The notes: a model not told the origin generated them from the letters alone. A stretch of 64,000 nucleotides of DNA from Bdellovibrio sp. ArHS (GCF_000786105.1 NZ_JTEV01000004.1:1-64000), one strand, 5' to 3'. Shown: positions 1-64,000, counted from the stretch's first letter. Numbers and translations: made by a program.

Positions 1-1
1 T

Positions 2-2029
2 AAGGTGACTGGCACTCAAGCGTTGACGACAGGCTGTACAGCTGCGCAGACGTTGACGTGGATTTCTACGACAGATTCATTAGCATGTACCGATATTGCT
101 ATTGATGATTCTCAAGTTAATTTCGGTTCACAAGCTGCAGGGAATTTTTTTGCGGCCCCCGAGGGCAGCGCTGGTGTTCCGGTCTTCAGATCTATCGCCA
201 CTTCTGATTTGCCGACATCGGCGGTGACACAATGGACGACAAATGGTTCTGACATCCATTTTAATACGGGAAAGGTAGGTTTGGGAACAACGAGTCCGGT
301 TACGCTTGTTGACACCCGTACGGCCGCAACTCCCACCCTTGCCGCATCAGTGAACACGTACCCCACCCCGCTTACAGTTTATCCGAGCAATTCCTACAAT
401 GAGGCAAACTTAACAGGTCTTATTGCCGACGGCGTTACGACAATAGGGCTGGATCATATCATTTTAAATCCCTCGGCTCCTGTGAGCTCGAGCTTGTCGG
501 GAAGGTACGTGAGTATCGTAGTCCCACCCACGGCCACCAATAATAATCAGTCCACGAACATTGGAGTGTCTGCCAAGGTCAGAGATTATGCCGCCGTGGG
601 CACGACGGGCTCTTTATATGGGGCCGATATAGGAGTGCAGTATTTTGGCGCGGGCGCCAGAAGTTTTCTTGTCGGTCTTCAAGGTACTGCGAACGTGGCA
701 AACTACAATTCAACCAATCAAGCCTCAACGGTCGGAAGTGTTTTCGGTGGGCACTTTACAGCCAGTGTAAACACGACAGGTGGTAGTGCTGAGGAAGTGC
801 GTGGCCTTTCCTCTATTTCAGCGAATTCTGGAACGATCGAGAGACAGCTTGGAGCGCATAGCTTTGCGACTAATAACGCTTCAGGAACAGTAACCTATCA
901 AAGGGGAATGGGTGTGAGCGCCGTCAATGATGGCACGATTGCGGCTACAGGTCATCAAGCGGGGCTTGAGGTTGCGGCCAGCACCTCGAATGCCATAAAT
1001 GCCCAATGGGGATTTATGAGTTCTACTGTTAACACGAGCACTGGAAGTAGTGGGACACAAATGGCCGGCGGAGCTTTCGCTGCTAACAATGGCTCTGGAT
1101 CTTTGAATGACCAAAGGGGACTCCAAGGGTACGCTCAAAACAATGGCTCTGGTACAATAAACTCGCAAATTGGTCTCATCGGCGGCGCCCAGAATACCAG
1201 TGTTGGAACACTCGTCAGCGCGGTGGCGGTGATGGGCCACTCGCAGAATTTGGGGGCGGGAACAATTGATTCAGCTGTTGGTGTAAATGGCGAAATCCTA
1301 AATGATCATGCCGGAGGAACTATTGCTAACTCCTATGCCTTTACAGGAACGGTTCGGCGCAACAGCGGTACCATCACCAATGGCTACGGACTTTTTCTCG
1401 GACCCATTGTTGCGACAAATGCATGGTCCATTTTTGTGAGTGACGCTGCCGCCCCCAGCTACTTCGCTGGAAAAATAGGGGTGGGTAATTTCAGTCCCGC
1501 GTACAATCTTGATGTTACCGGCGACGTCAATGCGACGGGGTGTGTTCGTGCTAGCAACTCCACGTTGGGCGGAACCTGCGCTTCTGATGAACGTTTGAAA
1601 CAGGATGTACAATCTTTCACTTTGGGTCTTGAAGCACTTTTAGGAGTCAACCCTCGCTACTTTAAATATAACGGCCTGGGTGGGCAGCCTGCCAGTCGGG
1701 AGTTTGAACTCGGCGTAATTGCGCAAGAAGTTGAAATGACAGCGCCAGAACTCATCGTTCCGAAGAAAGTGAAGCTCCATTCTGATGACAGTCAAACAAC
1801 TGAAATCAAGCAGGTCAACTACACGGCTTTGACTTACGTCCTCATCAACTCAGTGAAGGAGCTTTATCATCGTTGGTCGACCGATAGCCAAGCTGTTCAT
1901 CAGGAGTTAGCCTCTAAGGATCACAGGATTCAACTGCTTGAGCAGGACAACGCCAAGAAATCAAAAGAACTTGATGCCATCAAAGCATGGCTGTGCGCGA
2001 AGGATCCAGCGGCGCCATTTTGTATATAG
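2..2029 (+). CDS. S74-chaperone-capped fibre-like surface protein, 3' part
   Basis: The reading frame is open to the window edge, so the gene begins upstream; a GTG at 5 is internal. Residues are dominated by Gly/Ser/Thr/Asn, with loose repeats of about 20-25 residues in the middle, each carrying a variant of N-x-G-T-I-x (for example GSGTINSQIG, GAGTIDSAVG, GGTIANSY), which suggests a beta-solenoid or trimeric fibre. Near the C-terminus SDERLKQDVQ and GVIAQEVE mark a peptidase S74 intramolecular chaperone domain, followed by a coiled coil (about residues 625-660) and a short Cys-containing tail. S74 domains trimerise and then autocleave phage tail spikes and bacterial adhesins. Bdellovibrio-like genomes carry many such proteins, and no phage genes lie nearby, so a secreted or surface fibre is the likelier reading. 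Substrate unknown. Confidence 0.85.
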   Translation, partial: KVTGTQALTTGCTAAQTLTWISTTDSLACTDIAIDDSQVNFGSQAAGNFFAAPEGSAGVPVFRSIATSDLPTSAVTQWTTNGSDIHFNTGKVGLGTTSPVTLVDTRTAATPTLAASVNTYPTPLTVYPSNSYNEANLTGLIADGVTTIGLDHIILNPSAPVSSSLSGRYVSIVVPPTATNNNQSTNIGVSAKVRDYAAVGTTGSLYGADIGVQYFGAGARSFLVGLQGTANVANYNSTNQASTVGSVFGGHFTASVNTTGGSAEEVRGLSSISANSGTIERQLGAHSFATNNASGTVTYQRGMGVSAVNDGTIAATGHQAGLEVAASTSNAINAQWGFMSSTVNTSTGSSGTQMAGGAFAANNGSGSLNDQRGLQGYAQNNGSGTINSQIGLIGGAQNTSVGTLVSAVAVMGHSQNLGAGTIDSAVGVNGEILNDHAGGTIANSYAFTGTVRRNSGTITNGYGLFLGPIVATNAWSIFVSDAAAPSYFAGKIGVGNFSPAYNLDVTGDVNATGCVRASNSTLGGTCASDERLKQDVQSFTLGLEALLGVNPRYFKYNGLGGQPASREFELGVIAQEVEMTAPELIVPKKVKLHSDDSQTTEIKQVNYTALTYVLINSVKELYHRWSTDSQAVHQELASKDHRIQLLEQDNAKKSKELDAIKAWLCAKDPAAPFCI

Positions 2030-2036
2030 CGGCGCC

Positions 2037-2438
2037 CTAATTACGAACACCCCAACCAAACAGCTCCACATAGATGCTGTCTTCGATGAAAGCAAAGCGC
2101 AGTCTGCCGTGGTGGGACCCTTCAAACCACGGGCGGAACTCTACGCGCGTCAGACAAACCTGTCCCGGCGCCAGCCAAGGTGGGCAATTGCTTTGTGCCC
2201 AAAAAGAAGAGCCCATGATAAAAACCCCACGAAGTTGAACCGGTTGCGAGCCGGTATTGCGAAGGGTGAAATCCACACAGCGGCTGAAGTGTAGCCATTG
2301 GCTGCCAAAATTATAAGAATAGTAGCGGTTTGCCTTGGTCTCTAACTGGCCCTGTTGAGTTTTGATTTCCAGAGAAGGGCTAGCGACGGCAGGGAGTGTT
2401 AAAAACAAACTTAGAAAAAGAGGCAAAAGCATTTTCAT
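2037..2438 (-). CDS. Secreted hypothetical protein (133 aa)
   Basis: Begins at an ATG 6 nt after GGAGGTCC; the Met five codons upstream lies before this ribosome site and is unlikely. A Sec signal peptide (KMLLPLFLSLFLTLPAVASP) is followed by a beta-rich domain with three Cys and the pattern FTLRNTGSQPVQLRGVFI then GQVCLTRVEFRP. This resembles the immunoglobulin-like ASH/HYDIN-type 'choice-of-anchor' fold, in which proteins describe a mean value extended by an anchoring motif. That family link is inference from pattern only. The gene converges on the S74 gene with 7 nt between stops and diverges from the MFS gene. Function unknown. Confidence 0.7.
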   Translation of the reverse strand: MKMLLPLFLSLFLTLPAVASPSLEIKTQQGQLETKANRYYSYNFGSQWLHFSRCVDFTLRNTGSQPVQLRGVFIMGSSFWAQSNCPPWLAPGQVCLTRVEFRPWFEGSHHGRLRFAFIEDSIYVELFGWGVRN

Positions 2439-2514
2439 AAGGACCTCCGACATTTTTATTTTTTACTAATAAGAAATTGGTCGCAAAGTTTTTCCGTAGT
2501 ATGCTGGCGATGTC

Positions 2515-3705
2515 ATGAATGAGCCCGTCTGGTCCCCTCTGAAAATTTCTTTATATCGATCCTTCTGGATCTGTGCTTTCTTGTCAAATTTAGGCACGTG
2601 GACTCAGGACGTGGCGGCCAGTTGGGTGATGACACATTTAAATACGTCTCCGCTAGTGATTTCTTTGCTTTCATTTTCCAGCAATTTACCCATTTTGTTT
2701 TTAAGCATTCCGGCGGGGTTTATAGCGGATCTAGGACACCGTCGTCGGGTGCTGCTTTTTGCCCAAGGTCTGATGTTTTTTGCCGCGGGACTTTTAGCGT
2801 ATCTGGTATGGCAGGAACAAATCACTGAACTCAGCCTTTTGGCGCTCGCGTTGACCATGGGAGTGGGCTTCGCCTTGACGAATCCGGCTTTTCAATCGGT
2901 GTTGACCGACTTGGTGCCACATCCCCTGCAGCAACAGGCGGTTTTGGTGTACTACATGGGTATTAACATCACGCGTGTTCTCGGTCCGACAGTGGGCGGA
3001 GGATTGTTAAGTTTCTTTGGTCCTAGCACCGCCTTCTTAGTGAACAGCATTTCTTTTTTAGGACTGATTTTTTTCTTCTGGATATGGCCTGTGAAAGAGG
3101 CGCCTACAGAAAGTCCAAAAAAAATCACTTTTACGGAAGATGATTGGAAGCCGCTTTTTTCTTTGCACAATCTGAAACTTTGGGTCGAGATTTTTCTGGT
3201 CACCTTTTGTGCCTCTTCCATGTGGGCTCTTTACCCGACGCGAGGTCGTTTAGAGTTAGCTCTTAATTCCTGGCAGTACGGGTCTTTGTTGGGTTGCTTT
3301 GGTTTGGGGGCTTGTGTCAGTGCATTTCTTTCTGAAAAAATCATGCAGCCGCATCGGACCAAGAACTCTTTGGCGGGTTCCTACATTGTCTATGCTGTGG
3401 GTATTTTGTTGTTAGCGGTCGCGCCTAACTTTGGGGTGATGTGTTTTGCCATGTTTTTCTGTGGAACGGGATGGCTGGTGCTTTCCACACTGATGAATAT
3501 GAGTTCACGCCAGATCACCGGAAAGTCGCACTTAAAGGCCACTATGTTAGGAGTCTTTCTCGCTGTTTTCTATGCAGGGATGGCGGTGGGCTCTGTCAGT
3601 TGGGGAGCGGTGGCCCGGGTGTCACAAACTTCCTGGGCCTTGATTATTGCGGGAGTAGCCTTGGCGCTGATCGGTTTTTCCAAAGGTCTGCGCGCACGTG
3701 CCTAG
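2515..3705 (+). CDS. MFS transporter, EntS/MFS_3-like exporter
   Basis: 396 residues with about twelve hydrophobic segments. The N-terminus (NLGTWTQDVAASWVM) and the loop after TM2 (PAGFIADLGHRRRVLLFAQ) match the MFS_3 group (PF05977), which includes the enterobactin exporter EntS and macrolide-type exporters. Works in the inner membrane as a proton-coupled exporter; the substrate cannot be read from sequence. ATG start at 2515. The stop shares the palindromic CTAG with the stop of the convergent small gene at 3702, giving a 4-nt overlap. No siderophore biosynthesis gene is nearby, so an iron link is not supported. Confidence 0.85.
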   Translation: MNEPVWSPLKISLYRSFWICAFLSNLGTWTQDVAASWVMTHLNTSPLVISLLSFSSNLPILFLSIPAGFIADLGHRRRVLLFAQGLMFFAAGLLAYLVWQEQITELSLLALALTMGVGFALTNPAFQSVLTDLVPHPLQQQAVLVYYMGINITRVLGPTVGGGLLSFFGPSTAFLVNSISFLGLIFFFWIWPVKEAPTESPKKITFTEDDWKPLFSLHNLKLWVEIFLVTFCASSMWALYPTRGRLELALNSWQYGSLLGCFGLGACVSAFLSEKIMQPHRTKNSLAGSYIVYAVGILLLAVAPNFGVMCFAMFFCGTGWLVLSTLMNMSSRQITGKSHLKATMLGVFLAVFYAGMAVGSVSWGAVARVSQTSWALIIAGVALALIGFSKGLRARA

Positions 3706-3908
3706 TGGACGCGATGGTGACGCGGTTCTTTTTCGCTGGAACAACACGGGCACTGCGCTTTTTCTTGCAGAACATGAAACTCAGCGGCTTGTTCATAGCT
3801 AAACTCTAAAGCTCCACCACAGATATCGCAGTTATTAATCTCTTTGCGGAAGTCCTCACGCTTATTAAATTCTTCGGTAGGGATAATATTGAATTTGAAA
3901 ACTTCCAT
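3702..3908 (-). CDS. Small Cys-rich, probably zinc-binding protein (68 aa)
   Basis: A 68-residue protein preceded by AAGGAGATCCC directly before ATG. Two Cys pairs, CDICGG (about residues 28-33) and CPCCS (about 54-58), followed by HHRVH, look like a zinc ribbon or treble-clef site. No signal peptide, so probably cytoplasmic. It converges with and overlaps the MFS gene by 4 nt. I do not recognise the family; function unknown. Confidence 0.65.
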   Translation of the reverse strand: MEVFKFNIIPTEEFNKREDFRKEINNCDICGGALEFSYEQAAEFHVLQEKAQCPCCSSEKEPRHHRVH

Positions 3909-4078
3909 GGGATCTCCTTTGCTTTATTCAAGGTCCGCGCCGCTTCGGCACCGTAATAAACTTATCGGTCCGCATCGTCTCAACTTGAGACTTTTTTGCG
4001 GTCAATGCGGTGGTTTGAGCGCTGCATTACGTCCGGTTTTATTAGTCTATAGGCGAAGGTCTGGGTAAACTCCCTTCC

Positions 4079-4570
4079 ATGAAAGACTATATCCAATATC
4101 TGCAAGACGTTTTAGGCCTGCAAAATGTGATGCTGCCGGCCTCTGAAGCCGGCAAGGCCCAGACACATTTTTTTACTCTGGATGGAGTCTTTGCGCCGAC
4201 AGAAAAACACTATTGTGAATTGGTCTTTTTGAACATTCTTACCCAAAGCAAAGAAAGTTTCTTTTTGCCGGAAGTCCGAGATCTTTTCGACAAAATGAAA
4301 AACGCGATGAAGCTTAAGAACCTGCAGGTGCTGGAACTTGATTGCACCGTGGAAGATCGCTCGCAGCTTCCTTCTGAACTTGCAGAAATTTGTGAAAGCC
4401 GTGTGGTTGTTGTTTTCAGTTCTTTTCCCAAAGATATTGGTGAGCTGATTTTTAAAGGACCTGGCAAATGGATAGAAACCTATAGCCCGGCTTATTTGTT
4501 GGAAGATGCCGCTGCCAAAAAAGTGGTCTGGAACGATTTGCAAAAAGTGATGCGGGAGCTCGATCTATGA
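4079..4570 (+). CDS. Conserved hypothetical protein translationally coupled to nfeD
   Basis: 163 residues, no signal peptide and no transmembrane segment. It has alternating hydrophobic beta patterns (LQVLELDC, RVVVVFSSF) that suggest an alpha/beta cytoplasmic domain. Its TGA overlaps the ATG of the downstream NfeD-type gene (ATGA), so the two are probably translated together. I do not recognise the family. Context suggests a soluble partner of the NfeD/slipin membrane pair, which is inference. Confidence 0.7.
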   Translation: MKDYIQYLQDVLGLQNVMLPASEAGKAQTHFFTLDGVFAPTEKHYCELVFLNILTQSKESFFLPEVRDLFDKMKNAMKLKNLQVLELDCTVEDRSQLPSELAEICESRVVVVFSSFPKDIGELIFKGPGKWIETYSPAYLLEDAAAKKVVWNDLQKVMRELDL

Positions 4571-5841
4571 AAAAAACTCTGATCGCATTGTTCATCCTGT
4601 TCATGTTTTCGTTACAGGCCCAGGCGACATGCACGCTGGCGGTGACGATCAATGATGCAATCACCGCGTCGACTTCGGATTATCTGGCGCGAGCTGAAAG
4701 TATCGCCAAAGACAATCGGTGCGAAGCGCTTTTTGTGCGTATGAACACTCCTGGCGGAAGTTTGCAAAGCACACGTTTGATTGTTGAACAGATTCTAAGA
4801 TCTGAGATTCCTTATTTATGTCTGATTACTCCCAGTGGCGGAGGCGCGGGCAGTGCGGGGGCTATTATTCTGCAGGCCTGTCATGTCAACGGCGGATTGA
4901 CGGCCACGAACATCGGTGCGGCAACTCCGATTCTTGGCACCGGCGAAAACACTCCCGAAGATCTCCGCAAAAAAATTATTAACGATACAGTCAGTTGGAT
5001 GGAAGGCGTAACTCAGCTTCGCGGTCGCAATCTGGATTTCGCCAAAGAAATTGTCACCGAGGCGAAATCGTTAAGTAGCGAGGCTGCGCATAAAGCCAAG
5101 GCCCTTGATATTCTGGCACAGAATGAAATGGATTTTCTGAAACAGGCAGAGGGTCGCAAAGTTCTGGTGAACGAGAAGAAAGAGTTCACGGTCAAAGTCA
5201 GTGAACTGCGAGAGTTCTCTCCGGATCTTCGTTATAAAGTTCTGAGTTTTGTTGCGGATCCGGAATTTGCTTACTTGTTATTCATGGGCAGTTTGGGATT
5301 GCTCTATGTCGAAATCACCCATCCAGGTTTGATCGCGCCGGGAGTGATCGGTGGGATCGGGTTGGTTTTATCTTTAGTCGCTTTCCATAAGTTGGACATC
5401 GTCTGGGGTGGACTGGCTTTGATTCTTCTGGGAATCGTTTTTTTGATTCTGGAAATTTTCGTAACAAGTTTTGGTTTGCTGGGGATTGGAGGACTGGTGG
5501 CGGTCTTCGTTGGAAGTTTGTTCCTCTTTGATGCACAGGCGACGGGTTATACTCTGCCTTTGTCTTTGATTTTATCTGTGGTCGCAGTTTTAGGATTTTT
5601 CTTTTTAGGAATTGGCTATCTGGCCCTAAAAACCATCCGTCATAAAAGTAAAGATGCGGATGCTGATTTAGCCAGCCATAAGGGAGTCGTGGTCGCAGTT
5701 GAAGCCTTGGGGCATCGCGGGCAGATTCAAATCATGGGCGAAACCTGGTTCTTCGTTTCCGAAGACTCTTTGCAGGTGAACGACCAGGTGCAGGTCACGG
5801 GGCGCCAGGGACTGACATTGAACGTAAAAAAAGTTTTATAA
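4567..5841 (+). CDS. NfeD-type membrane-bound ClpP-class serine protease
   Basis: 424 residues. A signal peptide (1-20) leads a ClpP/SppA-like domain: [11 protein letters not shown] (about 59-69) and [10 protein letters not shown] with the probable nucleophile Ser96 in the G-S-A-G motif. From about residue 225 there are four to five transmembrane segments and then a C-terminal OB-fold (about 365-424), the full-length NfeD architecture. In characterised archaeal homologues the N-terminal protease cleaves the C-terminus of the partner stomatin. Here the partner SPFH gene follows 10 nt downstream, as in the usual nfeD-slipin operon. Start is fixed by the ATGA overlap with the upstream gene. Confidence 0.9.
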
Positions 5842-5851
5842 GGAGAAAGCA

Positions 5852-6601
5852 ATGGAATTTTTAATAGCCATAGTCATCATCGGTGGAATCATCCTAAGTT
5901 CCATGATCAAGATTTTAAACGATTGGGAACGCGGCGTGGTTCTGCGTCTGGGTAAAGCCGTCGGTGTTCGCGGTCCGGGCCTGATTTTACTCATTCCTTT
6001 TATCGAGCGCATGATCAAGATCGACACTCGCACCATCGCTATGGACGTGCAGCCTCAAGACGTGATCACCAAAGACAACGTCAGTATGCAGGTAAATGCG
6101 GTGGTTTATTTCAAAGTGATTTCCCCTTTAGAGGCGATCACAAAAATTGAAGACTACTACTTTGCTACAAGCCAATTGGCGCAAACAACTTTGCGTTCGG
6201 TGATGGGTCAGTATCCTCTGGATGACGTATTAGAGCACAGAGATAAAATCAACTCTGCCCTGCAAGGCATTTTGGATAAACACACGGAAGCCTGGGGGAT
6301 CAAAGTGACGATGGTCGAAGTAAAACAGATCGATCTTCCCAAAGAAATGCAAAGAGCGATGGCGCGAGAAGCGGAAGCTGAGCGTGAGCGTCGTGCGAAA
6401 GTCATCAGTGCCGACGGTGAGGTTCAGAGGGCCCAGAAGCTTCAAGAAGCTTCGAATACTTTGGCTGGTTCGCCTTCCGCGTTGCAATTGGCTTATCTGC
6501 AGACCTTAACAGAAATCGCTGGTGATAAAACGAACACGGTGATTTTTCCTTTGCCGCTGGATATCATTAAGCCTCTTTTGGATTCGCAAAAGCAAAACTA
6601 G
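5852..6601 (+). CDS. Slipin (stomatin-like SPFH/band 7 protein)
   Basis: 249 residues: one N-terminal membrane hairpin ([19 protein letters not shown]), then the SPFH domain ([19 protein letters not shown] and the [14 protein letters not shown] strand). An alpha-helical Ala/Glu-rich region ([17 protein letters not shown]) drives oligomerisation. Slipins form membrane microdomain rings and work with NfeD proteases, whose gene sits immediately upstream. AAGGAGAAAGCA precedes the ATG. The region near the C-terminus ([10 protein letters not shown]) matches the usual slipin tail, the part cut by NfeD proteases in archaeal pairs. Confidence 0.93.
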
Positions 6602-6688
6602 ACTTTCATCTGCGCTCATCTGTGCTGTTTAATAAAGGGGTAGGCATGATGCCACCCCTTTGCTTGAACCTTCATGGATGGAGTGTCA

Positions 6689-7846
6689 GTGAAACTGATT
6701 TGGGCGTCTTTGTGTTTCATCTTTGTGTATGTCAGTTTTCTTTCTGAAGCAAAATCCTCTCTGATCCAGGGATCAGAGCTGGTTCGTGTGCGTTTGTTGT
6801 CGACAACGGAAAAAGTTCAAATTTCGGGCCTGGGCTTAAAGTTTCACAATTTGGATCGTCCTTATCGTCCTGTGGCCATTCCCAATAATGGTCACGCAGA
6901 AGTTCGCTTGATGCAGCGAGAAGGCAAGAAGGTGTGGTCTCTACGTATTAATAACAAAGACCCCGAGACTCTTTTTTCCGAAAAATTTCTTTATATTCAA
7001 GGTGAAAACCTGCGCGTGGGAGCGCAGGCTTTGCCCCAAAAAGTTCTTCTTCACGCCAGCAAAGAAAAAGTGGATGTCGTGGGTGTGATGCCCTTGGAAG
7101 ATTATGTCGTGGGTGTCCTGGCCAGCGAAATGCCGTTGTCCTGGCCGATGGAGAGTTTAAAAGCTCAGGCCGTGGCCGCGCGCTCATACGCTTTGGCCGT
7201 GATGAACGAGCGTAAAGAACAGCCGTATCACTTGGAAAGCAACATTCTGGATCAGGTTTTTCGGCATGTGCTAGCGGAAGATGAAAAGGATCCTTTGCTT
7301 AAAAAAGCCCTGCAAGCAGTGAAAGAAACCCAAGGGCAAAAGCTTTACAGTGCAAACGATCAAGTGCTGAAGGCCTTCTTTCATTCCGATTGCGGCGGGA
7401 AAACCACGACACCTAAAAACGTCTGGAATTATGGCGTGAACACGGGGGTCGCCACGGACAGTTCCTGTCCCACGAATCCACGCGCGCACTGGAAACTTGC
7501 CTTAAGTAAAAGCGAATTGCATCGGCGTTTGGGCTTACCCCCCATTGCTAAAATCGACTTTATCCGCAACGTCGCCGACCAAAGAGTTCTCAAAGTAAAG
7601 GTGGCCTTGAACGATTCTTCAGAGAAATTGATTTCGGCCAATGACTTTCGGCAGAAGATCGGATTTACCGAACTTCGCAGTGCTCTTTTTGAGATGAAAA
7701 AAGTGGGCGAAAGTTTTGTCTTTGAAGGGCGTGGCTTCGGTCACGGCGTCGGACTTTGTCAGTGGGGAAGTCGAGCCTTGTCGCGATCAGGGTTGAATTA
7801 CCAACAAATCCTAAGCCACTATTATCCGTTAGCGAAGCTCAAGTAA
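6689..7846 (+). CDS. SpoIID/LytB-domain protein, probable peptidoglycan lytic transglycosylase
   Basis: 385 residues from the GTG at 6689, chosen because GGAG lies 5 nt before it and it gives a clean MKLIW signal peptide; an ATG at 6674 in frame lacks a ribosome site. The SpoIID core is clear: PLEDYVVGVLASEMP, LKAQAVAARSYAL, FHSDCGGKT and the C-terminal GRGFGHGVGLCQWG. In Bacillus, SpoIID cuts denuded glycan strands. In a bacterium that remodels its own and its prey's wall, a secreted wall-cutting role fits, but the target is not shown by sequence. Two Cys (DCGGK and SSCPT) may form a disulfide as in SpoIID. Confidence 0.88.
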   Translation: MKLIWASLCFIFVYVSFLSEAKSSLIQGSELVRVRLLSTTEKVQISGLGLKFHNLDRPYRPVAIPNNGHAEVRLMQREGKKVWSLRINNKDPETLFSEKFLYIQGENLRVGAQALPQKVLLHASKEKVDVVGVMPLEDYVVGVLASEMPLSWPMESLKAQAVAARSYALAVMNERKEQPYHLESNILDQVFRHVLAEDEKDPLLKKALQAVKETQGQKLYSANDQVLKAFFHSDCGGKTTTPKNVWNYGVNTGVATDSSCPTNPRAHWKLALSKSELHRRLGLPPIAKIDFIRNVADQRVLKVKVALNDSSEKLISANDFRQKIGFTELRSALFEMKKVGESFVFEGRGFGHGVGLCQWGSRALSRSGLNYQQILSHYYPLAKLK

Positions 7847-7910
7847 CTGTTTTAAAGTTTTTATTGCGCCAGTCAGGGAAAGAAGAAGGTCAGGAAATAA
7901 AAAAAGGATC

Positions 7911-7931
7911 TTCGCAAGAAAGACCTGCGAA
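7911..7931 (-). terminator. Probable terminator of the 25-codon gene
   Basis: Arms TTCGCA/TGCGAA with a 9-nt loop. Read on the minus strand the hairpin is followed 5 nt later by a run of seven T (A-run 7899-7905 on plus). It lies downstream of the small gene at 7964-8041. Confidence 0.5.
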
Positions 7932-7963
7932 AAAAAATTGGAAAGCCCAAAATCAGTAAATTT

Positions 7964-8041
7964 TTAGAATCCCAAAAAGACTCGGGCCGCGAACATAAAA
8001 ACCGCTCCCAAGATCAATGCATTTGTCGCTGTGATAGTCAT
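7964..8041 (-). CDS. 25-residue single-pass membrane peptide
   Basis: Read on the minus strand this is a 25-codon frame whose product starts MTITATNALILGAVFMFAA and ends RVFLGF. Nearly the whole chain is one hydrophobic helix with a single Arg near the end, typical of bacterial small membrane proteins or type I toxin peptides. AAGGAAATAGTC precedes the ATG with good spacing, and a hairpin plus T-run follows. It stands alone between two plus-strand genes. No antitoxin RNA was identified. Real expression is unproven. Confidence 0.5.
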   Translation of the reverse strand: MTITATNALILGAVFMFAARVFLGF

Positions 8042-8335
8042 GACTATTTCCTTTATAGTTTCGATACAATCCCATTTCGGTAAGGTGAGGAAAAATCTTA
8101 AATATTTTTGTTTTCGTCGAACTTTTGACCATCTCAAGATGTGACAGCAGTGCCCTTTTTGCGCTCATCCCACAGACATTAGACGACAAACAGGGGGCTG
8201 TTTCAGTCCGAGAATGGTCGTGAATCCGTCGTAATTCCAAAGGGTTATGCGTTTTTATCGGGCTTGGCACAAGCATCGCAATAGTCATCTTGTGAGCGGT
8301 TCCTTTTAAACCGGACTGCTTAAAGAGAGGCTGAT
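8042..8335. other. Intergenic region upstream of lipoprotein gene
   Basis: About 290 nt with no convincing gene; the long minus-strand frame across it has atypical composition. It holds the promoter of the 25-codon gene on one strand and a sigma54-like element on the other. Confidence 0.5.
8264..8280 (+). promoter_or_regulatory. Candidate sigma54 (-24/-12) promoter
   Basis: TTGGCAC then 5 nt then TCGCA: the GG and GC dinucleotides are separated by exactly 10 nt, as in the RpoN consensus (TGGCAC-N5-TTGCA), with one mismatch at the -12 element. It sits 56 nt before the ATG of the downstream lipoprotein gene. Short match, so chance occurrence is possible. Confidence 0.4.
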
Positions 8336-9103
8336 ATGAAAACATTCAACTCAAAACTGATCCTCACGATGGCAGCATTCGCACTTATGGGTGTTGGCTG
8401 CGGTCAAAGCAATCAGTTCCAAACGAATTCAGTAGTTCAGCCACCACTTATTGGCGGAGACGGCATCATCCCTGATTCTCCAGATGGAAGTGGTTCGAAC
8501 AGCAACGGTTCGACTTCAACAGGTTCTAACACGGTGACTTTCACTCCTGTGTCGATTGCTGAGTTCAACTCTTATGTAGCTATGCATCCGTTGAACAATC
8601 CAACGAACTTTAAACTGACAGTTGATTTGAATAACGCTGGCAATGGCCGCTATGCGGGAACTGTAAAGATCTCTTACGTGGATACTGGCTATCAATATGA
8701 AGGTAAATTTGAAGCAGGTTCTGGCACAAACGTGGATGCTTACAAATTAAAAGACGCAGGTCTTATGGAAGCTGAGTTCAACAGATGGTTCATCATCAAC
8801 GGTAAGTACTACTTCTCGGCATTCTTTCAAGACGCTTACGGTGCGGTCGTGTTGGTGGTTGATAACTACGTCAATCAAGGTGATGCGCAAGGTTCAGGAA
8901 CATTGTCGGGCTCGGTTTATTACAAAAACTTCGCTCAATCTTATGTGCAACAGTCACCTTACAGAAAGTGCTGGTACATCTATGACGGTCCTTACAATTG
9001 CCGCGCTTCTGCTGTGATTAATAAAAACACTCCCTACCCAGGAGACGGTTACAGAAAGTTGGGAACTTTCTCAGGACTTTCTAAAGCAGCAGCGATTAAG
9101 TAA
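8336..9103 (+). CDS. Secreted lipoprotein, hypothetical (255 aa)
   Basis: Signal peptide ending in the lipobox LMGVGC (Cys about 22), then a Ser/Gly/Asn-rich linker (GSGSNSNGSTSTGSN) and a Tyr-rich beta domain of about 190 residues, for example YAGTVKISYVDTGYQYEG. Two Cys late in the chain (RKCWYIYDGPYNC) could form a disulfide. Probably anchored to the outer membrane. It is followed 78 nt later by another lipoprotein gene on the same strand. Family not recognised. A sigma54-like site lies upstream. Confidence 0.75.
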   Translation: MKTFNSKLILTMAAFALMGVGCGQSNQFQTNSVVQPPLIGGDGIIPDSPDGSGSNSNGSTSTGSNTVTFTPVSIAEFNSYVAMHPLNNPTNFKLTVDLNNAGNGRYAGTVKISYVDTGYQYEGKFEAGSGTNVDAYKLKDAGLMEAEFNRWFIINGKYYFSAFFQDAYGAVVLVVDNYVNQGDAQGSGTLSGSVYYKNFAQSYVQQSPYRKCWYIYDGPYNCRASAVINKNTPYPGDGYRKLGTFSGLSKAAAIK

Positions 9104-9181
9104 GAAAACGAAGAATGATTATAAAGTTAGATTAAAAGTGTAACGAAACAAGGACAAAAGATCGGTAACAGGAGAGATTTT

Positions 9182-9796
9182 ATGGAAAGACTTAACAAAA
9201 AGACTTTAAGTTTTCCAGCAATGGTATTCACAAGAGCTTTGGCAACGCTGGGAGTAGTTTTAACGCTAGCGGCATGTGGTAAAGACAATGGTGGAGGCTC
9301 CGCTCCCATCGTCGTCGGTATCAACGGCTGTCAAAACTGCGGTGCGATCACGGCTCCAACTGTTTTAACGACTTTCAACAGCCAGGCGGCCTCAGGTGCC
9401 TTCGCTCTAACAAATATGCAGGTGTATGCTCAGGCGGGTTTGATTCAACCAAATGCCTCTGGATACAACTACAAATGGTATAACGGTCCGATCGCTATCC
9501 AGGGACAATTGACAGTTCCCACCGCTTTCCATGATACAACCAACTCGGGCTGTGTCGTTCCGGCGGGAACATACTACTTGCAGACTTATTCTGTCGGGCA
9601 GCTTGGAAACTTGGGTGCTGATGTCTTGGTTCCGTCTTTGATGACGACGACTGGCAATATCGAGTTGAAGATTGAATCCGCAGGAGTGGCTGGCGGTGGC
9701 TTCGTTGATGAAGGTCGCAAGCTTTACGCGAAAGTTTCTATCGTGCGAGCAAATGGGTATGTCTGCTCAGCCTTGTTTGCAGATTCGATCCTGTAA
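9182..9796 (+). CDS. Secreted lipoprotein, hypothetical (204 aa)
   Basis: GGAGAGATTTT precedes the ATG. An N-terminal segment with a long n-region ends in the lipobox LTLAAC. A short Gly-rich stretch with a vicinal CQNC motif (GCQNCGAI) follows, then a beta-rich domain with no clear family. The C-Q-N-C pair resembles a metal or redox CxxC site but may be structural. Second gene of a lipoprotein pair; ends just before a strong terminator. Confidence 0.72.
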   Translation: MERLNKKTLSFPAMVFTRALATLGVVLTLAACGKDNGGGSAPIVVGINGCQNCGAITAPTVLTTFNSQAASGAFALTNMQVYAQAGLIQPNASGYNYKWYNGPIAIQGQLTVPTAFHDTTNSGCVVPAGTYYLQTYSVGQLGNLGADVLVPSLMTTTGNIELKIESAGVAGGGFVDEGRKLYAKVSIVRANGYVCSALFADSIL

Positions 9797-9822
9797 AGCA
9801 GAAGTGAAAAATTGAATTTACA

Positions 9823-9850
9823 CCCCAAGGCCGAAACCTTGGGGTTTTTT
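9823..9850 (+). terminator. Rho-independent terminator after lipoprotein gene
   Basis: Perfect 8-bp stem CCCCAAGG/CCTTGGGG, 6-nt loop, then TTTTTT. Confidence 0.9.
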
Positions 9851-9913
9851 ATTTAAAAAAGTCTTACATAATATTTGCTTGCGCTTAGAGGAAAGTCTGG
9901 GTCTAATGTTGTC

Positions 9914-10792
9914 ATGGAATTACCTCTTTGGATCGACTTCTTTGATGAGCTTCAAAATGTCCGGGGACGTTCTCAAAATACGGTGATGGCTTATCGCCGC
10001 GATTTAGAACTCTATATGGAATACAAGAAAAACAACAAAACTGTCAGCGGCTTCTACGAGTTTATGAAGAAAAACCAACTCTCGACCCGCTCTCAGGCAC
10101 GCGTGATCTCGTCGTTGCGTACTTATTTTAAATTCTGTGAATCACGCGGAATGAAATGCGAAGAACTGCGAGAACTTCGTCCGCCGAAAGTGAAAGTCGG
10201 TCTTCCCAAAGTTTTGACTCCGCAGGAATTCCAAATGCTTTTTGATGCGGCTGAAGTGCAGGACCCGGTGCGCACAGCACGCAATCAACTGACATTGCTT
10301 TTCTTGTACGGTTTGGGCTGTCGTGTTTCCGAGCTGATTGCGCTGAATATTGTGGATTTCAACGCCACGGATCGTTGGATTAAAGTGTTAGGAAAAGGCA
10401 GCAAAGAACGTTTAGTGCCTTTGACTGAAAAGCTCGCGGAAAATCTGACGACCTATCTGAAAGATCATCGCCCGGCCTTAGTGAAGGAAAACAGTCCTTC
10501 GATTTTGATCAACGATCGTGGACATCGTCCTTCACGTGTTGATGTGTGGAGATGGCTTGCTGCTTGGTCGTTGCGAGCAGGATTCCCTGAACCCGTCAAT
10601 CCACATCGCTTCCGTCACGGCTGCGCGACGGCTCTTTTGGAAAGTGGTGCGGATCTTCGCTCAATCCAAATGTTGCTGGGTCATGCCAGTATTCAGACGA
10701 CACAGATCTATACGAGTGTGACCACCAACACGATGTCGCGAACGATCGAAGAACATCATCCTCTTTCACAAATGGTGGAAGTGGATAAATAA
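9914..10792 (+). CDS. XerC/XerD-type tyrosine recombinase
   Basis: 292 residues from ATG 9914; the frame extends upstream to a TTG without support. An N-terminal SAM-like core-binding domain (1-90) is followed by the catalytic domain with Arg137 (GLGCRVSEL), Lys161 (GKGSKE), His231-x-x-Arg234 (HRFRHGCAT), His257 (LGHASIQTT) and Tyr266. All active-site residues are present. Length and motifs match housekeeping XerC/XerD, which resolve chromosome dimers at dif with FtsK. No phage or transposon genes are adjacent, so a mobile-element integrase is unlikely. XerC versus XerD is not decided here. Confidence 0.9.
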   Translation: MELPLWIDFFDELQNVRGRSQNTVMAYRRDLELYMEYKKNNKTVSGFYEFMKKNQLSTRSQARVISSLRTYFKFCESRGMKCEELRELRPPKVKVGLPKVLTPQEFQMLFDAAEVQDPVRTARNQLTLLFLYGLGCRVSELIALNIVDFNATDRWIKVLGKGSKERLVPLTEKLAENLTTYLKDHRPALVKENSPSILINDRGHRPSRVDVWRWLAAWSLRAGFPEPVNPHRFRHGCATALLESGADLRSIQMLLGHASIQTTQIYTSVTTNTMSRTIEEHHPLSQMVEVDK

Positions 10793-10806
10793 CTGTCCGA
10801 ACCTCG

Positions 10807-10840
10807 AAAGGGCTTCTGAATAAGAAGCCCTTTGTTTTTT
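10807..10840 (+). terminator. Rho-independent terminator after xer gene
   Basis: Perfect 10-bp stem AAAGGGCTTC/GAAGCCCTTT with a 7-nt loop, then GTTTTTT. Confidence 0.9.
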
Positions 10841-10878
10841 CTCAAAGGTCGAGATTCTTTTTGCAACGAACTCTCGGC

Positions 10879-12327
10879 ATGAAAATACAATCCCTTATTC
10901 GCGAAAATGATCGTCTTGTTCCTGTAGAAGTTGAAATCTCTTTCATTCCGGGACTTCCACAAATTCAATTTCTAGGATTGCCGGATCAGGCCATCAAAGA
11001 AAGCATTCATCGTATTAAAAGCGCTATTCGTGCCCAAGGTTTTGAATTCCCCAAAGCGCAGCAAATTCTAGTGAACCTTCGTCCCTCACATCTAAAAAAA
11101 TCATCGCGCGGGTTAGAGCTGGCTGTCGCGTTGGGACTTCTTTGGGAAAGTGGCCAAGCCCCCAAACCCAACGAAGAATCTGTCTTGGTGTACGGAGAGT
11201 TGTCTTTGAGTGGCGCGGTCTTTGAGCCCGATGATTTAACCGAGGACTTTGATTCCCACGACGATCACGTGGTCTGGACAGGGACGGGGAGTGTGCGAAA
11301 AACTCCCTTTGCGCGAGCCTGTTTAAAAGAGCTTCGTGATTTGCACGAGCCTTTGATTTATCCCGCCGTCGCTCGCGAGTATCTTATTCAAAGACCCTGT
11401 TTCGGCTTGGACTTAAAATTTCCTCAGCGCCAGGCCGAGCTTCTGAAGCTGGTGGCCCTTGGCGAGCATTCGCTTTTACTAGCTGGTCCGGCAGGCTCGG
11501 GGAAAAGCACTCTTGCCAAAACGTTGCTGTCGCTTTTGCAGGAGCCTTCACAAGAAGACTTCCACGAGATTTTTCGCAACAACAAAGAAACTAAATTTCC
11601 ATTGTCTTGGCGTCCCTTGGTGCACCCTCATCACTCAACATCGCCCCTCGGGTTGATTGGTGGGGGTGTGCCTCCTTTTAAAGGTGAGTTTTCCCGGGCC
11701 CACAAAGGGATTCTCGTATTGGATGAACTTTTAGAGTTCAATCCTCGCGCGCAAGAAGCTTTGCGTGAACCGATGGAGGAGTTTCGCATTCGCTTGCGTC
11801 GAGGTCGCTTTATCGAAGAACATCCTGCGGAAGCTTTGGTGGTGGCAACGACGAATCTTTGTCCGTGCGGGGATTGGGTGCCTCAATCCAAAGTGGTGTG
11901 TGGTCGCTCGTTAAAGAAATGTCAGTCTTATACGGAAAGGCTGTCAGGCCCCCTGGTCGATCGCTTTCAGATTCTGTTCTTCACACAAAAGCGTGAAACA
12001 GGGGAAAGCATTTTAGGCGAAGATCTTTTGGCGATCTTGGAAGATGTGAGAGTCTTTCGAAGAAATCTGTCGCTTCAGGATGCAAGATTCAAGAAGGTCG
12101 CGTCGCGGTGGTCATGGGAAGAACTGATTCAGGATCTGCCTCGATTCTACATGGAGGAACTGTTTCCCAAAGAGATGATCTCGCGGCGAAGAGATCTTGC
12201 GACGCTGCGAGTCGCAAGAAGCTACGCGGACCTGGACAAGAGTGAAAAGTTAGAACCGCAACATGTAGAGCGGGCTTTGAAAGTCACTTACGTCCCCTTT
12301 GAAGCCCTGAAGCGTCTCGGCTGTTAA
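10879..12327 (+). CDS. comM: ComM/YifB-type Mg-chelatase-like AAA+ ATPase
   Basis: 482 residues from ATG 10879 (the frame runs up to a TTG at 10861). The N-terminal ChlI-fold domain (IPGLPQIQFLGLPDQAIKES, ILVNLRPS) precedes a AAA+ core with Walker A GPAGSGKST and Walker B LVLDELLEF, then a zinc-type CPCGD...CGRSLKKC segment and the Mg_chelatase_C helical bundle (RRRDLATLRVARSYADL). ComM is a hexameric helicase that drives branch migration of integrating DNA in natural transformation; many non-competent bacteria also keep it. It follows the terminator of the xer gene and ends before tRNA-Cys. Confidence 0.9.
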   Translation: MKIQSLIRENDRLVPVEVEISFIPGLPQIQFLGLPDQAIKESIHRIKSAIRAQGFEFPKAQQILVNLRPSHLKKSSRGLELAVALGLLWESGQAPKPNEESVLVYGELSLSGAVFEPDDLTEDFDSHDDHVVWTGTGSVRKTPFARACLKELRDLHEPLIYPAVAREYLIQRPCFGLDLKFPQRQAELLKLVALGEHSLLLAGPAGSGKSTLAKTLLSLLQEPSQEDFHEIFRNNKETKFPLSWRPLVHPHHSTSPLGLIGGGVPPFKGEFSRAHKGILVLDELLEFNPRAQEALREPMEEFRIRLRRGRFIEEHPAEALVVATTNLCPCGDWVPQSKVVCGRSLKKCQSYTERLSGPLVDRFQILFFTQKRETGESILGEDLLAILEDVRVFRRNLSLQDARFKKVASRWSWEELIQDLPRFYMEELFPKEMISRRRDLATLRVARSYADLDKSEKLEPQHVERALKVTYVPFEALKRLGC

Positions 12328-12403
12328 GGAGGAGATCTATGGATGAACTGTCTTTCCAATTGACTTAAAGAGGCCTAAACCGTAAATTGAGACTCCTTTT
12401 TGA

Positions 12404-12477
12404 GGTGGTGTAGCCAAGTGGTTAGGCCGCGGTCTGCAAAACCGCTCACGCCGGTTCAATTCCGGCCGCCACCTCCA
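12404..12477 (+). tRNA. tRNA-Cys (GCA)
   Basis: Cloverleaf reads well: acceptor GGTGGTG/CGCCACC with one G-T pair, T-arm GCCGG-TTCAATT-CCGGC, anticodon GCA at 12436-12438, discriminator T and an encoded CCA at the end. Confidence 0.95.
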
Positions 12478-12853
12478 AATCTTTCCAAAATCATTTTTAA
12501 AAGGTTCTCTTCAGGTTCTCTGGTTCTCTTCACGCAACTGTTGATAAGTTCAAAAATTCCTAAAAAGGGTTCTCTTCACGTGACTGTTTGTTGTGTGTCT
12601 TTGTGTCTTTGTCGACCGAGTAGGGGGATCGATCAACTTGTTTGCTTTCCGCGAGCGATTTTTTCCAGAGGTCACAAACACAAAAATGTAAGTTTTTTTG
12701 TAATAAACAATAGGACCTTCGGAATTACGGACTCGCTTCAAGGGCCTGGCGAACATTCTCTTGTAAAATTAATGTGAATGATCCGATTTGGACCTTGAGA
12801 GAATATAAACAACTCCCGAAAGGTTTATTAACAAACATTACTGGAGTGAAATA
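12478..12853. other. Gene-free stretch with GGTTCTCTTCA repeats
   Basis: 376 nt between tRNA-Cys and the KH gene. The only notable structure is a cluster of short direct repeats near the tRNA. AT-rich sequence before 12854 probably holds the KH-gene promoter; CTGGAGTGAAATA is its ribosome site. Confidence 0.6.
12503..12578 (+). repeat. Short direct repeats GGTTCTCTTCA
   Basis: Three exact copies at 12503-12513, 12522-12532 and 12568-12578, plus a partial GGTTCTCT at 12514-12521. The second and third copies extend to GGTTCTCTTCACG followed by ACTGTT after two variable bases. Confidence 0.8.
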
Positions 12854-13180
12854 ATGTCGGGGCCGAACGAGATCAAAGTCATTAAAAAGCGTGCTGAAGT
12901 AAAAAGCCTGGATTGTGGTCGAGTTCGAGAAGAAGGAAAGGAATTGTTAAGCACCCTCATTCGGGGTCTTGTTGATAATCCGGAATCCGTTGTCGTGTCG
13001 TATAGCTGCGGCGACAAAACGACTGTTTACAAAGTCGAATGCGACCAGAAATGTTTGGGACAAATTATCGGTGCGAAGGGGAAAAACATCAACGGAGTGC
13101 GGGCGGTGATCAGTGCCACCTTGGCGCGCAAAGGCATCCGGGCCGTCGTAGAAATTCCTTATTATTGTGTCGATGCTTAG
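12854..13180 (+). CDS. KH-domain RNA-binding protein (KhpA-like)
   Basis: 108 residues with one type II KH fold containing the nucleic-acid-binding GxxG loop in LGQIIGAKGKNINGVRAVI. Small KH proteins of the KhpA/YlqC group bind many RNAs, often with KhpB/Jag. Here it is monocistronic rather than in the usual rpsP-rimM context. The chain is longer at the N-terminus than KhpA (about 75-80 aa) and contains four to five Cys, which is unusual for the family. CTGGAG precedes the ATG. Confidence 0.8.
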   Translation: MSGPNEIKVIKKRAEVKSLDCGRVREEGKELLSTLIRGLVDNPESVVVSYSCGDKTTVYKVECDQKCLGQIIGAKGKNINGVRAVISATLARKGIRAVVEIPYYCVDA

Positions 13181-13183
13181 AAG

Positions 13184-13213
13184 GGATAAGCCCTGATTCC
13201 TCAAGGCTTATCC
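13184..13213. terminator. Hairpin between convergent KH and TonB-receptor genes
   Basis: 9-bp perfect stem GGATAAGCC/GGCTTATCC with a 12-nt loop. There is no clean T-run on either side, so termination is only probable. Confidence 0.5.
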
Positions 13214-13230
13214 AAGAAAAAGATGTGTTC

Positions 13231-15294
13231 TTAGAAAGCGGATCTTAGACCCACGTAGAAAGTTCGGCGCATACCAGGGAAAATTCCTTGAGGCGCGCGC
13301 GAAGAAATGTAAGTCGTATCAGCAAGATTTCTTCCAGAAAGTTCCAAAGTCAGATCTTGGGTTGCTTGATACTCTCCTGTTAGATGGAACAGACCGTAAG
13401 AAGGCAGAACGCCGCGCATACCATCCACTGATCCTTCAACCGTGTTTTCCGCATCAGCGTATTGTTCGCTCACGAAGCTGTACTGCAAGCTTGCCAGCCA
13501 GTCTTGGCGCTTGTAACCCACGGCCGTGTTGACCATGTATTCCGGTGCATAAGGCAGACGATTTCCTTCGCGATCCGCGCCACCGATAATGCGGGTGCTG
13601 TTAAATTTTGCGACCGGCATATAAGTGGCGTTTAAGTCGATAAACATCGAACGATGAATTTCGGGAATATAACGAACGGCCAACTCTAAACCTTGGTGCA
13701 AAGTTTTGCCTCCGTTCGTAAGGCCGGTGGCGGCACCACCGGATTCTGTCGCCTGAATCAACTGATTTGAGAAATCCAACTGAAACAAAGCCGCTTCAAG
13801 ATGAAGGTTGTCACTGGCAGAGCGATAACCCAGTTCGACATTCACACTGCGTTCTGCATCCAAATCCACAGCCTGTCCGTTGTTATCAATCGCATCTTGT
13901 ACACGGGGAGGAGAAAAGCCCTGATGAATACCGGCGAAAACGTATTGTTGTGCGGCTAATTGGTAAGTCGTACCCAAACCACCTAGATATTCGGTATTAC
14001 GATTTTCCGAACCCTGATTAAAGTCCGCCGAAGATTTTCGATAGATCATCCGGCTTTGACGATAGGACTCAACGCGCACGCCAGGGGTGATGGTCCATTT
14101 TTCAAAGTTAAGAGTGTTTTCCGCATACAAAGCTTGGGCATCTGCATAGCGCTTGTCATCAACGTCAATCACGCCGGAACGAGCTGTCGCTGTTGCGCCC
14201 TTGACCTCAACATTGCGCATGTCTTCCGTGTGCAGGCGAAGTCCGACTTGCAGATCGTTGCTGATTTCGCCAGCGTTCCAGTTAAGGAAATAGCGGGTAT
14301 CAATACCTGCGACGTCAAAAGTGCGGTTGCGGCCTTTGTTGGTGCCGGCCATCGTGATATCGCCAGAAGCATTTTTAGAAAAATCCTGTCTCCACCAGTC
14401 GCGCATGGTTTGATTGACATAGAATAGGGTTGAAAAGCGAGAGCGGCCATCGATCTGATAATCGTAAGTCAAATCCATCTCGTAGCGAGTGATGTACAAC
14501 ACATCGTTTTCCGCAGGATTTTGATAGGCATCCTGATCATAAAGCTTTTGCGTCAGGCCGAGATAGGTCAACTCCGCTTCGCTTTTGTAGTGGCTCAGTT
14601 TAATGCCGACATAACTCTTGTCCGATAAAGCACCGCCGTATTTCAACAAAACGTCACGGGTGTTAAAGTGCGTGTTATCGCGTGAGCCGTTTCCGTCTTT
14701 AGCAAAAAGATTTACGAGCAAGCCCGAGTCATTGCGTACGGAGCTTCCTTCAATCAGAAGTTCTTTGTAGTCACGACTTCCGCCAGTCAAAGTCACGGCG
14801 TTGCCGTGATCCTTCGTCGGATTTTTTGTGATGAAGTTGATGACCCCACCAATCGTGGAAGGACCAAATGCCAAAGAGCTGCTGCCCTTGCGGATGTCGA
14901 TGCGTTCCATGCGTTCGATGATCGGCGCATAATAAGCTGATGAATCAATATAAGGTCCCAAAGCCAATGGGGCGCCGTCTTCCAATAGCAAAACTTTGCG
15001 ACTGCCATCTGGGCTGAGTCCGCGCATCCCGATGTAAGCAATACCTTCAGCTTCAATCACATTGGCGCCGGCGGTCTTTTTGACGGCATCCTGAGCGCTG
15101 ACGGGGCGGGTTTCGCGCAGGTTTTCTTTATTCACCACGGTGATAGCACCGGGAGTTTTAAGAACCTCTTCCTGCTTGTCGCTAAGGACTTGAATGGTAG
15201 GAAGGTTGATGGTCTCGGTCTGTTTCTGTACGTTCTCTTGTGCCAAAGCTGTCGCAGCCATGGCCGTCAAAGAAAAAATCAAAAGGCTTTTCAT
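13231..15294 (-). CDS. TonB-dependent outer-membrane receptor (FecA-like)
   Basis: 687 residues from the ATG of MKSLLIFSLTAMAATALA; CAGGAGACAGGT precedes it, and the longer frame upstream is not supported. The plug domain (QVLSDKQEEVLKTPGAITVV, then RGLSPDGSRKVLLLEDG and GPSTIGGVINFITKNP) matches the siderophore/Fe-citrate receptor branch. A 22-strand barrel follows and ends with the aromatic FYVGLRSAF. Imports a chelated metal or small ligand using TonB energy. It is the last gene of a minus-strand group holding a redoxin and two YtkA/FixH-like proteins, so copper or another metal is as plausible as iron. Confidence 0.9.
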   Translation of the reverse strand: MKSLLIFSLTAMAATALAQENVQKQTETINLPTIQVLSDKQEEVLKTPGAITVVNKENLRETRPVSAQDAVKKTAGANVIEAEGIAYIGMRGLSPDGSRKVLLLEDGAPLALGPYIDSSAYYAPIIERMERIDIRKGSSSLAFGPSTIGGVINFITKNPTKDHGNAVTLTGGSRDYKELLIEGSSVRNDSGLLVNLFAKDGNGSRDNTHFNTRDVLLKYGGALSDKSYVGIKLSHYKSEAELTYLGLTQKLYDQDAYQNPAENDVLYITRYEMDLTYDYQIDGRSRFSTLFYVNQTMRDWWRQDFSKNASGDITMAGTNKGRNRTFDVAGIDTRYFLNWNAGEISNDLQVGLRLHTEDMRNVEVKGATATARSGVIDVDDKRYADAQALYAENTLNFEKWTITPGVRVESYRQSRMIYRKSSADFNQGSENRNTEYLGGLGTTYQLAAQQYVFAGIHQGFSPPRVQDAIDNNGQAVDLDAERSVNVELGYRSASDNLHLEAALFQLDFSNQLIQATESGGAATGLTNGGKTLHQGLELAVRYIPEIHRSMFIDLNATYMPVAKFNSTRIIGGADREGNRLPYAPEYMVNTAVGYKRQDWLASLQYSFVSEQYADAENTVEGSVDGMRGVLPSYGLFHLTGEYQATQDLTLELSGRNLADTTYISSRAPQGIFPGMRRTFYVGLRSAF

Positions 15295-15428
15295 ACCTGT
15301 CTCCTGTAGGAGGCGGCAAAATACCTCTGAAAACACACTGGGGCCAGTCGCGCAGGCAAAAGGGGCTCAAATAAGAACCAAATGAAAAAATGGGCGGGAA
15401 TATGATAGAAAAATAGGCAGTGTGAGAG

Positions 15429-15456
15429 CGTCGGATACCAGCGGTGATATCCGACG
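15429..15456. promoter_or_regulatory. Inverted repeat upstream of TonB receptor
   Basis: Arms CGTCGGATA/TATCCGACG (9 bp, perfect) with a 10-nt loop, in the 173-nt gap between the YtkA-like gene and the receptor start. It could attenuate or terminate the upstream operon, or be an operator. No T-run follows on the minus strand. Confidence 0.45.
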
Positions 15457-15467
15457 TCATAGGTCTT

Positions 15468-15893
15468 TTAAGGTTTCACGTCGACGTTGAACTCGGCTTT
15501 TTCGCCATTGACGAATAGACGAATCTGCCAACGTCCGGCCATCACGAAATAAGCTTCGGAGACATAGTAAGTGCCTTGATCCTGCTTCACCACTTTGACG
15601 GGGCCGGAGCCGTGACCGTGATGACCCATATTCATCCACAGGTCGACTTTCAAGTTCTGTGGGTCAATCATCACAGGTTCGCTTCCTGCCGAGTGGTGTT
15701 CATAAAACTTTACCAAAAATTGAGATTCTTCGCCATGGAAAGGACCTTTGGTAAATTCAATCGCAGCGCAAAGATCCGCCGTTTGAAAGTACACGGGGCA
15801 CGTCGCTTCGACATGGGCGCGCGCATTGGCGCTGTAAAGAAGTCCCGCGATGATGGCGCCGGCACCTAAAAGAATTGAAAAAAACAGTTTCAT
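15468..15893 (-). CDS. YtkA/FixH-like periplasmic protein
   Basis: 141 residues: signal anchor (1-27), then a beta-sandwich with a conserved MNMGHHGHGSGPVKV segment and VMAGRWQIRLFVNG near the end, the signature of the YtkA-like/FixH group (PF13115). The cluster of Met and His (M-N-M-G-H-H-G-H-G) looks like a copper-type site. Starts 10 nt after the barrel gene stops. FixH assists cbb3 oxidase assembly; YtkA-like proteins recur near copper genes. The same fold occurs again at 16800, so this operon holds two paralogues. Confidence 0.75.
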   Translation of the reverse strand: MKLFFSILLGAGAIIAGLLYSANARAHVEATCPVYFQTADLCAAIEFTKGPFHGEESQFLVKFYEHHSAGSEPVMIDPQNLKVDLWMNMGHHGHGSGPVKVVKQDQGTYYVSEAYFVMAGRWQIRLFVNGEKAEFNVDVKP

Positions 15894-15903
15894 ATGAGTT
15901 CTC

Positions 15904-16803
15904 CTATCGTGGCCACCGCTGTTGGTAGCTGATATTAAATGTTTTCGATAAACTTGAATTTACGGGAGCACCGATCCAGCTTTGATCCGCATAGCTGACA
16001 GTGACGGCGGATTCCAGATTGATCATGTAGCTGCCAGAAAAACCCAAAGTGAAGTTTTTCTGAGCGGTGCCATCGCTGGTTGTGGCGCCGCGAAGACGGA
16101 TGGCATCTTCGTGCAAGTACGTTAACGATGAGCCGATGCGATAGTCGCCGCGATTCCAACCCATTCCGATGGTTTGAGTTGTGCCCCATCCTGGTTGCAC
16201 GTCCACTTCGCCTCCGTAGGTTTCATTGGCGACAGTGCGCGGAAGCGAGTAATGAATTTCACCATTGAAGTTCATATCCCAGGTCGCCCAGGCCTTCATC
16301 AGGGCTATGCCGCCGCCGACTGAATAAAAACCGCGGCCGCGAATATCGGTCGCCGTGGAAATGGACGAATCATAAATGGAGGGACTGGTCGGCAGAGTGA
16401 TTTGTAAGAACGTCAACCCCTTAGGCTTCCAGCGGGAATAAGTTTTTTCCGGAAATGTTTCATGCCCCAGATACAGAGAAATATCGCCAACGCCTCCCGA
16501 ACTTGCAGAGTTGTCGGCAGATTTCATCATCACGGGCAGAGCGAATCCAGCTTGAAAACTGTCAGAGACCAGAGCCGCTCCTTCCAATTTCAAAGTCTGC
16601 GCTAAATTGCCATCGTGACGACGCAACCATTTTCCGCTCGCCAGAACGTCGTCGCTGACCTGTGAGTAGGAATAGGTGCTGGTGATTTGTGCTTTATCGT
16701 CAGCCAAAATCAGTGCGGGAAAAGAAAAGCTACCGCCACAACAGCTTGCCGCGAAAGAAAGGGAGCCGCTTAGATGAATAAAGATAAAAAGAAGAAGTCT
16801 CAT
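15904..16803 (-). CDS. Outer-membrane beta-barrel protein of metal-type operon
   Basis: 299 residues. Start is set at the ATG overlapping the TGA of the upstream gene (ATGA); the longer frame has no support. A signal peptide is followed at once by SCCGGSFSFPALI, an unusual Cys-Cys-Gly-Gly N-terminus of the mature protein that could ligate a metal or carry a modification. The rest is amphipathic beta strands (SYSQVSDDVL, FNGEIHYSL, TIGMGWNRGDYRIGSSLTYL) ending in an aromatic-rich strand, typical of a 12-14-strand barrel. Family not identified. Position suggests a porin-like partner of the YtkA-like proteins. Confidence 0.7.
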   Translation of the reverse strand: MRLLLFIFIHLSGSLSFAASCCGGSFSFPALILADDKAQITSTYSYSQVSDDVLASGKWLRRHDGNLAQTLKLEGAALVSDSFQAGFALPVMMKSADNSASSGGVGDISLYLGHETFPEKTYSRWKPKGLTFLQITLPTSPSIYDSSISTATDIRGRGFYSVGGGIALMKAWATWDMNFNGEIHYSLPRTVANETYGGEVDVQPGWGTTQTIGMGWNRGDYRIGSSLTYLHEDAIRLRGATTSDGTAQKNFTLGFSGSYMINLESAVTVSYADQSWIGAPVNSSLSKTFNISYQQRWPR

Positions 16804-17219
16804 GGTACTATCATCGAGGCATAGGCAGAGTCGATCACGACTCCGTTGTTTTTCAAAGTAAAGCGAATATCCCAATCACCCGGCATTAGAAAATAGACAT
16901 CGGTGATGCGGTATTGAGTCGGATTGATTTTTTCAATTTTAACAGGAATCGAGCCATGCCCCATCGAGGGCATCCACAAGCTGACAGCCAACTCATTGAA
17001 TTGATCTGAAGGGGCGGACAAGTTTAAAATAAAGGCGTTGGCCTGTTCGCTGTTCGGTGTATTTTCCCAACTAATTTTAGCAAGGATGCGAACTTTCGAA
17101 AAATACGCACCATCGGCCATTGGTTTGTTTTGCACCTGCTGGTCGTCATCAGAGACATAGTCAGGGTTGGCACACGCGACGAGCCCCAAAACACTAAAAA
17201 GAAGCCAAAGAGCTTTCAT
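16800..17219 (-). CDS. YtkA/FixH-like lipoprotein
   Basis: 139 residues with lipobox GLVAC (Cys about 16). The C-terminal beta domain has LWMPSMGHGSIPVKIE and FLMPGDWDIRFTLKNN, the same positions as the MGHHGHGSGPV and VMAGRWQIRLF segments of the paralogue at 15468. Its start codon abuts the redoxin stop and its stop overlaps the next ATG, so the three genes are tightly coupled. Probably a periplasm-facing, outer- or inner-membrane-anchored metal or assembly factor; substrate not shown. Confidence 0.75.
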   Translation of the reverse strand: MKALWLLFSVLGLVACANPDYVSDDDQQVQNKPMADGAYFSKVRILAKISWENTPNSEQANAFILNLSAPSDQFNELAVSLWMPSMGHGSIPVKIEKINPTQYRITDVYFLMPGDWDIRFTLKNNGVVIDSAYASMIVP

Positions 17220-17765
17220 CTAGTCGTCCTCTCTTGGAATGTAACATCCCAAAGCGCGGCCTTCTTTATGGCGAGGCTCTTTGCCGGCGTGAAGATCTTC
17301 CAAAACTTCCTTCAAGAAAAATTTCTTGGCACTGGGGCCGACGTGGCTGTCGGTCACGCCCCCGTGATACACCAGTTCGCCTTTTTTATTAAAGACGAAG
17401 GCATGCGGTGTTTTCAGGGCCCCCAGTTCATTCGCTAACTTTGATTTTCTATCTTGAATCACAGGGAAGGGAAGTTGAGCTTCGGCAAAATGTTGTTGCG
17501 TCTGTTCTGGGCTTTCATCACTGTTGGCGTGGATGCCGGCAAACTGGACATTTTTAAATTCGGCCGAGTAAGACTTTAGCAAAGACTCGTGACTGGCAGA
17601 GCAGGGACACTTGGCAGAAACAAAAACCACGACGGTCGCTTCTTTGTCTGTTGTCGCAATTTTGATTTCTTTTTGTGAAATGACATCTGTTCCTTCCAGC
17701 GGGGGGACTGCGAAAGAAAGTGATGCCCAAAGGGTCAGCAAGAGGAGTGTCCAGAGTTTCTGCAT
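17220..17765 (-). CDS. Secreted thioredoxin-fold redoxin
   Basis: 181 residues with a signal peptide (1-19) and a redoxin/AhpC-TSA fold: VVVFVSAKCPCSASHESLL carries Cys53 and Cys55 in a C-P-C motif in place of the usual CxxC; TPHAFVFNKKGELVYHGG has the cis-Pro. Conserved C-terminal LGCYIPREDD holds a third Cys. C-P-C redoxins of this type occur in many Bdellovibrio and Planctomycetes genomes. First gene of the YtkA/barrel/TonB group, divergent from the PF10136 gene. Likely a thiol reductant or metallochaperone (Sco-like by role), which is inference. Confidence 0.8.
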   Translation of the reverse strand: MQKLWTLLLLTLWASLSFAVPPLEGTDVISQKEIKIATTDKEATVVVFVSAKCPCSASHESLLKSYSAEFKNVQFAGIHANSDESPEQTQQHFAEAQLPFPVIQDRKSKLANELGALKTPHAFVFNKKGELVYHGGVTDSHVGPSAKKFFLKEVLEDLHAGKEPRHKEGRALGCYIPREDD

Positions 17766-17898
17766 AGGCCCCTTTCTAACACGGACGGTCTATTAGGCAA
17801 ACGCCACCAAATGTTGCGTAAAACCATCGCACGGCGCGACGCATTCAAAATGGGGCTCTTTCGTACCTTTTTACAACGGATTTCAGTAAACTTTCCGT

Positions 17899-19986
17899 AT
17901 GTTTACAAAACTTAAGGCCCTCCGAGCACGTTTCATTCAATACAAGCGAAGTGGAAAAGTCCACAGCGACCTCGATGTTTTGTTATCCGGCGCTAAAGAA
18001 AACCGCCAACTGGAAGATAAGCTGCAGTGGCTGGTCAAAGTGATGCAATGGATTCGTTATGAAGGATCTGTCGACTCTCATCTGGAAAAAGAGACGGGAC
18101 GTCTGCCGGTCGCCCGTTTGCGGTTTCTATTGATGGTTTTGGACAGAAACCCAGGGTGGAAAAAGGACGTCGCACATATATTAAGAACTGTCGTTCATAA
18201 AGTCAGCGGTATGGAACTTTACACAGACACCGGTCTGCCGAAAGAGCTGGGCCTATGGAGTGAGTTTTCAGATCGTCTGATGATGAAACTACTGCCGACA
18301 CCCCCTTTGGATCATGAACTGGGATATTTGTTCTGGGCGCTTTTCCCGGACAAAGATGATCCTCTGTGGTTGGCGTCGATTGATAATGTCACTTTTGATA
18401 AATTGGTTGAGCTTTTTCAATATGAAGTCAGTCCCGAAGAGCAGGACTGGAATCGTCTGCAAAGTGATTTGGAAGACGCCCTGATTTATCTGGTGATTCA
18501 GGTTCGTGCGATCGGTCTGTCTTCGGCGATTCGCACCCGACTTGATAAGACGTCTTTTCGTGATTCGGCCTTTTTCGCCATGATGCGCGCGCATGAAGAA
18601 TTTATGAATGCCTATCTGGCCGGAGATCGCAATCAGGCGTTTGAAAAGGCCTCGCGATTTCGCATGATCGTCTGGGAGTGCCGACGGGAACTTGTTCAGG
18701 TTCATAAACATCTGGATGAGTACGGTGTTAGCATCTCGCTGGTTTTTCAGATTGCCAAGCTGCGCACATATCTGCAACGGATTGACAGCCTGTTGGAAAT
18801 TCTTCTGACAGAACGTTTGGACAGTCGTAAGGTGACGAGTTTCTTTTCTAAACTCGTGGAAGAAAATCAAGATCTACGCAGTATTAAGTCCTTGTTCTCG
18901 CAGAATATCGCCTTATTCGCGCGCAAAGTTGTAGAGCGAGCGGCGGAAACCGGCGAACACTACATCACCCGCACGAAAGAACAATATCGCCACATGCTTC
19001 AGGCGGCCGGGGGCGGCGGGGCTGTGACGGCGATCACAGTGTATCTGAAAGTGGGAATTCTGGCGTTGGGGCTGGGTGGCTTCCTTGAAGGTTTTTTTGC
19101 TTCGGTGAACTACGCTTTGAGTTTCGTTCTGATTCATCTGGCGGGTTTCACCTTGGGAACCAAGCAACCGGCCATGACGGCTCCCGCACTTGCGGAAAAA
19201 ATGGAAGATGTCGATACCGAAAAAGGGATGTCTGAGCTCGTGACTGAGATCACGCATCTGATTCGTTCGCAGGTGGCCTCCATTTTAGGCAACGTGATGT
19301 TTGTCATTCCCACGGTGATCCTGATTGATACGGCGTTCTTTCTTCTGGTGGGACACAATATTATGTCGATGGAAAAGGCGGTGTCGGCCTATAAATCTGT
19401 CGACATCTTAGGGCCTGCCGTTATCTATGCGGCCTTTACCGGAATTCTTTTATATTCTTCAAGTCTAATTGCGGGCTGGGGTGATAATTGGTTTGCGCTG
19501 AATTCTTTGCGAAAAACCTTGGCGCGCAGTCCAAGCTTACGGGCGATCTTTGGTAAACGAGGCGCGCGCAATATCGCAGTCTTTTTGGAAAACAATATTT
19601 CCGGTCTTCTGGGGAATATCTCTTTAGGATTTATGTTGGGGATGGTGCCTGAAATTATGAAGTTCTTAAGCGTTCCTCTGGATGTGCGACACGTGACCTT
19701 ATCGTCGGGAACTTTGGCAGGTGCGCTTCCCGTATTGGGTCTCGACTTTCTGAAGACCTGGGAATTTTGGCGTGCGGTCATCGGAATCTTTTTTATCGGG
19801 GCCTTCAACGTGTTAGTCAGTTTCGGCATGGCCTTCTATACCGCGATCAAAGCGCGTGGCGTGAACGTCACTGAGCGCCGAGCGATTCGTAAAGCCATCG
19901 CGAAAAGATTTTTCGCTAGTCCCCTCAGTTTCTTTATTCCTGTGGGCGCGACTGTTAAATCTTCGTCGAACGGAAGCGGGCATTGA
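17899..19986 (+). CDS. PF10136 'SpecificRecomb' family integral membrane protein
   Basis: 695 residues. The first about 380 are soluble and helical (DLDVLLSGAKENRQLEDKLQWL, RMIVWECRRELVQVHKHLDE); the rest holds about six to seven membrane segments, including VGILALGLGGFLEGFFASVN. This is the family annotated as site-specific recombinase (Neisseria Gcr), although the topology and lack of any recombinase catalytic set argue for a membrane function. Its TGA overlaps the TTG start of a GT2 glycosyltransferase, suggesting an envelope role. No DNA-mobility features surround it. Confidence 0.78.
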   Translation: MFTKLKALRARFIQYKRSGKVHSDLDVLLSGAKENRQLEDKLQWLVKVMQWIRYEGSVDSHLEKETGRLPVARLRFLLMVLDRNPGWKKDVAHILRTVVHKVSGMELYTDTGLPKELGLWSEFSDRLMMKLLPTPPLDHELGYLFWALFPDKDDPLWLASIDNVTFDKLVELFQYEVSPEEQDWNRLQSDLEDALIYLVIQVRAIGLSSAIRTRLDKTSFRDSAFFAMMRAHEEFMNAYLAGDRNQAFEKASRFRMIVWECRRELVQVHKHLDEYGVSISLVFQIAKLRTYLQRIDSLLEILLTERLDSRKVTSFFSKLVEENQDLRSIKSLFSQNIALFARKVVERAAETGEHYITRTKEQYRHMLQAAGGGGAVTAITVYLKVGILALGLGGFLEGFFASVNYALSFVLIHLAGFTLGTKQPAMTAPALAEKMEDVDTEKGMSELVTEITHLIRSQVASILGNVMFVIPTVILIDTAFFLLVGHNIMSMEKAVSAYKSVDILGPAVIYAAFTGILLYSSSLIAGWGDNWFALNSLRKTLARSPSLRAIFGKRGARNIAVFLENNISGLLGNISLGFMLGMVPEIMKFLSVPLDVRHVTLSSGTLAGALPVLGLDFLKTWEFWRAVIGIFFIGAFNVLVSFGMAFYTAIKARGVNVTERRAIRKAIAKRFFASPLSFFIPVGATVKSSSNGSGH

Positions 19987-20708
19987 AGACGTCAATCTCT
20001 ATCGTTATTCCGGCTTATAATGAAGAGCGACGTCTGCCGCGAACACTGCGCGGGTTGCAGGAATTTATTTCTGCAGAACACGCCGGATGGGAGTTGCAGG
20101 AGGTTCTTGTCGTCAATGACGGTTCGACTGATGCAACAGTTGCTGAGATTGAACAACTGCAAAACGAGTTTTCACTTTTACGGCTGATTTCACTGCCACG
20201 AAACCAAGGTAAAGGCGCGGCCGTGCATGCCGGCATGAATGAAGCGCGGGGCGAGTGGATTCTGATTGCCGATGCGGATATGGCGACGCCTTGGGACGAA
20301 CTGAACAAGATTTTTCCAGCGACGAGCCGTGCGGACCTGGTGATGGGGTCGCGCGGACTGGTGCAAAGTCAGATCGAGCGACGTCAGCACTGGGTTCGGC
20401 AAAATATGGGGAAGACTTTTAATAAAATCATCAAGCTGGTGGTAGGGTTGCCCTTTCAGGACACGCAATGTGGCTTTAAGCTTTTACGCAATGATGCGGT
20501 CTTTCGCTCTGAAATTCTGCCGCGTCTGCAGGTGCAAAGATTTGCCTGGGATGTGGAATTAATTCTGCTTCTGTTACGACGAAACAAAGTCGTCACAGAG
20601 ATTCCCATTCGTTGGCGCCATCAGGATTTTTCTCACGTGCACATCGTTCGTGACAGCCTGGAGATGTTATGGGCGGTGATTAAACTTAAAATGCGTCTGC
20701 GCGGATAA
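19983..20708 (+). CDS. GT2 glycosyltransferase, dolichyl-phosphate-glucose synthase-like
   Basis: 241 residues from a TTG that overlaps the previous stop; GGAAGCGG lies just upstream. GT-A fold with VIPAYNEERRLPRTL, VVNDGSTDAT, NQGKGAAVHAGM and the metal-binding DADMATP motif (variant of DxD), plus DTQCGFKLL. This set matches the ALG5/DPG-synthase subgroup that loads a sugar onto a polyprenyl phosphate at the inner face of the membrane. No C-terminal membrane segment is seen, as in the soluble-type members. Coupled to the PF10136 membrane protein. Confidence 0.85.
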   Translation: MKTSISIVIPAYNEERRLPRTLRGLQEFISAEHAGWELQEVLVVNDGSTDATVAEIEQLQNEFSLLRLISLPRNQGKGAAVHAGMNEARGEWILIADADMATPWDELNKIFPATSRADLVMGSRGLVQSQIERRQHWVRQNMGKTFNKIIKLVVGLPFQDTQCGFKLLRNDAVFRSEILPRLQVQRFAWDVELILLLLRRNKVVTEIPIRWRHQDFSHVHIVRDSLEMLWAVIKLKMRLRG

Positions 20709-21044
20709 AAGTTCGTCTTCTTAAAGTAGCCATCTTTGGTCTCCAACAAGAAAATAAAGACGTGTCGCATCATTTTCTTTGATTTAATATTAAGCATTAT
20801 CCAAACACCTCAATAATGTCTTCCATAAGGGTTTCTTATATTTAACCACGCCGCTGTCATAAATTTGAGCTGAGGTGCCACTTTGGAACTACAGGTGCCA
20901 TGACAGAAAATTTCACTTTTTATGTCGATTAAAAAAAGTGAAGTGGTTCCAAAAGAGTACTTGATAAATCTTTCAACCTGAAATGAAGTGCCTACCCATA
21001 GAGGACTTCAATAGTTGGAGTCCATGGATATGGGGGGACTTTTA
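20709..21044. other. Upstream region of subtilase gene
   Basis: 336 nt without a gene. Contains a perfect 10-bp inverted repeat, two AGGTGCCA copies (20873 and 20893 region) and the ribosome site GGGGGGA of the protease. No other feature seen. Confidence 0.55.
20912..20942. promoter_or_regulatory. Inverted repeat TTCACTTTTT/AAAAAGTGAA
   Basis: Perfect 10-bp arms with an 11-nt spacer, about 100 nt before the protease start. Could be an operator or the terminator of the upstream GT2 gene. Confidence 0.5.
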
Positions 21045-22673
21045 ATGAAAAACGTATTTGCACTCATCCTGACGGTGTTGTTTGCGACTGCGGCTCAAGC
21101 TGAGCGTGTGATTGTTATTATGAAGGACAAACAAGCCTTCAAATCTGCACACATGGCGTATAAGATGAAGGGGTCTTATGCACTTAAAGGTTTTAACTGG
21201 AATCAACAACCAAATGGATTGGGACAAGTTGATGGCCAAGTTGAAGACAGCCTTGAGAATCTAAACACACTAATCATCGACACAAAAAGCGAGTCAGAGA
21301 TTGCTAAACTAAAAGCAAACCCTGCAGTTGCTTATGTCGAAAAAGAAATTTTTCATGAGGCGCCACGCCCAGTAAAAGGTTTCTTGGCAAAAGCGCAAAA
21401 GTCTCAACAAAAAGTTGGACAAAAAACTCCATGGGGTATCCATGCAGTGAAAGCTCCGCAAGCATGGGCTCTTGCGGGTCAAGGTCAAGGCGCTCGCGTT
21501 CTTGTTCTTGATACAGGTATTGACCAAGGTCACCCTTCTTTGAAAACAAACTTCGAAAAAGGACAGGACTTCACTGGCGACAGCAACGGTTCTGATTACA
21601 CAGATCACGTCGGTCACGGTACACACGTAGCTGGTACGATCGCTGGTGCGATGGATAAAACTGGTTTCACGGGTGTCGCTCCTAAGGCGAAAATCCTTGC
21701 GGGTCGCGTGTGCTCTGAAAACGGTTGTTCAAACGTATCTATCGCTCAAGGTATCAACTGGGGTATCCAAGAAAAAGTGGATGTAATCTCTATGTCTTTG
21801 GGTGGTATGTGGTCGACTCCTGCAGAACGTGATGCTGTTGCAAAAGCGGACAAAGCGGGAATCACAGTGGTTGCAGCTTCTGGTAACAACGGTTCTAACC
21901 GTGTTTCTTACCCAGCGGCTCTTTCTACAGTGATCGCGGTTGGTGCTACTGACATCAACAACGCGAAAGCGGATTTCTCTCAATATGGTCCTGAGTTGGC
22001 GATCGTAGCTCCGGGTGTTGCGGTAGTTTCTTCCGTACCACAAGGCACGGGACGTGAGTCTTCTGTGACAATCGCTATCGGTACAAAATCTGCGAAAGTC
22101 GCTTCGACAACTTTCCAAGGTGCAAAAGAAGTTTTGGCTCCTGAAATCAACGTTCTTGTGCCTGCAGGTCTTGGTAAAGACACGGACTTCGCAAACATCG
22201 ACGTTAAAGGCAAATACGCTTTGATCAGCCGTGGTGAAATCACTTTTGCTGACAAAATCAAAAATGCGATCAAAGCGGGTGCAGCTGGTGCGGTTATCTT
22301 CAACAACGCTCCTGGTTTGATCAATGGTGCTTTGACTGATGACGGTTCTGTTCTTCCTATCTCTGTGTTCATGATCGAACAAAGCGTAGGTCAACAAATC
22401 GTGAAATCTATCGCGGCAGGCGAGACGGTAAAAGCGACTCTACAAACAGTTGCGACAGACTACTCTCCGTTTGATGGTACTTCAATGGCGACTCCCCACG
22501 TATCTGGTGTTGTTGCTCTTATGAAGTCTGCAAACAAAGCTTTGACAGGCGCACAAGTAAAAGCTCTTCTAAAACAAACTGCAACTCCATTGGGTCCTAA
22601 TACGAACAATGAGTACGGTGCGGGTCTTGTGAACGCAGAAGCGGCCGTTGCTGCAGCTATCAGCGCGAAGTAA
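21045..22673 (+). CDS. Secreted subtilisin-family (S8) serine protease with PA insert
   Basis: 542 residues from ATG 21045, placed after GGGGGGACTTTTA; the frame extends upstream without support. Signal peptide (1-18), inhibitor I9 propeptide (RVIVIMKDKQAFK to VAYVEKE), then the S8 domain with Asp (VLVLDTGIDQGHPS), His (HVGHGTHVAG), oxyanion Asn (ASGNNGSN) and Ser (DGTSMATPHVSG). A protease-associated domain (FANIDVKGKYALISRGE to GAVIFNNAPG) interrupts the barrel before the Ser motif. All catalytic residues are intact. Bdellovibrio-type predators secrete many such proteases into prey; this one's target is unknown. Confidence 0.95.
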   Translation: MKNVFALILTVLFATAAQAERVIVIMKDKQAFKSAHMAYKMKGSYALKGFNWNQQPNGLGQVDGQVEDSLENLNTLIIDTKSESEIAKLKANPAVAYVEKEIFHEAPRPVKGFLAKAQKSQQKVGQKTPWGIHAVKAPQAWALAGQGQGARVLVLDTGIDQGHPSLKTNFEKGQDFTGDSNGSDYTDHVGHGTHVAGTIAGAMDKTGFTGVAPKAKILAGRVCSENGCSNVSIAQGINWGIQEKVDVISMSLGGMWSTPAERDAVAKADKAGITVVAASGNNGSNRVSYPAALSTVIAVGATDINNAKADFSQYGPELAIVAPGVAVVSSVPQGTGRESSVTIAIGTKSAKVASTTFQGAKEVLAPEINVLVPAGLGKDTDFANIDVKGKYALISRGEITFADKIKNAIKAGAAGAVIFNNAPGLINGALTDDGSVLPISVFMIEQSVGQQIVKSIAAGETVKATLQTVATDYSPFDGTSMATPHVSGVVALMKSANKALTGAQVKALLKQTATPLGPNTNNEYGAGLVNAEAAVAAAISAK

Positions 22674-22698
22674 GAGTTCTTTCAATCCAAAACTAAAG

Positions 22699-22728
22699 AC
22701 GGCTTCCTGAAAAAGGAGGCCGTTTTTT
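22699..22728 (+). terminator. Rho-independent terminator of the subtilase gene
   Basis: Stem ACGGCTTCC/GGAGGCCGT (one G-T pair), 7-nt loop, then a T-run. Confidence 0.9.
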
Positions 22729-22765
22729 ATTTGTGAGCAGGTTCAAGAGTTGTCATACTCTTTAT

Positions 22766-24994
22766 ATGCAACATCTACCTGCAATGATTTCTGATTTAGC
22801 CCTGATTCTTGGAACTGCGGGGCTAGTGACTTTGATTTTTAAAAAACTCAACCAGCCCATCGTTCTTGGCTACCTGGTAGCCGGTTTTCTGGTGGGGCCC
22901 AAGACCACGATTTTTCCGACGATTGTCAGTAACGACAGTATTCATCTTTGGGCTGAAATCGGCGTAATTTTTCTACTTTTTGCCCTGGGATTGGAATTTA
23001 GCTTTAAGAAGCTGTTCCGGGTGGGCGGTTCTTCCAGCTTTACGGCGATTCTTGAAATCTCCATGATGATTGTCTTTGGTTATGTCACGGGACGCCTGTT
23101 GGGGTGGTCTCCGATGGACAGCTTATTTCTGGGCGGGATTTTGTCCATTTCCTCCACGTCTATTATTATACGCACAGTGGAAGAGCTGGGTTTTAAGAAC
23201 CTTCGCTTCGTCAGTCAGGTGTTTGGGATTTTGGTGATTGAAGATTTGGTCGCCGTCCTTTTGATGGTATTGCTGACCACGGTGGCCTTAACCAGGGATT
23301 TCGCGGGTACAGAAATGTTAGGCGCGATCGTGAAGCTGTCCTTCTTCCTGTCAATTTGGTTTGTGGCAGGTATTTTTATGCTGCCATCTTTTATGAAGAA
23401 GGCACAAAAGCTGTTAACGGAAGAAACCGTTCTGGTGGTCGCTGTCGGTCTTTGTTTGGTTATGGTGGTCTTTGCTAGTTCTGTGGGTTTTTCATCTGCT
23501 TTGGGGGCCTTTATCATGGGTTCTATTTTGGCGGAAACCATTGAAGGTGAGCGTATTCATCACCTGGTCGGGCCGATCAAGAATCTTTTTTCCGCAGTCT
23601 TCTTTATTTCTGTGGGTATGTTGATTGATCCCGTCGTGATTCGTGATAATTGGCAAGAGGTCTTGATTCTTTCGGCCGTGGTCATTGTCGGAAAGACCTT
23701 TAGTGTGACCATTGGTTCATTGCTTGCGGGACAAACCTTGAAATCTTCGGTGCAGTCTGGGATGAGTCTTGCACAAATCGGCGAGTTTTCCTTTATCATC
23801 GCCACTTTGGGTTTAACTTTAAAGGTTGTCAGTGAAAAGATTTATCCTATTGCGGTTTCGGTCTCGGTCGTGACCGCTTTTACGACGCCATATATGCTTA
23901 GATCGTCCGAAAAAGTTTACGCTTTTTTGGAAAAGGTTCTTCCCGCCAAACTGATCGCCGCTTTGGATAGCTATAGTATGATTTCTTTTTCGATGTCGGG
24001 AAATCGTGAATGGAAAGAACAAGTTCGTGCTTATATTTTAAAAGTCGTCCTAAATTCCGTTGTCGTTGTCGCCCTATTTTTACTGATGTCTCGGGTGTTT
24101 TTACCTTTTTTATTGGAACGCCAGGTGGAAGAAGGGCCGGCGAAGTTTATTGCCCTCAGTGCGACACTGATTTTGACGGCACCTTTTCTTTGGGCCTTGG
24201 CATTTGGTCGAACGAAGCAATTTGAAATTCTTTTGGTCGAACAAGGCAAGGGAAGTCACAACTACGTCTTTTTGGTTTCGCGTATCATGCTTGCCGTGGG
24301 ACTTTTAGGGGCGATGGTGGCTCAGTTTGTGCCTTTGGCATGGGCCGTGGGAATCACGTTGTGGATGGTGGTTGTTGTTGGCTATGTTCTGTCGCATAAG
24401 TTGCGGGATATTTACCAATGGTTTGAGAATCGTTTTCTTTCTAATCTGCATGATGATGTGCAAAAGAAGCATGCCCGGAAAAGCAATCGTGCTTTGGCTC
24501 CCTGGGATGCGCACATCACGGAATTTATTATTCCTCCGGAAGCACCCTATGTAGGTCTTCCGTTTCATCAGCTTTCCATCCGGGAAAAGTATGGTGTGAC
24601 GATCGCTCTGATTGAAAGGGGGCGAAAGCGCATCACGGCTCCAGGTCGCAACGAGTGTCTGATGCCGCATGATCAAGTGCATGTGATTGGTACGGACGAG
24701 CAGCTTTTGAAGTTTAAAGCTTTTATTGATGCGGAAAGTTTTGATGTTTCCTCGGTCCTGAACGATGGCGAGGCGGCGCAATACAGCCTAGAGCAGTATC
24801 TGTTAACCGAAGAGTCACCTTATTTAAGCAAAACCATTCGCGAATCGGGATTGCGCGAATCTACGAATGGTCTTGTTGTCGGAATTGAAAGGGAAGGTCA
24901 GCGTCTTCTGAATCCCGACTCGTCAGAGACTTTGCGCAAAGGGGATGTTCTTTGGATTGTGGGTGATCGAGATAAAATTTTGCAACTGGATTAA
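22766..24994 (+). CDS. Kef-type CPA2 cation:proton antiporter with TrkA-C domains
   Basis: 742 residues from the ATG of MQHLPAMISD; the frame's earlier GTG lies in the preceding terminator. About twelve membrane segments form a Na/H exchanger fold: VLGYLVAGFLVGP, FALGLEFSFKKLF and FGILVIEDLVAVLLM, which carries the ion-site Glu-Asp pair. After an extra membrane block (about 425-560) two C-terminal ligand modules follow: IREKYGVTIALIERGRKR and the RCK/TrkA-C-like LRKGDVLWIVGDRDKILQLD. No TrkA-N nucleotide domain is present, unlike KefB/C. Exchanges K+ or Na+ for protons under cytoplasmic ligand control. The stop converges on and overlaps that of the aldehyde dehydrogenase by 4 nt. Confidence 0.9.
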   Translation: MQHLPAMISDLALILGTAGLVTLIFKKLNQPIVLGYLVAGFLVGPKTTIFPTIVSNDSIHLWAEIGVIFLLFALGLEFSFKKLFRVGGSSSFTAILEISMMIVFGYVTGRLLGWSPMDSLFLGGILSISSTSIIIRTVEELGFKNLRFVSQVFGILVIEDLVAVLLMVLLTTVALTRDFAGTEMLGAIVKLSFFLSIWFVAGIFMLPSFMKKAQKLLTEETVLVVAVGLCLVMVVFASSVGFSSALGAFIMGSILAETIEGERIHHLVGPIKNLFSAVFFISVGMLIDPVVIRDNWQEVLILSAVVIVGKTFSVTIGSLLAGQTLKSSVQSGMSLAQIGEFSFIIATLGLTLKVVSEKIYPIAVSVSVVTAFTTPYMLRSSEKVYAFLEKVLPAKLIAALDSYSMISFSMSGNREWKEQVRAYILKVVLNSVVVVALFLLMSRVFLPFLLERQVEEGPAKFIALSATLILTAPFLWALAFGRTKQFEILLVEQGKGSHNYVFLVSRIMLAVGLLGAMVAQFVPLAWAVGITLWMVVVVGYVLSHKLRDIYQWFENRFLSNLHDDVQKKHARKSNRALAPWDAHITEFIIPPEAPYVGLPFHQLSIREKYGVTIALIERGRKRITAPGRNECLMPHDQVHVIGTDEQLLKFKAFIDAESFDVSSVLNDGEAAQYSLEQYLLTEESPYLSKTIRESGLRESTNGLVVGIEREGQRLLNPDSSETLRKGDVLWIVGDRDKILQLD

Positions 24995-26394
24995 AGCTTC
25001 CATTTAAGCAAAAGACGGATCAGCTTCAATTTCCAGTCGGAATAAGGCGGATAAATCAAACGAGTCATTCGCCCCAGCCAGGACTGAGTCAGTACGGCCT
25101 TTTCGTGTGAAAAATTTCGAAACCCATAAAAGCCATGAGAGCTGCCCATGCCGCTATGTCCGATGCCGCCGAAGGGCATATGGGGGTTCATGAAGTGTAG
25201 AATTGAATCGTTCACGCAAACCCCACCTGAGCTGGTCTCGTTAAGAACGCGTTCAATATTCAATTTACTATTTGAATAAATATACAAGGACAAAGGTTTT
25301 TCGCGTTCGTTGATATAGTGAATCGCTTCGGTGATATCTTTATAAGGAACTAAGGGCAGAAGCGGGCCAAAGATCTCTTCTTTCATAAGATCGTTGTGTG
25401 CGTCGACTTTCTCTAAAACCGTCGGGGCAATATAATGGTTTTCGATGTCGACGTCTCCGCCAAAAGAAACGAGGGCCTGATCTTTTTGCGCCTCTTTGAG
25501 CATATTCGCTAGGCGTTGCGTGTGGTGGGTGGAAATAATCCGCGCGAAATGCGGCGACTTTCTTCTTTCATCGGGCGTTTTACCGTAAAAGCCTTCGATG
25601 TGTTTAAAGAGCTCTGCTTTAAATTCACTCAAGACTTCATTTTGCACCAGAATATAATCTGGGGCGACGCAGGTCTGACCAGCATTCAAGAATTTTCCCC
25701 AAGCGATCTTTTCGGCAGCCAGGGCGAGGTTCGCAGAGGCGTCGACAATCGTCGGAGATTTTCCACCCAGTTCTAAGGTGACGCTGGTTAAATGTTTGCT
25801 GGCGGCCTCCATCACAATTTTTCCGACCCGTGTGCTGCCAGTGAAAAAGATATGATCAAATGGCAGACTTAACAGCGCCGCGTTGGTTTCAGGTCCGCCC
25901 TCAATGAGTTTTACGTATTCAGGTGCGAAGGTTTCGTCGATCAGTTTTTTCAAGAGTCTGGAAGTGTGTGTCGTATATTCCGAAGGTTTAAGAATAGCGC
26001 AGTTACCCGCCGCTAGGGCAGAGATAAGCGGCGCCAGTGTGAGCTGGAATGGATAGTTCCAGGGAGCTATGATTAAACACACACCGCGTGGTTCGTAGTG
26101 AATTTTACTGGTACTTCCCATCAGCAGAAAAGGGGTCTTGACGGTACGGGGCCGAGTCCATTTTTTTAGCTGGCTTTTGGCAAAATGAATTTCATGCAAA
26201 GTAGGATAGACCTCTGAAAGCAATGTTTCCGCGGCGGGCTTTTGGAAATCTTTCGCCAAGGCTTCAATAATTTCCGCAAGGTGAGAACGGATGGCCTCTT
26301 CCAGCTTGTTAAGTGATTCCAGACGGGTCTTTAAAGACTCTTTGCGAAGTTGAAGACTGAATTGTTTTTGGTGCAGGAAGATCTGTTCAAGCAT
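24991..26394 (-). CDS. NAD(P)-dependent aldehyde dehydrogenase (ALDH3-like)
   Basis: 467 residues with the ALDH active site: general base Glu in VTLELGGKSP and nucleophile Cys in NAGQTCVAPDYI, plus the cofactor segment FTGSTRVGKIV. The N-terminal start (LEQIFLHQKQFSL), the IIAPWNYPFQLTL segment and C-terminal hydrophobic tail (LKLIRLLLKWKL) match class 3 fatty-aldehyde dehydrogenases, whose tail may attach to membranes. Oxidises a medium/long-chain or aromatic aldehyde to the acid. It stands alone on the minus strand. Confidence 0.92.
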   Translation of the reverse strand: MLEQIFLHQKQFSLQLRKESLKTRLESLNKLEEAIRSHLAEIIEALAKDFQKPAAETLLSEVYPTLHEIHFAKSQLKKWTRPRTVKTPFLLMGSTSKIHYEPRGVCLIIAPWNYPFQLTLAPLISALAAGNCAILKPSEYTTHTSRLLKKLIDETFAPEYVKLIEGGPETNAALLSLPFDHIFFTGSTRVGKIVMEAASKHLTSVTLELGGKSPTIVDASANLALAAEKIAWGKFLNAGQTCVAPDYILVQNEVLSEFKAELFKHIEGFYGKTPDERRKSPHFARIISTHHTQRLANMLKEAQKDQALVSFGGDVDIENHYIAPTVLEKVDAHNDLMKEEIFGPLLPLVPYKDITEAIHYINEREKPLSLYIYSNSKLNIERVLNETSSGGVCVNDSILHFMNPHMPFGGIGHSGMGSSHGFYGFRNFSHEKAVLTQSWLGRMTRLIYPPYSDWKLKLIRLLLKWKL

Positions 26395-26512
26395 GACTTT
26401 ATGTTAGAGGAGCATTCCGGGGAAGCAACGCCTATTTTTCGTTGAAGCGCAAAAACTCTCTTAAAGGAGTGCCAACAGTCAGAGAGGAAGTTGGCATAAC
26501 GGGCTGTCGAAA

Positions 26513-27517
26513 TCAGAAGATTTTGGCGCAGCGGGCGGCCATCACTTGGTTTTTTTGTTGCACAAGTTTCCACAGAATTTTTGCGCCCAATTCGTTATTC
26601 ATCAATTCCGGATGAAACTGCAGAAGGAGTCCTCGGCCATTTTTAAACTCCGTTGCTTCGGTGACGCCGTCGTGGCTTCGCGCTGCGATTTGCAGGAAGC
26701 CACCTTCTTTAAAAATGACGGATTGGTGATGCAAGGAATTCACGGTCATCTTCATCTGCGCATCTGCGAATGGCTTTAAAAGATTGAACTTCGTTTCCAC
26801 CACCTGGATCGGGTGCCAGTCATTGCCATGGGCAACCTGAGCGCCGATATGAAAGGGAATGTCTTGAATCAACTGATATCCTAAAGCTACAGAAGTGATT
26901 TGTGAGCCGCGGCAGACGCCAAGTAAAAAACCTTTTTCTTGTGCAACATAAGACTTGATCAAAGCCACTTCGAATTGATCTCGCGTAGGATTCGTGTTTT
27001 TTGCATGGATGTTTTCTTTTTTATAAAGATAGGTGTCGACGTCATCCCCACCCATGGCAACCATCAGCGGAAATTTCTCTGCGATATGTTTGAAAAGTTC
27101 CCGGGTTTCATCGTGACTTAAACCCAAGTTTGCATTGACGGGAAGAATATAAGAAGTTTGTCGAGATTGCTGAAACAGACGCTTGAAGTTTTGCACGCGT
27201 AAGGAGTTTCGCGTGTAGTCTTTTGGCAGGTTTGCAATCAACAAAGCGCGGCTTTCCCGATTTTCCTGCGTCACCGGAATAAAGCGAGTTGCAGAAAGCA
27301 AAGGACGACGTCCTTCGAAGAGTTCCATCAGATCAGGATTCTTTTCCAGGTTTTTCAGATAGCGTTCTGCCGCTGCTTCCGGAGTTTCATTGTTGCGAAC
27401 AGGCAGTATTAAAGGTGCCATGGCTTCTTGAGTATGCCACTCAAAAAGACGCAGATTCTCTGTGGCGAATGCCGAGAGCGCGGGGAATAGGACTATAAAT
27501 AAAGCCAAAAGCTGCAT
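26513..27517 (-). CDS. Secreted class I glutamine amidotransferase-like (peptidase C26) hydrolase
   Basis: 334 residues; CAGGAGAACCTTTG precedes the ATG at 27517. A signal peptide (1-18) is unusual for the class. The glutaminase-like triad is present: nucleophile Cys in LLGVCRGSQI and His-x-Glu in LLQFHPELM, as in gamma-glutamyl-GABA hydrolase PuuD. The N-terminal 130 residues (AAERYLKNLEKNPDLMELFEGR) are extra. A periplasmic gamma-glutamyl hydrolase could cut poly- or oligo-gamma-glutamyl compounds, or peptidoglycan-derived peptides; this is inference. Confidence 0.8.
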   Translation of the reverse strand: MQLLALFIVLFPALSAFATENLRLFEWHTQEAMAPLILPVRNNETPEAAAERYLKNLEKNPDLMELFEGRRPLLSATRFIPVTQENRESRALLIANLPKDYTRNSLRVQNFKRLFQQSRQTSYILPVNANLGLSHDETRELFKHIAEKFPLMVAMGGDDVDTYLYKKENIHAKNTNPTRDQFEVALIKSYVAQEKGFLLGVCRGSQITSVALGYQLIQDIPFHIGAQVAHGNDWHPIQVVETKFNLLKPFADAQMKMTVNSLHHQSVIFKEGGFLQIAARSHDGVTEATEFKNGRGLLLQFHPELMNNELGAKILWKLVQQKNQVMAARCAKIF

Positions 27518-27687
27518 CAAAGGTTCTCCTGCTTTCTTTTATTAGCAAAGCAGGTGCCGTCCATCGATCCGGAGAACCTTGGATTTAATGAAGCGTTTCA
27601 AAGGTTTGAAGGGCTGTTTCACTATGAGATGCAGAGTCTTTGCACATCAGAACAAAATAGGGCTCTGATAAGCTTGGACCACTTGAT

Positions 27688-28056
27688 CTACTTTTCGAAC
27701 TGGTTCGTACGAAGCATCACCAAAGTGCAGGCTTCTAATGTCTCAATGCCTGCTTTCTGTAAGGTGGCTTCGATATCCCGAGATTCCGTCCCGGGATTGA
27801 AGATCACCCGTCGCGGTTTAAGCTGAAGAATTTTATCAACATGGGCCTGCAGATTCGTGGGATTCATATAGAGGGTCACGGTGTCGATATTTTTTAAATC
27901 ATTTAAAGACGCGCTAACGGGCACACCTTCGATTTCCTCAAGGCCCGGATTCACCGGAAAGACCGTGTGCCCGTATTCCTGCAACATCTTCAAGGCAAGG
28001 TAAGAATAACGCTCTGGATTTTTACTGGCACCAAGGATAGCTACTTTTTCTTTCAT
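27688..28056 (-). CDS. CoA-binding domain protein (YccU-like)
   Basis: 122 residues forming one Rossmann-like CoA_binding_2 domain: VAILGASKNPERYSYLALK, then VFPVNPGLEEIEGVP and VIFNPGTESRDIEATLQKAG. This stand-alone fold is widespread and binds CoA; its function is unknown. It lies 38 nt downstream of nosY on the same strand and may be cotranscribed, although nothing ties it to nitrous-oxide reduction. Confidence 0.88.
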   Translation of the reverse strand: MKEKVAILGASKNPERYSYLALKMLQEYGHTVFPVNPGLEEIEGVPVSASLNDLKNIDTVTLYMNPTNLQAHVDKILQLKPRRVIFNPGTESRDIEATLQKAGIETLEACTLVMLRTNQFEK

Positions 28057-28094
28057 ATTAAAAGCCTATACGAATTTCGATATTGCCGTCACTT

Positions 28095-28871
28095 TTAAAA
28101 GTCTTTGTATTTAAATCTGACCCAGGCGGCCGAGACTGGCAGTACAATCCACAATGAAAGTGCCAGACCGCATAGAGTCTGAATGAATCCACTGTCCCAG
28201 GCTCGCTGTAAAAGCAGTCCGGCATAACCGATCCATAGCGAATTTTCGTCGTGTGCCAGGTTCTGGAATTTCAAAAGAGTCAGAGGGTTTAAGGCGCTGA
28301 GACCTAAGATAATTTTCTCTAAGGGATAAGACGCATAATTGATGATAATCCACAGACTGACACTGTCCAAAACAAGGCAGAATAAAAGAACGAGTCCCGC
28401 TGCAACGGCCATGGCTTTCAGTCGATCTTGAATTTGAATAGCCAAAAGAAATCCGAGACCGGTAAAAATAATCTCGACGACGGTTTGGCTGACCAGAAGG
28501 CGCAAGTTTTCTTCAGGGGATAAAGAAGCCCCCATTTGCAAAAGCAAGGAGGCATCCGTAAATAGAGCAAGGGAAAGGCCGAAGGCCAGAAAGCGGGCGA
28601 TGAAAACGGTTTTTCTTTGAATAGGTTGGGTCAGTATCAAAGAGATGAATTCTGAGTTGTTTTGCCAAGAAAGGGTCGCAAAAAGCAAAAGCCCGATTGA
28701 ATGAAAGAATAAGATTGAGTTCATGGTGCTGACAAAAAGCTGTTGAGGCTCGTTGCTAAAGTAACGGAGGGCAAAAAGAATAAGATTGAAGGCCGCTAAA
28801 TAAATCCACAGCCAACGGCTTTGAGCGAGGGCGAGGGATTCATATTTAAAAAGAGTCTTAAATTTTCGCAT
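28095..28871 (-). CDS. nosY: NosY-like ABC-2 permease
   Basis: 258 residues with six predicted membrane segments (LWIYLAAFNLILFALRYF, SIGLLLFATLSWQ, GLVLLFCLVLDSVSLWIIINY). Start at the ATG of MRKFKTLFKYESLAL, overlapping the end of nosF by 14 nt; the longer frame is not supported. With NosF it forms the NosFY transporter that, in Pseudomonas stutzeri, hands energy or a conformational change to NosD so that copper moves from NosL to NosZ. Last nos gene of the cluster. Confidence 0.85.
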   Translation of the reverse strand: MRKFKTLFKYESLALAQSRWLWIYLAAFNLILFALRYFSNEPQQLFVSTMNSILFFHSIGLLLFATLSWQNNSEFISLILTQPIQRKTVFIARFLAFGLSLALFTDASLLLQMGASLSPEENLRLLVSQTVVEIIFTGLGFLLAIQIQDRLKAMAVAAGLVLLFCLVLDSVSLWIIINYASYPLEKIILGLSALNPLTLLKFQNLAHDENSLWIGYAGLLLQRAWDSGFIQTLCGLALSLWIVLPVSAAWVRFKYKDF

Positions 28872-29574
28872 GAGACACCTCATTGCTTTTAGAAAGAACA
28901 TGGACGATCGAACTTTCAAAGCCCGTTACGCCAGTTTGACTTTCGAGGTCACTGACCAGACCGCTGTAGGCCCATTGGCCATCAAGAAGAAAGTGGACCT
29001 TGTCAGAAAGTTGTTCGATTTCACTGGTAATGTGCGAGATTAAAAGAACGGTGGTCTTGTGTGCCCTGGCCATAAGAATTTTTTTAAAATGGGCGGCAGC
29101 CACGGGATCTAAGCCCACTGTAGGCTCGTCTAGTATGATCAAAGGGACATCAAACATTAAAGTCGCAATCAGAAAACACTTTTGAAAGTTTCCGCCGGAA
29201 AGAGCCTTTAAAGGCTTTGTCAGTTCGCTGGAAAAATCAAATTCACGGATCAGCAAGTCTTTGAAAACGGCTTTTTCTCCGCGCAGATCTTCGATGAAGG
29301 TGAAAAGTTCTTGCGGCGAGGTGTTGCGCGGAGCTTCGGGGTGTTGGGGTAACCAGGAGACTTTTTCTCGGCAATTTTTCAACGGCACGCCGTCTAAAAG
29401 AACGTCGCCTGCGTCGATATGGACCAGTCCCAGCATGGACTTGATCAAAGTCGTTTTGCCGCAACCGTTCGGTCCCAGAATACCATGAATCAATCCCTCT
29501 TCGAACTTGCCGTTCAGACGATCCAGGACTTTCTTTTTGCCATAAGACTTACTAAGACTGCGAATTTCTATCAT
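28858..29574 (-). CDS. nosF: NosF-like ABC ATPase
   Basis: 238 residues with Walker A GPNGCGKTT, signature LSGGNFQKC, Walker B LIILDEPTVGLDP and switch His (LISHI). The ATG overlaps the TGA of nosD by the ATGA pattern, and the gene overlaps nosY. NosF powers the NosDFY copper-site maturation complex. Upstream extension of the frame into nosD is not used. Confidence 0.93.
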   Translation of the reverse strand: MIEIRSLSKSYGKKKVLDRLNGKFEEGLIHGILGPNGCGKTTLIKSMLGLVHIDAGDVLLDGVPLKNCREKVSWLPQHPEAPRNTSPQELFTFIEDLRGEKAVFKDLLIREFDFSSELTKPLKALSGGNFQKCFLIATLMFDVPLIILDEPTVGLDPVAAAHFKKILMARAHKTTVLLISHITSEIEQLSDKVHFLLDGQWAYSGLVSDLESQTGVTGFESSIVHVLSKSNEVSHAKI

Positions 29575-30821
29575 TTGTTCCCCCGGGATAAATGCGGCAT
29601 GAGAGGCTCTGGATCGCGTAGACTGACTGGAGAAATGGCCGGAAACATCTGCTCTGCCCAATCCAGGAATTTCAAAATCGGCGTGCCCACAAGAAGAATG
29701 CTGAGATTGTATTTCTCAAGTAAATATGAGGAAAAACTGGTGGGTTGGTAGGGAAGATCCACAATTCCATCCTGATTCAAATCGACATTCTGGTGGTGAG
29801 CCCAATAATTTCCTTTAAAGGTATTTAAGTTCGTTTGCGAGTTTGTCGCGACTTCCAGAGTATTATCCAGGAAGGCGTTGCCCTGAAACAGATTCGAATC
29901 GCACGAGCTGAGCAGGCGAATGGCCCAGCCGTTTTTATCAAAACGATTCGAATGGATATTGTTTCTGTTGGAACCTTCCATAAAAATGGCCACGGTATTC
30001 CTGAGGAATTCGTTGCCGACGATCTCAGAGTCCGAGATGTCCTTCAAAAGAAGACCGAACGAGGCAGACCCTTTGTTGTCCGCATATTCATTGTTCAGCA
30101 TTTTGACTCTTTTAGAGTACATCACGGCGACACCAGCGTCGTTACCGCTGAACGTGTTGTTACGAAAGGTGTTGTCATTAGAAAACATAAAGTGCAGTCC
30201 GTAGCGTTGATTTCCCCGGATTGTATTGTCGAAGATTTCTCCGGCTTCGGTGAACTCCAGATAGATGCCATCGCGATGACCGTGCACGGTGTTTTTTGTC
30301 AGCCGCATGTGTGTCGTTTTCCAAAGGTGAATTCCATCACCTAAAAGACCTGCCGGTACGGAATTGGTGGTGATATTATTTCCGCTGACGCTGCAGGCGC
30401 TGGAATTGGCAATCATGATTCCATATTGTGAGTCCACGATCTGGTTGTCTGCGATCAGACAGCCCGAGGTGTTAGAAACTTTGATAGAGGCGTAGTCATG
30501 ATAGGTGCTTTTGCCAGAGCCGACAGTTTTAAATCCTTTGACTGTGGTGTTGGGCGCCTGAATGAGAATTGTATCCCCCTCACCCAGGTGGAAAATTGTG
30601 GCACCAGTTTCGCCGATAAGGCTGATGCTTTTTGTGATCGTCAGGGTTTCTTCTTTGTATTCTCCGGCCTTGACCAGAATTAGATCGCCGTCTTGGGCCT
30701 TGTGTAGTGCAGACCGAATCGTTTGGAGGTCACAATGAGCGCACACTTCCAACGTTCGCGAAAATGCGGAAGTGCCGAAGAAAGAAAGCAGGCATATTGA
30801 AAGAAGGGCGAAAAAGTTCAT
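29571..30821 (-). CDS. nosD: NosD periplasmic copper-maturation protein
   Basis: 416 residues: signal peptide (1-21) and a right-handed parallel beta-helix of CASH/NosD type, with repeated N-x-x-x-G/N-N rungs such as NTVHGHRDGIYLEF and YGLHFMFSNDNTFRNN. In denitrifiers NosD docks on NosFY and receives copper from NosL for the CuZ site of NosZ. It overlaps nosL by 4 nt and nosF by 4 nt. Length fits the family (about 400-440 aa). Confidence 0.94.
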   Translation of the reverse strand: MNFFALLSICLLSFFGTSAFSRTLEVCAHCDLQTIRSALHKAQDGDLILVKAGEYKEETLTITKSISLIGETGATIFHLGEGDTILIQAPNTTVKGFKTVGSGKSTYHDYASIKVSNTSGCLIADNQIVDSQYGIMIANSSACSVSGNNITTNSVPAGLLGDGIHLWKTTHMRLTKNTVHGHRDGIYLEFTEAGEIFDNTIRGNQRYGLHFMFSNDNTFRNNTFSGNDAGVAVMYSKRVKMLNNEYADNKGSASFGLLLKDISDSEIVGNEFLRNTVAIFMEGSNRNNIHSNRFDKNGWAIRLLSSCDSNLFQGNAFLDNTLEVATNSQTNLNTFKGNYWAHHQNVDLNQDGIVDLPYQPTSFSSYLLEKYNLSILLVGTPILKFLDWAEQMFPAISPVSLRDPEPLMPHLSRGNK

Positions 30822-31219
30822 CGCTCCGCCTCATTTAAATTTATTTTTGGTAAGTTCATTTCCTTTTTGTGAGCTTGAATATTCGTACCCATGGGGCCCC
30901 GCATGCTTTCGTCTCTATAAAGCTGGATGCGGTCCTGACGGGTGAGTTCGGAACTTGCAAAGTCAACGAAATAGACCTCTTTAATATGATCCTTTTCAGA
31001 GTGATGGGTGTGGGCCAGACACTCCACAGAGTCGAACTTCAAAGTGCGACCTTCGTTGGTTAATAAAGCTCCACCGTATCTTTTATCCGTGATCTGCATT
31101 TTGCAATGATCGCAATAGTCGTGCCCATAATGAATCGGTTCGACTTTTTTTTCCGTGCAACCCCACAATAGCAGGGTTGATAGAATAAGGATGCTAAGAA
31201 GGTGCAGCGATTGTTTCAT
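30818..31219 (-). CDS. nosL: NosL copper-chaperone lipoprotein
   Basis: 133 residues with lipobox LLWGC (Cys about 21). Mature part begins with HYGHDYCDHCKMQITDKRYGG: the C-x-x-C-x-M motif is the Cu(I) site of NosL. A second SVECLAHTHH segment could add ligands. Anchored in the outer membrane, it delivers Cu+ to NosD. In this cluster nosL precedes nosD, unlike the Pseudomonas order where it follows nosY. Confidence 0.94.
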   Translation of the reverse strand: MKQSLHLLSILILSTLLLWGCTEKKVEPIHYGHDYCDHCKMQITDKRYGGALLTNEGRTLKFDSVECLAHTHHSEKDHIKEVYFVDFASSELTRQDRIQLYRDESMRGPMGTNIQAHKKEMNLPKINLNEAER

Positions 31220-31223
31220 AAAT

Positions 31224-31793
31224 TTATCCCCAGAGCTCTTTGGCTCTTAAATAGAGAACATAAAGAACCGCTAAAAAGGAGACCATCATCAGCCACCCGC
31301 CGATTGCGGGATAGGAATAGATGGAAATATTCAGCAGAGTCTCTGAACCGAAAAGAGGCGGTTGATAAGACATTCCAGGCACCTTGATCGGAGCATCCGG
31401 ACTGAGGTTGTGGCCATAGTCGTATTCCCATTTCCAAAAGTCATAAAGCGCGAAGAGCGAAAAGGCTGCGAAACTCAGGAAATAAAGACCGATACTGACA
31501 AGATGAGGCCATGCCAAGGCCACGGCACCCACAACCAGAATGCCCGCGATGAGCTTGGGAAAATAAACCAGCTCGGGAATGTCTGATGGCGTGATCGCTT
31601 TCATTCCGACATAATGGTTCAGAATGTTAATATTATTAAGATCACCTGAAATCTTATTCAGCCAGATTTGCAGATTCAATCCTTCCGGATATTGGGGCGC
31701 AAAAATAGCGATATCCCAAAGCGGCAAAATCAGTGTTGAAGCCAAAAAAATGAGACTCACCAGAAGAAGAATTCGAATTATTTTTTTATTCAT
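31224..31793 (-). CDS. NosB-like membrane protein
   Basis: 189 residues from the ATG of MNKKIIRILLLV; the ORF's earlier Met has no ribosome site. Four membrane segments surround a periplasmic loop with FAPQYPEGLNLQIWLNKI and NINILNHYVGM. A membrane protein of this type (NosB) follows nosZ in clade II clusters of Wolinella, Anaeromyxobacter and Bacteroidetes; its role is unknown but it is used as a clade marker. It lies 52 nt after nosZ and 4 nt before nosL. Confidence 0.82.
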   Translation of the reverse strand: MNKKIIRILLLVSLIFLASTLILPLWDIAIFAPQYPEGLNLQIWLNKISGDLNNINILNHYVGMKAITPSDIPELVYFPKLIAGILVVGAVALAWPHLVSIGLYFLSFAAFSLFALYDFWKWEYDYGHNLSPDAPIKVPGMSYQPPLFGSETLLNISIYSYPAIGGWLMMVSFLAVLYVLYLRAKELWG

Positions 31794-31845
31794 AGATACC
31801 TCTAAATTCAAAAGGGCGACTTGCATCGCCCCTCTCTGATCTCCG

Positions 31846-33813
31846 TTATTTTCCTTGATTGAATTTTAGCGGAGTTGACGAGCCCGGCGCGGAAACTCGG
31901 ATATAACCCTGCATTTCCTGGTGCAGCGCTGAACAGAAGTCAGTACAGTAGAATGGATAGATGCCTGGTTTTGAAGGCGTCCATTTGAACGTGCTAGTTT
32001 CACCTGGCATCAAAAGAAGCTCTGAGGTGTTGGCACCGATGATAGAGAATCCGTGCGCAATATCCCAGTCCTGCTCAAGATTCGTCACGTGGAAGTAGAC
32101 GGTGTCGCCCACTTTAATGCCCTCGATGTTGTCAGGCATGAAGTGAGAGCGAATGGCTGTTCCATAAACGTGCACCACATTGCCTTCGCGAACCACGCGA
32201 GCCTCTTTTTCGCCCCGAGCTACGAACGGATGCTTGTTGTCTTCCAATGTGTAGATCTTTTTCACCTTGTCTTTAATTAGGCTGGCTTCGAATCCCACGG
32301 CATAGTGCGGTTCACCGACGGTCGGGAAGTCCAAAAGCATTTCCATTTTATCGCCCGAAATATCGATCAACTGCGCGGATTGCGGCAGCTCTGGTCCCAC
32401 GGGCAGATAGCGGTCTTTGGTGATCTTATTCATCGCCAAAAGGTATTTACCCCAAGGTTGTTTTGAGCCACTGCCTGGAATCATGATGTGACCCAAAGAA
32501 TAGTAGGTTGGGATGCGATCCACAACTTCCCAAGTTCCGAGTTTCCATTTCACGACTTCAGAGCTGACGAAGCAGGATGTATAAGCATTGCCTTTACCGT
32601 CAAATTCAGTGTGCAAAGGACCTAAACAGGGTTTTTTAACTTCTCCGGCCAAAACAGATTCGTAGTCCAAAACCTTCACGCCGTCATAGTCGCCGCTGAA
32701 TTTTTTGTCTTCAATCGCCTTGACGATCTTGTTGAAGTCATAAGCGGTGATCTGAGCCGCCAGTTTGCCTCCGGCAATGATGTATTGACCGGATGGATCG
32801 ACGTCAGCACCATGAGGCGATTTTGCGACCGGGGCGTAGTATAGAACGCCGTCACAGTCCTTAATATCCAACATTTTGACTTTTTCGATGGTCGTTGAAG
32901 TGGCGGTATGAGTGGCTTCATTCAACTCATTGTGAACGTGCTGGCCGTCAACGGTTTTCGCTTTGCCGGCGGCGACACATTCTTCCGCTTTTTTCCAGTT
33001 CACGATTGCCAACAAGTCTTTGTCATTCTTCGAAGCGTTGATTTCAATAAGAGTCGATGCTTTTTCGGAATTGTAAGACGTCAAGAAACAGTATCCGTGA
33101 GACATGCCTTTACCACAGGAAGCCAAGTCATAGTCGATACCTGGAACCAAAAGCTGGAAGGCCACTTCCATTTTTTCCTCTTTACCGAATTTAATAAAGG
33201 AAATGGTTCCTTTTACTTCCTCTTTCATTTTATCCAACGCCACGTCTTTATTGGGAAGTGGAATCGAGAAACGTGTCGAGGCAATAAGGTATTCGGTGTT
33301 TTCCGTAAGGTACGGAGATCCGTGATTTCCGCCAGAGTTGGGGATCTCGATAATCTCAGTCGTCTTGAATGTCTTTAAATCAATTTTGGCAATACGAGGA
33401 GTGTTGTTGGCATTGATATAGACGTAACGACCGTCCACTTTTCCGTCCGTTAAAGACAATTGCGGATGGTGCGAATCATCCCACGGGACGAAGCCGTGAC
33501 TGGTGTTCAACATTTTTTTTGTTTCTTCGGTAAATCCGTAGCCGTTTTCAGGATTCACTGAATACACGGGAATCACTCTAAGAAGTCGACCTGAAGGAAG
33601 GCCGTAGACTGCGAGCTGACCGCTGAAACCTCCAGATAGAAATGAGTAAAATTCGTCGTGCTTACCAGGTGCTACATAAACTTTTTCTGCTGCGTTTTTA
33701 CTGACCGATGCGCCGCCCGCGCTGGAGGGTTTCTTCGGCGTACAGGCAAACATTGATGCCGCAAAGCCGATGCCCACTGCGACAGTGACCATAGTTTTGT
33801 TATTTATTTTCAT
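31846..33813 (-). CDS. nosZ: Nitrous-oxide reductase, clade II type
   Basis: 655 residues from the ATG after AAAGGAACTGCC. The leader MVTVAVGIGFAASMFAC is a Sec/lipoprotein signal, not a twin-arginine one; the long upstream frame is spurious. The beta-propeller CuZ ligands are visible (DSHHPQ, GNHGSPY, SPHGADVDPSG, GPLHTEFDGKGNAY, GEPHYAVG) and the C-terminal cupredoxin has the CuA set (AHGF and CTDFCSALHQEM). All metal motifs are intact. Reduces N2O to N2 in the periplasm. Sec export and a nosB neighbour both place it in clade II. Confidence 0.97.
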   Translation of the reverse strand: MKINNKTMVTVAVGIGFAASMFACTPKKPSSAGGASVSKNAAEKVYVAPGKHDEFYSFLSGGFSGQLAVYGLPSGRLLRVIPVYSVNPENGYGFTEETKKMLNTSHGFVPWDDSHHPQLSLTDGKVDGRYVYINANNTPRIAKIDLKTFKTTEIIEIPNSGGNHGSPYLTENTEYLIASTRFSIPLPNKDVALDKMKEEVKGTISFIKFGKEEKMEVAFQLLVPGIDYDLASCGKGMSHGYCFLTSYNSEKASTLIEINASKNDKDLLAIVNWKKAEECVAAGKAKTVDGQHVHNELNEATHTATSTTIEKVKMLDIKDCDGVLYYAPVAKSPHGADVDPSGQYIIAGGKLAAQITAYDFNKIVKAIEDKKFSGDYDGVKVLDYESVLAGEVKKPCLGPLHTEFDGKGNAYTSCFVSSEVVKWKLGTWEVVDRIPTYYSLGHIMIPGSGSKQPWGKYLLAMNKITKDRYLPVGPELPQSAQLIDISGDKMEMLLDFPTVGEPHYAVGFEASLIKDKVKKIYTLEDNKHPFVARGEKEARVVREGNVVHVYGTAIRSHFMPDNIEGIKVGDTVYFHVTNLEQDWDIAHGFSIIGANTSELLLMPGETSTFKWTPSKPGIYPFYCTDFCSALHQEMQGYIRVSAPGSSTPLKFNQGK

Positions 33814-33864
33814 GGCAGTTCCTTTCATTTTTTTTGACGTTGCCATTGGTGTTTGTGCCATAAC

Positions 33865-33878
33865 ATGACTTACATCAC
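33865..33878. promoter_or_regulatory. CRP/FNR-family-like palindrome between nosZ and cytochrome gene
   Basis: ATGAC-N4-ATCAC: TGA-N6-TCA, the core spacing of FNR/DNR/NNR-type sites (TTGAT-N4-ATCAA), with outer positions less ideal. It is in the 118-nt divergent region, about 52 nt from nosZ and 54 nt from the cytochrome start. Denitrification genes are commonly controlled by this family. Confidence 0.45.
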
Positions 33879-33931
33879 TTATCTTAATTCGTTGTTCGGA
33901 TATTATGTCCTTCGTCATAAGGAGATAGAAT

Positions 33932-34390
33932 ATGCAGAAAATTGTCTTAGCGTTTCTTGTTATCAATATGTTTTCAGTTGTGAGTTGTACGAAGAAAGAA
34001 GAAGTGAGTAGTCCCGATGTTTTCTCTGCGGCTGCAGCACCTACGACTGGAGGTGGAGACATTGGAGTGGGTCCTATTACTTCTCTGGTTCTTGAGTCAG
34101 AAATTAAAGCCGACTTGGTTAAACATGGTACGGAAGTTTTTTCGGCTAAATGCGCTGCTTGCCATAAGATGGGAGAAAGATATGTGGGGCCGGATCTGAA
34201 AGGTGTCACGGAACGAAGAAAGCCCGAGTGGATCATGAATATGATCTTGAATCCTCAAGAGATGACACAAAAGGATCCAATCGCTCAGGAACTTCTGGGT
34301 GAGTACATGACACAAATGACTTTTCAGAATGTCACTCAGGATGAAACCAGAGCGATTCTTGAGTACTTCCGCAGTATCGATAAAAAATAG
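33932..34390 (+). CDS. c-type cytochrome lipoprotein
   Basis: 152 residues. Lipobox FSVVSC (Cys about 19), a linker rich in Ala/Gly/Pro, then a class I cytochrome c domain with CAACHKM heme site, YVGPDLKGV and distal Met in EYMTQMTF. AAGGAGATAGAAT precedes the ATG. It is divergent from nosZ across 118 nt with a CRP/FNR-like site. Clade II systems use c-type cytochromes to feed NosZ; this one is the natural candidate donor, by inference from position. Confidence 0.9.
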   Translation: MQKIVLAFLVINMFSVVSCTKKEEVSSPDVFSAAAAPTTGGGDIGVGPITSLVLESEIKADLVKHGTEVFSAKCAACHKMGERYVGPDLKGVTERRKPEWIMNMILNPQEMTQKDPIAQELLGEYMTQMTFQNVTQDETRAILEYFRSIDKK

Positions 34391-34402
34391 AGGAAAAAGT
34401 AT

Positions 34403-34948
34403 ATGAAAAAGATAGTTGGTTTAATGGTGATTGCTGTTGCACTCAATTCCTGCACCAATAAAGCAGATGTTTCTTCAGAAGGAACGGCGGCGGCTCCGGT
34501 GCCAGGACAGGCCGCGGTGGTCGATGATGTTTCACAAAAGAATGTTGTGCAGATTGCTGTGGGTTCTAAAGATCACACGGTGCTGGTGAAAGCACTTCAA
34601 GCGGCAGAGCTTGTTGACGTTCTAGCTAATCCCGGGCCGTTTACGGTATTTGCTCCTGTGAACAGTGCTTTTGATAAACTTCCTGCGGGCACCGTGGAAG
34701 GTCTTTTGAAAGCGGATAAAAAAGAGGCGCTGGCAGATATTCTTCAGCATCACGTTTTTGTTGGAATTCTTAAAGAGGCGGATTTGACTGACGGGCGCGT
34801 CTTGAATCAAGTCGATCTGACCGATGTGACGATTCACCGAAAAGACGGCAAGCTTTATGTGGACGATGCTTTGATCGTAGCTTCGGTCCCTGCTGCGAAT
34901 GGTATTATTCATATCATCGATGGCGTACTTTTACCGAAGAAGAAATAG
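34403..34948 (+). CDS. Fasciclin-domain lipoprotein
   Basis: 181 residues with lipobox AVALNSC and one fasciclin (FAS1) domain: TVLVKALQAAELVDVL, GPFTVFAPVNSAFDKLPAGT and ILQHHVFVGIL, ending ANGIIHIIDGVLLPKKK. 12 nt after the cytochrome gene, so they probably form one unit. FAS1 lipoproteins mediate adhesion or bind partner proteins; association with nos genes has been seen in other N2O reducers but the role is unknown. Confidence 0.9.
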   Translation: MKKIVGLMVIAVALNSCTNKADVSSEGTAAAPVPGQAAVVDDVSQKNVVQIAVGSKDHTVLVKALQAAELVDVLANPGPFTVFAPVNSAFDKLPAGTVEGLLKADKKEALADILQHHVFVGILKEADLTDGRVLNQVDLTDVTIHRKDGKLYVDDALIVASVPAANGIIHIIDGVLLPKKK

Positions 34949-34997
34949 ATTTCCTCCGGAGAGTGTCTCGACTCATTCTCCGGGCGTTGTTCCTAGA

Positions 34998-35026
34998 ACC
35001 CACGGCACTGTTGTCGTGGGTTTTTT
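34998..35026 (+). terminator. Terminator of cytochrome-fasciclin unit
   Basis: Stem ACCCACG/CGTGGGT, 10-nt loop, then a T-run. It overlaps the stop of the convergent 57-codon gene by 2 nt. Confidence 0.88.
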
Positions 35027-35198
35027 ATTTGCGTCGCAACAGGAATAGAACTGGGCAGGCGCCGGCTTGGCAACATCGTTTCGCGATGTCTTGGAAAGAG
35101 CCTTGATTGTTATCCAGTGTTTTAATCAGGATCATGGCCTCTTTTGAGAGCTGGGAACTTTGACATTCGCTTCCGGAAAACAAACGAACCACTCGCAT
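35025..35198 (-). CDS. 57-residue Cys-rich small protein next to nos island
   Basis: Starts at ATG 35198 after GGCGGAGGTGCACC, a strong ribosome site. Visible segments: MRVVRLFSGSECQSS, then SKEAMILIKTLDNNQGSF and QDIAKRCCQAGACPV, ending LLRRK. Four Cys (one early, then Cys-Cys-x3-Cys) suggest a metal or redox site. No signal peptide. Family not recognised. Convergent with the cytochrome-fasciclin unit and upstream of nothing on its strand. Too short for usual gene callers, but the start context is good. Confidence 0.6.
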   Translation of the reverse strand: MRVVRLFSGSECQSSQLSKEAMILIKTLDNNQGSFQDIAKRCCQAGACPVLFLLRRK

Positions 35199-35287
35199 GG
35201 TGCACCTCCGCCTTATTCAGGATACGGGAAGGCTTGTATAAGAATCCAGTTGTTGAGAATAAATCCCGCTAGGTGAAAATTCGTTGA

Positions 35288-35310
35288 GAAATCCTCCGAA
35301 GGAGGATTTC
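35288..35310 (-). terminator. Hairpin downstream of histidine kinase gene
   Basis: Perfect 10-bp arms GAAATCCTCC/GGAGGATTTC with a 3-nt loop, 30 nt after the histidine kinase stop. T-run is weak. Confidence 0.6.
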
Positions 35311-35339
35311 CGCCATTTTGCTGATCTTGATTTGCTTCC

Positions 35340-36845
35340 CTAATATGAAAGAGGAAGTTCAATTTTTAAAGAGGCACCTGCCTTCTGATTTATCGCCCGC
35401 TGATTGGAGATGTGAATGCTGCCGTTGTGAAGTTCAGCTATAGTTCGCATAATTACGGCGCCCAGGCCTAAAGAGATATGGCCTCCTTTGGTGATTTTCC
35501 TTCCTTGAAATTCCTTGCGAACGCCAAAGTTTTTTAAAGACTCGTCGTCGAAGCCGGGGCCGTCGTCATTGATATGGATTTGAAGTTTGTCTTTTTCTTT
35601 CTTTAGTTCGACATGGACTCTTGTTTCCGCATAACGAGAAGCGTTGTCCAATCCATTTCGTAATAGGCGTAAAATCAAGTGAGGGTCACCAAGTACAATG
35701 CCTTCGATGTCTTGCAGTTGGGTGTCGAGTGTCCAGGTCAGGCTGTTCCCCGAAGCATTTTGTCGCGTTTTAATTTCTTGAAGCAGAAGCTCTTGCAAAT
35801 CAATGTGCGCAGTGGTGGCTTTATAATGGGGCTCATCGAGAGCGGCGATTGTCATCAGTTTTTCCAGAAGATCTTTCAAATAGTCCACCTCACTATTTAA
35901 GACACTAAACAGATGGTGTTTTTCCTCGGAACCTAATTTTTCGTGATGAAGTTCCAAAGTTTCAAAATTCGTTTTCAAGCTGGTTAAAGGAGTGCGTAAG
36001 TCATGTCCTAGTTCCTGTAGCAGTTCCTTTCTTTTTTTTTCGGTGGTATGGATGCGGCCCACCAGCATTTCAATTTCTTCAGCCATCCGATTGAAGTCCA
36101 CCATCAGTCCCGCAAATTCATCAAAGCGCCGGATTTCAAAGCGGGCTTTCAGGTCGCCTTGCTCCAGACGATGAAGAACCGAGCGGGCTTCGTTTGATTT
36201 TCTATGAAGATAGAAAAATAGTACAACCAATGCGATTACCAGCCCGATCAGGATCATCGCCGAAGTCAGAACAGCCTGCGCGATCAATAGAGGTGCGAAG
36301 GGCAGGGATTTATTCTCGCGAACCACTAAAAAGAGCGGAAGATCGGTGGCAAGCTTAATCACAGAGACAGACGGTCGAAGACGGAAGAAGTCCTCCTGAT
36401 TGAGAATTTTCTTTTCGTCATTGGGACGAGGCAAGGACGACCAAGACAGGTTCCATTTCGACGGCCCTTTCTGTGCAAGAATTTCACCCGTTTCAGAGAC
36501 CAACCACATCTCAGGACCCGGCGGTGGTCCCGGCGGCCTCGGCGGTCTTGGTGGACGAAAGCCATTCGGTGGTGGTGGCATATGAGGGCCTGGCGGACCA
36601 AACGGTGGAGGAGGACCGAAACCCTGATCTTCCTGCAGAATCTTTTTTGCATGACGAAGATCTTCCCAGGACATTTTTTGAATTTTACGGGAAAGGGACG
36701 AAGCATAAAAAGTTAAAAATTCCTCCCGGAATCGAGACGCTTGAGTAGAAGCAAAACGATTTAAAAACAGCAGCGAGGTGACGCTTAAAACGAGGGCCAA
36801 CAAGATACCGAACAGAGACATTTTTATCAGAGCTTTGCGATTCAT
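35340..36845 (-). CDS. Orphan sensor histidine kinase with Pro/Gly-rich periplasmic sensor
   Basis: 501 residues. TM1 (about 9-29), a periplasmic segment (about 30-185) containing a Pro/Gly/Arg-rich stretch at about residues 77-110, TM2 (about 186-212), HAMP, HisKA with phospho-His in ELGHDLRTPLTSL, N-box NGLDNASRYAE and G-box DDGPGFDD. The kinase core is intact. No response regulator is adjacent, so the partner is elsewhere. The proline-rich block has His and Met near it (GPHMPPPPNGF), possibly a metal-sensing feature. The nos island lies 0.4 kb away on the other side, but nothing proves a link. Confidence 0.9.
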   Translation of the reverse strand: MNRKALIKMSLFGILLALVLSVTSLLFLNRFASTQASRFREEFLTFYASSLSRKIQKMSWEDLRHAKKILQEDQGFGPPPPFGPPGPHMPPPPNGFRPPRPPRPPGPPPGPEMWLVSETGEILAQKGPSKWNLSWSSLPRPNDEKKILNQEDFFRLRPSVSVIKLATDLPLFLVVRENKSLPFAPLLIAQAVLTSAMILIGLVIALVVLFFYLHRKSNEARSVLHRLEQGDLKARFEIRRFDEFAGLMVDFNRMAEEIEMLVGRIHTTEKKRKELLQELGHDLRTPLTSLKTNFETLELHHEKLGSEEKHHLFSVLNSEVDYLKDLLEKLMTIAALDEPHYKATTAHIDLQELLLQEIKTRQNASGNSLTWTLDTQLQDIEGIVLGDPHLILRLLRNGLDNASRYAETRVHVELKKEKDKLQIHINDDGPGFDDESLKNFGVRKEFQGRKITKGGHISLGLGAVIMRTIAELHNGSIHISNQRAINQKAGASLKIELPLSY

Positions 36846-37013
36846 GAATTCATTGAATAACAGAAGTATTGAAGCTTTATGGAAATCTCAGAGTGGCGCA
36901 GATCTGTCTCACAATAAGTCGCTTGGGGTGGGGCGTCGCGGGAGATAAAGGGGGGGCGTCGGCGGAACGGAGGAGACAGCTCTGCCATCTCCTCTGAATT
37001 GGCGCCTTGATTA

Positions 37014-37406
37014 TTAAGCCGCACGCTTTTCAGCGCGTTTTTTCCAAACAGGTTGCATTTTCTTATAGAACTTCACATTGTTTTCGTAAGACTTCGAGTA
37101 CTCTTTTGTGTACTTATTGAATTTCTTGTCAAGCCATGCGTAATAACAAGTGTACATGTAATTGGTGAAGAACTTTGTCATCCATTGGTGCGGGCCGTTT
37201 ACAGGGAATTGATATTTTGCGAAAAAGTAAGGAATTTCCTGATTGAAAGAGCGCCACCATTCCATAGCCTCTTTCTTGTGTACGAAGTTACCCACGAATA
37301 AGGGTTTGCCTTCGAAAGTGAAACCAACTTCGTAGCCGTGACCCGCAGGTTTATAATAAGATTTAAACTGATATCCGTAGTACTCGTAGTGCTTTGTTTT
37401 GTTCAT
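37014..37406 (-). CDS. Aromatic-rich basic protein, hypothetical (130 aa)
   Basis: GAGGAGGACG precedes the ATG. The protein is very rich in Tyr, Phe, Trp and Lys (KHYEYYGYQFKSYYKPAG, KFFTNYMYTCYYAWLDKKF), with no signal peptide or membrane segment. The first half (YGYQFKSYYKPAGHGYEVGFTFEGK to VHKKEAMEWWRSF) looks like a small beta domain; the rest is helical and basic. Possibly nucleic-acid-binding, but I do not recognise the family. Divergent from the SDR gene across 315 nt. Confidence 0.7.
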   Translation of the reverse strand: MNKTKHYEYYGYQFKSYYKPAGHGYEVGFTFEGKPLFVGNFVHKKEAMEWWRSFNQEIPYFFAKYQFPVNGPHQWMTKFFTNYMYTCYYAWLDKKFNKYTKEYSKSYENNVKFYKKMQPVWKKRAEKRAA

Positions 37407-37721
37407 AAAAAAACGTCCTCCTCATTGGATGGTTACGTTTCGGATTTTTAAAGAACGAGTTAACGGGACTCTTCTGATATTTCAGAGAATAAGAAATGGA
37501 GGAGTGTTTTCCACCCTAGGGGACTCTGGACCTTTGTTCCTTTGTGAAAGCTGTGGCGAGGTGGAAATTCGCAGCAACAGGGTTTTGTGTGTCTCTGGGA
37601 GACGCTCTCCTTGCGTCCCTCGGTCAGGTTTATAATTTTCCACAAGGCCCGGTCGCAGTCGAGCGAAGGTGGACAGTTGAAGACGGGTCATGATACCAAA
37701 GAAACAGCAAGGGAGTTTTTC
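37407..37721. other. Divergent region upstream of SDR gene
   Basis: 315 nt between the aromatic-rich gene and the SDR start. Plus-strand frames cross it, but their composition is not coding-like. No hairpin or repeat stood out. Confidence 0.5.
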
Positions 37722-38573
37722 TTGAAACAGATTTTGGTAACAGGAGCGTCGACGGGCATTGGGTTTGATCTTACCAAGAGGCTTTGTGAAAAAGGTCATC
37801 GGGTATGGGCCGGTGTCCGACGTCCCGAAGTTCTGCAATCCTTGCAGTCCCGATATCCTGAACTCTTGACCGTGTTGAAATTAGATGTCGTGAACGAACA
37901 AGATATTCAGAACGCTTTTACAACAGTCACCGAAACGTGGGATCGTCACCGAGAATTTATTTTAGTGAATAATGCGGGCGTGGCCATCGGGGGGCCGATC
38001 GAGGCATTGCCTTTAAAGGAGTGGCGCGATCTCTTTGCCGTGAATGTTTTTGCGCCTGTTCGTCTGACGCAGATTTTTTTGCCTCTTTTAAGGGAAACCC
38101 GCGGCAGGGTTGTTAACGTTGGCTCTATCAGCGGGCAAATTTCCACACCTTTTTTGTCGCCTTATTGTTCTTCCAAGTTTGCGTTGCGGTCCTTTAACGA
38201 TTCGTTACGCCGGGAAATGATGCCGTTCGCGGTGAAGGTCATTTTGATCGAAGCGGGCCCGGTCCGCACCGAGATCTGGTCCAAATCCATTTCCCATAGC
38301 GAGGACCGGCAACGCGAAATGAGTGAAGAGATGCGAAAAGTCTACGGTCCTCAGTTGGAAGCTCTCAAAGAGGGTGTGAGTGAAACGGTGAAGACGGCGA
38401 TTCCGGTTGAAACCGTGACGGAGGTTATGCTTCAGTCAATAGAATCACCTCGTCCTGACCGCTATTATTTGTTAGGCAAGAACGTGAAGCTTTTCGCGGC
38501 GATGGGACGCTTTTTACCTGCGGCTTTAATCGATAGGTTGATGGGGCGCGGATTTAGGATGAGACGTATCTAA
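37722..38573 (+). CDS. SDR-family oxidoreductase
   Basis: 283 residues from a TTG start placed after AAGGGAG; the frame runs further upstream but the Rossmann start MKQILVTGASTGIGFDL fixes the N-terminus. Cofactor motif TGASTGIG, catalytic Ser (VGSISGQI) and Tyr-x3-Lys (YCSSKFAL), with NNAGVAIGG. Classical SDR similar to retinol/estradiol-dehydrogenase-like members (C-terminal LLGKNVKLFAAMGRFLP). Substrate cannot be named. Strong terminator follows. Confidence 0.9.
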   Translation: MKQILVTGASTGIGFDLTKRLCEKGHRVWAGVRRPEVLQSLQSRYPELLTVLKLDVVNEQDIQNAFTTVTETWDRHREFILVNNAGVAIGGPIEALPLKEWRDLFAVNVFAPVRLTQIFLPLLRETRGRVVNVGSISGQISTPFLSPYCSSKFALRSFNDSLRREMMPFAVKVILIEAGPVRTEIWSKSISHSEDRQREMSEEMRKVYGPQLEALKEGVSETVKTAIPVETVTEVMLQSIESPRPDRYYLLGKNVKLFAAMGRFLPAALIDRLMGRGFRMRRI

Positions 38574-38596
38574 ATTAAAATGTGATTCAAGAAAAA

Positions 38597-38626
38597 CAGA
38601 AAAGCCGGGAAGACCCGGCTTTTCTG
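38597..38626. terminator. Bidirectional terminator between SDR and Thr-rich gene
   Basis: Perfect 13-bp stem CAGAAAAGCCGGG/CCCGGCTTTTCTG with a 4-nt loop between convergent genes. Confidence 0.9.
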
Positions 38627-38645
38627 TTTCATATCGTGTGAGGAA

Positions 38646-41480
38646 TTACTTTGTCAGCGGATTGATTTCGTTGACAAGAGTCGCATCCCAGGAAGGCGTC
38701 AAAGAATAGTTTTTAATTCTAGTTCCAGAAACGTTGTAAGAGGCGCTAACACCCTTACCCGCAGTTCCGGCGACGGCCGCCGAAAGGACTGCCTGGAATG
38801 TGAAAGGACTTGCCGTTAATGACTTACCAAAGTCAGCGTAAGCGGTGGTGAAGGCACGGCGATCGCCACGTTCTAACGCCGCCTTCATGTCGCGCAGATT
38901 GACAATAGCCTCGCCCGTCGCAGCTAAGGTCGCTTCCTGAGCCTGGCCAATACAGACATCGATATTGTAGTCATAGATCGTTCCACACATACCGATTGGA
39001 TCTGTCGAAGACCAGTTGTTTTTACGGTCAAAGCCATTACCTCGGACATAACCATTTAAGAAGACTTGCGCATCACGCTCAAGCTTGCGCGAAGCTGAGC
39101 GATCGGTTGCCAATGCCATTAAGAAATCCGTGGCCGACTTATCAAAAGTCAGTTGGAAAGACAGGGCGCCATAGCCCAGGTTGTTCATTTTTGGAACTTC
39201 TACGTAAAGTTCCTTATGCATTCCCGTCAATGCCACAAGTTGGTTCACCACGCGCTGAAGTTCAGAACCTTTGGTGTGAGTGTCAGTATAAGACACGATG
39301 AACTGCCCCATGTAACCCGAGTCCTGAAGCTCGTTTGTATTCACGTCACGAACATTGTAACGGCCCGCAGAAAACGCGACTGTTGAATTTTCAATCCAGT
39401 TGAACATCCGGCTGTCGCGAGCCTTCAGGTAAACTGAATAGTTGGCGTCACCAAGGGTGTTGTCCGGGAAGTACTGCGTAAGTTGGGTTTGATTAATACG
39501 ACCTTTTCCCCAGCTTGTCGTGATGTAGGGAACGCCCATGCTGATCGTGCGCAAGGCGCCGTGGGCAATGTTATCCTGTTTCGTCACGGCCAGAACCGCA
39601 GTTTCGCCCGATGCATTTACCAGTTTTTGCGCATCCAAAGCGATACCTTTGAAAACAAAGTTTTCCAAGGCTTTGGCGCCCTGAGGATCGGCGGCATTGA
39701 AGACCCAACTGAATTGCGAGTCCGTCGATTTAAATTGATTTGCCGAATAAGCAATCGTCAACGTCGTACCGATGGAGGCTCCAAAGTTATTCATTTTAAC
39801 GGCGGTGCGATTCACATAATAAATGGAATCATTCACTTTTTGGATGTCTGTTTTCCATTGTCCGATCGCGATGTAATTGACACCGACATTCAAGGCCACA
39901 TAGGCCGCGCCGGCAGAGAACATCACGCCACCCACTTGAGCGAAGCTGATCGTGTCGCCGACTTTCAATTTTTTCAGATCTGACAATGACGAGGGAACAG
40001 CAGGCACGGTGACGTTTTCAGCCTCGTAGCCGGTTTTCACGATCGTGCGATAAGTTTTTTCCGTTCCAGCAATAGGGGCCATTCCTAAAGTTAAAGCGGT
40101 GCCGGGTTTCCAGGCTGAATATTGAGCGACCACGGCGCCACCTATCGCGCCGGTCACAGCCATTTTCTTTTCAACTAAGAAACCTTTGGTCGCCGAGGCC
40201 GGCTCGATAAATTTCCGGCTGGTTCCCTGGGAAACCGTTGGGACCACAAACTGGGAATCAAGACTCGTGATTTTAGTCGGCGTCTGAATGTCCAAAGAAA
40301 GAATCGGCGAGAAGCTGAACTTCCAGGTGTTCTTTTTATTACGGACAACTTCTTGTGTGGTTTCTGTTCTTTCTTCTTCGTGAGTTTCTGTGCGCTCTTC
40401 TTGACGAACTCCCGTGCGTTCTTCGTCATGAGTTTCGGTGACTGTCTCTTCGCGAGTGCCAGTACGCTCTTCCATATGCGTTTCAGAATGTGTTTCCGTC
40501 ACCAAGTCGTCACGGTAAGTGACGCGTTCACCGGCTTCTGTAACATCGGTGCGAGTGGCATCCCCGGTCATAAGCATTTGATCGTTTGTATAGACATAGA
40601 CGGTATCGGTATCGTCAACCAAACCGTTGCTATTGGTATCTTGCCAGAATGCGACACTCGTTTTTGTTCTATCCTCGACAGCATTATAAGTGGTCGTTGT
40701 GATCGTGCGTCCGCGATGAAGAACTCCAGATCCATCCACGTAGTCGGCGGGATTAGAAATAACTGTCGTCGTATTGGCGTTGCGAACCCCCGTGGTCGTC
40801 CAGCCAGAGATATCGATAACACCATTGTCCCAAGGAGCCTTCGTCCCTGACGAAGCTAACGCCGCTTTTACATCTTCAGCACTGGTGGGGGCACCATGGA
40901 TCACCCAATAGTTGGCGTAGTCGCCGCCAAAGATTTTTTGAGATTCACTAGGGGTGAGCTGGGCACTATTCGCCAGGATGCTGTTCGTTACATCAGCCAC
41001 CGTTGAGACACTTGAAGAAGCCCATCCAGAAGTGAGGGCGTACGATGCTGTTGAGTTGGTAACTGAATAGGGGGTGACGACCTCTGTTCGTACGACGGAA
41101 GTTGTCGTCCAAGTCGTTGTTACCGGAACTGTGTAGGTATAAGGAACCGTGACCGTCGTTGTTGTCGTTACGGGGACGGTGTAGGTGTAAGGGACATCTA
41201 CGATGGTTGTCGTGGTGACCGGAACCTTAACTGTGTTGGTGTGAAAAACCACGGACTCGGTGATTTTAGGCGAAACACCGTTGGGATTGACGTAGACAAA
41301 ACCCAAGCCGTTAAAGATCGGAGAGTTTTGCATGAATGCGCTCATGTCTGTGCTGAAGTTGGTTCTGTAAGTCGGTTTGTAAAGTTTCGCCGCCTCTTCT
41401 AAAGTGAGTGGTGGCGTGTTTTCTTGTGCATGAGAAATAGATGCAGTCACTAGAAGTGACAGCAAGACCTGCAATTTCAT
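38646..41480 (-). CDS. Large Thr-rich repeat exoprotein (944 aa)
   Basis: Signal peptide (1-18) then an extracellular or surface protein of unknown family. Residues about 88-135 hold three units of VPVTTTTxVxVPYTYT; residues about 345-390 hold an E-E-R-T-G-x-R-x-E-x-x-x-E-T-H repeat (THMEERTGTREE, THDEERTGVRQE). A calcium-like DTNSNGLVDDTDTVYVY segment (EF-hand/thrombospondin-3 style) lies near residue 285. The second half is beta-rich and looks like a porin/outer-membrane domain (WKFSFSPILSLDIQ, GAIGGAVVAQYSAW). No catalytic motif seen. Could be an adhesin or autotransporter-like surface protein. Confidence 0.75.
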   Translation of the reverse strand: MKLQVLLSLLVTASISHAQENTPPLTLEEAAKLYKPTYRTNFSTDMSAFMQNSPIFNGLGFVYVNPNGVSPKITESVVFHTNTVKVPVTTTTIVDVPYTYTVPVTTTTTVTVPYTYTVPVTTTWTTTSVVRTEVVTPYSVTNSTASYALTSGWASSSVSTVADVTNSILANSAQLTPSESQKIFGGDYANYWVIHGAPTSAEDVKAALASSGTKAPWDNGVIDISGWTTTGVRNANTTTVISNPADYVDGSGVLHRGRTITTTTYNAVEDRTKTSVAFWQDTNSNGLVDDTDTVYVYTNDQMLMTGDATRTDVTEAGERVTYRDDLVTETHSETHMEERTGTREETVTETHDEERTGVRQEERTETHEEERTETTQEVVRNKKNTWKFSFSPILSLDIQTPTKITSLDSQFVVPTVSQGTSRKFIEPASATKGFLVEKKMAVTGAIGGAVVAQYSAWKPGTALTLGMAPIAGTEKTYRTIVKTGYEAENVTVPAVPSSLSDLKKLKVGDTISFAQVGGVMFSAGAAYVALNVGVNYIAIGQWKTDIQKVNDSIYYVNRTAVKMNNFGASIGTTLTIAYSANQFKSTDSQFSWVFNAADPQGAKALENFVFKGIALDAQKLVNASGETAVLAVTKQDNIAHGALRTISMGVPYITTSWGKGRINQTQLTQYFPDNTLGDANYSVYLKARDSRMFNWIENSTVAFSAGRYNVRDVNTNELQDSGYMGQFIVSYTDTHTKGSELQRVVNQLVALTGMHKELYVEVPKMNNLGYGALSFQLTFDKSATDFLMALATDRSASRKLERDAQVFLNGYVRGNGFDRKNNWSSTDPIGMCGTIYDYNIDVCIGQAQEATLAATGEAIVNLRDMKAALERGDRRAFTTAYADFGKSLTASPFTFQAVLSAAVAGTAGKGVSASYNVSGTRIKNYSLTPSWDATLVNEINPLTK

Positions 41481-41663
41481 TTGTACCTCGATGTATTTTG
41501 ACCAGAACGATATAAAGCGTTCGTCGGGAAAACGGGAGCTAAGTTTCGTCTGGGAAGGGCTTCTGGAAAAAAATTCTCAAGACCTCTGCGGAGGCATTGA
41601 AAACTGTGCTGTGTTTACATCTAAGCGATGGAAATATTTCATGAGTCCGGGCAAAGACGCAGT

Positions 41664-43562
41664 TTAAAATAGAGCCTGCAAAACTCGCAGCCGCTGCTCC
41701 GCTACGACGACATCGTTTAACAAAGGGGCGTACTTGGACTGAAGATGTTCGCGGGCGCTTTTGAAGTCTTGGGAGGCCTCATCAATTCTCGGCCAAAGGT
41801 CGCTGTCATTGAGGTCTTCGACCTCGTTCTTCAATGGCATGCCATAGGATTTTGAACTTAAGAGCAGGCCAGGGGTGGAGGTGTTGCGATTCAGTAAAGA
41901 CACTTTTTTATAGGAATCATTTATCACAAAGTCGTCGCCGTTTTTTTCCAGTGACCGATAAATTTGCGACCAGGTATTGACGCGCAATAGAGCATAGTGA
42001 CGGTTTTCCAGAAGATAAAGATTCAGCAGGGTGATGCGGGGCAAGGACTGCAGATTGGCGAAGTGGCGACTTTTCGAAGTTTCATTCCAAGAAGCATAGT
42101 CCTCAAGGGAGCGGAAGGACGTCCCTAATTTTTCATTGAGATTTTTTATAGCGTCGCTGAAGACCCGAAGTTTGGACGGGTAGGAATATCCCGGCCTCTT
42201 CTGTAAAGATTGAATTGCGCCGATCTGCTTGAGGGTTTCGGCCAAAGAAATTGGCGTTGTCGCGAAAACTTCCTGTAACAGCTCATTTTCGGGGAATGCG
42301 AATTTCATCAGGTTCAGGGTTTCGGTAGCGCAGTTGTTGCTCAGGAAGTAGTAACGGCCCTGATGATTCCAATGGGAATAAATGGCGGCAGATAGAAACT
42401 TTTTCCTCTGTTCTTTCGTCAGAGGTATTTCGAAACTTTGTAGATCGCGAAGCTCGTTGGTGTTGTATTCCGTAATGATTGAAGCCATCGGGTAGAAAAA
42501 GGCGACGGAGTCGTATTTTCCCTGCAGTCCCATCGCGTTGTTAATGAATAGTTCATCGACCCGGGCGCGAAAGCTCAGCACTATGCTATTGGCTGTGTTA
42601 TTCCGACAGGATTCTTGCAGGGGCGTGTTCTTCGGGCAGAAAATGAATCGGATCATCGCATGCCCCCAACGGCTCATGACCTCGGGGCCAGGGCCTGCCA
42701 ATAAATAATCGACGGCATAAAGTCGTTCCGGATCAAGAGCCATTGATGTTTTGCTAAAAGACGATGGGTCCGTCACAAAAACAGTATTATTTAACTCGGG
42801 ACAAGTTGTTGAAGGAAAGGGGGCCCAGTCAAAACGGGACTTAAAGAATTCGTAGTGAAAAGGGCGACGGCATTTATATTCAGGATCAAGCAGAAAGTAC
42901 TCAAGGTTCACCGCGAAAGCTTCCTGAGGGCTAGAGTATTCGTAAGGATCGGGGCTGCGAGAAAGCAAAAGCTCGTTCAAGCGGCGGTGATTCAGAGAAC
43001 TTTGTGCCACCCAACCGACGAGATTTAAAAAAGTATGGCTATCAGAGATCGAGAAACGTCTGTTTCTATACAACTCACAGCTTAAGCCCGTCGTTCCGCC
43101 GTCGTTAAGGCAATTCACGATCGCATTGGACTCCAGAGCCGTGAAGTCCCGAGCTTGATCGTAAATATGTGCTGCTTCATGAATCAGGGTCGCTATTAAA
43201 AATTGATCCACATTGCGGTGGTGGAAGGATTTCTTTTGGAAGTCCAGACCCGTGGTCTTAACGACCGTCGCATCGGTGATGGCGCGGCGCTGTCCCCAGA
43301 AAGTGGCGAGGGAAAGAAATGTCTTGCCCACGAAGATGGACTTTCCTTTTTGATAAGCGATGTGATCTGGATCGCTGAAAGAGGGATCGACTTGCACGCG
43401 AGCTTTGGTCAGCGTATTTTGCATCATCGGCGGCAGTTTTTGCAGCGCCTGATGATAAATTTCAGTGACCAGCCCCTCGTTCGGTTTGGCAAGTGCATTT
43501 GCGGAGATGCTGATCATCACAAAAAATGCAAAGGACCTTAAAACGAAGGGCTTGTGTTTCAT
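41664..43562 (-). CDS. Periplasmic two-domain protein: HEAAH metallopeptidase-like + DUF4105/Lnb-like
   Basis: 632 residues from ATG 43562 (1 nt after the preceding stop; the longer frame overlaps that gene). Signal peptide (1-26). N-terminal region has LIATLIHEAAHIYDQARDF, a zinc HExxH motif, followed by NGG and LVGWVAQSSL. The middle part, VDYLLAGPGPEVMSRWGHAMIRF and YFLSNNCATETLNLMKF, matches DUF4105 (PF13387), whose Bacteroides member Lnb is reported as a lipoprotein N-acyltransferase-type enzyme; the conserved His (GHA) and Cys (NNCAT) are present. C-terminal part is helical. Activity not proven. Coupled to a small secreted gene. Confidence 0.78.
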   Translation of the reverse strand: MKHKPFVLRSFAFFVMISISANALAKPNEGLVTEIYHQALQKLPPMMQNTLTKARVQVDPSFSDPDHIAYQKGKSIFVGKTFLSLATFWGQRRAITDATVVKTTGLDFQKKSFHHRNVDQFLIATLIHEAAHIYDQARDFTALESNAIVNCLNDGGTTGLSCELYRNRRFSISDSHTFLNLVGWVAQSSLNHRRLNELLLSRSPDPYEYSSPQEAFAVNLEYFLLDPEYKCRRPFHYEFFKSRFDWAPFPSTTCPELNNTVFVTDPSSFSKTSMALDPERLYAVDYLLAGPGPEVMSRWGHAMIRFIFCPKNTPLQESCRNNTANSIVLSFRARVDELFINNAMGLQGKYDSVAFFYPMASIITEYNTNELRDLQSFEIPLTKEQRKKFLSAAIYSHWNHQGRYYFLSNNCATETLNLMKFAFPENELLQEVFATTPISLAETLKQIGAIQSLQKRPGYSYPSKLRVFSDAIKNLNEKLGTSFRSLEDYASWNETSKSRHFANLQSLPRITLLNLYLLENRHYALLRVNTWSQIYRSLEKNGDDFVINDSYKKVSLLNRNTSTPGLLLSSKSYGMPLKNEVEDLNDSDLWPRIDEASQDFKSAREHLQSKYAPLLNDVVVAEQRLRVLQALF

Positions 43563-43563
43563 C

Positions 43564-43899
43564 TTAAAGACCCTTAGCGATAAGTTTAATGATTTCTTCG
43601 TCTGAAAGAACCACCTGCTGAGTTGTGGCTTCTTGGCGAAGGATCGTGATCGCCTCAACCAGAAGATCGGAAACTTCTCCATTTTGAAGGGCTACGACGG
43701 CGTCGACTTGAGCGGCATCCACGATTTTTTTATAGTGTTTGCTGACGGAAATGGGTTGGCCTTCTGTGATCTGACTGCCAGATCCGTCCGGGGCGCTGGC
43801 GGAAGTAGCGACGTTATTGGAATAAGAGACCTGTTCTGCATAAGCAGCACTTACGGATAGAGTCGTTAAAATAAGGGCGAAACCTGTTTTTATTTTCAT
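43564..43899 (-). CDS. Small secreted partner of the HEAAH/DUF4105 protein (111 aa)
   Basis: AAGGAGAATTTC precedes the ATG at 43899; the earlier Met is unsupported. Signal peptide (1-20), a disordered Ser/Ala/Gly section (SYSNNVATSASAPDGSGS), then a helical C-terminus (VDAVVALQNGEVSDLLVEAI to DEEIIKLIAKGL). One base separates its stop from the large gene, so they are cotranscribed and may be translationally coupled. Family unknown; could be a chaperone, inhibitor or substrate of the partner. Confidence 0.72.
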   Translation of the reverse strand: MKIKTGFALILTTLSVSAAYAEQVSYSNNVATSASAPDGSGSQITEGQPISVSKHYKKIVDAAQVDAVVALQNGEVSDLLVEAITILRQEATTQQVVLSDEEIIKLIAKGL

Positions 43900-44171
43900 G
43901 AAATTCTCCTTGAGGGTTGGGTTTAAGTTCGCGCAGTTTAAATGAAACCCTTTAAGGACAGGGGAAATATTCAAAAAGAGGTGTACGAATTCGCTCTGCT
44001 TAGACTAGAGCGCCTGATGTTTACTTTATAACGGCAAAGATTGTGTAAAAAAGAATGGGGATGGGTAAGTCTTTGGCAAAAAAAATGGGGGAGGTCATCC
44101 CTCCCCCGGACTCACGAAGGGAACCACCAAACCTTCGAAGAGTCGCAAAACACATAGAATTTAAATCACTT

Positions 44172-44297
44172 TCAAGAGGCCCTTTTGTTCTTCACTTCCA
44201 CCCTTTGGGGGCGGCGGGCCACTGTGATCCAGAGGGCGTACATTACGACTCCGGAGTAGAAGATACAGAACATTGCTACGTCATGTAATTCAGTCAT
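44172..44297 (-). CDS. 41-residue single-pass membrane protein
   Basis: Starts at ATG 44297 after AAAGGAGACGAACTT, a near-ideal ribosome site. Product begins MTELHDVAMFCIFYSGVVMY, continues ALWITVA as a membrane helix (residues about 7-27), and ends in a basic tail ARRPQRVEVKNKRAS. Short acidic N-terminus, one helix and basic C-terminus resemble small accessory subunits of respiratory complexes (CcoQ/CydX-like by shape only). Isolated between a secreted gene and tRNA-Leu. No family assignment. Confidence 0.65.
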   Translation of the reverse strand: MTELHDVAMFCIFYSGVVMYALWITVARRPQRVEVKNKRAS

Positions 44298-44533
44298 AAG
44301 TTCGTCTCCTTTATTCGGCCTTCCTTGGCCTCGGATTCAAGCAGTGCCATCCTAGCGTCTTCTTGTTTCCGTCTTAAGAGCATCCGTGCTCTTACTCATA
44401 GGACTGGTAGGCTACATATTCAGGTTAAAGTTTTTTGCTAAAAATGTGTGCATTTCGAGGTCCAGGCCGTGATTTTATTGCGTACTGCAATATATTGACT
44501 CTGGGGAATGACAATGGTCTTATTAAGTCTCGC

Positions 44534-44616
44534 GCGCGGATGGTGGAATTGGTAGACACGTACGTTTGAGGGGCGTATGCGCAAGCGTGAGGGTTCAAGT
44601 CCCTCTCCGCGCACCA
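44534..44616 (+). tRNA. tRNA-Leu (GAG)
   Basis: Class II tRNA with a long variable arm. Acceptor GCGCGGA/TCCGCGC, anticodon GAG at 44568-44570 in loop TTGAGGG, T-arm GAGGG-TTCAAGT-CCCTC, encoded CCA. Confidence 0.95.
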
Positions 44617-44664
44617 CTAACAGCTTTAAACTGCTGTTCATTCTGGGGTCGGTCCAGGCTCCAA

Positions 44665-44866
44665 CTACTTTTTAATTTCGATGGCCGGATAGTCTTCCAC
44701 GCAGGACTCGCCATTAACTCCGTAATAAGTGACTTTTCGATTCACAAAATCCGCTTCATAGCTGACAACACCCGCATTCCACGTGGTGGTAAGAAACTCG
44801 GGGAATGTGCTCGATGGACAGGGCATATTTTTGGGCTTCTTTAAGAGTTTCAATAAGTGAGCTCAT
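44665..44866 (-). pseudogene. Frameshifted DUF1398-like small gene
   Basis: An ATG at 44866 with GGAGAATTCAT before it opens frame A (MSSLIETLKEAQKYALSIEH) and stops after 36 codons. Frame B, shifted +1, continues to 44665 and encodes STFPEFLTTTWNAGVVSYEA, then DFVNRKVTYYGVNGE and SCVEDYPAIE. The pattern F-P-E-F...A-G-V...D-F...T-Y-Y-G...G-E...E-D-Y-P is that of DUF1398 proteins. Joining A and B near residue 22-24 would restore one protein of about 66 residues, half the usual length. Either a decaying gene or a sequencing error. Confidence 0.55.
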
Positions 44867-45000
44867 ATGAATTCTCCGGCTATTCAATGGGGTTCGTATT
44901 GAGTTGGTGGGCCTTTGCCACTTTACCAAGAAGGTTCATCAAAGTGTTTCGCTCCGAGGTGGTCAGGACTGAAAAAAAACGTGGAATCTATGAACGCAAA

Positions 45001-46215
45001 TTACTTCTTAAATTTCTTCCAGCCGATTTTAAACAGCTTCACGAGTTCACCTTCGTTGATATCGTCTTGCATACTCTGAGCGACTTGAAAACCGCGATCA
45101 CAAACAGATATGGCTAAATCCATGGCTTCAATAGGACGCAAAGGTTCTTTTCGATGCTGATATCCGGTCATTAAAATATTCGCCAGATAGTTCAGCTCGC
45201 CAAGTTTTTTCTGAAAAAGCTCTTGGTTGCTCGTCCGCAGTTCGGTGAGATAGTTTCGAATAGCCGATCTTTCTTTGGCCGAAGATAGCTGCAAAGGAGT
45301 TGAACTTGTTTCCGCGTGAAGGCTGTGCATTTTGAGGATTTGTAGAAGATTTGGCGAAATCGTTTTAACCCCCTGAGGTTTACCAGGCTTAAGGTTGCGA
45401 AAGTACATTTTAGTGATGTGATCCTGCTCCTTCTCAGACTGCAGCTCTGCCAGCGTGCTTTGTTCGATCATTTTTAAGAATGCTGTGGACGTTGAGGCGG
45501 TAACAAAACCTTGCTCTTCACGGCGCTCGCTGCGTTTAGCGGTGACATCACCTGTGATCACTTCACCTTCGCTCAGAAGTTCATAAAGTCCGTCCGAGTC
45601 ATCAATCTCCTCCAGGCTGATTCTTTGTAGGCGCGAAAGAAGACGATCTAAAATATCCTGATGCTCTTTTTGCATAGCTATTAAAAGATGCGAGATCGTG
45701 TCCCAATGCTGGGCGGATTTAGCCATAATGACATATTCACCCAGGTCCATATTGTGAACGCTTTCCAGGGCTTTTTCCAGGTAGCGGTTTTTACTGTGTT
45801 CGTCTTCATCGGCTTCCTGGGCCATCAAGGCCAGCTCATCGTTTTCGATAGCCAAAATCTTTTCTGCGAGCACGGCGCAAAGAAGATCTTCGTCCATTTC
45901 CGCGATTTTTTCGACGGCGAAAGAGGCGCCAATCTCTAAAAGAATTTCTAGCCAGGTGAGGAAACGCTCAGAGTTGAGCTGTTCGTCAGCGCCCTGCTTT
46001 GGGCTTAACCAGATATCTTGTTCCATAGCATCGTGAAGTTGTTCTGAACTGACGAGCATTAGAAATTCGCCCGCGTCCTCTAAGCCGATCTGCTGAATAA
46101 TTTTTTTAACAACCCCTGAATCAAGGTTCTGAATATCGCGAACCAGATCTGCATTGGCAATGAGTTGCGTTAATAAACTTTGGGAATCTGCTTTCAGTGT
46201 CAGCGATTTGGTCAT
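45001..46215 (-). CDS. DUF6178 family protein (404 aa)
   Basis: Starts at ATG 46215 after GGTGGAGGCGCCG; a GTG four codons earlier overlaps this ribosome site. The protein is almost entirely helical and acidic, with LDSGVVKKIIQQIGLEDAGE and FLMLVSSEQLHDAMEQDIW near the N-terminus, the recognisable start of DUF6178 proteins of Deltaproteobacteria and Bdellovibrionota. No signal peptide, catalytic motif or membrane segment. Monocistronic. Function unknown. Confidence 0.8.
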   Translation of the reverse strand: MTKSLTLKADSQSLLTQLIANADLVRDIQNLDSGVVKKIIQQIGLEDAGEFLMLVSSEQLHDAMEQDIWLSPKQGADEQLNSERFLTWLEILLEIGASFAVEKIAEMDEDLLCAVLAEKILAIENDELALMAQEADEDEHSKNRYLEKALESVHNMDLGEYVIMAKSAQHWDTISHLLIAMQKEHQDILDRLLSRLQRISLEEIDDSDGLYELLSEGEVITGDVTAKRSERREEQGFVTASTSTAFLKMIEQSTLAELQSEKEQDHITKMYFRNLKPGKPQGVKTISPNLLQILKMHSLHAETSSTPLQLSSAKERSAIRNYLTELRTSNQELFQKKLGELNYLANILMTGYQHRKEPLRPIEAMDLAISVCDRGFQVAQSMQDDINEGELVKLFKIGWKKFKK

Positions 46216-46308
46216 CGGCGCCTCCACCTTGATGGTGGGAAGGCTTTATAAAAAAGGGAAGAGAAATTCAATGGGGTGAAAATAAAGAGCCCAACAGTAC
46301 GGTTTTTT

Positions 46309-46337
46309 TTGACAACCCTCTAGGAGAGGTCTATACT
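46309..46337 (+). promoter_or_regulatory. Near-consensus sigma70 promoter with no plus-strand gene
   Basis: TTGACA, 17-nt spacer, TATACT. The only mismatch to consensus is in the -10 element. Predicted start is near 46344; the transcript would run into the 3' end of the minus-strand DUF1428 gene. Confidence 0.6.
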
Positions 46338-46417
46338 TTATGATATCAGCACAGATGAGGCTTTAAGAAGATCCGTCGGACCCAATTTTTCGGCAAGGCC
46401 CGCTGAAAGCAACGTTA

Positions 46418-46771
46418 CTAAGCTTCCACAACCGCTTTAAATTCTCCTACTGAAAACCGTTTCATATCAAAAGGCATCTCGCCGTTTTGTGCCTGCATGC
46501 GCGGATCCGCGTAGACTTTTTTGACGACCTTGTTGCGATGGGCTTTGTTTTTGTAAATGATAAACGCAAAAATCAAGGTTTCATTCGCTTTCAATTTATA
46601 GACTTTTGCAAAAGGGGTACCCCACGGGCTTTTAAGATTGGCCCCAACGCATTCGAAGTATTGCAGAGCTCCGTGCTCCATCCATATTTTGCAGCCAAGC
46701 TTTGCCATTTTTTTGTAGGCATTGATTTTGGTCTTTTTCACAGGAATGAGATATCCGTCCACGTAGCTCAT
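46418..46771 (-). CDS. DUF1428 family protein
   Basis: 117 residues from ATG 46771 after AAAGGAGAGCTT; the longer frame is unsupported. MSYVDGYLIPVKKTKINAYK and the ferredoxin-like alpha/beta pattern, with CVGANLKSPWGTPFAK and the end FDMKRFSVGEFKAVVEA, match DUF1428 (YbaA-like). These dimeric alpha-beta-barrel proteins have no established function. An oppositely directed promoter lies just beyond its 3' end. Confidence 0.88.
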   Translation of the reverse strand: MSYVDGYLIPVKKTKINAYKKMAKLGCKIWMEHGALQYFECVGANLKSPWGTPFAKVYKLKANETLIFAFIIYKNKAHRNKVVKKVYADPRMQAQNGEMPFDMKRFSVGEFKAVVEA

Positions 46772-46948
46772 AAGCTCTCCTTTAGATATTTGTTCTTGCA
46801 TAAGTGACCGCGATGTCAGGTTAAAGTTTTTTGATAAACTAAGCAATCCAGGTTCTACCACCACGATGGCGGTAGAAGGGATGTGTTTTTTCAGTGTTTC
46901 TTTTTCGACGGCGTCGCCTTGATTCGGCGGAGGAGCGGGGGCTCGTTG

Positions 46949-47413
46949 CTATTTCAGTTTTTGTATTTTCGCGTCTTTCAATACGGTGACATCTGTATAG
47001 GAATTGGGGCCGTCGTTCACGGTCTTCACGACATCGACCAGTTCCAGGGAAGCACGGTCTTCAGCGTCCTGTTTGGGGAAAAGACGAATGATGTAGGTCG
47101 TGGTATCTTCGTCACTTCCCAGGATGACGTAAACTTGAAGAAATGGAAGTCCATCAGGTCCGCCAGCCAAAGATTTCAGCGAAGGGGTGTGCGACGCCAG
47201 GGCTGGTTCTAATTCAATATCCGTTGCCAACAATGTCACAGCTAATTTTTTATTGATCTGTACTGTCACCTGATAATCATCGCCCAAATCAATTTTGTAG
47301 ACGCCGGCAGAAAGACTACCAAGATCGGCACGATTCAGGGCCGCATGACTTGTTGTCGCAAAGAAAAGTATCGACGAAAGAGCGACGAACAACCATGTTT
47401 TCAACTTTTTCAC
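46949..47413 (-). CDS. Secreted hypothetical protein (154 aa)
   Basis: Signal peptide (1-24, FVALSSILFFATTSHA) then a beta-rich domain: AGVYKIDLGDDYQVTVQINK, VTLLATDIELEP and TTYIIRLFPKQ. No Cys in the mature part, no catalytic motif. Family not recognised. A monocistronic minus-strand gene, divergent from the YbdK-like ligase. Confidence 0.7.
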   Translation of the reverse strand: MKKLKTWLFVALSSILFFATTSHAALNRADLGSLSAGVYKIDLGDDYQVTVQINKKLAVTLLATDIELEPALASHTPSLKSLAGGPDGLPFLQVYVILGSDEDTTTYIIRLFPKQDAEDRASLELVDVVKTVNDGPNSYTDVTVLKDAKIQKLK

Positions 47414-47564
47414 GGGAACCGCCTTTTTATAACTTTGGATTATTTTGTGCCGTTAGAATTTATCGGTTTTTCCAATTTTGGAAAGAAGGGGAGCTCGGAT
47501 TTGAAAAATAGAATCGTTCGTCAAAAAAATGGACAGTCGCGAACTAACAGATATTCTGATTTAA

Positions 47565-47586
47565 AAATTAGACCGAGGTCTAATTT
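47565..47586. promoter_or_regulatory. TetR-type palindromic operator candidate
   Basis: AAATTAGACC-GA-GGTCTAATTT: two perfect 10-bp arms. The TTAGACC/GGTCTAA core resembles NemR/TetR-family operators. It is about 80 nt before the YbdK-like start and 150 nt from the divergent secreted gene. Confidence 0.6.
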
Positions 47587-47664
47587 AACGCGAGCAGAGC
47601 GTTATCATTCGTTTTTGTCGATATAAATTTGCCCTAACAAGAATCTTTCCCGTAGGGTGAAATT

Positions 47665-48795
47665 ATGACGATACCAAATATTGCCTTCGGAAAATCGGAA
47701 TCTCTGACGTTAGGGGTGGAAGTTGAATTGCAAATCATCAATCCCCAGACGCGTGATCTTTATCCGATTTCTCCAGAAATTCTAGATGAGTGGTCGTTGC
47801 CGGGGCCGCACTTAAAGCCCGAGATTTTCCAAAGTATGTTGGAAATCGACACGCCTATTTGTCGCAATGTTCAAGAGGTGGAAGAAACACTTTTGCTTTC
47901 CTCTCGTGAGTTGCATCGCATTTGCCAGAAGGCGGGGGCACGCATTTCCTCCAATGGCACGCATCCTTTTGCCCGGTGGCAGGATCGGATTTATTATCCT
48001 TCCGAGCGCTACGAATATATTATTGAGCGCAACCAACATATTGCCCGACGGCTGATGATCTATGGGTTGCATGTCCATATTGGCATGAAAGATGGCGACC
48101 GCTGCATTCAGATGATGAATGAGTTTTTGTACTATCTGCCCCATCTCCTGGCGTTGTCGGCAAGTTCACCTTATTGGTCGGGACGAGATACTGGCCTCGC
48201 TTCTTCGCGCATCACTATTTTTGAATCGCATCCCGCCGGGGGGCACCCCTGCAAAGTCGAGACGTGGGCGGATTTTGAAAGCATCATTTATAAACTGACT
48301 AAGAGTCGCAGTATTGAGAGCTTCAAAGACGTGTGGTGGGATCTTCGGCCGAGTCCTCACTATGGGACACTCGAGATCCGTATTTGTGATGGTCTGCCAG
48401 GCATTCGCCGCACCTCTCGCCTGGTTTCTTTCATTCACTTGTTAGCGCGCTATCTGGAAAAAAGATTAGATAGTAATCAACAACGACCCACACCGCAGGA
48501 TTGGTTGATCCGTGAAAACAAGTGGCGAGCTTCTCGCTATGGTTTGGACGCAGAAGTTCTGATTGATAACGAGGGAAACACCAAGTCCGTGCGCCAAGAT
48601 ATATTGGATCTGATTTCGGAAATGAAAGAGGACGCGGCAGCCATGCGCTATGAACAATATCTTCAAGATATGGTCGAAAAAGACATGGCCTCGCCCAGTT
48701 ATCAGGAACAGCGCGAGGTCTTTGCGCAAAACCAGTCTTTAGAGTCTGTGGTTGATTCTTTGTGTGACTACTTCGAAAAAGATTTAAAAGTATAA
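47665..48795 (+). CDS. YbdK-like carboxylate-amine ligase (GCS2 family)
   Basis: 376 residues: LTLGVEVELQIINPQTRDLYPISPEI at the start, SNGTHPFARW, HVHIGMKDGDR and a PHYGTLEIRICDG segment are the glutamate-cysteine ligase type 2 motifs, including the Glu-x-Glu metal site and the His-x-His segment. YbdK of E. coli shows weak gamma-glutamylcysteine synthetase activity, so the true substrate is uncertain. Preceded by a TetR-like operator, followed by a bidirectional terminator. Confidence 0.9.
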   Translation: MTIPNIAFGKSESLTLGVEVELQIINPQTRDLYPISPEILDEWSLPGPHLKPEIFQSMLEIDTPICRNVQEVEETLLLSSRELHRICQKAGARISSNGTHPFARWQDRIYYPSERYEYIIERNQHIARRLMIYGLHVHIGMKDGDRCIQMMNEFLYYLPHLLALSASSPYWSGRDTGLASSRITIFESHPAGGHPCKVETWADFESIIYKLTKSRSIESFKDVWWDLRPSPHYGTLEIRICDGLPGIRRTSRLVSFIHLLARYLEKRLDSNQQRPTPQDWLIRENKWRASRYGLDAEVLIDNEGNTKSVRQDILDLISEMKEDAAAMRYEQYLQDMVEKDMASPSYQEQREVFAQNQSLESVVDSLCDYFEKDLKV

Positions 48796-48829
48796 AAAAT
48801 GCCCTGGAGCCAAAGTCTCAGGGCATTTT
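48796..48829. terminator. Bidirectional terminator
   Basis: 11-bp perfect stem AAAATGCCCTG/CAGGGCATTTT with a 12-nt loop between convergent genes. Confidence 0.85.
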
Positions 48830-48835
48830 CACTCC

Positions 48836-49228
48836 TTAGAAGGTGCTGGTACCACCGGGTGTTGAGGAGGGTGTTGTTGTCGAGGGACTTGCTGGGGTTG
48901 TTTGGTTTTGCAAATCCCGTTGGTTTTCTTCCATAGTTCTTTGCATTTCTAGTTGCGAGCGTTCCAGTTCACTTTGTCCCGGTTGCAAAGTGTTTTGTGA
49001 AGTTTGTGGACTGGTTGCGGGAGGCAGACCTTGGGGTCCTGTGGGCGCGCCACTCACGCTGGACGTAGAGTTATCCAATGTCGAACCTGTATTTGTCGTG
49101 CTGGTGGTGGAAGAACCCGTTGTTGCTCCCGACGTAGTGCCCGTCGAGCTGGGTGACGTTGTCATCTGTCCCATTCCCGTACTAGCTGCAAAGAGGCTAG
49201 TCAGTGCGATAACAAGTAGAGTTTTCAT
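48836..49228 (-). CDS. Secreted Ser/Thr/Gln-rich low-complexity protein (130 aa)
   Basis: CAAGGAGGTTTTT precedes the ATG. Signal peptide (1-21), then low-complexity Thr/Ser/Gly (STGTTSGATTGSSTTSTTN), a short polar helix (SELERSQLEMQRTMEENQRD) and a Thr/Ser/Pro tail. No cysteine, no known domain. Such proteins are extracellular, disordered and possibly glycosylated. Sits beside the PfpI/BON stress cluster. Confidence 0.7.
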   Translation of the reverse strand: MKTLLVIALTSLFAASTGMGQMTTSPSSTGTTSGATTGSSTTSTTNTGSTLDNSTSSVSGAPTGPQGLPPATSPQTSQNTLQPGQSELERSQLEMQRTMEENQRDLQNQTTPASPSTTTPSSTPGGTSTF

Positions 49229-49324
49229 AAAAACCTCCTTGATTCCTATTGCAGGTTTTATTGTCTCGCTCTTTGGTCGTCCTTCCTAGAAATCCTCCGA
49301 CAAACTCCACTTAGGGTTGGAAAA

Positions 49325-49360
49325 ATAAAAGCTCTCTCCATATCTGAAGAGAGCTTTTAT
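49325..49360 (-). terminator. Terminator of pfpI-like gene
   Basis: 13-bp perfect arms ATAAAAGCTCTCT/AGAGAGCTTTTAT; read on the minus strand it is followed by TTTTT. Confidence 0.88.
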
Positions 49361-49381
49361 CGGAAATGTAAAATAACAAAT

Positions 49382-49960
49382 TTAAATCGAGGCATCAATT
49401 CCGGGACGCTGCATGTGTCGGCCTTCCGCAAATTCCTCGATCATTTTTCGATTGAAGGCCGGAATATCATCGGGACCACGACTTGTGACCAAGCCATTGT
49501 CGGTGACGACTTCTTCGTCCTGCCAGTTCGCGCCGGCGTTTTTCAAGTCGGTTTTGACCGAAGAATAAGATGTCATGCGGCGGCCTTTCACAGTGCCGGC
49601 TTCGATAAGAAGTTGAGGCCCGTGGCAAATCGCGGCAATGGGTTTTCCCGATTCTGCGAACTTCTTTGTGAACTCGACGGCTTTTTTGTCATTGCGAAGT
49701 TTGTCGGGATTCATCACGCCCCCTGGTAGCATCAAACCATCGTAGTCTTCAGGACGGGCTTTTTCGACGGTCACATTCACGTCAATGCTTTTTCCCCAAT
49801 CCGTTTTCGCCCAGGCTTTGATTTTTCCTTCCTGCAACGAGATGATCGTGGTTTTGGCTCCGGCTTCATCTAAAGCTTTTTTGGGTTCGAACAATTCGGA
49901 TTCTTCAAAACCATCGGTAGCGAGAATTGCGATATTTTTTCCTTTAAGTGATTGTGCCAT
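49382..49960 (-). CDS. PfpI/DJ-1 family cysteine protein
   Basis: 192 residues with NIAILATDGFEESELFEPKK and nucleophile-elbow AICHGPQLLIEAG (Cys in the H-G-P context), typical of the PfpI/YhbO branch of the DJ-1 superfamily; the partner Glu (FEESE) is present. YhbO-type proteins protect against stress and are reported deglycases/hydrolases of glyoxal adducts. AGGAGATAGAA precedes the ATG. Next to BON genes, matching a stress-cluster theme. Confidence 0.92.
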   Translation of the reverse strand: MAQSLKGKNIAILATDGFEESELFEPKKALDEAGAKTTIISLQEGKIKAWAKTDWGKSIDVNVTVEKARPEDYDGLMLPGGVMNPDKLRNDKKAVEFTKKFAESGKPIAAICHGPQLLIEAGTVKGRRMTSYSSVKTDLKNAGANWQDEEVVTDNGLVTSRGPDDIPAFNRKMIEEFAEGRHMQRPGIDASI

Positions 49961-49981
49961 TTCTATCTCCTTAATTCGTTT

Positions 49982-50731
49982 TTAATGTCGTGGGGTGGTT
50001 CGGCCTTTTTTGGAGGTCGTTTTTTCGATGGACGGTGAGGCGGGAAGGCTGTCTTCTTCAGCTTCTTTTTTTACGCGAATGTTGTTGACGATGTCTTTGA
50101 CTCCCAAACAGCTTTCTGCGCAGTCTTCTGCAAGATGTTTCATTTTACGTTCGGGCACGGTGCCGGCCAAAGTGACGATGCCGTTGTCCACATCCACTTC
50201 AATATCTTGGGCGTCGATAAGTCCGTGGCGCGTGAGTCCTTCACAAACCTCCTCTTTGATGCGCTCATCGGTGCGTGTGAAGCCGCGGGGACCTTTGCCA
50301 TAATACTGTCCTTGCGTTGCGGACTCTTGCTGGTTGGTGAAATAGCTTGATGACGAAGAAGACCCGATAAAGCCCGATGAGGGAGCATAGGCTGCCGAAG
50401 CGGGGTTGTATTCGCCATAGTTTTGCCGATACGCCTTGTCCAGTTCTTCGCGGTATTCCGATGAGCCCTGATAACGTGGTCGCGGATAGGCCCGGCCGGT
50501 GTAGTCGTAGGACGAATCGTAGCTTCTTTTTTGATAATAGTCGGTCGGGCGCGAATATTCAGAGCGGTCATCGCGACGCAAAGTCTGACGTTCCTCTGAA
50601 AACGGCGGATCATTTCTGTAACCGGATCTTTCATCCATGGGGTCGCGCTCATACCAGTCCTCGCGCTCATCAATTCGGCGGGGACGGTTTTCTTGCTTAC
50701 GTCCATGTGAACTTCGGGGTTGCTGTGCCAT
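49982..50731 (-). CDS. BON-domain protein with Arg/Tyr-rich N-terminus (249 aa)
   Basis: CCAGGAGGAACACG precedes the ATG. The first 130 residues are very rich in Arg, Tyr, Asp, Glu and Ser (YERDPMDERSGYRNDPPF), probably disordered. Then one BON domain (about 155-220): TDERIKEEVCEGLTRHGL, VDVDNGIVTLAGTVPERKM and GVKDIVNNIRV. No signal peptide. BON domains bind phospholipid or other partners in envelope-stress proteins such as OsmY. Divergent from another BON gene at 50934 across 202 nt. Confidence 0.88.
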   Translation of the reverse strand: MAQQPRSSHGRKQENRPRRIDEREDWYERDPMDERSGYRNDPPFSEERQTLRRDDRSEYSRPTDYYQKRSYDSSYDYTGRAYPRPRYQGSSEYREELDKAYRQNYGEYNPASAAYAPSSGFIGSSSSSSYFTNQQESATQGQYYGKGPRGFTRTDERIKEEVCEGLTRHGLIDAQDIEVDVDNGIVTLAGTVPERKMKHLAEDCAESCLGVKDIVNNIRVKKEAEEDSLPASPSIEKTTSKKGRTTPRH

Positions 50732-50933
50732 CGTGTTCCTCCTGGAGTTGGAAATTCAAGTCTCAGCATGAAATAGAAATCTTTTTGAAACACATTACAT
50801 TTTTGAACGACTAGTGACATTCGTCAGAGCTTTGTCCGTAGATGATGCTATCAAACACGGTGAGTGAGTTTTCATCTTGTCTTATGATTAAAGCGGTCGC
50901 AAAAAAAACGAGAATCAAAAACTGGAGGTCATT

Positions 50934-51479
50934 ATGAAAAAAAGTATTATCACAATACTTGCGGTGGGACTGAGTTCTTCTTTGGCGTTCGCTATTGGGG
51001 AAAACATGACAGACACGGAGCTGGCAACCAAGTCTCTGGGAAGTTCTTTAGACAGGGAAGCCAATGGCACGAACAGGGGTTCGTCAAGTCGATCTGCAAG
51101 GGAAAGCAATTATGATCGATCGATGCGAAACTCTGAAACCAGCCGGGAACCATCTGGCATGTCTTCGTCTTCATCATCGGGACGCCGTAACTCTTATGGT
51201 GCAGGAGCTGTCGGAGGTGCCGCAGGGGTGACAGCCATGGATCAAGCCTCCATGGGTCAGTCAGACACCGATCTGACACGCCGAGTGCGCCAGCAACTGG
51301 TGAATGACCCTGGACTTTCTGTGCGCGCAAAAAATATTACAGTTATATCTGAAAACGGAAATATTACTTTGAAGGGTGCCGTGGCGACAAATCAGGAAAA
51401 AGCGCGCGTTGAAGAACTGGCTGGGCGGGTTCAGGGCGCTAGGAATGTAGATAATCAAACTGAAGTTTCAAATTATTAG
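50934..51479 (+). CDS. Secreted BON-domain protein (OsmY-like)
   Basis: CTGGAGGTCATT precedes the ATG. Signal peptide (1-21), Ser/Arg/Asn-rich linker (about 40-85), a short Gly-rich patch, then a BON domain (about 105-181): DLTRRVRQQLVNDPGLSVRA, ISENGNITLKGAV, GARNVDNQTEVSNY. OsmY-type periplasmic proteins respond to osmotic or envelope stress. Followed 23 nt later by the YflT-like gene; likely one unit. Confidence 0.9.
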   Translation: MKKSIITILAVGLSSSLAFAIGENMTDTELATKSLGSSLDREANGTNRGSSSRSARESNYDRSMRNSETSREPSGMSSSSSSGRRNSYGAGAVGGAAGVTAMDQASMGQSDTDLTRRVRQQLVNDPGLSVRAKNITVISENGNITLKGAVATNQEKARVEELAGRVQGARNVDNQTEVSNY

Positions 51480-51502
51480 ATTGTAAAATCAAGGAGGTCG
51501 TT

Positions 51503-52081
51503 ATGCCTAAACAAGGTAGAAAAGTGGTGTTTGGTATTTTTCAAAATCGTTCAGGTCTGGAAAGCTGCGTGAGCAGCTTAAAGGTAGAAGGCTTCCGTCC
51601 CGAGGACGTCTCTGTTCTGATGCCCGATAAAGGGGATACAGCCACCTTCGCGCATGAAAAAGGGACTAAAGCCCCAGAAGGTGCGGCGGTCGGTAGCGGC
51701 ACTGGCGCGGTCGTCGGTGGAACGTTGGGGTGGCTAGCCGGTATCGGGGCGATTGCGACCATACCTGCTTTCGGTCCTCTTGTTGCCGCGGGTCCGATCA
51801 TGGCCGCTCTGGCGGGATTGGGAGTCGGAGGCGCCGTGGGTGGAATTGCTGGCGCTCTGGTGGGAATCGGAATGCCCGAATATGAAGCCAAAAGATATGA
51901 AAAATTTGTGAAAGAAGGCGGCATCCTTCTTTCCGTTCATGTTGATGATTCGGATTGGGAAGAAAAAGCGGAAAGAATTCTTGAGACCTGTGGAGCCAAA
52001 GATATTTCCAGCTCCTCTGAAGTCAGTCAAAAAACGGCGGATGAACGAGCCAGCGAAAAAAATCGTTCGCAACAGATTTAG
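51503..52081 (+). CDS. YflT-like (PF11181-type) stress protein with Gly-rich membrane core
   Basis: 192 residues. The N-terminus (VVFGIFQNRSGLESCVSSLK to PEDVSVLMPDKG) resembles the heat-induced YflT/general stress protein 17M domain. The centre (about 55-125) is a Gly/Ala hydrophobic block of two hairpins, like GlsB/YgaP-type glycine-zipper proteins. The tail is polar (DDSDWEEKAERILETCGAKD). AAGGAGGTCGTT precedes the ATG. Stress function is inferred from the family name only. Confidence 0.8.
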   Translation: MPKQGRKVVFGIFQNRSGLESCVSSLKVEGFRPEDVSVLMPDKGDTATFAHEKGTKAPEGAAVGSGTGAVVGGTLGWLAGIGAIATIPAFGPLVAAGPIMAALAGLGVGGAVGGIAGALVGIGMPEYEAKRYEKFVKEGGILLSVHVDDSDWEEKAERILETCGAKDISSSSEVSQKTADERASEKNRSQQI

Positions 52082-52102
52082 TTTTGAGTCTGTTTCCCTC
52101 GA

Positions 52103-52134
52103 AGACCCCCTCGAATCCGAGGGGGTCTTTTCTT
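52103..52134 (+). terminator. Terminator after YflT-like gene
   Basis: Perfect 11-bp stem AGACCCCCTCG/CGAGGGGGTCT with loop AATC, then TTTCTTTT. Confidence 0.9.
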
Positions 52135-52161
52135 TTAAGCTCATCGATTCCGGAGGCCGGT

Positions 52162-53214
52162 TTGAAAAAACGCACACTCATCATTCTTCTTTTTTTGCTC
52201 GTCGCTTTTCGTATCGCGCTTCCTTACCTTATTTTATATCCGCTCAATATATTTCTTGGGGATTTTTCAAAAGTGTTTTTGATTCGCGCCGACGATCTCA
52301 GTTTAAGTTTTCTGCGCGGCGCCTATCGTCTGGAGGGAATTGAAGCTAAAGTTAAAGATCCTTCCTTTCGGTTTTTAAAGGTTGAATATGTTGATGTCTC
52401 TTTAGCGTGGCGCGATCTGCTCCATGGAAATCTTCGCACGGATATGGTGATCGAAGGCTTACAGTTGGAGTTGAGCAATCAACTTATGGAGGCCGTCAAA
52501 AAGAACGCAGAACAATCTGTCAAAGACACGCAAAAACTTGGTAAGAAGGTTTTGCCGATTCGTATCTCCAGTATTGAGATTAAAAACTCGGAGGTGTCTA
52601 TCGCCGATGTCAAAGGGCTGCCGGAAGAGCTGAAGATCAAGGTCACACAAATGGAAGGTCGGGTGAGCAACGCCACCGCGACAGAGAAGGACCCGATCAC
52701 GTTAGCTAAGATCAAGGCGGTTCTGCAAGACTCTGCGACCATGTACGCCGTGGGGGAAGTGAATCAGTGGAAGGTCCCGGCGGAGTGGCTCCTTTCATTT
52801 GAGGTGAAAGAATTTGATATCACCTCTTTGAATCCTTTTCTGACCCATAAACTGCCCTTGAGTTTCAAAAGCGGAAAAATGGATGTCTATGCGGAAGTGA
52901 AGGGAGCAGATAATGCGCTTCAGGGGTATGCAAAACCCTTTATTAAAAATATGCAGGCCGTGGGGAATAAAAAAGACTTTCAAGGAGTCAAACATTTCGG
53001 GATTGAAATCTCGGGAGAACTGGCCAATTTGATCTTTAGCAGAAAATCTGACAAAACGGTCGCGACGAGAGTGAACTTTTCATATGAAAAAGGAACACTG
53101 AATTTGGACAAGGCTGGCATTGTGAAAAGCGCTTTGGAGCATGGCTACACCAAGGAACTTCCCACCGGTCTTGAAAACAAATATCAAATGGATAGAAACC
53201 CAAAAGGAAAATAG
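52162..53214 (+). CDS. DUF748/AsmA-like membrane-anchored protein
   Basis: 350 residues from a TTG placed after GGAGGCCGGT. The N-terminal helix (LIILLFLLVAFRIALPYLIL) anchors it in the inner membrane; the rest is periplasmic with the beta-strand ladder of DUF748/AsmA proteins (LTLSFLRGAYRLEGIEAKVK-like and VEYVDVSLAWRDLLHGNL). Such proteins bridge the periplasm and help carry lipids to the outer membrane. It is shorter than long AsmA members, so only a partial groove is present. Starts after a terminator, and ends 9 nt before the OmpA-like gene. Confidence 0.8.
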   Translation: MKKRTLIILLFLLVAFRIALPYLILYPLNIFLGDFSKVFLIRADDLSLSFLRGAYRLEGIEAKVKDPSFRFLKVEYVDVSLAWRDLLHGNLRTDMVIEGLQLELSNQLMEAVKKNAEQSVKDTQKLGKKVLPIRISSIEIKNSEVSIADVKGLPEELKIKVTQMEGRVSNATATEKDPITLAKIKAVLQDSATMYAVGEVNQWKVPAEWLLSFEVKEFDITSLNPFLTHKLPLSFKSGKMDVYAEVKGADNALQGYAKPFIKNMQAVGNKKDFQGVKHFGIEISGELANLIFSRKSDKTVATRVNFSYEKGTLNLDKAGIVKSALEHGYTKELPTGLENKYQMDRNPKGK

Positions 53215-53223
53215 GAGTGAGTT

Positions 53224-53790
53224 ATGAACGTGAAGCTGATGTCTCTGTGTTTAGTATCGACCTTTGTTTTTGGTTGTGCCACTGAAGAAAAAAAAGAGGC
53301 GGAAAAAACCGCTGCTGCCCCAGGGCCCAGTATTGAGGCCAAACAAGTGGCAGCCGAAGAAGAGTCCTCCTATGTGACCGAGTTTGCGTTTAAAAAAGGT
53401 TCGGCCACGTTATCAGAAGGCATGAAGAAGAATATTCTGCAGGTGGTAAATCAGGCGAAGAAGCGTGGTGATGTGAAAGAGTTTAAGGTGATCACCTGGG
53501 GCGATTCGGAATATCCTTCCACCCACACCGAAAAGCTATCAAAGGCCGAGGTGGAACTGGTTAAAAAAAGAAATACGGCGATCCGCAGATATATCGAGGC
53601 CGCGAGCAAAGGTGTTGATGTTGAAACTTACAGCATGGCGGAACGACCCAATGCTTTGCAGGAAATGTTTAATACCGCAGATGCACGCGTGAAAAAATCT
53701 TTGGAAGTTGCGGGTGTGCCGACAACCGACACCGCTGTCAAAACGCCGTCGAAGGCTTCAAAGTCCATTGTGATGGCCATCACTGAATAG
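53224..53790 (+). CDS. OmpA-like lipoprotein, paralogue A
   Basis: 188 residues with lipobox VFGC (Cys about 18) and an Ala/Glu/Pro linker. The core EFAFKKGSATLSEGMKKNIL to KVITWGDSEYPSTHTEKLSK and ERPNALQEMFNTA has the F-x-x-G-x-A-x-L and D-x-E-Y-P pattern of a divergent OmpA-type peptidoglycan-binding domain, although the usual Asp/Arg DAP-binding residues are not clear. A close paralogue lies at 54354. Ribosome site GGAGTGAGTT. Confidence 0.82.
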   Translation: MNVKLMSLCLVSTFVFGCATEEKKEAEKTAAAPGPSIEAKQVAAEEESSYVTEFAFKKGSATLSEGMKKNILQVVNQAKKRGDVKEFKVITWGDSEYPSTHTEKLSKAEVELVKKRNTAIRRYIEAASKGVDVETYSMAERPNALQEMFNTADARVKKSLEVAGVPTTDTAVKTPSKASKSIVMAITE

Positions 53791-53810
53791 CGTTTTCTTT
53801 TTGTCATTCG

Positions 53811-53870
53811 TAGGCGGCCCAGGCGGAATTATTCCCCTTAAGCTGTGGGGCAAGATGGGCCGTCCCTAGG
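53811..53870. promoter_or_regulatory. Structured hairpin in gap upstream of small ORF pair
   Basis: AGGCGGCCCA (53812-53821) pairs with TGGGCCGTCCCT (53856-53867) with a bulge; an inner CCCC/GGGG stem sits inside. A T-run follows at about 53890. Could be the terminator of the paralogue-A gene or a structured leader. Confidence 0.45.
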
Positions 53871-53992
53871 CAGAAAATCTTTCGTCTCTTTTTTATTCGA
53901 TCTCACTGTCTTTTCTTCTTGGTCCGATTCCTGCTTTACAGAATGTGCAGTCGCTCTTCCTGTGATTGCACTAAAACAAAAAAGGAGAAAGC

Positions 53993-54280
53993 ATGACGCC
54001 TTCTAACAATCCCGAACAACGAGGTCCTACTCATGGAGCACAAAACACGCAACACTTCGGTTCCCAAACCGGAAATTCCAATCAACCCCTCAAATTCGGG
54101 GAAGGGTCCAGAAATCCGCAAGGAGGATCAAATCAACAACAGGGGAACCAATCCCGAAATCCCAACCAAACCAGTCAATCCAACCAACAGGGATCAAACT
54201 CCGGAAGTCAAAGAGGATCCTCAGGTTCGAATCAAAACCAGGGTCAGAATATGGGCGGCTCACGCTCAGACAAACGTTAG
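53993..54280 (+). CDS. Hydrophilic Asn/Gln/Ser/Gly-rich small protein (95 aa)
   Basis: AAAAGGAGAAAGC directly precedes the ATG, the best ribosome site in this locus. The product is almost wholly Asn, Gln, Ser, Gly, Pro and Arg (MTPSNNPEQRGPTHGAQNTQ...), lacking hydrophobic residues, like hydrophilins or SASP-type proteins. It lies in the gap between two paralogous OmpA-like genes. A second ORF overlaps it in another frame (see 54033). Confidence 0.6.
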   Translation: MTPSNNPEQRGPTHGAQNTQHFGSQTGNSNQPLKFGEGSRNPQGGSNQQQGNQSRNPNQTSQSNQQGSNSGSQRGSSGSNQNQGQNMGGSRSDKR

Positions 54281-54287
54281 GCATTAA
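54033..54287 (+). CDS. Alternative overlapping ORF, Pro/Glu/Thr-rich (84 aa)
   Basis: In the +1 frame relative to the gene at 53993, with its own ATG preceded by GAGG at 8 nt. Product has a repeated P-E-I-P/K-P-V-N-P style (VPKPEIPINPSNSGKGPEI, RGTNPEIPTKPVNPTN), which resembles short Pro-rich proteins. The tail (VRIWAAHAQTNVRH) looks less coding-like. Either dual coding or only one of the two frames is real. Confidence 0.35.
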   Translation: MEHKTRNTSVPKPEIPINPSNSGKGPEIRKEDQINNRGTNPEIPTKPVNPTNRDQTPEVKEDPQVRIKTRVRIWAAHAQTNVRH

Positions 54288-54305
54288 TTTAGTTTAAACA
54301 GACGG

Positions 54306-54322
54306 GGCCCCGTGGTGGGGCC
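54306..54322 (+). terminator. Weak GC hairpin after the small ORF pair
   Basis: GGCCCC/GGGGCC with a 5-nt loop, only two T following. Confidence 0.4.
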
Positions 54323-54353
54323 TTCTCTGATTATCAAGGAAAGGAAGTTTTCG

Positions 54354-54899
54354 ATGAAAATAATCAACAAAGTCGCCGTAGGTTTCGCATTTCTCTCTTT
54401 GGTTTCAATGAAGGCTGCAGCCGCTGTGGACTCTGAAACGGAAACAGCTTCTAAAAATCTGGGCGCCGCGATGGTGACAGAAATTTCGTTTGACGAAGGT
54501 CAAGCGGCCTTAAATGACTCTGCGAAAGAAGAAATTCGTGGTTTGATTAAATCTGCGAAAGAAAGCGGCAAGATCGACGAACTAAAAGTGGCGGCCTGGG
54601 CCGACCGTGAATATCCCGCGAAGGACACCAAGGCTTCAAAGTCCGATATTGATCTTGCCAAAAAGCGCGGTGAAAACATCAAAGCATTTGTAAAAAAAGA
54701 ACTCGCTGTCAATGACATCAATACGTACAACATGACCGAAAGACCCAACGCACTTCAGAAGTTCTTTAAAACGCCCACCGAAAAAACCAAAACAGCGCTT
54801 GAGCAAAGTGGTTCCGCGCCAAAAACTCAAGACGAAACCGGATTTTTCGGCCAGAAGGCCAAAGCCTCTAAGGCTGTGATTATGGTTTACATGGAGTAG
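54354..54899 (+). CDS. OmpA-like secreted protein, paralogue B
   Basis: 181 residues from ATG 54354 after AAGGAAAGGAAG; the frame extends upstream without support. Signal peptide (1-22) instead of a lipobox, then MVTEISFDEGQAALNDSAKE, AAWADREYPAKDTKASKSD and ERPNALQKFFKTP. The match to the paralogue at 53224 runs the full core (W-x-D-x-E-Y-P, T-Y-x-M-x-E-R-P-N-A-L-Q). It has lost the lipoprotein Cys, so one copy is membrane-anchored and this one free. Function unknown. Confidence 0.82.
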   Translation: MKIINKVAVGFAFLSLVSMKAAAAVDSETETASKNLGAAMVTEISFDEGQAALNDSAKEEIRGLIKSAKESGKIDELKVAAWADREYPAKDTKASKSDIDLAKKRGENIKAFVKKELAVNDINTYNMTERPNALQKFFKTPTEKTKTALEQSGSAPKTQDETGFFGQKAKASKAVIMVYME

Positions 54900-54930
54900 G
54901 TTTCGCAAAAACCTGTGAAGGAGGTCCCCC

Positions 54931-55521
54931 ATGAGAAATCTGAGTATTTTATTGCTGGTGTTTGGATTCTTCGTGTCCACTCACGCTTATGCTGGATTTT
55001 ACATCGAGCCGGGCATCACTTATGAAAAGGGAGATAATGAATTGGAGTGGCCGACGCCCTTGGGGGATTCTACGGGAAACACGAAGGGGTTGGGGGCGAA
55101 CCTCAAGCTGGGTTTCCACTACGAATCTGCCTTTTTTGTGGGATTGGATGGTGCGTACTCGCAACCAAAATTTGAAAACTCAGCGTCGGATTATGATGCC
55201 GATGCAAAGTCGACTTTATACGGTATGATTCTGGGCGGGCAGATGCCTCACATCGGCTTGCGCATCTGGGGCGGGTATATTTTTGGCGGCGAACTGGATC
55301 CTGACGAAAGCGGTGGCCTGGATGTGAAATTTACGGGAGCCAAAGGCCCCAAGGTCGGACTTGGATTCAAAATTTTCATGGTCAGTCTTAACGTCGAGTA
55401 CATGGATTTGGAATACGACGACACGAATATAGAAAAAGCCGGCCCGCTTTCCGGCGAGATCGACAATAAATTAAAAAACAAGTTGGGCGTCGTAAGTATA
55501 TCGCTGCCGCTGACATTGTAA
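54931..55521 (+). CDS. Small outer-membrane beta-barrel protein (196 aa)
   Basis: GAAGGAGGTCCCCC precedes the ATG. Signal peptide (1-21, ending YAGF), then eight or so amphipathic strands (FYIEPGITYEKG, LGANLKLGFHYESAFFVGLDG, IGLRIWGGYIFGG, VSLNVEYMDLEY), a typical OmpW/Opa-like 8-strand barrel ending VVSISLPLTL. Follows the OmpA-like gene by 31 nt and may be cotranscribed. Confidence 0.85.
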   Translation: MRNLSILLLVFGFFVSTHAYAGFYIEPGITYEKGDNELEWPTPLGDSTGNTKGLGANLKLGFHYESAFFVGLDGAYSQPKFENSASDYDADAKSTLYGMILGGQMPHIGLRIWGGYIFGGELDPDESGGLDVKFTGAKGPKVGLGFKIFMVSLNVEYMDLEYDDTNIEKAGPLSGEIDNKLKNKLGVVSISLPLTL

Positions 55522-55529
55522 AAAGGCTC

Positions 55530-56375
55530 TTACAAACTTAGAAGAAAGGCGCCGATGCCGATGGCACAGGCGCTGAGTATTTGTTTTTTCGTCAGAGCTT
55601 CTTTTAGGAAGTACGAAAAGACGACAGCAAAAAAAATGGATGTGTTTCGCAATGAAATGGCAAAGCCAGGAGCCGAGACTTTTAAACCATAAAGAAAGAT
55701 CAAAAACGAGGCCGTGGCGCCAGCGCCCGTCGCTAAAACTGTCCCGCCCTGAGTTTGCAGTGTCGATTTTATTCTTGTGAACGGGTTCTGACGAAGACTC
55801 CAAAATAAAAAGGGCAAAGATATCACCATGGCAATAAAAAAGAGAGTGCGCGGTTCCGCGCCTTGTTCCAAGGCTTGATGGTAAGTAAGATGATAACCCG
55901 CAATAAAAATAGCACTGAGATAGGACCACATGTCCTGCTTGTCGAAGAAGGCGTCCTCAGCCTGCTTTCCCGCTAAGTTCATGGCAATGATGCCGGAAAA
56001 AATAATGAAGGCCCCGAGATATTGTACGGCCGCCGCTTGTTCGTGAAGAAAGAGAGTCGAGACAATCCAGACCACGATCATCGCTCCTCCGCGCATAATA
56101 CTATAAGACTTTCCCAGGCTGGTGGCGCGCAGAGCTTTTGCTAAAGTTAAAAAATACAGTCCCTCAAATATTCCGGAAACAACTCCCAGAGTTATTACGA
56201 TTTTATTGGGGTATTCCATGTGGCCGAAGATAAGGACGGTCAGAAATGTGAAAATTCCTGAAAGTAAAATCGTTAAAAATAGAAAGCTTTCTTTGTCGTT
56301 CGAGTTTTTGGCCAGGGCATTCCAGCCCGCATGCAAAAAAGCCGAACCGATAAGCAATAAAGGACCCGCACTCAT
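55530..56375 (-). CDS. EamA-type (DMT) transporter
   Basis: 281 residues with ten membrane segments in two EamA repeats (ALNALAKNSNDKESFLFL-like first half; SAPGFAISLRNTSIFFAVVF second half). Drug/metabolite transporter superfamily; substrate unknown. Divergent from queA over about 100 nt holding an inverted repeat. Converges with the barrel gene. Confidence 0.88.
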   Translation of the reverse strand: MSAGPLLLIGSAFLHAGWNALAKNSNDKESFLFLTILLSGIFTFLTVLIFGHMEYPNKIVITLGVVSGIFEGLYFLTLAKALRATSLGKSYSIMRGGAMIVVWIVSTLFLHEQAAAVQYLGAFIIFSGIIAMNLAGKQAEDAFFDKQDMWSYLSAIFIAGYHLTYHQALEQGAEPRTLFFIAMVISLPFLFWSLRQNPFTRIKSTLQTQGGTVLATGAGATASFLIFLYGLKVSAPGFAISLRNTSIFFAVVFSYFLKEALTKKQILSACAIGIGAFLLSL

Positions 56376-56390
56376 AAAAACATCCTACCT

Positions 56391-56436
56391 TTTTTTGTAC
56401 TTCGCTGCAGCGAATGCCGCGCTGAAGTACAAAAAA
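56391..56436. promoter_or_regulatory. Long inverted repeat between eamA-type gene and queA
   Basis: 13-bp perfect arms TTTTTTGTACTTC (56391-56403) and GAAGTACAAAAAA (56424-56436), 20-nt centre with GCTGCAGC. It lies 15 nt from one start and 40 nt from the other. Confidence 0.55.
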
Positions 56437-56475
56437 GAAGCGGCCCCCTTAAAAATGTGGTATTTAACGGGGCTC

Positions 56476-57519
56476 ATGAAATTGGCAGATTTAGATTACA
56501 CCTTTCCCGAAGAGTTGATCGCGACGTCTCCGCAAAGGCCATCCCGCGTGATGTGGGTTGGGCACGGCAGACCGCAAGAAATTTCCTTGCAGGATCTGAT
56601 GGCGCGCATTCCCGCCGGCGATGTGCTGGTTGTTAATAATACGCGGGTGTTAAAGCGTCGCGTATTTGCAGGAGATGTAGAAATTCTTTTTCTCAAGCAG
56701 CTTCAGGCTTTGGAGTGGGAAGTTTTATTCCCTTCAAAAAAATACAAAGTCGGAGCGGTCTTAGAGCTGCCTTTGGGACTGAGTATGACTTTGCTTGAAA
56801 AAGGTCGCCCGCAAAAAGTGCGCCTCAGCCAAGAGGTCCAAGAAGACTACTTTCAGAAAGTCGCCGAACTGCCTTTGCCTCCTTACATTCAAAAAGCCCG
56901 GGATCAACGTCACACGGTCGAGGCGGATGAGTCTTGGTATCAAACCGCCTGGGCAAAATCTCCAGGAAGTTTTGCGGCGCCGACCGCAAGTTTGCACTTT
57001 TCTGCGCAAGACATGGAAACCTTAAAAGCCCAGGGTGTCGTCATTGGCGAGGTCACTTTGCACGTGGGCTTGGGCACCTTTTTGCCGGTGACCGCCGAAG
57101 ATCTGAACGACCATGATATGCACGAAGAATATGTAGAGATCCCGGCAGCCACTTGGGAAGTCGTGAACAACACTCGTAAAAAGGGCGGCAAAGTCTGGTC
57201 TTTGGGGACGACCACGACCCGTTCGCTGGAAAGTGCCGCGCAAGGTTTATTGCAGGGAAATTCTTCAGAGGGATTTCGCGGATTTACGAAGCTTCTTATT
57301 CAGTCAGGATATCAGTTTAAAGTCGTCGATCGCCTGTTAACGAACTTTCATCAGCCCCAGTCCACGCTCTTAGCCCTGGTCGCTGGATTTTCTTCCCTGG
57401 AAACAGTAAAAGCTTGCTATCACTGGGCTATTGAGAGAAAGTTCCGGCTCTTTTCTTACGGAGACCTTTCTTGTTGGACAAGAGACGACAAGCCGGAGCC
57501 CCTGCCAATTGAGGATTAA
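56476..57519 (+). CDS. queA: S-adenosylmethionine:tRNA ribosyltransferase-isomerase
   Basis: 347 residues from ATG 56476; the upstream extension of the frame crosses the inverted repeat and is discounted. MKLADLDYTFPEELIATSPQ, VVNNTRVLKRRVF, APTASLHFS, HVGLGTFLPV and TNFHQPQSTLLALV are QueA hallmarks. Transfers ribosyl from SAM to preQ1 in tRNA to make epoxyqueuosine. Its TAA abuts the ATG of tgt (0 nt spacing). Confidence 0.97.
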   Translation: MKLADLDYTFPEELIATSPQRPSRVMWVGHGRPQEISLQDLMARIPAGDVLVVNNTRVLKRRVFAGDVEILFLKQLQALEWEVLFPSKKYKVGAVLELPLGLSMTLLEKGRPQKVRLSQEVQEDYFQKVAELPLPPYIQKARDQRHTVEADESWYQTAWAKSPGSFAAPTASLHFSAQDMETLKAQGVVIGEVTLHVGLGTFLPVTAEDLNDHDMHEEYVEIPAATWEVVNNTRKKGGKVWSLGTTTTRSLESAAQGLLQGNSSEGFRGFTKLLIQSGYQFKVVDRLLTNFHQPQSTLLALVAGFSSLETVKACYHWAIERKFRLFSYGDLSCWTRDDKPEPLPIED

Positions 57520-58656
<1,137 letters not shown>

Positions 58657-58771
58657 CCGCTTCGACGCGGCAACGCAGAAAAACCTTATCTGCGAGCTCC
58701 CTCGACTAAAATATTGATTCTTCTCAAGAATAATGCTGAATTTTACTGTCAGTTATTAACTTGGAGGAATC

Positions 58772-59110
58772 ATGTTATTTGGACTTCTTGCATCAACAGC
58801 TCATGCGCAGACAGCAACAGGCACTCAACCCTCAGCCTTTGAAATGTTTGTGCCATTTATCTTCATCTTCGTTATTTTCTATTTCCTCATCATCCGCCCT
58901 CAAGCCAAAAGACAAAAGGATCATCAGAAGTTTTTGTCGGAAGTAAAACGTGGCGATGAAGTGGTCACGTCATCTGGCATCTTGGGTCGCGTGGAAGGCA
59001 TCACGGATCAATTCGTTACTTTGGAAATCGCTGACGGTGTGAAAGTAAAAATGCTTCGCAGTCAGATTGCAACATCTCAGAAGGCAGCAACAGCAGAGGA
59101 AAAGAAATAA
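58772..59110 (+). CDS. yajC: YajC, Sec translocase accessory subunit
   Basis: 112 residues. FEMFVPFIFIFVIFYFLIIRP single membrane helix then the conserved QAKRQKDHQKFLSEVKRGDE and GILGRVEGI beta part. Forms the YajC-SecDF holo-translocon subcomplex. TTGGAGGAATC precedes the ATG. Overlaps secD by 1 nt. Confidence 0.96.
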   Translation: MLFGLLASTAHAQTATGTQPSAFEMFVPFIFIFVIFYFLIIRPQAKRQKDHQKFLSEVKRGDEVVTSSGILGRVEGITDQFVTLEIADGVKVKMLRSQIATSQKAATAEEKK

Positions 59111-60804
59111 TGGAAGGACTTCGTTGGAGATCTATTCTCGCAGCACTTGGCGTGGCGGCAGCCATCGTTTGGGTACTCCCAAATGTTATTAATTTCGGTG
59201 AAAAGGCTTGGTGGCCTTCAAAACAAAAGCTGAACTACGGTTTGGACATCCAGGGTGGTTTGCACCTGGTGATGGGCGTGGACGTGGATGGCGTTGTTTC
59301 TGAAAGTACAAACCGCCTGATCACTTCGATGAAAGCAGACATGCAAAAAGAAAATGTCGCTTTCAAAGATGTGAAATCTGCAAATCCTAACTTGGGTGAG
59401 CTAACTATTGATGTGAACGATGCAGCTGGTAAGGCAGCTGTGGAAAAGTTCTTATCAGAAAAGTACTCGACTGTTCTGCAGGTTATGAACTCAACAGACA
59501 CGTCGATCACAACTCGTTACTTCGATGCTTATTTGAATGACTACAAAAATCGCGTCATTCAGCAGGCCATTGAAACTATCCGTAACCGTATCGATGAATT
59601 CGGTGTGGCAGAACCGTCTATTTCTCAGCAAGGTTCTAATCGCATTCTGATTCAGCTTCCGGGTATGGCGGATGCGGAAAAAGCGAAGCAGTTGATCAAT
59701 ACAACGGCGAAATTGGATTTCATGATCGTGTCTAATGAAAAGTCCCAGCAAGAGCTTCAAGCGATGATCGCAGATGCGGAAAAAGCTGGAAATTATAACA
59801 TGACGACCATGAAGTATTCCGACTACGTCACCAAGCTCAATGCGGACTTGGCTGCCAAATTGCCGGAAAAATCGGTGATCTATTTCGAAAAATCAGCGAA
59901 TGCGACGACGATGGAAGCCGGTGCGATCCCATTCCTTCTAAAAACGGACACGGATTTAGGCGGCAATGCTTTGGATGACGCATTTGTGGGTTACGATCAA
60001 TACGGGGCTCCTCAAGTATCATTGCATTTCAACTCAGCGGGGGCGACAAAGTTCGCGGACCTGACTGGCAATAACGTCAACAGACAGATGGCGATTGTTT
60101 TGGATAAAGTTGTTAAATCAGCACCAAGCATTCGTGATCGTATTGCTGGCGGTCAGGCGGTGATCACTTTGGGTGGTGGCCGTGACCGTAATGGAATGAT
60201 GGATGAAGCGAAGATGATTTCCACCGCCCTTCGCGCGGGTGCTTTGCCAGCTTCTTTGGAGCAATTGGAAGAGCGTCGTGTTGGACCTACTTTGGGTGCG
60301 GATGCGATTGATAAAGCGAAGCTGGGATCCTATGTCGGCGCCGCTATCATCGTTATTTTCATGTTGGTTTACTACCGAGCAATGGGCGTTGTTGCGAGTG
60401 TTGCATTGGGTGTGAATATTCTTTCTTTGTTCGCCTTGATGACGAGCATGGGTTTTACTCTGACTTTGCCGGGGATCGCCGGTATTGCTCTGACTGTGGG
60501 TTTTGCGGTTGACGCCAACGTTCTGATTAATGAGCGTATCAAAGAAGAGCTTCGTTTAGGTCACGGAATTACTGTGGCGGTGAAAGAAGGTTATCATCGT
60601 GCGATGTCGGCGATCATTGACGCCAACGTTACAACGGCGGCAACAGCTGTGGTTTTGTTGTACTTCGGTACAGGTCCGGTGCGTGGTTTCGCTGTGACTC
60701 TTTTGATCGGTATTGTGACTTCTATGTTCGCAAACGTATTCGTATCGAAAGTCATCGTGGATCTTTTGGTTCACAAATTTAAAGTGAAAAAGTTGGCAGT
60801 GTAG
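59110..60804 (+). CDS. secD: SecD protein-export membrane protein
   Basis: 564 residues. N-terminal membrane helix, the P1 domain (LNYGLDIQGGLHLVMGVDVD), then RIDEFGVAEPSISQQG and the conserved FAVDANVLINERIKEEL motif in the C-terminal membrane block of six helices (about 410-560). Pulls exported chains through SecYEG using the proton gradient. Starts 1 nt into the end of yajC. Confidence 0.97.
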   Translation: MEGLRWRSILAALGVAAAIVWVLPNVINFGEKAWWPSKQKLNYGLDIQGGLHLVMGVDVDGVVSESTNRLITSMKADMQKENVAFKDVKSANPNLGELTIDVNDAAGKAAVEKFLSEKYSTVLQVMNSTDTSITTRYFDAYLNDYKNRVIQQAIETIRNRIDEFGVAEPSISQQGSNRILIQLPGMADAEKAKQLINTTAKLDFMIVSNEKSQQELQAMIADAEKAGNYNMTTMKYSDYVTKLNADLAAKLPEKSVIYFEKSANATTMEAGAIPFLLKTDTDLGGNALDDAFVGYDQYGAPQVSLHFNSAGATKFADLTGNNVNRQMAIVLDKVVKSAPSIRDRIAGGQAVITLGGGRDRNGMMDEAKMISTALRAGALPASLEQLEERRVGPTLGADAIDKAKLGSYVGAAIIVIFMLVYYRAMGVVASVALGVNILSLFALMTSMGFTLTLPGIAGIALTVGFAVDANVLINERIKEELRLGHGITVAVKEGYHRAMSAIIDANVTTAATAVVLLYFGTGPVRGFAVTLLIGIVTSMFANVFVSKVIVDLLVHKFKVKKLAV

Positions 60805-60814
60805 AAGGTGCAGC

Positions 60815-61747
60815 ATGACTATTAAAAATGATTCTTTCGGACGTTTTGATTTTGTTGGAAAAGCCTGGTTGTTTGGGGGCATTTCTCTATTTTTAACAAT
60901 TGCTTCTCTGATTTATCTTGCTGTGAACGGTATCAACTACGGTATCGACTTCAAGGGTGGAACAGAAATTCAGGTGAAGTTTGCGCAGGCTGTGACAATT
61001 GAGGATCTTCGTAAATCTATCGATGATCTGAAGTTGGGCGAAGTGGGAGTTCAATCTTTCGGCGAGGGAAATGAATACATCGTTCGTTTCCAAGGCCGCA
61101 CGGGTAAAACCGATAAAGAAACGAATGAAATCCTTAATGCGGATTTGACGCAGATTCGTGGTGTGATCACAACGAAGTTTGCTTCGGCTGAGCCTGACAT
61201 TCGTCGTGTTGATACTGTGGGTCCTCAGGTAGGGGCGGAGCTTAAACGTAATGGCCTTCTGGCAGTTTTCTACTGTTTGTTGGTTATCTTGATTTACGTG
61301 GCGCTTCGCTTTGACTACAAATTCGCTCCTGGTGCGGTTTTGTGTCTATTCCATGATGCGGTGATCACTTTGGCGGTTTTCGTGGCCGTAGGTAAAGAAG
61401 TGAACGTGGCTATTTTGGCGGCGATCATGACTTTGATCGGCTTCTCGCTGAATGATACGATCGTGGTTTTTGACCGTATCCGTGAAATCGAAGGTCATCA
61501 CCACGAAAAAGGATTCGGATTCGTTATCAATAGATCTATCAATGAAATGTTGGTTCGTACCCTGATCACTTCAGGCACGACATTCATTTCTGCGATCTGT
61601 TTGTACGTTTTTGCCGACGGTACAGTTGAAGACATTGCCTTCGCGATGTGTGTGGGGATCTTCTTCGGTACGTACTCTTCTATCTACGTAGCAGCTCCGC
61701 TGGTGCTTTTGATGGAAAAGTTGAATCTTAAAAAAGCCAGAGCGTAA
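60815..61747 (+). CDS. secF: SecF protein-export membrane protein
   Basis: 310 residues: YGIDFKGGTEIQVKF periplasmic start, the proton-relay membrane motif SLNDTIVVFDRIRE and RSINEMLVRTLITSGTTF. Six membrane segments. Ten nt after secD in the yajC-secD-secF operon. Confidence 0.97.
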   Translation: MTIKNDSFGRFDFVGKAWLFGGISLFLTIASLIYLAVNGINYGIDFKGGTEIQVKFAQAVTIEDLRKSIDDLKLGEVGVQSFGEGNEYIVRFQGRTGKTDKETNEILNADLTQIRGVITTKFASAEPDIRRVDTVGPQVGAELKRNGLLAVFYCLLVILIYVALRFDYKFAPGAVLCLFHDAVITLAVFVAVGKEVNVAILAAIMTLIGFSLNDTIVVFDRIREIEGHHHEKGFGFVINRSINEMLVRTLITSGTTFISAICLYVFADGTVEDIAFAMCVGIFFGTYSSIYVAAPLVLLMEKLNLKKARA

Positions 61748-61761
61748 GAAGTAAGGACGGA

Positions 61762-63492
61762 ATGAACCCTTTATGGAAGCCGCGTGATTTAACGATAGAA
61801 GCTGAAGTGCCCTCCATGGTTGAAGGGCAGTGGCCGCCTCTTATCGGTAAGATCTTAGCGGCTCGGGGGTTCGCGGCTTCTCCAGAAGTGGAGAAGCTTC
61901 TTTTCCCGAAGCTCGCTGATTTGAAAGATCCTCTTTTGTTAAAGGGGATGTCTCAAGCTCTTGAGCGTCTAGGTCAGGCTTATCTTAATAAAGAAAAAAT
62001 CTGCATTTATGCTGACTTCGATCTGGATGGAACTTCGGGTTTGGCTTTGCTTAAAACAGGGATGCTGGCTTTGGGATTTCCCGAGGTCTTGCATTACCAA
62101 CCTAAGCGGTTATCCGAAGGTTATGGTTTTCACGTCGCGGCAGTAGAAGAACTGCACAAGCAAGGTGTTACTGTCATAATTACGGTGGACGTAGGGATTA
62201 CGGCTCATGCGGCGGTGAACCGGGCTAAAGAGTTGGGTATTGATGTGATCCTTACAGATCACCATCTTCCCGCTGACACGATTCCCGACGCCTATGTTGT
62301 GGTGAATCCGAACCAGGGGGATTGTCCGTCAGGCTTAGGATATCTTTGCGGTGCCGGTGTTGCTTTCTATCTTTTGCGTGGTCTAAAACGTTACTTTCAA
62401 GATCATGCTCAACTGCCTAAAAACAATTGGGATTTAAAAGAAGTTCTGGATTATTTCACAATCGGCACATTGACCGATATGGTTCCTTTGGTGGACGACA
62501 ATCGCGTTTTGGTAAAACATGGCTTGTTAAAACTTGCAGAGACCAAACGAGCGGGACTTCGAGCGTTACTTGAAGAGTTGGATCTGGTGGATCGTCCGTT
62601 AACCAGTCAGGATGTGGCGATTCGCTTTGCGCCTAAGCTCAATGCGCTTTCCCGCATGGAGTCGGGTGTTTTGCCTATTGATATTTTTCTTTTAGAAGAT
62701 GCCGCAAAGGCGCGAAGCATGGTGCGGGAAGTGATGAAGAACAACTCGACCCGTGTGCAATTACAGAACGACGCCGAAATTGAAGCTCAAGCTTTACTTA
62801 AGGAATGGCCTTATCAGGATTTTGTTTTTGTCGCCTCAAAGTCTTTTCACCGGGGCGTGGTTGGTTTGATTGCCACCAAGTTGACCCAAATCTACAACAA
62901 GCCCGCTTTTGTCGGATCGGTGGGTGACGATGGTATGATTGTGGGAAGCGCGCGTTTACCCCAGGGGCAGGAAGCTTGTCTGGTCGAGGCTATGTCCAGC
63001 GCCCAAGATTTCTTAAGCCGTTTTGGCGGGCATTCGGCCGCGGCGGGTTTTGAAATAGCGGAAACACGGGTCGCAACCTTTATTGAAAAGTTGGATGGCC
63101 ATTTTTCCGAACTTCGCGAAAAGCCCAAGCCTTTAGAAATTTTCTACGATGTCGAGGCTCAGCTTTCTGAGGTCGGAGCACCTCTTATGAAGTGGTACGA
63201 TTTCGTCGGCCCTTTCGGGGCGGGTTTCGCCATTCCTTTGATTCATTTTTCAAATATTCAGGTCCTTTCAAAACGAGAATTGAAAGGGGGCCATTTGCGT
63301 TTGAAAATTGCCGATCCGGAAGGCAAGGTTTCGGCAGAAGCGCTTCTTTTCACGCCGACACCTCGGCAACTGGATACTTTGCAAAACGTTCCTGGGTTCT
63401 ACCACATTCTAGGAGAGCTTCAGTGGAACTATTACGCCGGTCAAAAAACGGTGCAGATTCTGATTCGCGATTTAAAGGTAGCTAGCACATGA
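61762..63492 (+). CDS. recJ: RecJ-type single-strand DNA exonuclease
   Basis: 576 residues. DHH phosphoesterase motifs: YADFDLDGTSGLALL (motif I), ITVDVGITAH and VILTDHHLPAD (DHH), GAGVAFYLLRG, then DHHA1 with SFHRGVVGLIATKL and GGHSAAAGFE. 5'-3' exonuclease for mismatch, recombination and base-excision repair. Motif I carries F-D-L-D-G rather than the common Y-D-A-D-G, a mild variation. Overlaps queC by ATGA. Confidence 0.95.
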   Translation: MNPLWKPRDLTIEAEVPSMVEGQWPPLIGKILAARGFAASPEVEKLLFPKLADLKDPLLLKGMSQALERLGQAYLNKEKICIYADFDLDGTSGLALLKTGMLALGFPEVLHYQPKRLSEGYGFHVAAVEELHKQGVTVIITVDVGITAHAAVNRAKELGIDVILTDHHLPADTIPDAYVVVNPNQGDCPSGLGYLCGAGVAFYLLRGLKRYFQDHAQLPKNNWDLKEVLDYFTIGTLTDMVPLVDDNRVLVKHGLLKLAETKRAGLRALLEELDLVDRPLTSQDVAIRFAPKLNALSRMESGVLPIDIFLLEDAAKARSMVREVMKNNSTRVQLQNDAEIEAQALLKEWPYQDFVFVASKSFHRGVVGLIATKLTQIYNKPAFVGSVGDDGMIVGSARLPQGQEACLVEAMSSAQDFLSRFGGHSAAAGFEIAETRVATFIEKLDGHFSELREKPKPLEIFYDVEAQLSEVGAPLMKWYDFVGPFGAGFAIPLIHFSNIQVLSKRELKGGHLRLKIADPEGKVSAEALLFTPTPRQLDTLQNVPGFYHILGELQWNYYAGQKTVQILIRDLKVAST

Positions 63493-64000
63493 AACCAGTA
63501 AAAAAAGTTGTGGTACTTCTATCGGCGGGCTTGGACTCGACGGTGAATGCATTTGATGCCATCAAGCATGGTCATGAAATCGTATTGGCGTTGACATTCA
63601 ACTATGGTCAGCGGGCGGCGCAAAAGGAAGTTGAGTCGGCGGCCAAAATTGCCGCTCATTTGAAAATTCCCCATAAGGTTGTGGATCTTCCGTGGTTTAA
63701 GGATTTTAACAAGTCGTCTCTTCTTGTTGCGGAACAGGCCGTGCCGGTCGGCGCCCAGGTCGAAATCGATAATTTACAAAAGTCGGCGGAATCCGCAAAG
63801 TCGGTGTGGGTTCCTAATCGAAACGGTATTTTCCTGAATATCGCTGCCGCTTACGCAGAGGCGTTGGGGGCTATCGCCGTCATTCCCGGATTTAACGTGG
63901 AGGAAGCGGCAACCTTTCCTGACAATTCCAAAGAATTTATGGATACAGCAACCAAGGCTTTGTATTACTCGACGTCAAATCATGTCACTGTCGGATGCTA
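63489..64000 (+). CDS. queC: 7-cyano-7-deazaguanine synthase QueC, 5' part
   Basis: Runs off the window edge after 170 codons. ATP-pyrophosphatase fold with KVVVLLSAGLDSTVNAFDAI; the common S-G-G-x-D-S loop reads S-A-G-L-D-S here. FNYGQRAAQKEVESA, SVWVPNRNGIFLNIAAAYAE and IPGFNVEEAATFPDNSKEFM support QueC. Converts 7-carboxy- to 7-cyano-7-deazaguanine (preQ0) with ammonia and ATP. The C-terminal zinc Cys cluster lies beyond the window. Overlaps recJ by 4 nt. Confidence 0.94.
   Translation, partial: MKPVKKVVVLLSAGLDSTVNAFDAIKHGHEIVLALTFNYGQRAAQKEVESAAKIAAHLKIPHKVVDLPWFKDFNKSSLLVAEQAVPVGAQVEIDNLQKSAESAKSVWVPNRNGIFLNIAAAYAEALGAIAVIPGFNVEEAATFPDNSKEFMDTATKALYYSTSNHVTVGC

Follow-up and report, generated by a model that had tools for sequence, protein, structure and literature searches.

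CtaK, an extracytoplasmic YtkA-domain lipoprotein of Bacillus subtilis, has been implicated together with Sco in CuA assembly (PMC13344008, PMC9145763). Helicobacter pylori CrdA binds copper, with a proposed Cu(I) site in its Met-rich loop (PMC9182242), and acts in copper export with CrdB–CzcBA. The SCO1/SenC and PCuAC relay pairs a periplasmic thioredoxin-fold protein with a Met/His copper chaperone, and the Campylobacter jejuni genes cj0908–0911 bring in further proteins whose Cys motifs are Trx-like (PMC8267372); these systems are without an outer-membrane barrel. At the outer membrane, the TonB copper receptors NosA and OprC combine a plug and a barrel, and the COG4313 channels and FapF are 12-stranded barrels whose proposed or known cargoes are hydrophobic molecules or amyloid. 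In COG4313 channels, a segment before strand 1 lies within the lumen and occludes it (PMC4493636).

A gene set in Bdellovibrio sp. ArHS joins parts of these known kinds in a new way. It lies in a window of 64,000 nucleotides (the whole stretch of DNA analyzed) from a Bdellovibrio-like genome of 3.54 Mb in 47 contigs, and comprises a redoxin, two YtkA proteins, and an outer-membrane barrel (Table 1). The combination, the Cys–Cys barrel, and the regulatory palindrome upstream are undescribed in the open-access papers searched, in keeping with the preliminary description, which knew of no named system with this exact set. We read the redoxin, YtkA1, and the barrel, with or without YtkA2, as a copper-handling module that supports the assembly of respiratory copper enzymes under a RegB/RegA-like system, and we put the probability of this reading at roughly 55%.

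All five open reading frames described at window positions 13231–17765 are present, and all are on the − strand. The redoxin and YtkA1 genes abut with a 0-bp gap (17220/17219), YtkA1 and the barrel share a 4-bp ATGA overlap, and 10 bp separate the barrel from YtkA2; the gap between YtkA2 and the receptor is 173 bp. For the barrel and the receptor, the longest frames begin too far 5′, and the likely starts are those at 16803 and 15294. The hairpin 3′ of YtkA2 is predicted at −19.1 kcal/mol (z −3.8), with no U-run directly behind it. No sigma-70 consensus promoter was found 5′ of the redoxin. The redoxin, YtkA1, barrel, and YtkA2 genes form a tight unit, and the receptor is separate. The preliminary description had proposed an operon of five co-directional genes, some of them overlapping or abutting; the shared strand and the close junctions are as it said, and the grouping holds for four genes and fails for the TonB receptor. 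The motifs it pointed to (C-P-C in the redoxin, an MGHG-type Met/His motif, and Cys-Cys-Gly-Gly) are all found in the translations. Divergent from the cassette is a gene for a membrane protein of the PF10136 'site-specific recombinase' family (window 17899–19986, +), and its place beside the cassette is conserved across much of the genus.

Table 1. Features of the locus, in window coordinates
Feature	Position	Strand	Remarks
Candidate operator GCAACATTTGGTGGC	17803..17817	−	37 bp 5′ of the redoxin start codon
Redoxin (RED), periplasmic	17220..17765	−	Pfam Redoxin/AhpC-TSA match; C53-P-C55-S..H59, C174
YtkA1, OM-type lipoprotein	16800..17219	−	Pfam YtkA just below cut-off; lipid Cys16
BAR, 12-stranded outer-membrane barrel	15904..16803	−	Structure model; N-terminal Cys21-Cys22-Gly-Gly
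YtkA2, periplasmic	15468..15893	−	Pfam YtkA above cut-off; LWMNMGHHGHG...YFVM
Strong hairpin, possible transcript end	15426..15458	−	Between YtkA2 and TonB receptor
FecA-like TonB receptor, neighbor outside the module	13231..15294	−	Segment missing from nearest relatives

Several observations set the receptor apart. A segment of 2.29 kb (13180–15467) is missing from the corresponding junction of the two closest relatives (loci L072 and L073), where the YtkA2 stop and that of a convergent KH gene touch. Because homology between the window and these loci stops precisely with the stop codons of YtkA2 (15468) and the KH gene (13179), the receptor sits in a segment that both relatives lack. None of the other cassette loci examined has the receptor either. 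Orthologues 80% identical to it are found about 400 kb from the cassettes in genome G007 and in genome G004, which we take to be B. bacteriovorus HD100; the HD100 copy is flanked by oxidoreductase-like and decarboxylase-like genes, named by eye from sequence. The receptor is the sole one of its kind in the ArHS genome at E<1e-5. Its best-scoring named family is FecA (E 1.8e-63), with a score below the NCBIfam FecA equivalog cut-off (214.7 bits versus 1100). Its sequence contains no Cys and no HxM and, having no Cys, is without the copper motif CxxxM-HxM that OprC is reported to have. It thus shares the TonB receptor plug and barrel with NosA and OprC but is Cys-free and FecA-like. The receptor is a later neighbor in this genome, outside the copper-handling gene set. 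A role for it as the outer-membrane step is not supported, given its absence at other loci, its unlinked orthologue in HD100, its lack of Cys, and its FecA-like sequence.

The preliminary description had read the five genes as a TonB-driven copper acquisition and delivery route feeding NosZ. Gene adjacency in this genome favors such a route, as does a nos cluster (nosZ, nosD, ABC ATPase, and permease; window 28095–34236, −) 14 kb away on the same strand. Against it stand the receptor findings just given and the hairpin before the receptor, and nosZ is rare (found in 9 of 140 genomes across the order) and not associated with the cassette (p 0.51, uncorrected for relatedness). A receptor orthologue living apart from the other genes had been named at the outset as an observation that would count against the route, and this is the arrangement in HD100. 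The five-gene route is therefore very improbable. What survives of it is a metal system, most likely for copper, with conserved Met and His residues; the receptor and the dedicated link to NosZ are not supported.

Of 141 genomes from the order, 77 have a detected barrel, and a search of the phylum with a 27-row profile found it in 176 of 369 genomes; outside the phylum it had no plasmid match. At nearly all loci the redoxin is followed by a YtkA lipoprotein and then the barrel, and many loci have an extra YtkA gene downstream, upstream, or divergent. Of the 562 matches in a redoxin scan of named genomes, the best 80 include 77 loci of Bdellovibrionota type; a few of these records carry other labels (Deltaproteobacteria and one Streptomyces bin), which their gene content contradicts. 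Within those best 80 matches, at least two YtkA genes occur at 36 loci, and of the 75 loci with room for it, 73 retain the order redoxin–YtkA–barrel, which puts the association of the first four genes far beyond chance. The preliminary description proposed looking for the same gene set in other Bdellovibrionota, and this part of the set is there, without the receptor. The loci from the order's genomes and those from the redoxin scan partly overlap.

Variation around this core takes several forms. Redoxins without YtkA or barrel partners occur at L195 and L209. In one Bdellovibrio genome (G016; L016 / L084:7072–7971), the barrel is broken by an in-frame TGA, and the redoxin and YtkA1 are intact. 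At L035, L036, L040, L091, and L094, which are five loci of the first set (two of them from one genome), a divergent YtkA gene is followed by SCO1 and PCuAC. In one Bdellovibrio clade (L081–L086), genes for an AcrB-family RND pump and a trypsin-like protease lie downstream, in the place of YtkA2. A ZrgA-family zinc protein gene is near the cassette in one genus (L048:4179–4691, L049, and L052). An unnamed propeller-like protein of 322 aa, DUF5074-like (L048:5174–6142), adjoins the cassette in other genomes, and two further unnamed propeller-like proteins (L227:1517–2497 and L231:417–1454) have the exact palindrome in their promoters; these proteins are possible further members of a copper and respiration set.

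The case for copper comes from the YtkA proteins. YtkA1 falls just below the cut-off of PF13115 (25.3 versus 25.9 bits) and YtkA2 above it (35.9 bits); neither matches PCuAC (PF04314), whose motif is H(M)X10MX21HXM. The lipid Cys16 of YtkA1 (lipobox LVAC16) is invariant in its family, as are M83, H88, F110, M112, G114, and W116 (59 sequences), and M86 is conserved in 57 of the 59; YtkA2 carries an ordinary signal peptide. YtkA1 has an SMGHGS motif, and its M83, M86, H88, and M112 are candidate copper ligands as judged from sequence. In YtkA2, which has the motif MGHHGHG, M87, M89, H92, H94, and M118 are conserved, so that the Met/His ligand conservation sought by the preliminary description is borne out in both proteins. 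A Cys pair at YtkA1 residues 36 and 46 is present in 46 of 59 sequences, and both positions are lost together in the window's species group, which suggests a disulfide.

An AlphaFold2 model of YtkA1 (pLDDT 90) is closest to H. pylori CrdA (9ll2, 9ll4), with Z 11.3 over 98 aligned residues, rmsd 3.0, and 18% identity; the next match is at 9.1. A YtkA1 profile also finds CrdA by sequence (E 0.0033), with the Met-rich site of CrdA, at an equal position, aligned with M83, M86, and M112. CrdA differs in having no His and in serving export. CtaK resembles YtkA1 as an extracytoplasmic YtkA-domain lipoprotein, and YtkA here is linked to SCO1; the present system differs from CtaK in its Gram-negative setting, OM-type lipobox (+2 Ala), redoxin and barrel partners, and two paralogues. 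The invariant M83, H88, and M112 and near-invariant M86, the fold match to CrdA, and the YtkA–SCO1–PCuAC neighbors together support copper, which is quite probably the metal handled. Another cargo, zinc above all, would fit the ZrgA-family gene that a few genomes of a single genus have near the cassette. It is improbable, since Met-rich sites favor Cu(I) over Zn(II) in coordination chemistry, and the linkage to SCO1 and PCuAC is wider than that to ZrgA.

The barrel has no family match (none in Pfam at E<1 and none in PHROGs). Its model (pLDDT 92) has 12 strands and matches FapF (Z 26.6) and a COG4313 channel (4rl8; Z 25.4 over 252 residues, rmsd 2.5, 12% identity), with the next match at 18.6. 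Unlike these proteins, to which no family-level sequence match was found, it carries an N-terminal Cys–Cys (ASCCGG, Cys21 and Cys22), and the pair is invariant in 61 of 61 sequences. In the model, the stretch with the Cys pair matches the COG4313 lumen segment; residues 15–25, the pair included, are a low-confidence part of the model, so we infer the position in the lumen. Inward transport through the barrel is a proposal that we regard as possible, if doubtful.

The redoxin has a thioredoxin fold with CPC at residues 53–55. Among 65 homologues, C53, P54, S56, H59, T119, P120, and C174 are invariant, and C55 is 98% conserved. The nearest solved structures (2ywi, 2cvb, and 3u5r) belong to the CxxCP...GCSI thioredoxin family, which contains its closest relatives. 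The redoxin keeps the C-terminal GCxI, but the first Cys of CxxC has become S50 and a new Cys appears two positions past C53. Relatives outside the phylum (L217–L219), among the best 80 of 562 matches, have CxxC and neither YtkA nor a barrel, and a scan of viral sequences gave no match. The redoxin is also distinct from SCO1/SenC, with no PF02630 match and CPC instead of the CxxxC...H motif. The module thus differs from the SCO1/SenC and PCuAC relay in both partners, as YtkA is not PCuAC. The three near-invariant Cys of the redoxin would suit a thiol-redox role, in which the redoxin and the Cys–Cys barrel maintain the cysteines of c-type cytochromes or oxidase subunits, the YtkA proteins are structural partners, and copper is incidental; the palindrome shared with ResB-like cytochrome c maturation genes (below) would suit it as well. 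We think this quite unlikely, because soft-metal ligand sets are kept in two separate YtkA proteins and the loci are linked to SCO1–PCuAC.

In the ArHS genome, CcoNO, CcoG, and a heavy-metal ATPase are encoded in a cbb3 operon, and there are three SCO1-family matches. Neither PCuAC nor COX2 was detected in this genome; most relatives have a COX2, and its absence here could be an assembly gap. Co-occurrence of the cassette with COX2 shows no association (p 0.43, uncorrected for relatedness), by which a CuA-specific role is rejected. With no association for COX2 or NosZ and no COX2 in this genome, no single cuproenzyme is pinned. PCuAC is enriched with the cassette (24/31 versus 53/110, uncorrected for relatedness), and since it is enriched and not depleted, YtkA as a replacement for PCuAC is rejected. 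A role in respiratory enzyme assembly has somewhat better than even odds.

Regulation points toward respiration as well. A palindrome, GCAACA-N3-TGTTGC, is found at loci of several families, mostly 34–39 bp 5′ of the redoxin start. With up to two mismatches allowed, it occurs in 26 of 113 redoxin upstream regions; the reversed motif gives 0 and a shuffled one 1. Exact sites number 31 in 66 family genomes, versus 5 for the reversed control, and many fall within ORFs. Those in intergenic regions precede SCO1–PCuAC, heavy-metal P-type ATPase, cydA, and ResB-like genes, as well as genes for a RegB-like kinase, for a protein that contains a cbb3-type cytochrome c domain, and (twice) for an unnamed protein. 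SCO1–PCuAC of HD100 has a one-mismatch site. ArHS has two-mismatch sites where the RegB-like gene begins and, at the cbb3 locus, 135 bp ahead of the ATPase; each is weak alone. The RegR box is GNGRCRTTNNGNCGC (PMC5506826), and the window site fits it at 9 of 11 fixed positions, a candidate site by sequence match.

RegB/RegA-like pairs lie near the redoxin at seven loci in two classes. The pairs, each a kinase and a 170-aa regulator, are at L194, L168, and L185 (Bdellovibrionia) and at L197, L201, L203, and L175 (Bacteriovorax-type or unclassified), with the L203 pair assigned by membership of the same cluster as scanned loci. ArHS also has such a pair, with its RegA-like regulator at C10:21994–22494; the regulator of HD100 is at C1:3279496–3279999. 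The reference family includes PrrB/PrrA and ActS/ActR. Because the best family matches, at 110–143 bits, are below the NCBI curated cut-offs of 350/250 (NF033792/NF033791), the proteins are named no further than RegB/RegA-like; the GGXXNPF quinone motif of RegB is absent in both kinases read. Full-length RegA-like regulators and the cassette tend to occur together (35/39 versus 42/102), and they do so outside the genus (14/16 versus 42/101, p 8e-4), all genome counts being uncorrected for relatedness. The palindrome may be bound by a RegA-like protein.

These sites bear on the main rival, copper detoxification, in which YtkA1 and YtkA2, like CrdA, would sequester surplus Cu(I) in the periplasm, the barrel would be an exit for copper, and the redox dependence of expression would reflect that of Cu(I) toxicity. 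The best fold relative, CrdA, is a copper resistance determinant, and one clade has the RND pump gene downstream of its cassette. That gene, however, is convergent and confined to the clade, the SCO1–PCuAC neighbors are assembly factors, and the palindrome is common to respiratory genes (SCO1, cydA, and ResB) and not to efflux genes. We judge detoxification unlikely.

In the preferred reading, a copper-handling module for respiratory enzymes, the COG4313-like barrel would let copper across the outer membrane, with its N-terminal Cys–Cys tail sitting where relatives insert a lumen plug. The lipoprotein YtkA1 (through M83, M86, H88, and M112) and the soluble YtkA2 would take the copper as Cu(I) and hand it to SCO1/PCuAC-type chaperones or straight to an oxidase, the served enzymes being cbb3 and aa3-type oxidases. 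The CPC redoxin may keep barrel and chaperone thiols and copper reduced or may itself carry copper, and a RegB/RegA-like redox two-component system would control the module. We infer both the part played by the redoxin and the order of copper transfer. A bolder and rather unlikely version makes the barrel a dedicated copper port, redox-controlled and independent of TonB, with an invariant Cys–Cys plug; the CPC redoxin would open or load the port, which would be unloaded onto YtkA1. If true, the port would be a previously undescribed TonB-independent entry of copper for respiratory enzymes. How copper crosses the outer membrane toward such enzymes is an open question in most Gram-negative bacteria. 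Here a phylum-wide set joins a specific barrel, a thiol protein, CtaK/CrdA-like copper binders, and an apparent redox regulator, and it offers a concrete system to study in HD100, a culturable predator.
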